Below are positions 1-25,416 of a stretch of 25,416 nucleotides of DNA, one piece after another. The stretch is from a virus. The stretch spans positions 1 through 25,416 of IMG/VR virus record IMGVR_UViG_3300035162_003904; one strand, 5' to 3'. Each line of letters starts with the position of its first letter. Within the stretch, counting starts at the first letter, position 1. The notes below the pieces were generated by a model. It made no database searches. It saw only the letters and a program-made list of their open reading frames with translations, and had not been told where the DNA came from. The translations under genes were made by a program, and so were the position numbers.

Positions 1-2
1 TC

Positions 3-1457
3 CAGTTTGTTACTGATGAAACCTACCTCGCAAAAAGAATCGGCGTAGGCGTCTATCAAACAGAAACCATTCCGATATACGAAGGCCAGATGCTATCTAG
101 CTTCCAGAGAGAAGGGTTTATCGTAGACCAAAACGGCGTCCTTCGAGTAGCCCTATCTAACGAGAATGTAGATACAGATTCTTTATTAGTATTTGTTGAT
201 GCAGAAGAAACCGACGACCAGAATATATTTACGTATGCAAAAGACATCTACGGTGTTGGGCCTACAGATAAAGTGTTCTTTGTCGAACCGTATTTCGATG
301 ACAAATATTCTATTTACTTTGGAAATAATAAATTCGGTGAACAGCCAGAAGAATATGAAGATGTTCGAGTCCGATATAGAATTACTAGTGGAGCCGAAGG
401 TAACAAAATTAGTGCCTTCACTGCTAATTTTATCGAGAATGCATCCATCTCTGTCGAAACAGTCCTAGCATCGACCGGCGGCGCTGAACGGGAATCATTG
501 GAATCGATTCGATATAATGCTCCCAAATCAATTCAGATTCAAGAAAGAGCAATCACGACTAAAGATTATGAAATCCTCTTAAAGCAAAGGTTTCCAGAAA
601 TTACTTCTGTATCAGTTTATGGAGGCAATGAATTGGATCCACCTCAATTCGGCAAAGTCGCCATATCGGTTTATTTGCGTGATGACACTTCTATCATTTC
701 CCAAACATTGGCAAGTTCTTATATTCAATACTTAGAAGATAGAAGTCCTTTGGGAATCGAACCAATCTTTGTGCAGACAGAATTTGTATATGCCGATTTA
801 GTATGTAACATTTCATACACCGGCAAACAAACAACCAAAACTGCTAGTGAATTGGAATCTCTTGTTCGTGCTAAAATTCAGACATACTCAGATGATACAT
901 TAGAAGATTTTGATAAGACCCTTCGTGTGTCTAAATTATCATCCAACATCGATAGTGTCGATACATCCATTCAGAGTACTAGTCTCGATATCAAACCCAT
1001 TATTGAATATGCTCCTGCTTTGAATGCAAAAGGTAATCCAACATTTCAATTCAATACAGAATTAATCCGGCCGTATCCTTATAAAGACGAGACCGGTTTC
1101 GGTAATTACAAACCTGCGATTAAGAGCAGTCCTTATGATTTAGATGATCTTTGTGTGTTCATTCAAGATGACGGACTAGGAAACATTCAGATCGTAACGC
1201 AAGACGAAACAAACCCTAAAGTTATTAAGCCTATTGCAGGATCTGTAGACTATGCCACTGGTGAAGTAAAACTGGTTAACTTCGTCGTTCAAAGATTCGA
1301 TGGTGCTGGTATTAAAATATCAGCCAATACAAAAGATCAAGATGTGAAATCTCCTAAGGGTAGGGTGTTCATCATTCGTGATACGGATGTTAAGGTTAAT
1401 ATGAATCTGTTAGAATCGAAAGATGCTACAATCAATACATCTAAAAACTACACCTAA
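3..1457 (+). CDS. gp6: Baseplate wedge subunit gp6, 5'-truncated by the window edge
   Basis: T4-like gp6 joins neighbouring wedges of the baseplate into a ring; its core is a baseplate-J-like fold. The frame is open from nt 3 with no stop upstream of the first internal ATG (nt 90), so the gene starts before the window; 484 codons are visible, against 660 residues in T4 gp6. The strongest recognisable stretch is at about nt 520-670: a P-K-S-I-x-I-Q-E-R-A-I-T segment followed by D-Y-E-I-L-L and R-F-P-E-I-x-S-V-x-V-Y-G-G, then P-P-Q-F-G-K-V, the pattern typical of marine T4-like gp6 proteins. The following gene starts 14 nt downstream and is gp7-like, agreeing with the T4 order 6-7-8. The family call is from memory of conserved motifs, not from a search. 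Confidence 0.88.
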   Translation, partial: QFVTDETYLAKRIGVGVYQTETIPIYEGQMLSSFQREGFIVDQNGVLRVALSNENVDTDSLLVFVDAEETDDQNIFTYAKDIYGVGPTDKVFFVEPYFDDKYSIYFGNNKFGEQPEEYEDVRVRYRITSGAEGNKISAFTANFIENASISVETVLASTGGAERESLESIRYNAPKSIQIQERAITTKDYEILLKQRFPEITSVSVYGGNELDPPQFGKVAISVYLRDDTSIISQTLASSYIQYLEDRSPLGIEPIFVQTEFVYADLVCNISYTGKQTTKTASELESLVRAKIQTYSDDTLEDFDKTLRVSKLSSNIDSVDTSIQSTSLDIKPIIEYAPALNAKGNPTFQFNTELIRPYPYKDETGFGNYKPAIKSSPYDLDDLCVFIQDDGLGNIQIVTQDETNPKVIKPIAGSVDYATGEVKLVNFVVQRFDGAGIKISANTKDQDVKSPKGRVFIIRDTDVKVNMNLLESKDATINTSKNYT

Positions 1458-1471
1458 TTGGATAAGAAATA

Positions 1472-3754
1472 ATGCCAACTGCCGGAATAGTCGATAAAAC
1501 ACTAAGTATCTTTATTGAACAGCAATTCCCTGCTGTATATAAGGAATCTGGTGCAGAATTAGTTGCTCTGACTAAAGAGTATTATAAGTGGATGGAAACT
1601 GCTGAAAATCAGTCTATCTACAACGCTAGACGAATGTTTGAATATAGAGATATATCAACAACTTTAGATTCAATGTTGATATACTTTAAGAACAAATACA
1701 TGGCAGACTTGCCTCTAGATGAAGCCGTCGTTAGAGTGTTGGTCAGAAATATACTTGATCTCTACCAAAGAAAAGGTTCTGCTCAAGGCATCACATTATT
1801 TTTTAGGATGTTCTACAACGAAGACGTAGAAATAAGTTATCCTGCCGCAAGGATGCTTAAAGTATCTGATTCTAACTGGAAGACGGGTAACTACTTACAG
1901 CTATTCCCAAATAAAAATTTGTTTACTTCGGGAACAGGTGTAGAATATTCCTATAAAGATCTGCTGTCGAGAAACATCACAGGATCCTTTTCTGGGGCCA
2001 AAGCGGCTGTTGATAAAATCAACACGATTAGATTGAATGGAATTTTAACTCCGATCATTTATATCGACAAAGTTAAAGGTGCATTTAAAAAGAATGATCA
2101 AATAATAACAAATATTGGTGGAGAAGAAGTTGGGTTTGGGTATGTTGACGGTTCATTAAGTGAATTGGATGTCGATGAATCATTTCCCGGCACTGTAGGC
2201 AACGAAATTGGTGATCTGCTGACAATTCGGTCAGATGTTGGTGTCGGCGGCCAGGCAATTGTCACTGGAATATCAGAGGACTTTGACGGCCAAGTAAATT
2301 ATCAATTAACAGACGGCGGATGGGGATACTCACTTCAGAACACTAGACTATTAGTGTCTCAACAGCTCATCTTGTTCAATGTGCCAGACTTTGTTGCCAC
2401 CACCGCTAGTGGGGTGCCTTTTGTTACATACGAGCGAATTACAGACACACAGGGTGTGTCGGGTGTTATTGTAGGACAAACTGATTCTTATATAGCAGTC
2501 TATATTGATAGCAATCCGGCTGACGCATTTGCTCTTGGTAACACTATCTCCACTTCAGATAGAGCTAATAATATCAGTTTGTCTCCGGCATCAATTACTG
2601 TTAAAAATTCAACATCGCCCGGACCTTTATTTCCAGATACTGCCGGCGCAGCAGATGTCAAAGTCTCTTCTTTATTAAACACAGAAACTGTGAATCTAAT
2701 CGGTGATATTATTAGTCCTTATGCAAGTGTTGCACTGAATTCTACTGATTATGGATTAACAACTCCAATGAGCGGTACTGCCAGTCCGGTTACTATCAAC
2801 ACTGTATTGACCGATGCTTTTGATACACCACCACTTACTATAGGAACAATTGCTGATTTTCAATTCTTGAATCCGGGCACTGGCTACACTAACGATGTCA
2901 TGTCATCTATTCAAGATTCAGTATTTGCAAAATTTGAAAAGCGCGACCAAAACATTATTTTCGAGACACCGACTGACGCGTTTGATTTTAGTGTCGGCGC
3001 AATATTGACAGAAGAAACTACCAACAGGACAGGTATCATCAGGTCCATCAATAATGGCTATCTGACAATAACACCATATACATATTACGGGTTTGATAGT
3101 GCCACAAACAACGTATTACGGGGTGGTGCCTCTGGTATTCTATACAATACTGTCATATCCGAAACAAGCCCAGATAGTCCACGTCTTGGTGAGAACGCTA
3201 CAATAACTTCTCTCGTATCATTTGAGATAGGTGAGATTGAAACAGCCGCTGTTTTTTCTTCGGGATTTGGATATCCAGATGGCACAAGAGCTGAACTAAT
3301 AAATTCTGACGGCATTGTTGCGGCCGAAGTGGTCATTTCGTCAGATACTCAAGGAACCAATTCTGGCTACTGGTCATCACAAAGTTCGCATATTAACGGT
3401 TTCACTAAAACTGTCGCCGAAGATGGAGTCGATGAGTATTATGATTCAAAAATGCGAGTACAAGATAGTGATTATTTCCAAGAATATTCGTATGAACTCA
3501 AATCAATGGTCGACCCAAAAGCCTACACTCCGGCTTTGCTTCAGAATGTTCATCTTGCAGGCACGAAAGTATTTAATCAGTTTCTTTTTAAAGCCAAAGC
3601 GGGCACTATTAATGGCGCTAGCTTTATCAGATTCTTTAATGATGACGGTAATGGATCTGTTCTTGATCAGCAAGACATCAATGAGATCACAAGCGACATT
3701 TTAAACTTTACAGTAGATTCGGATGTATTAACAGCAGATAACTTTGCTCTATAA
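1472..3754 (+). CDS. gp7-like baseplate wedge protein
   Basis: A 760-residue protein placed between gp6 and gp8. The N-terminal ~145 residues resemble the later part of T4 gp7: a helical segment with F-P-A-V-Y and Y-Y-K-W-M, then L-Y-Q-R-K-G near residues 97-102, then F-F-R-M-F-Y-N-E-D-V-E-I and a tail with M-L-K-V-S-D-S-N-W. T4 gp7 has a comparable K-G-x-x-x-S-Y-K-F-L-F-x-V-L-Y-N-E-E-V-E-I segment. The rest is beta-rich, with G-W-G-Y and G-T-G-Y motifs that recur in gp8 here. No signal peptide or membrane segment is visible. In T4, gp7 is the central wedge protein contacting gp8, gp10 and gp53. At 760 residues it is shorter than T4 gp7 (about 1030), and the large N-terminal part of T4 gp7 appears absent. 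Start: first ATG after the gp6 stop, with GGAT about 9 nt upstream. The order 6-7-8 supports the assignment; it could instead be a marine structural protein sharing only this domain. Confidence 0.65.
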   Translation: MPTAGIVDKTLSIFIEQQFPAVYKESGAELVALTKEYYKWMETAENQSIYNARRMFEYRDISTTLDSMLIYFKNKYMADLPLDEAVVRVLVRNILDLYQRKGSAQGITLFFRMFYNEDVEISYPAARMLKVSDSNWKTGNYLQLFPNKNLFTSGTGVEYSYKDLLSRNITGSFSGAKAAVDKINTIRLNGILTPIIYIDKVKGAFKKNDQIITNIGGEEVGFGYVDGSLSELDVDESFPGTVGNEIGDLLTIRSDVGVGGQAIVTGISEDFDGQVNYQLTDGGWGYSLQNTRLLVSQQLILFNVPDFVATTASGVPFVTYERITDTQGVSGVIVGQTDSYIAVYIDSNPADAFALGNTISTSDRANNISLSPASITVKNSTSPGPLFPDTAGAADVKVSSLLNTETVNLIGDIISPYASVALNSTDYGLTTPMSGTASPVTINTVLTDAFDTPPLTIGTIADFQFLNPGTGYTNDVMSSIQDSVFAKFEKRDQNIIFETPTDAFDFSVGAILTEETTNRTGIIRSINNGYLTITPYTYYGFDSATNNVLRGGASGILYNTVISETSPDSPRLGENATITSLVSFEIGEIETAAVFSSGFGYPDGTRAELINSDGIVAAEVVISSDTQGTNSGYWSSQSSHINGFTKTVAEDGVDEYYDSKMRVQDSDYFQEYSYELKSMVDPKAYTPALLQNVHLAGTKVFNQFLFKAKAGTINGASFIRFFNDDGNGSVLDQQDINEITSDILNFTVDSDVLTADNFAL

Positions 3755-3757
3755 TAT

Positions 3758-3765
3758 AATAAATA
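3758..3765 (+). promoter_or_regulatory. Probable T4-type late promoter box (AATAAATA)
   Basis: The 38-nt gap between the gp7-like gene and the cupredoxin-domain gene holds AATAAATA, one mismatch from the T4 late-promoter -10 consensus TATAAATA. It lies 27 nt before the start codon, with a GGGGA ribosome-binding site between (3783-3787). The gap is AT-rich, so a chance match is possible. Confidence 0.5.
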
Positions 3766-3792
3766 CTACATAAAACTTTTTCGGGGAAAAAA

Positions 3793-5337
3793 ATGGGTAA
3801 GCAAACTGTCAATATAGGATCAACTGCCAATGACGGCACGGGTGATCCTATACGAACGGCTATGGTCAGGATCAATGGTAACTTCACCGAGGTATATAAT
3901 GCTTTAGGTGGAAATACTGTTACTGGTTTAGTCAACGCTCAGAATGAAATAGAATTGCTCTCAACGGCAAACAAAATTTCCTTTCTCTATAGTCTTGAAT
4001 CTGAGGTGCTCGCGCTAGATCCTGCTACTCATCATGGGTCTATTGCTCATGCTCACGACACCGGTGCATTGTATTATGCTCATGGAGAATGGCGCAAGTT
4101 ATTATCTGATACCTCTGCCGGCGCTATTACTAGTTACACAGATCCATTACAGCCTTTCTCCTATACTGCCAATATAACAAATCTCCAAGTAGACGGATAT
4201 GTCTTATCGACAAATGCAAATGGAACTTATACTTGGGTTTCTAATGCAGGCGGAGGTGGTGGTAGTGTAGCATCGCTTGAAGATCTCGATAATGTTACAA
4301 TTAGTAATCCCTCAAATGATCAAGTGCTTAAATTCAATGGTAGTGCTTGGGTCAATGGAACAGATGCTAGTGGTTCTGGTGCACTTACTATATCAGATGA
4401 AGGTAGCTCATTAACCACTAGTTCGGCTTCAATTAATTTTGTTGGTTCTGGTGTTACTGCAACGACATCCGGTGATGATGTCACTGTTACAATTTCTGGC
4501 GGCGGTGGTGGGACTTTTGCTGACCTCACAGAAGTAAATGCCGCTACTTTAGATGTTGATGATATTGCTCTTCAGGCCACGACAAACCTTGTGGTCACTG
4601 GTCCTGATTCGACAAAATATTTATTCGATCAATACCCAGGCAACAACCCGACAATATATGCGACAAGAGGATCGACGATTGCTTTCAATCTCGATGGTGT
4701 CACTGGATCACACCCATTTCGTATCTTAACTATTGGTGGTGGTTCACAGTATGACACTGGACTTGTCCACTTCGCACAGGATGGAACAAAAACAACCGGT
4801 TCGGCCGCTCAAGATAAGACCTCTGGCACATTGTATTGGAAGATTCCAGGCAATGCTACTGCTGGTACTTATGAATATGTCTGTACTGTCCATGCTGCCA
4901 TGAACGGCAATATTGTAGTTCAAGATCCTGCTGCTGGCGGGGGTGGGGGTGCTTTACAGGCTCGAGGTTCTCTCAATGGAGCTACTAGTGGTTCACATGC
5001 TGATAATACTGATGAAGATCTTAACATAACCGGTTATAAAGGTTATTCACTTCTTAAAATTCAAACTGACAGAGCAGCATGGGTAAGAATGTACATTACA
5101 GATGCGGCAAGAACAGCTGATGCTGCACGTGTTGAAACAACAGACCCAAGTCCAACTGCAGGTGTTATCGCAGAAGTAATTACTACCGGTGCAGAAACTG
5201 TTAACTTTACGCCAGGAGTGCTTGGTTGGAACGGTGATGGAACACCTGCTACTACAATGTATCTTGCAGTGAAAAACAAATCAGGCGGTACTAGTGCCGT
5301 TGATGTGACAATCACCGCAATCCAACTCGAGGCATAA
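3793..5337 (+). CDS. Multidomain virion protein with cupredoxin (type 1 copper) domain
   Basis: A 514-residue probable virion protein made of four blocks separated by five-glycine linkers at residues 153-157, 236-240 and 382-386. Block 1 opens with a V-N-I-G-x-T-A-N-D-G-T-G-D-P-I-R motif followed by N-G-N-F-T-E-V-Y-N-A-L, which I recognise from marine T4-like phage structural proteins. Block 2 has a fibre-like L-x-D-L-D-N-V motif with a V-L-K-F-N-G-S-A-W segment. Block 3 (about 241-381) is cupredoxin-like: His307 in S-H-P-F, then Cys364-x-x-His367-x-x-Met370 before an N-G-N-I-V-V strand. This is a full set of type 1 copper ligands, with the spacing known from amicyanin. Block 4 ends in a beta-rich domain common at the ends of marine phage virion proteins. 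A GGGGA ribosome site precedes ATG. The next gene (protease) begins 1 nt after the stop, so the two are probably co-translated. Copper binding and a baseplate or fibre location are inferred. Confidence 0.78.
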   Translation: MGKQTVNIGSTANDGTGDPIRTAMVRINGNFTEVYNALGGNTVTGLVNAQNEIELLSTANKISFLYSLESEVLALDPATHHGSIAHAHDTGALYYAHGEWRKLLSDTSAGAITSYTDPLQPFSYTANITNLQVDGYVLSTNANGTYTWVSNAGGGGGSVASLEDLDNVTISNPSNDQVLKFNGSAWVNGTDASGSGALTISDEGSSLTTSSASINFVGSGVTATTSGDDVTVTISGGGGGTFADLTEVNAATLDVDDIALQATTNLVVTGPDSTKYLFDQYPGNNPTIYATRGSTIAFNLDGVTGSHPFRILTIGGGSQYDTGLVHFAQDGTKTTGSAAQDKTSGTLYWKIPGNATAGTYEYVCTVHAAMNGNIVVQDPAAGGGGGALQARGSLNGATSGSHADNTDEDLNITGYKGYSLLKIQTDRAAWVRMYITDAARTADAARVETTDPSPTAGVIAEVITTGAETVNFTPGVLGWNGDGTPATTMYLAVKNKSGGTSAVDVTITAIQLEA

Positions 5338-5338
5338 G

Positions 5339-7066
5339 ATGGCTCTTCAAGAATATATTGTTACGCTACACAATCGAGAAGATCTCGATGCTTTCTATGA
5401 TGATATGGAAACGCCAGGTGGCGATCTTTATATTCCAGATCGATCAATTGGACTTCAACTGAGAAGGTCGATCAGTCGTAACACTCATTATATGCTCTAT
5501 GATGAGGAAGTAGCAGATCTCCGAGAAGATGAAAGAGTTCGAGGTGTCGTTTTAGCATCAGATATTGCAGCGTTGACTCAGCAGGATAATGGTTGGTCAG
5601 GCGCCGGAGATTACGAACGGTCCAGTACGATCGCTACGAACGATTTGCAATGGGGTATATACAGACACATAGTTAGAGATAATCCATTGGCTGGTGAATG
5701 GGGTCGTGATGGCACGACAACCGCGACCGCAGATTTTACAGTCACTTCCTCTGGTAAAAATGTAGATGTTTTAGTCTTTGATGGTTTTTGCGAAAAAGAC
5801 CACCCCGAACTCGCGGTAAACCCAGATGGAACGGGTGGCAGTCGAGTCAATCAATTCAATTGGTTTTCCCTCACAAATCAATTGGGATTTGGTACTAACG
5901 GAACATATGATTATAGCCATAGGGTCGGCGACGAAAGTGGCAGTAATCACGGCACCAGTGTAGGATCTGTGATGGCTGGAAATAGACTCGGGTGGGCAAG
6001 AGATGCTAACATCTTCAATCTTCGATCATACACTGGGCTGGCGCCAAATTACAATGCAGATGGTGGGTTTAGATTAACTCACGCTAATTCATGGGATTAT
6101 ATTAGGGAATGGCATGCCACAAAAGCAGTTAATGCCGAAACAGGGAGAAGAAATCCTTTAGTGGTGAACTGTAGTTTTGGGCCTCGCGCGCTCAAAGCTG
6201 ATTACGTCGGTTCCGGTCTCGACATTGAGGCCATGTCTTATAGAAACAGCGGTACTCCTAACTTCAATCCTGGCAGAGTTTTAACTAACAATGAACTTAC
6301 TGCACGAGGTGTAGCAGTATATGCGACAACCGGCAATTGGTATGTCCAAATGAATATGGATGAAAGTGAGACCGATTCAGAGTACGTTGCGTTTCAATCA
6401 GATGTCGAAGACGCACAGGCAGATGGCATCATCGTGGTCTGCTCGACTGGCAATGAGTTTATGCTTATGGTAAAGCCCGAAAATGTAGACCATGATAATA
6501 TTGCATTTATTGGCCAAAGTGGTTCTCTTGTTGGTGGTATATATAGCAATCAGCCGGGCCCGAGCGCCAACGGTCAAGTAGTTCCAGAAACTATCTCCGT
6601 AGGTAATATGTCGTTTGAGAAAAATGACAGAAAAAGATTAGATAGTAATTCTGGTGATCGCATTGATATTTTTGCGGCTGGGACTGGAGTTCAAGCTGCT
6701 GTCAGAACCGGCGGCCCCGCCACAGATCCGCGTAATGGAAGTTTTCAAATCAACCTAACATATGGCACTAGCTTTTCTGCACCTAATGTTGCGGGAGTCA
6801 TCGCTCTTCTCTTAGAAAGCAATCCTAATATTACTCAAACAGAAGTTAAACAATGGCTAATAGACAACGCGTCTACTGACAAAATGTTCGATAGTGGTAC
6901 TGTAGATATGTCTGATTACCTGAGTATTCATGGCGCACCAAATCGAATACTATATTGGAAAAATCAAAGACCAGAAGCAGGAACGACATTTCCAAAAGTT
7001 AATGCAAAAACTAGACCAACATCTGGTCGTACATACCCTCGGCCGAGAATCAGAGCGAAAGGCTAG
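5339..7066 (+). CDS. Subtilisin-family (S8) serine protease with I9-like N-terminal domain
   Basis: A 575-residue subtilase with the full catalytic set: Asp148 in V-F-D-G-F, His204 in S-N-H-G-T-S-V-G, Ser478 in Y-G-T-S-F-S-A-P-N-V-A-G, and a likely oxyanion Asn372 in C-S-T-G-N-E. Residues 1 to about 80 resemble an inhibitor-I9 prodomain (E-Y-I-V-T-L at the front, then H-Y-M-L, E-E-V-A-D-L-R-E-D-E-R-V-R-G-V), which in cellular subtilases folds the enzyme and blocks it until cleaved. The 274-residue His-Ser distance is longer than in subtilisin, implying inserts. There is no signal peptide or membrane segment, so export is not by Sec; virion association is more likely. The C-terminal ~15 residues are basic and proline-rich. 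The start is 1 nt after the upstream stop, suggesting translational coupling to the cupredoxin-domain protein. Substrate unknown: virion protein maturation or host surface proteins are both possible. Confidence 0.9.
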   Translation: MALQEYIVTLHNREDLDAFYDDMETPGGDLYIPDRSIGLQLRRSISRNTHYMLYDEEVADLREDERVRGVVLASDIAALTQQDNGWSGAGDYERSSTIATNDLQWGIYRHIVRDNPLAGEWGRDGTTTATADFTVTSSGKNVDVLVFDGFCEKDHPELAVNPDGTGGSRVNQFNWFSLTNQLGFGTNGTYDYSHRVGDESGSNHGTSVGSVMAGNRLGWARDANIFNLRSYTGLAPNYNADGGFRLTHANSWDYIREWHATKAVNAETGRRNPLVVNCSFGPRALKADYVGSGLDIEAMSYRNSGTPNFNPGRVLTNNELTARGVAVYATTGNWYVQMNMDESETDSEYVAFQSDVEDAQADGIIVVCSTGNEFMLMVKPENVDHDNIAFIGQSGSLVGGIYSNQPGPSANGQVVPETISVGNMSFEKNDRKRLDSNSGDRIDIFAAGTGVQAAVRTGGPATDPRNGSFQINLTYGTSFSAPNVAGVIALLLESNPNITQTEVKQWLIDNASTDKMFDSGTVDMSDYLSIHGAPNRILYWKNQRPEAGTTFPKVNAKTRPTSGRTYPRPRIRAKG

Positions 7067-7074
7067 ATTCAGAG

Positions 7075-7082
7075 AATAAATA
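7075..7082 (+). promoter_or_regulatory. Probable T4-type late promoter box (AATAAATA)
   Basis: In the 40-nt gap before gp8, AATAAATA is one mismatch from the T4 late consensus TATAAATA and lies 24 nt before the gp8 start. It would allow gp8 and the following genes to be transcribed independently of the cupredoxin-protease pair. A GTGGA at 7096-7100 is the probable ribosome site. Confidence 0.5.
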
Positions 7083-7106
7083 GATTAAAACAATAGTGGA
7101 TATCAA

Positions 7107-8717
7107 ATGGCAGAAGTATTAACAACAAAATTTAAGACGGATATTACCCGTTTCATGTACAATGACGTCACGTCCAGCGACATGTATGTTTTTGTTTCTG
7201 GCATTAGCTTGGGTAGTATTGTTCCTGTTAACTCACTCAAATCAGAAAATGATTTTCTTTCGAAAGCATTGTTCGGCAAGAAAATAGCATCCACTGACAT
7301 TAAATATATGATAAAATATGTGCCGTGGAACTCTGGTGACACATATGTCCAATTCGATGACGTAGTAGATTTAGAAGATGAAAGATTCTATGCTATAGTC
7401 GGCCCGACTCAGAATGATACTGGTGACTATCGCGTCTATAAGTGTCTACGTAATAACTACGGTGGCAAAGTAATATCCCCACCAAATTATGACGGTTCGG
7501 TGCAGGGACAGATCTATAGGACTGCTGACGGTTATGTGTGGATATACATGTATTCAATCAGCCTTGTAGAATTCGAGGCATACAATGCATTAGGTTATGT
7601 GCCGATTACTGGGACATTCGATGCCGACCCTGTTGCTAATACTACGATTGCTGGTGTTATCAGTGATGTATTTGTTGAAAACCCAGATATTAACTTCGGG
7701 TATGTAGAGATCACTGGTAGTTGCGAAGCGGCCCCAGCGGCAGGAGACCAAACAATCCAAGTCTTTTCATCTGCGTTGTTAGATAATCCTAGCTATCATG
7801 AAAGTGGTTATTTTATAGGACAGACTCTCAAGGCTGCCAAGGCTTCTACTACAACATATTACTATACCATCACAAATTATACATATTTCGAAGGCCGAGG
7901 CTATTTTACTGTTGAAGGCAACCCTTCAAACCAAGTACAAAAAGACGCTTCAATTTCAATTACCCCTAGAGTTAAAATCGAAGGTGATGGATCTGGTGCA
8001 CAAGCTGTGGCTTCCATTCTAAACGGTCGAATAAATACTATAGATATGATAGATGAAGGTACTGGTTACAATAATTCTACCGCTACCATAATCGATCCTT
8101 TGTTTGACTTTAATCCAGAAGATACTACTACAGTTGATATTAGAGCTTTAGTCAGACCTGTTATCTCACCAGATGGAAATCATGGTTATAATCTGCTTGA
8201 TGAATTAAAATGTAAGCACATTATGCTTTATGGTTATATCACAGGAGATGATAATTTACAAATTGGCGATACGAATACATATAATGGTGTCGGTATAGTA
8301 AAGAATCCATCCTTTACAATTGCAGCGCCGGATGTATTCGACAATAGAATATCAGTTGTTACCGACGATATTGCTTACGTTACTGCTAATACTACACTTA
8401 TTCAGATAGATAGTGACAATGAAACAATTTTTAGAGGTACAGTACATGAGGTTGACTTGACATCAAATACAGTTTATCTGGCCGAATATGCAGGTAAATA
8501 TCCAAGTCAACCCGGGCTAAGTGTTTCCATAGATATAACATTGCCCTTCCGAAACGATGCAGGAACAGTTATCACGCCGAATTCTCCGGCAGGATCTAAT
8601 ATAACTATACCAGAATATGTTCAGAGATCTGGTGAAGTTTACTTTATGGAAGATTTTTTCCCATTAGAACGAAACGAATTATCTAGAGAAGAATTTAAGA
8701 TAGTATTAGAATTTTAA
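7107..8717 (+). CDS. gp8: Baseplate wedge subunit gp8, enlarged
   Basis: T4 gp8 is a dimeric baseplate wedge protein of 334 residues; this one has 536. Both ends match: the N-terminus has T-T-K-F-K-T-D followed by F-M-Y-N-D, like T4's T-S-K-F-R-T-E and F-Y-N. Near residues 115-150 are V-Y-K-C-L, P-P-N-Y-D-G, G-Q-I-Y and A-D-G-Y-V-W-I-Y, matching T4's V-Y-R-C-L, T-P-P-E-G and G-D-G-Y-V-W-E-Y. The C-terminal R-S-G-E-V-Y-F-M-E-D with final F-K-I-V-L-E-F parallels T4's H-S-G-E-M-I-Y-M-E-N and I-N-I-L-F-T-F. The extra ~200 residues lie in the middle and include a glycine-rich beta segment with G-D-G-S-G-A-Q-A and G-T-G-Y (about residues 290-330). The stop codon overlaps the AAAGGA ribosome site of the next gene, which begins 12 nt on. 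Confidence 0.87.
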   Translation: MAEVLTTKFKTDITRFMYNDVTSSDMYVFVSGISLGSIVPVNSLKSENDFLSKALFGKKIASTDIKYMIKYVPWNSGDTYVQFDDVVDLEDERFYAIVGPTQNDTGDYRVYKCLRNNYGGKVISPPNYDGSVQGQIYRTADGYVWIYMYSISLVEFEAYNALGYVPITGTFDADPVANTTIAGVISDVFVENPDINFGYVEITGSCEAAPAAGDQTIQVFSSALLDNPSYHESGYFIGQTLKAAKASTTTYYYTITNYTYFEGRGYFTVEGNPSNQVQKDASISITPRVKIEGDGSGAQAVASILNGRINTIDMIDEGTGYNNSTATIIDPLFDFNPEDTTTVDIRALVRPVISPDGNHGYNLLDELKCKHIMLYGYITGDDNLQIGDTNTYNGVGIVKNPSFTIAAPDVFDNRISVVTDDIAYVTANTTLIQIDSDNETIFRGTVHEVDLTSNTVYLAEYAGKYPSQPGLSVSIDITLPFRNDAGTVITPNSPAGSNITIPEYVQRSGEVYFMEDFFPLERNELSREEFKIVLEF

Positions 8718-8729
8718 AGGACCAGATTA

Positions 8730-11700
8730 ATGCCTATTAATACAAACCTGAATACTGCACCGTATTTCGATGATTATGATCTAACCGATCAATATTATCG
8801 AGTACTTTTTAAGCCGGGATATGCAGTTCAAGCAAGAGAACTCACTCAGCTTCAGACAATATTACAAAATCAAGTAGAGCAATTTGGGGATAACATCTTC
8901 AAAGAAGGCAGTATTGTAAAAGGGTGCAACTTTACTCGTATCAATGCTTTGAAATTTGTAAAGGTTGACAGTGCAGACGATTTCAATCCTAGTAAGTACA
9001 TTCCAAAACAAGCCACAGAAGTAATCAATGGGGTTGACACCTTAATTGATTATGTTTATGAGCTTGTTGGTGAGGAAACTGGTCTTACTGCTCAGATTAT
9101 TTCTGCTGCTGATGGTTTTGAATCTCGTCCACCCGATCTAAACACATTCTTTATTCGATACACAAATGAATCTACCATTGCCGTTAACGGCCAATTTACT
9201 GCTGGTGAAAATCTCACCATCAATCTCTACAGATATAAAGTAGGTGAGCTTACTGGTGGTGAAACAAACCCACTTACTGGGCCTGTTGAGCAGGATGCAG
9301 CCATTGTCAAGAACGTCTACAGTGGTGCATTGACACCAGAAGTCGGTTCATCATACGGCATTGAATCTGCTCCGGGCATTATCTTCCAGAAAGGTCATTT
9401 CTTATTTGCAGATGCTCAAACCCTAATCGTATCAAAATATTCAGATTTGCCTGATCAGGTCTCTGTCGGTTACAGGATTCGTGAACGTCTAATAAATTCT
9501 AGACAAGATGCTAATCTATATGATAATGCAAACGGATCTAATAATGATAACGCGCCAGGTGCCGACCGACTAAAACTGATTCCAGAATTAGTTGCTTTGT
9601 CTGAATCGGTTGCTGCAGCAGATGCAACATTCTTCTCACTAGTTCGATATTCGGCCGGTAATGCTGTCTCCCTTCGTGATGTTTCTCAATATAATGTTAT
9701 CGGCGAAGAAATGGCCCGAAGAACATATGAAGAATCTGGGAACTATATCCTTAAAGATTTTAAATTAAAAGCTGAACGTAAAGAGAACACAGCAAATACA
9801 AGTATCGAAGAGTTAAGAGTAACATTGGGAACTGGCACTGGATATGTAAAAGGATTCAGAGTAGAAACAAAAGGTGAAGAATCTTTTGTGATCGATGATA
9901 TTTTAACCACTGATATATTACAAAACCAACCAGTGTCATTCAATTATGGTGGCTGGTATAAGTGTACATTCCAAGGTCGTCCTCTTATTACTATGGGGCA
10001 ACTTGTCACTCTTAGAAACGTCTCAAATGCTAACATAGGTCAAGCATACATCACCAATGTGGTTGGAAACTCTACGTTTGGCAAAGTATTCTTGACTGGG
10101 ATTAGTATGTCTTCTGGTAAAGTCACTGATGTAGAAAATATTCTACTGTCTGGTGGGCTTGGGGAGATTACTATAGACCCTACTATCGGCTTTGTTGCTC
10201 AAGAACATCAAAGATCTGAACTTGTATTCGATAGTGGTTTGATGAGTTGTAAAGAAACTACAGATACAACAGTGGCAGCAAGAATCAAATCAACTGTTGC
10301 GGCAGTCGAGGCTTCTACTGGAAGTTTTACTCTCACTGCAACAGGGAGTGATAATTTTGCAGGTGCTAATGCAGCTTCAGAGATCCTTGTTGTCGGTACC
10401 AACTCAGTTGTTTATAATGTGAATTCCATAACCGTCACAAATGGCGGTAGTGAATTGAACATTGTATTGGCTACACCATCTGCAGGTGATGTTGATGTTT
10501 ACTATAACAAAAACCTAAACCTTACCTCTAGTGGTCCTTATAATAAACAAGAACGAACTACTTGGATTGCAACAACATTCAATGGCACTAAGAACAGATA
10601 CAGTCTAGGATTGCCTGACTGTTATGAGTTAATAGAAGTTCTCGATGCCGCTGGTGATGATTATACGAAGAGTTTCCAATTGATGTCAAATCAATTAGAC
10701 ACATTCTATGATCACTCGTTCATTGAATATATTGCTGGTCGACCAAAGCCTGCAAACGGCGTAATCACTATTAAGTTTAAAGTATTCCAAATCAATGCTG
10801 CGACTGGAGAGTACTTCTTTACCATTAACAGTTATCCTGCCGCGATGGATTCTAATGAGATTCCTACGTTCACGGCATCATCTGGTAAGAGATACAATCT
10901 TCGTGAATGTTTTGATTTCAGACCTTATCAAGATAAATCTGCATCTGTAGAATACAATACGGCAAGCGCTGCTGCTGCAGTCAGTGCTGGTGTCTATGAT
11001 GCCACGGTCGGTTCTCTCGGTGAATACGGACCTTTCGCCGATTACGGTGATCCAATCATTCCTGCATACAAAGGATTTGCTACAACCGATATAGAGCACT
11101 ATTTGTCTCGTGTCGATTTAGTTGTTATTGATTCTTATGGCGTTCCTCAATTAATTAAAGGTGAAGAAGAGAGATTTGCAACTGCTCCGAAGGCAGGGCC
11201 CGAATCATTAGTCATAGGTGAGATTACAGTGCCCGGTGTTCCTGCTCTTACCATGCAAGAAGCCAATTCAATTGGCAAAAGAGATTATGCTATCAAGGCC
11301 AAAGCCAAAGGAATTACTAATTACACCATGAAAGATCTGCATTCCTTAGAGAAGAAGATCGATAACATGGCTTATTATATCTCTTTAAATCAATTGGAAT
11401 CGGACACTGTAAATCTCACTGTTCGAGATGCTAGTGGGCTGACAAGATTCAAGAATGGTTTCGTAGCAGATCCAATGAATGATCTAGGCATTGCCGATAT
11501 CAAAAATCCAGAATTCGATGCCGCGATCAAATTCAAACAGAAAATATTAACACCGTCTGTCAAGCAATTCTCATTAGACTTGATCTATGCAGCTGGGACG
11601 AATACACAGGTATATCCAAGTATTACTTTGCCTAAAGTAGGATCTTTAGGTAAGAACGCAGATATCTCACTTCTCAACCAGCCTTATGCTACAGCGTTTA

Positions 11701-14189
11701 GAAATTGTGTCAGTAACTTCTATAACTTTGCTGGTCGTGGCCAATTGTCACCTCCTTATGATGCAAACTATGACACTGTGACTAATCCTGTTCAGATTGA
11801 AATTGATGTTGATTTCCCAGTTCAAGAAATTATTGATAACATACAACAAATTCAACCTTTGACAGACACTGAGGTTTCTACTTCTGGTGTCAATGCTGTT
11901 ACTGGTGGTGGAACAGAGAGTACGACAACAAGATCCTTAGAATTAGTCGGCAATACCACTACAAAAGAATCTCAATATGTCGGCGACTTTGTAACCAATC
12001 AAGAATTCGAACCTTTCATGGCCGGAAGAGATATCAAGATCTATATGGTCGGTCTGCGTCCTAGCGCTAGGCATTACTTCTTCTTTGATAAAGTCAAAGT
12101 CGATTCATATATTGTGCCTGGTTCTCTCGATGCTGACAGTGCAGAAGCAGTCAGAAGGTCTGGATCTCTTGGTGGTGCTGTCACTGCAGATGCTAATGGT
12201 GTTCTCCGGGCCGTGTTTACTCTTCCACCCGAAACCTTCTTTGTCGGTGATAGAATATTAGAAATCAGTGATGTTGATACATATTCATCTATTGAATCCG
12301 GTAGTACATCTGGTGGATTTGCTACATATAGAGCATACAATTTCTCTGTTGAAAAATCTGCATTGACTACTACGACTACAACAAGAACTCCAGATTTCGA
12401 AATATCAGAGACCACGACAACTAGGAATTTGCCAAATCGGCCTGCTCCTGCACCTCGGCCGGTCTTCCCTGTGTTCCGTAGAGGCGATCCCTTAGCGCAG
12501 ACATTCTTTATTAAGGGTGGTATGGGCCAAGGCTCAGACAGCGTCTATGTGTCTAAGATTGATGTGTTCTTCAAGCGTAAGAGTAATACAAATGGTGTTA
12601 CTGTAATGCTTCGAGAGGTATTCAATGGTTATCCTGCTCCTGAAGTTTTACCTTTTTCTTCCATTCATCTCAAGGCTTCTGAAGTCAATGTATCGGATGA
12701 TGCTTCTGCTGTTACTACCGTGATCTTTGAAGGTCCGGTTCGATTAGACACAGAAAAAGAATATTGTGTTGTTGTCATGCCAGATGCAAATGATCCGGGC
12801 TACTTAATATTCACTTCTAAGGTAGGTGGAACAGATTTGTCACCCGGTTTGACTCAAGGTCAATCTGTTGTACAAGACTGGGGTGACGGCATTTTATTCA
12901 CGTCTACCAACAATCGTGCTTGGAAATCATATCAAGACGAAGATATCAAGTTTAACTTATATCGTAGTAACTTTGACCAATCTGCTGGTACTATTACGAT
13001 GACAAATAACAACCATGAATTCCTTACTGTCAACACGATCACCGGTGCATTCAACCAAGGCGAAGAAATTTATCAAATCAAGTCCAGAAGTGGAGCCACT
13101 GCTCAATCTGTGAGCATTTTGGAAGGGACTAATCTTATCACTGGCAATGCCCTCGATGATACTTATGCGGCAGGAGATTCTATTATATTAGTGAAAAACG
13201 GGCTGAGAGACATCTTTAAAATTGTCTCGATGAATTCTTCGACAGAAATGACAGTCGACCATCAATCTAGTCGAACAATAACAAATGGTAACGGAAACCC
13301 TGTTATGGTTGGAAATCTTTGTTACTATGACCCTAGAAACGTTCGAGAAATGTATCTAGAGGGCAGTAACGCTACATCTACTAGGACATTTGTTGCCGGT
13401 GCAGCAGCTGCAGATAAGATTTATGGCATGGACAGTGAATCTGAGGCAAATATTGTTTCCATCGATAATGTCGAATTGAGCTATGTGTTACCATTTATAT
13501 CTCGATCCAATGATTCAAAAACAAAGACCACTATTACAGGTGAGTTTGTCGATCCATTAGATACCAATACGACTACTGTTATTCCAATGAAATTTAATGA
13601 CCAAAACAATTTCAATAAGGCAGGATGTCTATTGTATAGTCATTCGAATAACGCAAACAAGTCGAAGAAATTTGAAATAACAGTCAATATGGTTAACTCC
13701 GGTAATGTGACATCCACCCCGATGATCGATATCGAAGTTTCGAAATTGATGGCCAACGTCTATAACGTCACAGACGATCAAGATACTACTTCAAAATATG
13801 TATCTAAGACTATTGAACTAGCCGATGATTTCGACGCTGAGGACTTCCAAGTATTACTCACTGGATATCGACCAGAAGGGACTGATATTAGGGTATATTT
13901 CAGAGGACAAAATCCTGCTGATCAAACTCCTTTCACCAATTTGACTTGGGTGGAAATGGAATTGCTTGAAGGTCAGGGCGTCTTCTCTTCCACAGGAAAC
14001 CAAAGGGATTATAGAGAATTCAAGTTTGGCATTCCATCCTCAGAAATTGGATCAGAGGGATTTCAATATACCAGCCCTGTCGGCACCTTCGACACGTTCA
14101 GGAGGTTCTCTGTTAAAATTGTAATGTCATCTGCAAGAAAGGGCTTAGTGCCAACAGTGAAGGATTATCGAGGGATTGCTATATCATGA
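8730..14189 (+). CDS. Large DUF4815-type baseplate/tail structural protein
   Basis: A 1819-residue virion protein. Its start (N-T-A-P-Y-F-D-D-Y-D, then L-F-K-P-G-Y-A-V-Q-A-R-E-L-T-Q-L-Q, then F-G-D-N-I-F-K-E-G-S) is the pattern of the DUF4815 family found after gp8 in marine T4-like phages, probably filling the place of T4 gp9/gp10. After roughly residue 1050 the protein turns beta-rich. A threonine-rich stretch and a proline-rich linker occupy about residues 1211-1250, leading into an R-G-D-P-L-A-Q-T-F-F segment often seen in these proteins. The C-terminus (F-R-R-F-S-V-K-I-V-M and K-D-Y-R-G-I-A) is also typical. Start: ATG 9 nt after AAAGGA (8716-8721). The stop overlaps the next start by 4 nt (ATGA). 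Exact position in the baseplate is inferred from gene order; no catalytic motif was seen. Confidence 0.8.
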   Translation: MPINTNLNTAPYFDDYDLTDQYYRVLFKPGYAVQARELTQLQTILQNQVEQFGDNIFKEGSIVKGCNFTRINALKFVKVDSADDFNPSKYIPKQATEVINGVDTLIDYVYELVGEETGLTAQIISAADGFESRPPDLNTFFIRYTNESTIAVNGQFTAGENLTINLYRYKVGELTGGETNPLTGPVEQDAAIVKNVYSGALTPEVGSSYGIESAPGIIFQKGHFLFADAQTLIVSKYSDLPDQVSVGYRIRERLINSRQDANLYDNANGSNNDNAPGADRLKLIPELVALSESVAAADATFFSLVRYSAGNAVSLRDVSQYNVIGEEMARRTYEESGNYILKDFKLKAERKENTANTSIEELRVTLGTGTGYVKGFRVETKGEESFVIDDILTTDILQNQPVSFNYGGWYKCTFQGRPLITMGQLVTLRNVSNANIGQAYITNVVGNSTFGKVFLTGISMSSGKVTDVENILLSGGLGEITIDPTIGFVAQEHQRSELVFDSGLMSCKETTDTTVAARIKSTVAAVEASTGSFTLTATGSDNFAGANAASEILVVGTNSVVYNVNSITVTNGGSELNIVLATPSAGDVDVYYNKNLNLTSSGPYNKQERTTWIATTFNGTKNRYSLGLPDCYELIEVLDAAGDDYTKSFQLMSNQLDTFYDHSFIEYIAGRPKPANGVITIKFKVFQINAATGEYFFTINSYPAAMDSNEIPTFTASSGKRYNLRECFDFRPYQDKSASVEYNTASAAAAVSAGVYDATVGSLGEYGPFADYGDPIIPAYKGFATTDIEHYLSRVDLVVIDSYGVPQLIKGEEERFATAPKAGPESLVIGEITVPGVPALTMQEANSIGKRDYAIKAKAKGITNYTMKDLHSLEKKIDNMAYYISLNQLESDTVNLTVRDASGLTRFKNGFVADPMNDLGIADIKNPEFDAAIKFKQKILTPSVKQFSLDLIYAAGTNTQVYPSITLPKVGSLGKNADISLLNQPYATAFRNCVSNFYNFAGRGQLSPPYDANYDTVTNPVQIEIDVDFPVQEIIDNIQQIQPLTDTEVSTSGVNAVTGGGTESTTTRSLELVGNTTTKESQYVGDFVTNQEFEPFMAGRDIKIYMVGLRPSARHYFFFDKVKVDSYIVPGSLDADSAEAVRRSGSLGGAVTADANGVLRAVFTLPPETFFVGDRILEISDVDTYSSIESGSTSGGFATYRAYNFSVEKSALTTTTTTRTPDFEISETTTTRNLPNRPAPAPRPVFPVFRRGDPLAQTFFIKGGMGQGSDSVYVSKIDVFFKRKSNTNGVTVMLREVFNGYPAPEVLPFSSIHLKASEVNVSDDASAVTTVIFEGPVRLDTEKEYCVVVMPDANDPGYLIFTSKVGGTDLSPGLTQGQSVVQDWGDGILFTSTNNRAWKSYQDEDIKFNLYRSNFDQSAGTITMTNNNHEFLTVNTITGAFNQGEEIYQIKSRSGATAQSVSILEGTNLITGNALDDTYAAGDSIILVKNGLRDIFKIVSMNSSTEMTVDHQSSRTITNGNGNPVMVGNLCYYDPRNVREMYLEGSNATSTRTFVAGAAAADKIYGMDSESEANIVSIDNVELSYVLPFISRSNDSKTKTTITGEFVDPLDTNTTTVIPMKFNDQNNFNKAGCLLYSHSNNANKSKKFEITVNMVNSGNVTSTPMIDIEVSKLMANVYNVTDDQDTTSKYVSKTIELADDFDAEDFQVLLTGYRPEGTDIRVYFRGQNPADQTPFTNLTWVEMELLEGQGVFSSTGNQRDYREFKFGIPSSEIGSEGFQYTSPVGTFDTFRRFSVKIVMSSARKGLVPTVKDYRGIAIS

Positions 14190-14377
14190 TGCGCCGAGAT
14201 CAAACTGGTAAAGCTATTATTAACACCGACATTGAAGCTTTAAATAAATATAAACAAGAAAGAACATATTATAGAAAAGTGGATTCACTTTACTTAGATG
14301 TTTTGGAAATAAAAAAGAGTATACTTTCCATTAGTGAACGCATATCAAGATTAGAATCGGATAATAAAAATGGCTAG
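14186..14377 (+). CDS. Small conserved hypothetical, helical/coiled-coil protein
   Basis: A 63-residue, charged protein overlapping the preceding gene by 4 nt (ATGA) and the following tail-fibre gene by 8 nt, a layout that implies translational coupling to both. An alternative start is the second ATG at 14189. The N-terminus R-R-D-Q-T-G-K-A-I-I-N-T-D with L-N-K-Y-K resembles a small protein I recall from cyanophage structural regions. The C-terminal half, V-L-E-I-K-K-S-I then I-S-E-R-I-S-R-L-E, has heptad-like spacing of Leu/Ile and may form a coiled coil. There is no membrane segment. The function is unknown; a small virion linker or an assembly helper for the flanking structural proteins is a guess. 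Confidence 0.75.
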   Translation: MMRRDQTGKAIINTDIEALNKYKQERTYYRKVDSLYLDVLEIKKSILSISERISRLESDNKNG

Positions 14378-15788
14378 AAACGTATCAAGCATAAACACTT
14401 CTCAGACTTTTCAAGATTGGCTGACCAAGACTAATGATTTAGCAGCACTTTTTGCTCAGACTGTTACCGCATCTGCTGGAGGAGACACTACTACCGGCAG
14501 CGCTACCTTGACTGGAGCTTTTACTGCTGGAGGCGACCTTACTGCTGCCGGTTCAGTTAAAGCAGACACAATAGAATCTAACGCTGCAGGTGCAATCAGC
14601 ATAACTGATGCTATAACAGTTAACTCGGGATCTGCAACTACTGCTACATTCACTTTTGCTGGCGATGGTGGCCAGACACGATATACCAACGGCACATTGT
14701 CTTGGGATGTGGGGATGGAAAATGGCAGTGAGTTTGTTTTAAATACTGGTGGTGGAACTCCAGAATTTAAACTCACCCCAGCAGGTGCCTTGGAAACGGT
14801 CAATGTGGCTGTTACTGAAGCGGTTAGTGCGGAGAGTATGTCTGCCAATACTGCCACATTCAATACAGCAACTATCACAACGATCACTGGTCTCGACACA
14901 GACGCAGTAGGTGAAGGGTCTACAAATCTATATTACACTAATGCTAGAGTCGGTGCTCAGATTGTTGCTGGTGCTGGTATCGATAAAACAACAGTTCAAA
15001 CCGATAAGGTAAGTATTGCGGTTGACTACACTGAAGTCGCTTCAGGCATCGGTCTGGCTAATTACTTGCCCCTTGCTGGTGGTGCATTAACAGGTACTCT
15101 AGGCACGGAAGTGATAACGATTGCTAACGAAGTTGCTACTGCAGGATTTGACCCTGCTGGCTTAGGGTTTAAGTTTGATACGTTTATTGAAGGATCTGGC
15201 CAGTTTTCAGAAAGTAAGTTAGAAATAACCGGTCACCGTGGCCCTTCTGGCAACATAGGCGCTGCAGTGTGGACAAAGTGTCTAGATGTCGGCATTAACA
15301 GTATGAAGTATTACGGGTTGAGCTTCAGAAATGTGGGAACGAATTACGTCGAAGGCAATTCTTTTGTCGGAACGGACGGTAGTGCTAAATATCTAAGAGT
15401 ATACGGAGACATTCAAGCTTATAATGGATCTGATCCGACCGTTTTGATAGATGGATCTGCCGGAACAATTGTAGCAGAAGGTGACATTACAGCATATGGT
15501 AGTGCGTCAGATATTAGACTAAAAGAAAATATTCAAATTATTCCAGATGCTTTAAACAAAGTATCTCGTCTTAATGGTTATACTTTTAATTATAAAGACA
15601 AACCGACCGAGCCAATGACAGGTATTATTGCTCAAGAGATCGAGTCTGTACTGCCCGGCGTAGTCTATAACGTCGATGATGAAGATAAAGGATCATATAA
15701 AGCCGTCCGGTATGGCAACGTAGTGGGGCTCTTGATTGAGGCAATCAAAGAATTGCAAGAAAAAGTAAATGAATTAGAGAATAGATAA
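14370..15788 (+). CDS. Tail fibre with C-terminal S74 intramolecular chaperone domain
   Basis: A 472-residue fibre protein. The N-terminal section has an F-Q-D-W-L-T-K-T-N-D-L-A motif, followed by Ala/Thr/Gly-rich beta repeats typical of trimeric fibres, and a T-N-L-Y-Y-T-N-A-R-V motif (about residues 186-195) widespread in phage fibres. The last ~93 residues form a peptidase_S74 chaperone: Ser380-Asp381 followed by I-R-L-K (Lys385) and E-N-I, then G-Y-T-F-N-Y, G-I-I-A-Q-E-I-E and a final helix L-L-I-E-A-I-K-E-L-Q-E-K. In characterised members this domain trimerises the fibre and then cuts itself off just before Ser-Asp using a Ser/Lys pair; both residues are present. It probably forms a host-contact fibre, possibly with the giant protein downstream. 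The ribosome site is weak (GGATAAT), so translation may depend on coupling to the upstream small gene. Confidence 0.88.
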   Translation: MARNVSSINTSQTFQDWLTKTNDLAALFAQTVTASAGGDTTTGSATLTGAFTAGGDLTAAGSVKADTIESNAAGAISITDAITVNSGSATTATFTFAGDGGQTRYTNGTLSWDVGMENGSEFVLNTGGGTPEFKLTPAGALETVNVAVTEAVSAESMSANTATFNTATITTITGLDTDAVGEGSTNLYYTNARVGAQIVAGAGIDKTTVQTDKVSIAVDYTEVASGIGLANYLPLAGGALTGTLGTEVITIANEVATAGFDPAGLGFKFDTFIEGSGQFSESKLEITGHRGPSGNIGAAVWTKCLDVGINSMKYYGLSFRNVGTNYVEGNSFVGTDGSAKYLRVYGDIQAYNGSDPTVLIDGSAGTIVAEGDITAYGSASDIRLKENIQIIPDALNKVSRLNGYTFNYKDKPTEPMTGIIAQEIESVLPGVVYNVDDEDKGSYKAVRYGNVVGLLIEAIKELQEKVNELENR

Positions 15789-15810
15789 TATTCTTTTTGT
15801 GTAGTGGTCT

Positions 15811-15818
15811 TATAAATA
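15811..15818 (+). promoter_or_regulatory. T4-type late promoter box, perfect TATAAATA
   Basis: A perfect match to the T4 late-promoter -10 octamer in the 53-nt gap before the giant gene, 23 nt upstream of its start codon. It is the best promoter in the window and suggests that the giant gene has its own late transcript. Confidence 0.7.
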
Positions 15819-15841
15819 CAAATTAAAAGGGTAAAGTCTAT

Positions 15842-18800
15842 ATGGCTAAGATTTCAGAGTTAGGTCCAATTACAGGGGCGAATACCCGCCCAGAAGACCT
15901 CTTCGTCATAGTTAATCTCGTCCAAGGTGATGACGGTACAAAGAACATAAGCCGAAAGGAACTTGTTCAGGCAATCCAGTACGAAATTTTTGATCGAATC
16001 ACAATCACTGGTGGATCTATATCCGGTGTGACGATGTTCGACTCCCTTATCCGTAATGTAGTCATCGATGACTCGGATATGGAAGACAGCGTAATTATTC
16101 GAACTGAATTTTCTGATGGCATTCTTCGGGATTCATTTGCCGCGCGCCTAGACATACAAGATTCTACTTTCAATAACGGTGAACTTACTAATTCCACCGG
16201 CGCTAACTTAACAATTACGGATTCCACCTTTACAGATGGTGGGATTTTTGATAGCACTGGCAACAATCTTATCATCACAAATTCAGAATTCAATGATGGT
16301 ACTGCTAATAATGTCGTTATAACTGATTCATTCATCTATGAGTCTTTATTCTCTAATGGAGATGTCCAAGATTCTAACGCAAACAATATCGTTATCACTG
16401 ACTCCACGTTCACTGATGGTGGGATTTTCGACTCCACTGCAAACAATGTCACAATTACTGATTCTACTTTCACCGATGGTGGGATTTTCGATTCGACTGC
16501 TAACAATGTAACGATAACAGATTCTACCTTTACGGATGGTGGGATTTTCGATTCGACTGCCAATAACGTCACAATTACTGATTCTACCTTTACGGATGGT
16601 GGGATTTTTGACTCCACGGCCAACAATGTAACAATAACTGACTCGACATTCACAGACGGTGGGATATTTGATTCCACTGCAAACAATGTTACTATCACAA
16701 ATTCTACTTTTACTGATGGAGAAATTTTCGACTCTACCGGTAATAACATGGTCATCACAAACTCTGAGTTTAATGATGGCACTGGCAATAACAATATATT
16801 CGATTCCTCTCAGTTCAATAACGGTACTGCTAATAATGTCGTTATAACTGATTCGCAGTTTAATGATGGCGACATAGATAATAGTATATTTGTCAACGGC
16901 AATCTGAATGATTCTGATGCTGACAACCTTACTATTGTCAATTCAGATTTTTCTAACGGGACTGGTGCTAATAATCTATTCACTGATACTACACTCGATG
17001 ATAGCTTAGTTCAAGATTCGGAAATTGTCAGGACTGACTTCAGAGACGGCACAATCTCTAACACGATTATCTCAGATTCTACCATCTTTGATACGGATGC
17101 TACTAACCTGACAATGGTTCAATCTGCCTTTGCAAATGGCTCTATTGATGATTCGACATTAACCGGGTCACGAGTCATCGAAGGTGAATTAGAAAACTTC
17201 GAAATGGATTTGGATGAAGTCTTTGATCCAAACATCGATGAAGAGTCTTGGTTCGCATTAAAGAATAATAAAACTGGTAAAACGGAACGAATCACATACG
17301 CACAATTCTATGATGAATTGGGCAAGACTGTTAAACAGGCTCTAAAAATCCACGTTGATGTAAGTCAAGGACGAGATGAGTGGCCTGGATCTATGCTGCA
17401 ACCTGTCAAAACTCTTGAAAGAGCATGTGAACTTGCTCTTGTGAAAGCAGGCGGGCTCTACGACAGAAATGATGTCAACAACGCTGTACACATCTCTGTA
17501 GGCCCTGGCACATATTACACCAAGGGAAACCTTAAACTCCCAGATGACTGCTCTGCAACATCAACAGCCGGACAGTATGCGACCGTCGTTGAAGCATTGC
17601 CTGGATACGAAAACAATAACTGTTGGTTAGTCGGCTCTGGTGGATATCTGCAGGGGTTCTCATACACTAACTGGAAGGTCGATAACTTTGACTTCCCAGA
17701 AGGTGGATTTGCCGTTGCTTATCGACCAGGTGCAAAACTAAGACGATCACCTTATTTGAGGGACTCATCTCAGCTATCTAACTTCTTACGTGCTGATGTA
17801 GAACCACCTCTCAACCCCTTCAATTCTAAGGGAACTATTGCTGACCTTGGCCGTGAAATATTCTTACAGCCCACATACACCGGTAACTGGAATGAAGGTG
17901 ATTCGGTCAAATTCTCAAGCGGTGCTAGAGGATATATTTCTTGGGATCAAGATTTAGTCTCGAATCGAATTTATGTCCGAAACTTAAAAAATGGTGTCGG
18001 GTTTGCTGTTGGTGACACTGTCACTTGTGAATCAGGCGGTATCGGTATAGTAAGTGAAATTGGTATCGATGACTTCCCCAACCCACTCGTTGGTCGAGGC
18101 GGTGGTTGTGTACTTGCGGATCGACGTGTACTTGATCCAGATTCATTATACACATATGTACTCTGTTTTGGTTTCACGCCTAGAACACAGAATGGTATAG
18201 GATATGTTGCACGAGATGGTGCGGGTATTAACGGTATTGGTTCATTGTCAATCTTCACACGTTGTGCATTCTATGCATTGAATGGTGGTCAGGTCACATT
18301 GAACAACTCTGGTTCGCAGTTTGGTGATATCTCGATGAGAGCAAAAGGATTATCAAGATTCTTTCAACCAAGAGACACCACATTTACCACGTTCCAAAAT
18401 ACTGCATTTGCCGATACGTTGACAGATCAAAAAGATGTCATAATTGATGCTATGATTGAACATCTCGAAACTCCGATTCTTGACGGTGGTTTGGGTTATG
18501 AAACATACGATTCACAAAAATGTGAGCGAGACAGCGGCATCATCTTAGACGGCATAGGCCTTGATGTTGTAATGGATTCAAACTATTGGGGTCGATTGGC
18601 TGGTATTACTTATCGCTCACCAATCTCATATACAGTGATTGGAGATCAGCTAGAAGAAACTGCCGGCGCAGTCCGATACCTACAAGATCGTGTTGAATCA
18701 TTATTTGATCAACAAGATGCAGCAATCAATACTAGAGCAAATACATCATTCGAATCTACGTTAAACATATTAGAGAATGGCGAAGAATATGCTTCTGCCG

Positions 18801-21800
18801 TAACTTTTGCAGACACTGGTGTTGAGTCACATAAGACTGCACGTGAATTATTACAAGACAATAAAGCTCTTATCAGTGAAGTCTTTGTTGATTGGATTGA
18901 TAACAACGATGAATTCTTTGCATATGACAGTATCAAGTGTCGACGTGATACCGAAGAATATATTTTACCTGCTGTTAAATTCGATGCCATGTTGGATACA
19001 AACTATAACAGTATCACAGCTGGTAATGCCTATTATATGGCTACTGCCAATAAGGTTATCGAGAAGCAGAGTGAAGAAACAATCGGTGCATACAAGCAGT
19101 TAAAAGATATCACCAATGAGCTCGTCGATTCTATCAGCTATCTTGGTTCCGATAGAGTCGGGAAAGGCTTTGACAACATTCTAGGAATTTTAGAAAGAAC
19201 AGGACAACAATTCACTGCTACCTTTGCCACATATAATCCAGCAACTGGTGAGTTTGTTATCACTATCGAAGATCACGGTCTGCCCGTTGGAACTAGTGTT
19301 CTATTGGAACAAGACAGTTTTGTATTCAAGTGTTCTGCTGACAATTATGTTGCTGAAAAGACTCATCCTAACACTAATGATCCTTTCTATAACAAGCCTA
19401 TCGAGATAGATTCGGTAACTCAAAACACGATCACAATGAATGTTGGTATTTCAACTTCAATCGATGATCACATTTACATGAGATCCTCTACAAATTCTGT
19501 TTCTGTTGTTCCTTCTATGATCACATTCAGTGACGATGCTGGTATCTCTGCTGATCGTAGAAATGCTAGAAAGCAACTACAGACCAATAAAGATTATATC
19601 CAAGATCATATTGTCGGTTGGATCAATGATAACTACTATGTCTATGACGAAATCAAATGTGCGAGAGACACGAATGACTACATTCTTCCTGCGATCGAAC
19701 GAGATCTTGCTTTAGGAACAAATTACAATTCAGTCTTTGCTGGTGTGTCATATTACACTGGTATTGCTAGTAAAGTAATCAGTGATCAATTAGAACCTAC
19801 TGTCGGAGCATGGGGTTACGTTAAGAATCAGGTTGCTGCTTCTATCTCTGGCAACCTCGGTGCAATCTATAGAACAGATGCAGCTGCCGATGAAATAATT
19901 GATATTATCACTAATGGAACTGCCGCGGCAGACAACATTGTATGGAGTGATCCTGCTTCTCATCTTGCTTACTTTACACCAACAACTGCCGGATACAATC
20001 CAGGCAATGGTCAAAGTACAGTAACCGCTGAAGGCCATGGTCTGACGACAGATGATTGGGTCATGTTTGCTCCTTATTCTTTCGTGTTCACTTGTGACTT
20101 AGATTCCAATGCTACACAACATGCGTATCCTCGGGTCGGTGATGCCAACTTCAACACACCGATGCAGATCACAGCAGTAACCACAGACACATTTACTGTG
20201 AATGTCGGGACTGGTACTGGTGGTATACACACATTCATATCTGCACAAGATAATGCTGTTATCCATACAAGTCAAAATTCTCAAGGCTACCATGCCAGAA
20301 TTAACTTGCAGGCAAACAAATCATTCTTGCAACAAGATGTTCTGTCTTTCCTCAATGCTAATTACTTTACATTCGATGGAGCAGCTTGCTCACGTGACAC
20401 TGGTTTCATCCTAGACGCAGTCAAGCGTGATATCGCGACCGGATCAAATTATCATTCACGATACACTGGGTTGGCTTATCGATCTGGTGCTATTGGTGCT
20501 GATATTGTCATCTCGGAACAATTGACCGAGACTGTATCAGCTATCAATTATCTCAAGACTGAGGTTGCTTCTGGTCTATCAGGTGGAGAACTCACTCGAT
20601 CAAATGCAGCCTTTGCTGAGATTATTGATGTGTTGAATAACGGCATTGGAGCTGCAGATCCTATTGACTTCGGAACATCTACTGCTAGTGCAGCTGCAAA
20701 CAATTCAAGGATCATTCTACAAGCTAATAGAGCCTTCATCATTGCAGAAGCCCAAGCATACCTTGCGGTTAATTTCCCAAATCATGTCTATGATGTTGCA
20801 GCTTGTGAACGAGACACCGGTTTCCTTGTCGACGCAGCATCATGGGATATGCAACACGGTTCTAACATTGCTTCCGGTGAAAATGCTAGTTTTTACTTCG
20901 AGAATGCCGTCACTCAATTAGCGGCCAATGAGAAACTCCCGACTGCTACAACATTCGAACATCTTGCAGAAGTTGCATTTCAGATCATTAGAAACAAAAC
21001 AGTTATTGTCACGACTGGCAACGTCGAAACTCAGGTACAGTCACAACCCGATCTCGGTCTTCCGAATGCTTCTAAAGCTCGTAATCTAATGAACATCACC
21101 GCTGATGCTATCCGAGATGATCGAAGATTATTGGTTCCAGAATACGTTGAGCCTGTCGTAGAGTCTGGTTATAGTGATGCCTTGATATGGATCAACGGCC
21201 AAAGAACTCGACTCCAAGACGATGTTATAGATGAACACTTGATACCAACATTTAACGGTTTACCATACAGTGCAACTAAATGTGCACGAGATGTTGGGTT
21301 TATTCTAGATGCTGTTTCAAAGGATATCGAATACGGCGGAAATGCATCCACACTAGAAACAGTTCGGTTCTACTTCTATGGAGCTTTAGGTGTTGCTCTA
21401 GATGATGGGACACCAGTTATAGAACAATTAAATACATTACCAGAGGCGCAAAGAGAGCCTACTAAACTTGCTTTCCAACATCTTGCTGATGTTTCTGAAC
21501 AAGTTATCAAGAATGTAACTATCACACCTCAGTCTGGTAACATTGTATCTCAGAATACGTCTGGCACTCCAGTCAACAACGCCACAGGAGATGCTGTACA
21601 TGATCTGATAGATATTATAGGTGTTCAATTAGATGTCTATAAGAACCCTGTACTGCCTACTCAGGTCTCACCTGTTGCAGATCCAAACCAGACCGTGGCT
21701 CGTCAAAATCTACAATTGAACAAGTCATTTGTCCAACAAGAAGTGATTAGTTATCTCGACGACAAATACTTCACATACAATTCAACTAAGTGTTCAGGTG

Positions 21801-24800
21801 ATACCGGCACATTGATGGATGCAGTAAAACGTGATGTGTTGACTGGATCGAATTTCAATTCAATATTCAACGGTCTTGCATATCGTGTTGGAACTACTAG
21901 TGCTCAACTTGTTGTGTCAGATCAATTAAATGAGACAGTCGCTGCTATCAATTACGTGAAGCAACAGACTGCTTTGAAGGTAACAGACACTTCTGCTAAG
22001 ACTAGAGTAGAATCTGGCTTCAATGAAATCATCGACATCATGACAAATGGTGCTGGTTCTGCTGATGTGTATAACTGGGGTGATGGTGCATTGAATGCTA
22101 ATCGTCTTCTAGGTCGTCAGAAGATCCAAGAAAACAAACCATTCTTGGCCGCAGAGATTACCTCCTATCTTGATTCTAACTTTTACACTTATGATGACGC
22201 CAAGTGTGAACGTGATGTGGGTCATGTAATAGATGCAGCTGCTCTTGACTTAGTATTAGGAACAAATTATAATTCAGTCTTTGCTGGTCGGGCATATCGA
22301 TCACCAATTGCTGCAAGTTCGATTACAGACGAACAGCCACAAACACTTGCGGCCTTCAGAAATCTTAAAGAAGAAATTGCTACAGTAATTACTGACGCTC
22401 CTTCTCTTGCACGAATTGATGCTTCTATCGACGAGATTAATGATATCCTCGAAAATGACACACCAGATGCTATCGTGTGGACTGACCCCGGTCTTGTCAC
22501 TGAAAGATTATATGCAAGACAGAATCTCCAGCTTAATAGAGACTTCATCATTGCTGAAATCACGGCCTTCATTGATACTGAACTGCCAGAATATGATGTT
22601 GCATTATGCCAGAGAGACATTGGTTATATCCTAGATGCAGTACGAAGAGATTTAATTCTCGGCACAGATCATAGCACGATCACTTCTGGAGATGCATATC
22701 TTCGAACTGGATCTTATTACACTCTGAGTCAACAATCAGAATATACGATTGCTGGTATAGAATTTGCTAGAGACTATGTGAAAGGACTTGTCAGTACACC
22801 AGATGCACAGATCGATGTATTATTCCAAAGAGTGATTGATGTCCTCAATGGAACTGTGACTGCTTACATTGCACCAACTTATCCGAATCATGGTGGTTCA
22901 TACGATAACGCAGATCGAACCGCTGCTAAAAATGCTCTGCAAGCTCAACGTGCGGTCATGCAAGCAAGTGTGACTCGATACATTGCAAATCAATATCCGA
23001 CTTCGGTTTACGATGTTGCAGATTGCGAGAGAGATACCGGTTATATCATCGATGCCGTAACCCACGATATTCTATATGGTGGTAATACTGCCTCTCAGAG
23101 AGCAGCGGATGCATACTTCATTGGGACTGTTTCTCAATTAGGCCCTGAAGAGGCAATTCCTACTGCTTCTGCATTCGGTTATCTCAGATCTTTAATGAAC
23201 ACTTTTGTAACTACTGCCACTGAACAAGCCAGAGTCATCAGTCTTGTCGGGATTGTTATTGATGTAATTGAAGCAGGATCCGTTGCTGGTTTACCTGCAG
23301 AGGTTGAGCCAGATCTCGCCGGCCTTACTACTACTGACCACGACTTAATTCAGACTAATACGGCCGTTATCAAAGGATTGACTACTGACCACATTACTCA
23401 GAACTATCCTGTATATGATGTTGCTAAGTGTGAAAGAGACGTTGGATTTATTGTAGATGGAGCATCTCACGATGTTCAATACGGTGGTAATAGAGCTACT
23501 GTTACTTCTGCTCTATTCTATTTCCTAGATGGTGTGAACACATTGCCGATATTGCAGCAGAGAAACACTAGAGCGGCATACGAACATCTAGGTTCAGTAA
23601 TGTCAAATGTTGCTCAAGAAGTCACTGTCACTCCTTCAACTGGAAACCTTGAAACACAGGTCACACCAGGCAATCCTGCCAGCGCAACAGAAGGAACCGC
23701 AATAACTGCTTTAGGAACAATCATCTCAGAAGCGGTCAGTTCAGCCGACACTTCGGGCATCCCTGCAAGAGTAGAACCAGATATTACTTGGGTTGCTACT
23801 AATTTCACTGATGCTAGGACGGCGCTGATTGGTGCAACTTCTGCACTTAAAACTGCTACGACACTCTTCTTGAACAACGACTATCATAATGAGCTTTGTG
23901 AAAGAGATTTGGGTTACATCATCGATGCAGTACGTCGAGATTTATTAACTGGTTCTGTTCATCATACAGTCACTGCTGCTAATGCTTACCTTCGAAACGC
24001 ATCTGCTTATGTTACAGGTGGTACGGCAGAATCTACTGTCAAGGTTATCGCATACGCCAGAGATTCTATTGTTGCACTTGCTAATATTACTTCTGATCCC
24101 GCTGTAACTGCTCTATTCCAAACTGTAATTGATGTATTGGAAGGAACAACGACAACATTTGGAACTTCAACTTATCCAACTACTGCGGGAACATATCAGA
24201 CTGCGGCAAGAATTGCTGCCACTCAGGCAATTCAGTCAAATATGGCCACCATACTTGCTGATACATCTGCTTATATCCAAGTCACTTATCCAAACATCTA
24301 CTATGATAATGTTAAGTGTGAAAGAGATGTTGGTTACATCATCGACGCAGTTCGCAGAGATCTTGTCCTTGGCACCAACCACAACACGGTCACGTCTGCA
24401 AATGCATACCTCAGGCCAACAAGTGGTTATCCTTCAAATGGACAGAATACTGCTACTACGGCCGCAGTTGAATTTGCAAGAAACAAATTAACAAGGTTGC
24501 CTGCAGTAGAGAGTATCGGTGAAATCAACGGCTTGTTTGATCGAGTCCTCGATGTCTTAAATGGTTCGGTCACAACTCTTGCCGAATCATTCTTCCCAAC
24601 AACGGAAGGTTCGACATATCAAGTTGCACTGGACAGAGAATTGGGTGCTGCTAGACTCCAAGCTAATAAACTTCAATTTCAAACTGAACTTACTGCTTGG
24701 ATTGCTTCTCAAGTATCAGGCAACATTGCTCCATTTACTACTGGCTTCGTCTATGATGGTGCTAAGTGTGAAAGAGATGTCGGCTTCATTGTAGATGCTA

Positions 24801-25416
24801 TGACACACGATATCAAATATGGTGGGAACAGCTCAACATTGCAATCTGCGATCGCTTATGTGATGAATGCTGTTCTTCTCACAGAACAGGCAGAAACTGC
24901 AGCTGCATTCGAACAACTTAAATCAATCATTGCGGCATATACCACTGGATTGGATACTAATATTATTAATAGTGTAATCTCTTTATTAGATATCGTTATT
25001 AATGTTATCAATGCAGGAAATATTTCAGGAATCCCTGCTGAAGTGGATATCGATACGACTGGTCTTGATGTTACTGAATTCGATCAGATTACTGGAAGTA
25101 GGGCATCCATTATATCAGATACAGTTGCATATGTCAACACTAATTATCCGACTTATAATGTTGCTGATTGTGAAAGAGACACAGAGTTTGTCCTTGATGC
25201 CGTTTCATTCGATATGAAGTACGGTGGTAATAGTGCAACTCGAATCGCCGCTATTGCTTATTTCGACAAATCAACATCACAACTTGCTGACGCAAACGAG
25301 ACCACTGCCGCAATTGGTGCTTACATTGAATTGAAAGATTTGGTGACAGCACAAATCAATGGTGCGATCGGAACTACTGCTGCCGAAGAAACAAGAGCAC
25401 AAGACCTGATCGATAT
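15842..25416 (+). CDS. Giant modular fibre-like virion protein (at least 3191 residues, 3' end beyond window)
   Basis: The frame has a stop at 15824-15826, starts at ATG 15842 behind an AAAAGG site, and shows no stop to the window end, so the protein is incomplete. Domains, by residue: 1-50, fibre-type N-terminus (I-S-E-L-G-P-I-T-G, then R-P-E-D-L-F-V-I-V-N); about 60-455, 20-residue beta-helix-like repeats rich in N-N-V-T-I-T-D-S-T-F; about 470-880, a pectin-lyase-like region with Q-G-R-D-E-W-P-G-S and P-V-K-T-L-E-R-A near 506-525 and an inserted beta segment; from about 880 onward, at least 15 helical modules each carrying C-x-R-D-x-G/E. No signal peptide or membrane segment was seen. The position downstream of an S74 fibre, the N-terminus and the beta-helices suggest an adsorption fibre or a very long tail-surface protein. 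The N-terminal and pectin-lyase-like parts recall large hypothetical proteins of marine T4-like phages; the molecular role is not known to me. Confidence 0.88.
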   Translation, partial: MAKISELGPITGANTRPEDLFVIVNLVQGDDGTKNISRKELVQAIQYEIFDRITITGGSISGVTMFDSLIRNVVIDDSDMEDSVIIRTEFSDGILRDSFAARLDIQDSTFNNGELTNSTGANLTITDSTFTDGGIFDSTGNNLIITNSEFNDGTANNVVITDSFIYESLFSNGDVQDSNANNIVITDSTFTDGGIFDSTANNVTITDSTFTDGGIFDSTANNVTITDSTFTDGGIFDSTANNVTITDSTFTDGGIFDSTANNVTITDSTFTDGGIFDSTANNVTITNSTFTDGEIFDSTGNNMVITNSEFNDGTGNNNIFDSSQFNNGTANNVVITDSQFNDGDIDNSIFVNGNLNDSDADNLTIVNSDFSNGTGANNLFTDTTLDDSLVQDSEIVRTDFRDGTISNTIISDSTIFDTDATNLTMVQSAFANGSIDDSTLTGSRVIEGELENFEMDLDEVFDPNIDEESWFALKNNKTGKTERITYAQFYDELGKTVKQALKIHVDVSQGRDEWPGSMLQPVKTLERACELALVKAGGLYDRNDVNNAVHISVGPGTYYTKGNLKLPDDCSATSTAGQYATVVEALPGYENNNCWLVGSGGYLQGFSYTNWKVDNFDFPEGGFAVAYRPGAKLRRSPYLRDSSQLSNFLRADVEPPLNPFNSKGTIADLGREIFLQPTYTGNWNEGDSVKFSSGARGYISWDQDLVSNRIYVRNLKNGVGFAVGDTVTCESGGIGIVSEIGIDDFPNPLVGRGGGCVLADRRVLDPDSLYTYVLCFGFTPRTQNGIGYVARDGAGINGIGSLSIFTRCAFYALNGGQVTLNNSGSQFGDISMRAKGLSRFFQPRDTTFTTFQNTAFADTLTDQKDVIIDAMIEHLETPILDGGLGYETYDSQKCERDSGIILDGIGLDVVMDSNYWGRLAGITYRSPISYTVIGDQLEETAGAVRYLQDRVESLFDQQDAAINTRANTSFESTLNILENGEEYASAVTFADTGVESHKTARELLQDNKALISEVFVDWIDNNDEFFAYDSIKCRRDTEEYILPAVKFDAMLDTNYNSITAGNAYYMATANKVIEKQSEETIGAYKQLKDITNELVDSISYLGSDRVGKGFDNILGILERTGQQFTATFATYNPATGEFVITIEDHGLPVGTSVLLEQDSFVFKCSADNYVAEKTHPNTNDPFYNKPIEIDSVTQNTITMNVGISTSIDDHIYMRSSTNSVSVVPSMITFSDDAGISADRRNARKQLQTNKDYIQDHIVGWINDNYYVYDEIKCARDTNDYILPAIERDLALGTNYNSVFAGVSYYTGIASKVISDQLEPTVGAWGYVKNQVAASISGNLGAIYRTDAAADEIIDIITNGTAAADNIVWSDPASHLAYFTPTTAGYNPGNGQSTVTAEGHGLTTDDWVMFAPYSFVFTCDLDSNATQHAYPRVGDANFNTPMQITAVTTDTFTVNVGTGTGGIHTFISAQDNAVIHTSQNSQGYHARINLQANKSFLQQDVLSFLNANYFTFDGAACSRDTGFILDAVKRDIATGSNYHSRYTGLAYRSGAIGADIVISEQLTETVSAINYLKTEVASGLSGGELTRSNAAFAEIIDVLNNGIGAADPIDFGTSTASAAANNSRIILQANRAFIIAEAQAYLAVNFPNHVYDVAACERDTGFLVDAASWDMQHGSNIASGENASFYFENAVTQLAANEKLPTATTFEHLAEVAFQIIRNKTVIVTTGNVETQVQSQPDLGLPNASKARNLMNITADAIRDDRRLLVPEYVEPVVESGYSDALIWINGQRTRLQDDVIDEHLIPTFNGLPYSATKCARDVGFILDAVSKDIEYGGNASTLETVRFYFYGALGVALDDGTPVIEQLNTLPEAQREPTKLAFQHLADVSEQVIKNVTITPQSGNIVSQNTSGTPVNNATGDAVHDLIDIIGVQLDVYKNPVLPTQVSPVADPNQTVARQNLQLNKSFVQQEVISYLDDKYFTYNSTKCSGDTGTLMDAVKRDVLTGSNFNSIFNGLAYRVGTTSAQLVVSDQLNETVAAINYVKQQTALKVTDTSAKTRVESGFNEIIDIMTNGAGSADVYNWGDGALNANRLLGRQKIQENKPFLAAEITSYLDSNFYTYDDAKCERDVGHVIDAAALDLVLGTNYNSVFAGRAYRSPIAASSITDEQPQTLAAFRNLKEEIATVITDAPSLARIDASIDEINDILENDTPDAIVWTDPGLVTERLYARQNLQLNRDFIIAEITAFIDTELPEYDVALCQRDIGYILDAVRRDLILGTDHSTITSGDAYLRTGSYYTLSQQSEYTIAGIEFARDYVKGLVSTPDAQIDVLFQRVIDVLNGTVTAYIAPTYPNHGGSYDNADRTAAKNALQAQRAVMQASVTRYIANQYPTSVYDVADCERDTGYIIDAVTHDILYGGNTASQRAADAYFIGTVSQLGPEEAIPTASAFGYLRSLMNTFVTTATEQARVISLVGIVIDVIEAGSVAGLPAEVEPDLAGLTTTDHDLIQTNTAVIKGLTTDHITQNYPVYDVAKCERDVGFIVDGASHDVQYGGNRATVTSALFYFLDGVNTLPILQQRNTRAAYEHLGSVMSNVAQEVTVTPSTGNLETQVTPGNPASATEGTAITALGTIISEAVSSADTSGIPARVEPDITWVATNFTDARTALIGATSALKTATTLFLNNDYHNELCERDLGYIIDAVRRDLLTGSVHHTVTAANAYLRNASAYVTGGTAESTVKVIAYARDSIVALANITSDPAVTALFQTVIDVLEGTTTTFGTSTYPTTAGTYQTAARIAATQAIQSNMATILADTSAYIQVTYPNIYYDNVKCERDVGYIIDAVRRDLVLGTNHNTVTSANAYLRPTSGYPSNGQNTATTAAVEFARNKLTRLPAVESIGEINGLFDRVLDVLNGSVTTLAESFFPTTEGSTYQVALDRELGAARLQANKLQFQTELTAWIASQVSGNIAPFTTGFVYDGAKCERDVGFIVDAMTHDIKYGGNSSTLQSAIAYVMNAVLLTEQAETAAAFEQLKSIIAAYTTGLDTNIINSVISLLDIVINVINAGNISGIPAEVDIDTTGLDVTEFDQITGSRASIISDTVAYVNTNYPTYNVADCERDTEFVLDAVSFDMKYGGNSATRIAAIAYFDKSTSQLADANETTAAIGAYIELKDLVTAQINGAIGTTAAEETRAQDLID
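16298..16329 (+). repeat. 32-nt exact direct repeat, copy 1
   Basis: Begins GGTACTGCTAATAATG and ends ATAACTGATTC; identical, in the same reading frame, to 16823-16854. It stands out because neighbouring repeat units have diverged at most third codon positions. Confidence 0.9.
16382..16741 (+). repeat. Six 60-bp tandem repeats encoding 20-residue coils
   Basis: Six consecutive 60-nt units (starting 16382, 16442, 16502, 16562, 16622 and 16682) encode near-identical 20-residue units, N-N-V-T-I-T-D-S-T-F then T-D-G-G-I-F-D-S-T-A. Four units are identical in protein, while the DNA differs mostly at third codon positions. More diverged units extend on both sides, from about 16202 to 17200. A 20-residue period with alternating small/polar and hydrophobic residues suits one turn of a parallel beta-helix; this is inference from the pattern. 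Confidence 0.93.
16823..16854 (+). repeat. 32-nt exact direct repeat, copy 2
   Basis: Identical to 16298-16329 and 525 nt (175 codons) downstream, both in frame. It encodes the G-T-A-N-N-V-V-I-T-D-S turn of the beta-helix-like region. Confidence 0.9.
19211..19500 (+). repeat. Inserted beta-rich domain, copy 1 (within giant protein)
   Basis: Residues about 1124-1220 interrupt the helical module series between copies 2 and 3. The segment has Y-N-P, D-H-G-L, F-V-F-K-C, P-N-T-N-D-P-F-Y-N-K-P, V-T-x-N-T-I-T-M-N-V-G and D-D-H-I-Y, and aligns along its length with the second insert. It resembles beta domains I recall from other marine phage virion proteins. Confidence 0.75.
19970..20260 (+). repeat. 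Inserted beta-rich domain, copy 2 (within giant protein)
   Basis: Residues about 1377-1473, between module copies 3 and 4. It shares with copy 1 the ordered marks Y-N-P, G-H-G-L, F-V-F-T-C, a Pro/Asp/Asn-rich loop, I-T-A-V-T, T-F-T-V-N-V-G and a late His. It is the more typical of the two. Confidence 0.75.

Follow-up and report, generated by a model that had tools for sequence, protein, structure and literature searches.

Phycobiliproteins (PF00502; phycocyanin, allophycocyanin, phycoerythrin and the related smURFP) possess a B-E loop that contributes to the pocket for the bilin. A single phycobiliprotein-like domain is also found, together with linker repeats, in ApcE, the giant modular core-membrane linker that forms part of the cell's phycobilisome. 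T4-like cyanophages, for their part, encode giant proteins in a T4 tail gene context, belonging to PHROG families 4527, 5342 and 701 and exemplified by S-WAM2 gp224 (4,759 aa) and S-PM2 p088 and p218. More than 300 cyanophage records include related giants, whose annotations read short tail fibre, tail fibre or baseplate wedge. One such protein, SSM1_102 of S-SM1 (T4-GC969), has been detected by mass spectrometry in purified virions (PMC3037559), in a study that also calls the phycobilin genes of phages a mystery. A role of these giants as tail or virion proteins is already known. What appears to be new is the identification of their repeat as a phycobiliprotein-like domain, which is found in no searchable paper; none of the literature surveyed connects virion proteins of phages with PF00502 or with domains of the phycobilisome, although this survey covered open-access texts only and is weak evidence for novelty.

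The window, i.e., the whole 25,416-bp stretch of DNA analysed (a fragment from IMG/VR), contains a frame that an ORF scan finds open from the ATG at 15842 to the window edge (25414), with 3,191 codons and no stop. The earlier note had described a single open frame of at least 3191 codons, the largest gene in the window, and both points hold, with the second-longest ORF coding for 1,819 aa. The stop is invisible because the virus record itself ends at 25416. Full-length relatives are seen on other contigs, namely, G001, with an open frame of 4,182 codons and 69% identity to the window protein over 3,182 aligned residues, and G002 and G030, with 4,142 codons each; thus, about a quarter of the protein is missing from the window.

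The architecture of the protein is laid out in Table 1. A search with its first 153 aa recovered 173 viral relatives. The segment from aa 480 to 844 is the slowest-evolving part of the protein, with a weak PHROG match, and is followed, in aa 845 to 3191, by 15 copies of a helical domain of about 130 residues. Two paralogous inserts of about 110 aa interrupt this array, one behind unit 2 and one behind unit 3. The statement that the protein consists almost entirely of repeated domains is therefore broadly accurate, with approximately 20-aa repeats at aa ~55 to 450 and the helical units occupying most of aa 845 to 3191. The full-length relatives possess 19 units, i.e., four beyond the window's 15, and then a C-terminal region of about 360 aa, and related viral contigs more generally carry 11 to 19 units within one frame. 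A single 8,548-codon open frame containing such units was observed in the related contig L102 (G023), around 33261 to 36773 on the minus strand.

Table 1. Features of the giant gene and its upstream region (window coordinates)
Feature	Coordinates	Strand	Evidence or remark
T4-type late promoter TATAAATA	15811..15818	+	23 nt before ATG 15842; sole exact copy in window
Giant virion/tail protein, 3,191 codons, open at edge	15842..25414	+	PHROG 4527, 5342, 701, 18802
N-terminal module (MAKISELGPITGAN...), probable attachment end (inferred)	15842..15991	+	Conserved start region
Pentapeptide/20-aa repeats, aa ~55-450, probable beta-solenoid	16004..17191	+	Pentapeptide_4 and DUF3737 above Pfam cut-offs
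Conserved region between solenoid and unit 1, aa 480-844, beta-rich by inspection	17279..18373	+	dN 0.10
Phycobiliprotein-like unit 1 (KCERD)	18374..18778	+	Unit profile 124 bits
Unit 2 (KCRRD)	18803..19195	+	Unit profile 135 bits
Insert domain 1, aa 1119-1229, beta-rich by inspection	19196..19528	+	PHROG 701 E=2.4e-17, 5342 E=2.9e-11
Unit 3 (KCARD)	19529..19915	+	Unit profile 147 bits
Insert domain 2, aa 1359-1472, paralogue of insert 1	19916..20257	+	PHROG 701 E=7e-16
Unit 4 (ACSRD)	20258..20641	+	Unit profile 144 bits
Unit 5 (ACERD)	20675..21052	+	Unit profile 128 bits
Unit 6 (KCARD)	21158..21550	+	Unit profile 100 bits
Unit 7 (KCSGD; sole window unit without Arg)	21680..22048	+	Unit profile 137 bits
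Unit 8 (KCERD), query for single-unit model	22073..22456	+	Unit profile 150 bits; AlphaFold2 pLDDT 87.9, pTM 0.81
Unit 9 (LCQRD), second domain in u8-u9 model	22475..22852	+	Unit profile 141 bits; pLDDT 87.4
Unit 10 (DCERD)	22889..23275	+	Unit profile 143 bits
Unit 11 (KCERD)	23306..23671	+	Unit profile 132 bits
Unit 12 (LCERD)	23771..24145	+	Unit profile 118 bits
Unit 13 (KCERD)	24185..24565	+	Unit profile 134 bits
Unit 14 (KCERD)	24626..25015	+	Unit profile 114 bits
Unit 15 (DCERD), cut at window edge	25046..25414	+	Unit profile 114 bits

Structure prediction, which the earlier note had suggested for the modules, was run with AlphaFold2 on one unit and one pair of adjacent units and gave confident, all-helical models (pLDDT of 87.9 for unit 8 and 87.4 for the pair of units 8 and 9) with a predicted phycobiliprotein fold. 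In Foldseek searches of the PDB with the single-unit model, all of the top 50 matches are phycobiliproteins (probability 1.00), with the bilin-binding domain of ApcE (TM 0.75, 2.2 to 2.3 Å) and smURFP as the best, although the E-values are modest (~1e-2) and identity in the structural alignments is 10 to 21%. The search with the unit pair agrees. The heme-globin fold was also considered and rejected, since tandem hemoglobin fusions come low in the list for the pair, with an rmsd of 17 Å, and none is among the top 50 for the single unit. In the model, the cysteine opens the third long helix and the conserved asparagine lies at the corner of the first two helices (A-B), the positions of C84 and N47 in the phycobiliproteins.

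Sequence comparisons point to the same family. PF00502 matches 25 of 146 units, against four for the next Pfam family. Relative to its curated cut-off of 22.2 bits, the whole repeat protein scores 26.3, a single unit 16.7 and a unit of G002 23.0; single units such as unit 1 (E=0.007) fall under the cut-off, and stretches of G002, G023 and S-WAM2 exceed it, as does one of 14 control genomes. A profile search of PDB sequences returned seven weak matches, including phycocyanin and allophycocyanin, with CxRD in register, and phmmer with the whole giant protein against the PDB yielded a chance match only. Further, hhalign aligns the units with ten phycobiliproteins over 113 columns (93.5%, E of 2e-7), placing N47, (K83)C84-x-R86-D87 and G102 in register with residues of the unit. 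A full-length B-E loop is lacking, with 24 residues between the asparagine and the cysteine in the unit versus 37 in phycobiliproteins. Taking these findings together, we consider the units very likely to be homologous to phycobiliproteins, from which they differ in their tandem arrangement inside a virion protein, in a B-E loop shorter by about 13 residues, in their own invariant D, N and Y, and in that no bilin genes were detected in relatives of the window phage.

As for the protein as a whole, a profile search of the translation matched tail and virion families (PHROG 4527, 5342, 701 and 18802). For the first three the E-values are 1.6e-99, 2.4e-88 and 4.2e-70 across 10 to 14 stretches, a level at which we accept homology, and the matches include tail-fibre and virion-structural families. 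SSM1_102 of S-SM1 is a distant homologue bearing three units, and BFVD models of proteins from S-CAM1, S-WAM2, S-PM2 and other phages contain the predicted unit fold. Hence, on sequence evidence, the window protein belongs with the giant tail/virion proteins of T4-like marine phages, with which it shares homologous unit arrays, tail gene context, size and predicted fold. It is distinguished from the cyanophage versions by its 15 visible units (19 in relatives) versus up to about 8, by an intact CxRD in nearly every unit, and by the location of its gene directly after a VrlC/S74-fibre block, without a CpeT gene. It resembles the short tail fibre of T4, gp12, in its proximity to baseplate genes, and this name is annotated on the cyanophage homologues; a gp12/collar domain was not found in the window protein, whose C-terminus lies beyond the edge, and the C-terminal part of G001 gave no match to Pfam or PHROG. 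The same baseplate order occurs without any units in pelagiphages HTVC008M and Mosig, Methylophilales phage Melnitz and Sinorhizobium phage phiM12. The 4,971-aa long tail fibre gp85 of S-CREM2, which is found in virions, was tried as a homologue and ruled out, as it has no units.

The genes preceding the giant gene code for gp6, gp7-like and gp9/10-like proteins, a subtilase, gp8, VrlC, a small virion protein and an S74 fibre, i.e., a T4 baseplate/tail neighbourhood. The subtilase-family protease sits within the baseplate gene run at 5339 to 7066 (Pfam S8, E of 1.3e-21; PHROG 9158); an S8 peptidase is reported for P-HM1 and P-HM2, too (PMC3037559). The fibre, which has an S74 intramolecular chaperone (PF13884) at its C-terminus, occupies 14370 to 15788, immediately before the giant gene. 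Downstream of the complete homologue in G001 (L145:13508-20000) are a 141-aa ORF and a long ORF of more than 2,000 codons with collagen-like GxY repeats, and both probably also lie past the edge of the window. The number of late-promoter motifs across the window is not above chance. However, ATAAATA lies 24 to 28 nt upstream of exactly three genes, those starting at 3793, 7107 and 15842, which are the three with an upstream gap of at least 35 nt, and because of this placement before gapped genes we judge the late promoter of the giant gene, claimed in the earlier note, to be real. The proposal that the protein is a deliberate, costly virion component is supported by the PHROG families, the baseplate synteny, the late promoter, the purifying selection described below and the homologue in S-SM1 virions, and a long fibre or tail-surface protein is its predicted role. 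The same note had known of no assigned function for this architecture; this is only partly right because related giants already bear tail fibre and baseplate wedge annotations. The note did not recognise the repeat as a domain of the phycobiliprotein fold, and this identification is the actual news.

Several lines of evidence bear on the host. In the relative G028, TerL and MCP are 59% and 65% identical to those of Sinorhizobium phages (TerL to phiM12, and MCP to phiM12 and its relatives), and the nearest matches of the window's gp6 and VrlC are from relatives of phiM12. The examined pieces of G001 yielded neither TerL nor MCP, and the evidence for a position close to phiM12 therefore comes from G028 and the window's gp6 and VrlC. 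One Rhodobacteraceae metagenome-assembled genome includes three contigs carrying the giant gene. The photosystem gene psbA was found in none of 15 relatives, and CpeT, bilin reductase and heme oxygenase in none of 12 related contigs of up to 156 kb, some of which may be incomplete. Given this binning, the phiM12-like genes and the lack of the four genes just named in the relatives, an alphaproteobacterium of the Rhodobacteraceae is the probable host.

We propose, as the reading that we find reasonably probable, that this tail giant of a T4-like marine phage is a host-contact fibre with rod modules related to phycobiliproteins, most likely free of bilin, in a phage that probably infects Rhodobacteraceae. 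The proposal starts from what is shown here, namely, the frame, the array of units with its conserved motif, the predicted fold, the family and the synteny. Behind a conserved N-terminus and a stalk formed by a beta-solenoid would come about 19 tandem domains, descended from or sharing a common ancestry with phycobiliproteins; these compact helical domains of the globin fold might have been exapted as rod or spacer modules, and the long fibre or tail-surface arm that they form would act as a spacer at the host surface or make contact with it. We infer the rod shape and the contact with the host from the size of the protein, the place of its gene after the baseplate genes, the variable number of units and the missing bilin genes. 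The C-x-R-D, D, N, Y, Q/E and T/S residues would constitute the conserved polar core of each module, and the modules of the window's lineage would most likely be without bilin. The chromophore-free rod is the likeliest form here because psbA, CpeT, bilin reductase and heme oxygenase are all missing from the long relatives, whose host is probably a member of the Rhodobacteraceae.

The conservation of the motif is a difficulty for this proposal. CxRD is present in 442 of 448 units, with exactly one cysteine in 388, and among 152 dereplicated units C, R and D are conserved at 100%, 98% and 100%, with D, N, Y and T at 93 to 99%. The KCxRD signature for bilin attachment is kept at 98% in the window's lineage. 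The lone cysteine and strict CxRD could be due to either a ligand or a buried polar core, and the conservation exceeds what a pure scaffold needs, which counts against a chromophore-free protein. An unlikely alternative, to which these facts lend weight, is that the units are true biliproteins, with a bilin or another tetrapyrrole linked by a thioether to the conserved cysteine and loaded in cyanophages by CpeT; the outcome would be a pigmented virion fibre or a photo-sensing, redox-sensing or stabilizing module. The fuller version, in which the fibre is a genuine phycobiliprotein array with covalent bilins (or another thioether-linked tetrapyrrole) and the cyanophage CpeT matures this fibre rather than the antenna of the host, we regard as rather improbable.

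Part of the argument for such a chromophore comes from the cyanophages. Units are present in 11 of 13 further cyanophages, the exceptions being P-SSM2 and S-SM2, with no units by two profiles. In every cyanophage species with a full-length CpeT gene that was checked (S-PM2, S-WAM2, ACG-2014h/e/j, Syn1, S-RSM4, S-CAM1/3/4, S-RIM32/44, S-H9-1, Sf-CH1a and Sf-FP1), this gene precedes the giant unit gene by 1 to 5 kb in the same orientation, and it is seen just upstream at the loci L094, L095 and L216. In the last of these, from S-PM2 (AJ630128, 160500-178000), the record puts 16 tRNA features within the giant ORF p218; ARAGORN detects no tRNA there but does so at L216:2883-4803, and the tRNA coordinates in the record look misplaced. 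CxRD is kept in 38 of 46 units of phages with a full-length CpeT versus 6 of 21 in those with a short or no CpeT; the comparison is post hoc, units of one genome are not independent, and both the ancestry of the phages and the gene family act as confounders. Several phages of the second group carry their units in 6- to 7-kaa frames of the gp7 region, in which the arginine is often missing and the cysteine and aspartate are retained. We treat the association of CpeT with the unit gene and CxRD as a lead and not as a result.

Set against it are the window-type relatives, which keep CxRD best and yet lack CpeT, bilin reductase and heme oxygenase, and the many cyanophage units that have lost the arginine while retaining the cysteine and aspartate. 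The shortened B-E loop is also at odds with a bilin pocket of the usual kind. P-SSM2, reportedly a maker of phycobilin, has a bilin reductase without any unit, and a link of the units to the bilin synthesis genes of phages was accordingly rejected. Further, T-type lyases reportedly serve Cys-153 and not Cys-84 (PMC10452541). The bilin-free rod thus remains the reading we prefer for the window's lineage, and a bilin-carrying form may exist in those cyanophages in which CpeT adjoins the giant gene.

A second alternative concerns the origin of the domain: the likeness to phycobiliproteins could reflect convergence, with an unrelated helical bundle and a chance CxRD. This is consistent with the low identity and modest E-values of the structural alignments and with D+14, N+20 and Y+30, which are invariant in the phage units and not so in phycobiliproteins. 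Nevertheless, three unbiased searches (Pfam, PDB sequence profile and PDB fold) reached one family, and the helix positions of the cysteine and asparagine are in register with N47 and C84-x-R86-D87, as is G102, leaving convergence quite doubtful. Less plausible still, and in our estimate very improbable, is the idea that the cyanophage units are decoys or adaptors that bind phycobilisome or lyase components of the host during infection and persist as relics in other phages; it would account for the phycobiliprotein likeness and the CpeT neighbourhood, but the best conserved units occur in phages whose probable hosts have no phycobilisomes, and the late promoter and the homologue in virions indicate a component of the particle.

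Lastly, the giant frame is real and under purifying selection. Comparison with G001 gives a dN of 0.25 with saturated dS (~2.4) over the whole length and a dN of 0.27 with a dS of 2.3 in the unit region, from which we conclude that the frame codes for a selected protein. The sole DNA-level repeat in the gene is a 60-bp block at 16379 to 16734 (5.9 tandem copies, corresponding to a 20-aa period), with a copy number that differs from that in the nearest relatives, and this is the only stretch open to assembly collapse; the helical units are 16 to 32% identical to unit 1, so collapse is no worry across the unit region. An assembly or frame artefact, which the earlier note had named as what would refute it and for which these tandem repeats and the interruption of the gene by the contig end might speak, has a negligible chance of being correct, as a like architecture occurs on dozens of other viral contigs and the gene is under purifying selection.

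These results would place the phycobiliprotein fold, known here only from light harvesting, in the virions of marine phages, and its carriers include phages that probably infect bacteria without phycobilisomes. Among the largest unexplained proteins of marine phages, some are filled by this repeat, which thereby gains a name. The question of why cyanophages carry phycobilin genes and a CpeT lyase becomes testable in a new form, namely, whether a virion protein of the phage is the substrate. The units may also serve as new scaffolds for fluorescent or bilin-binding proteins.
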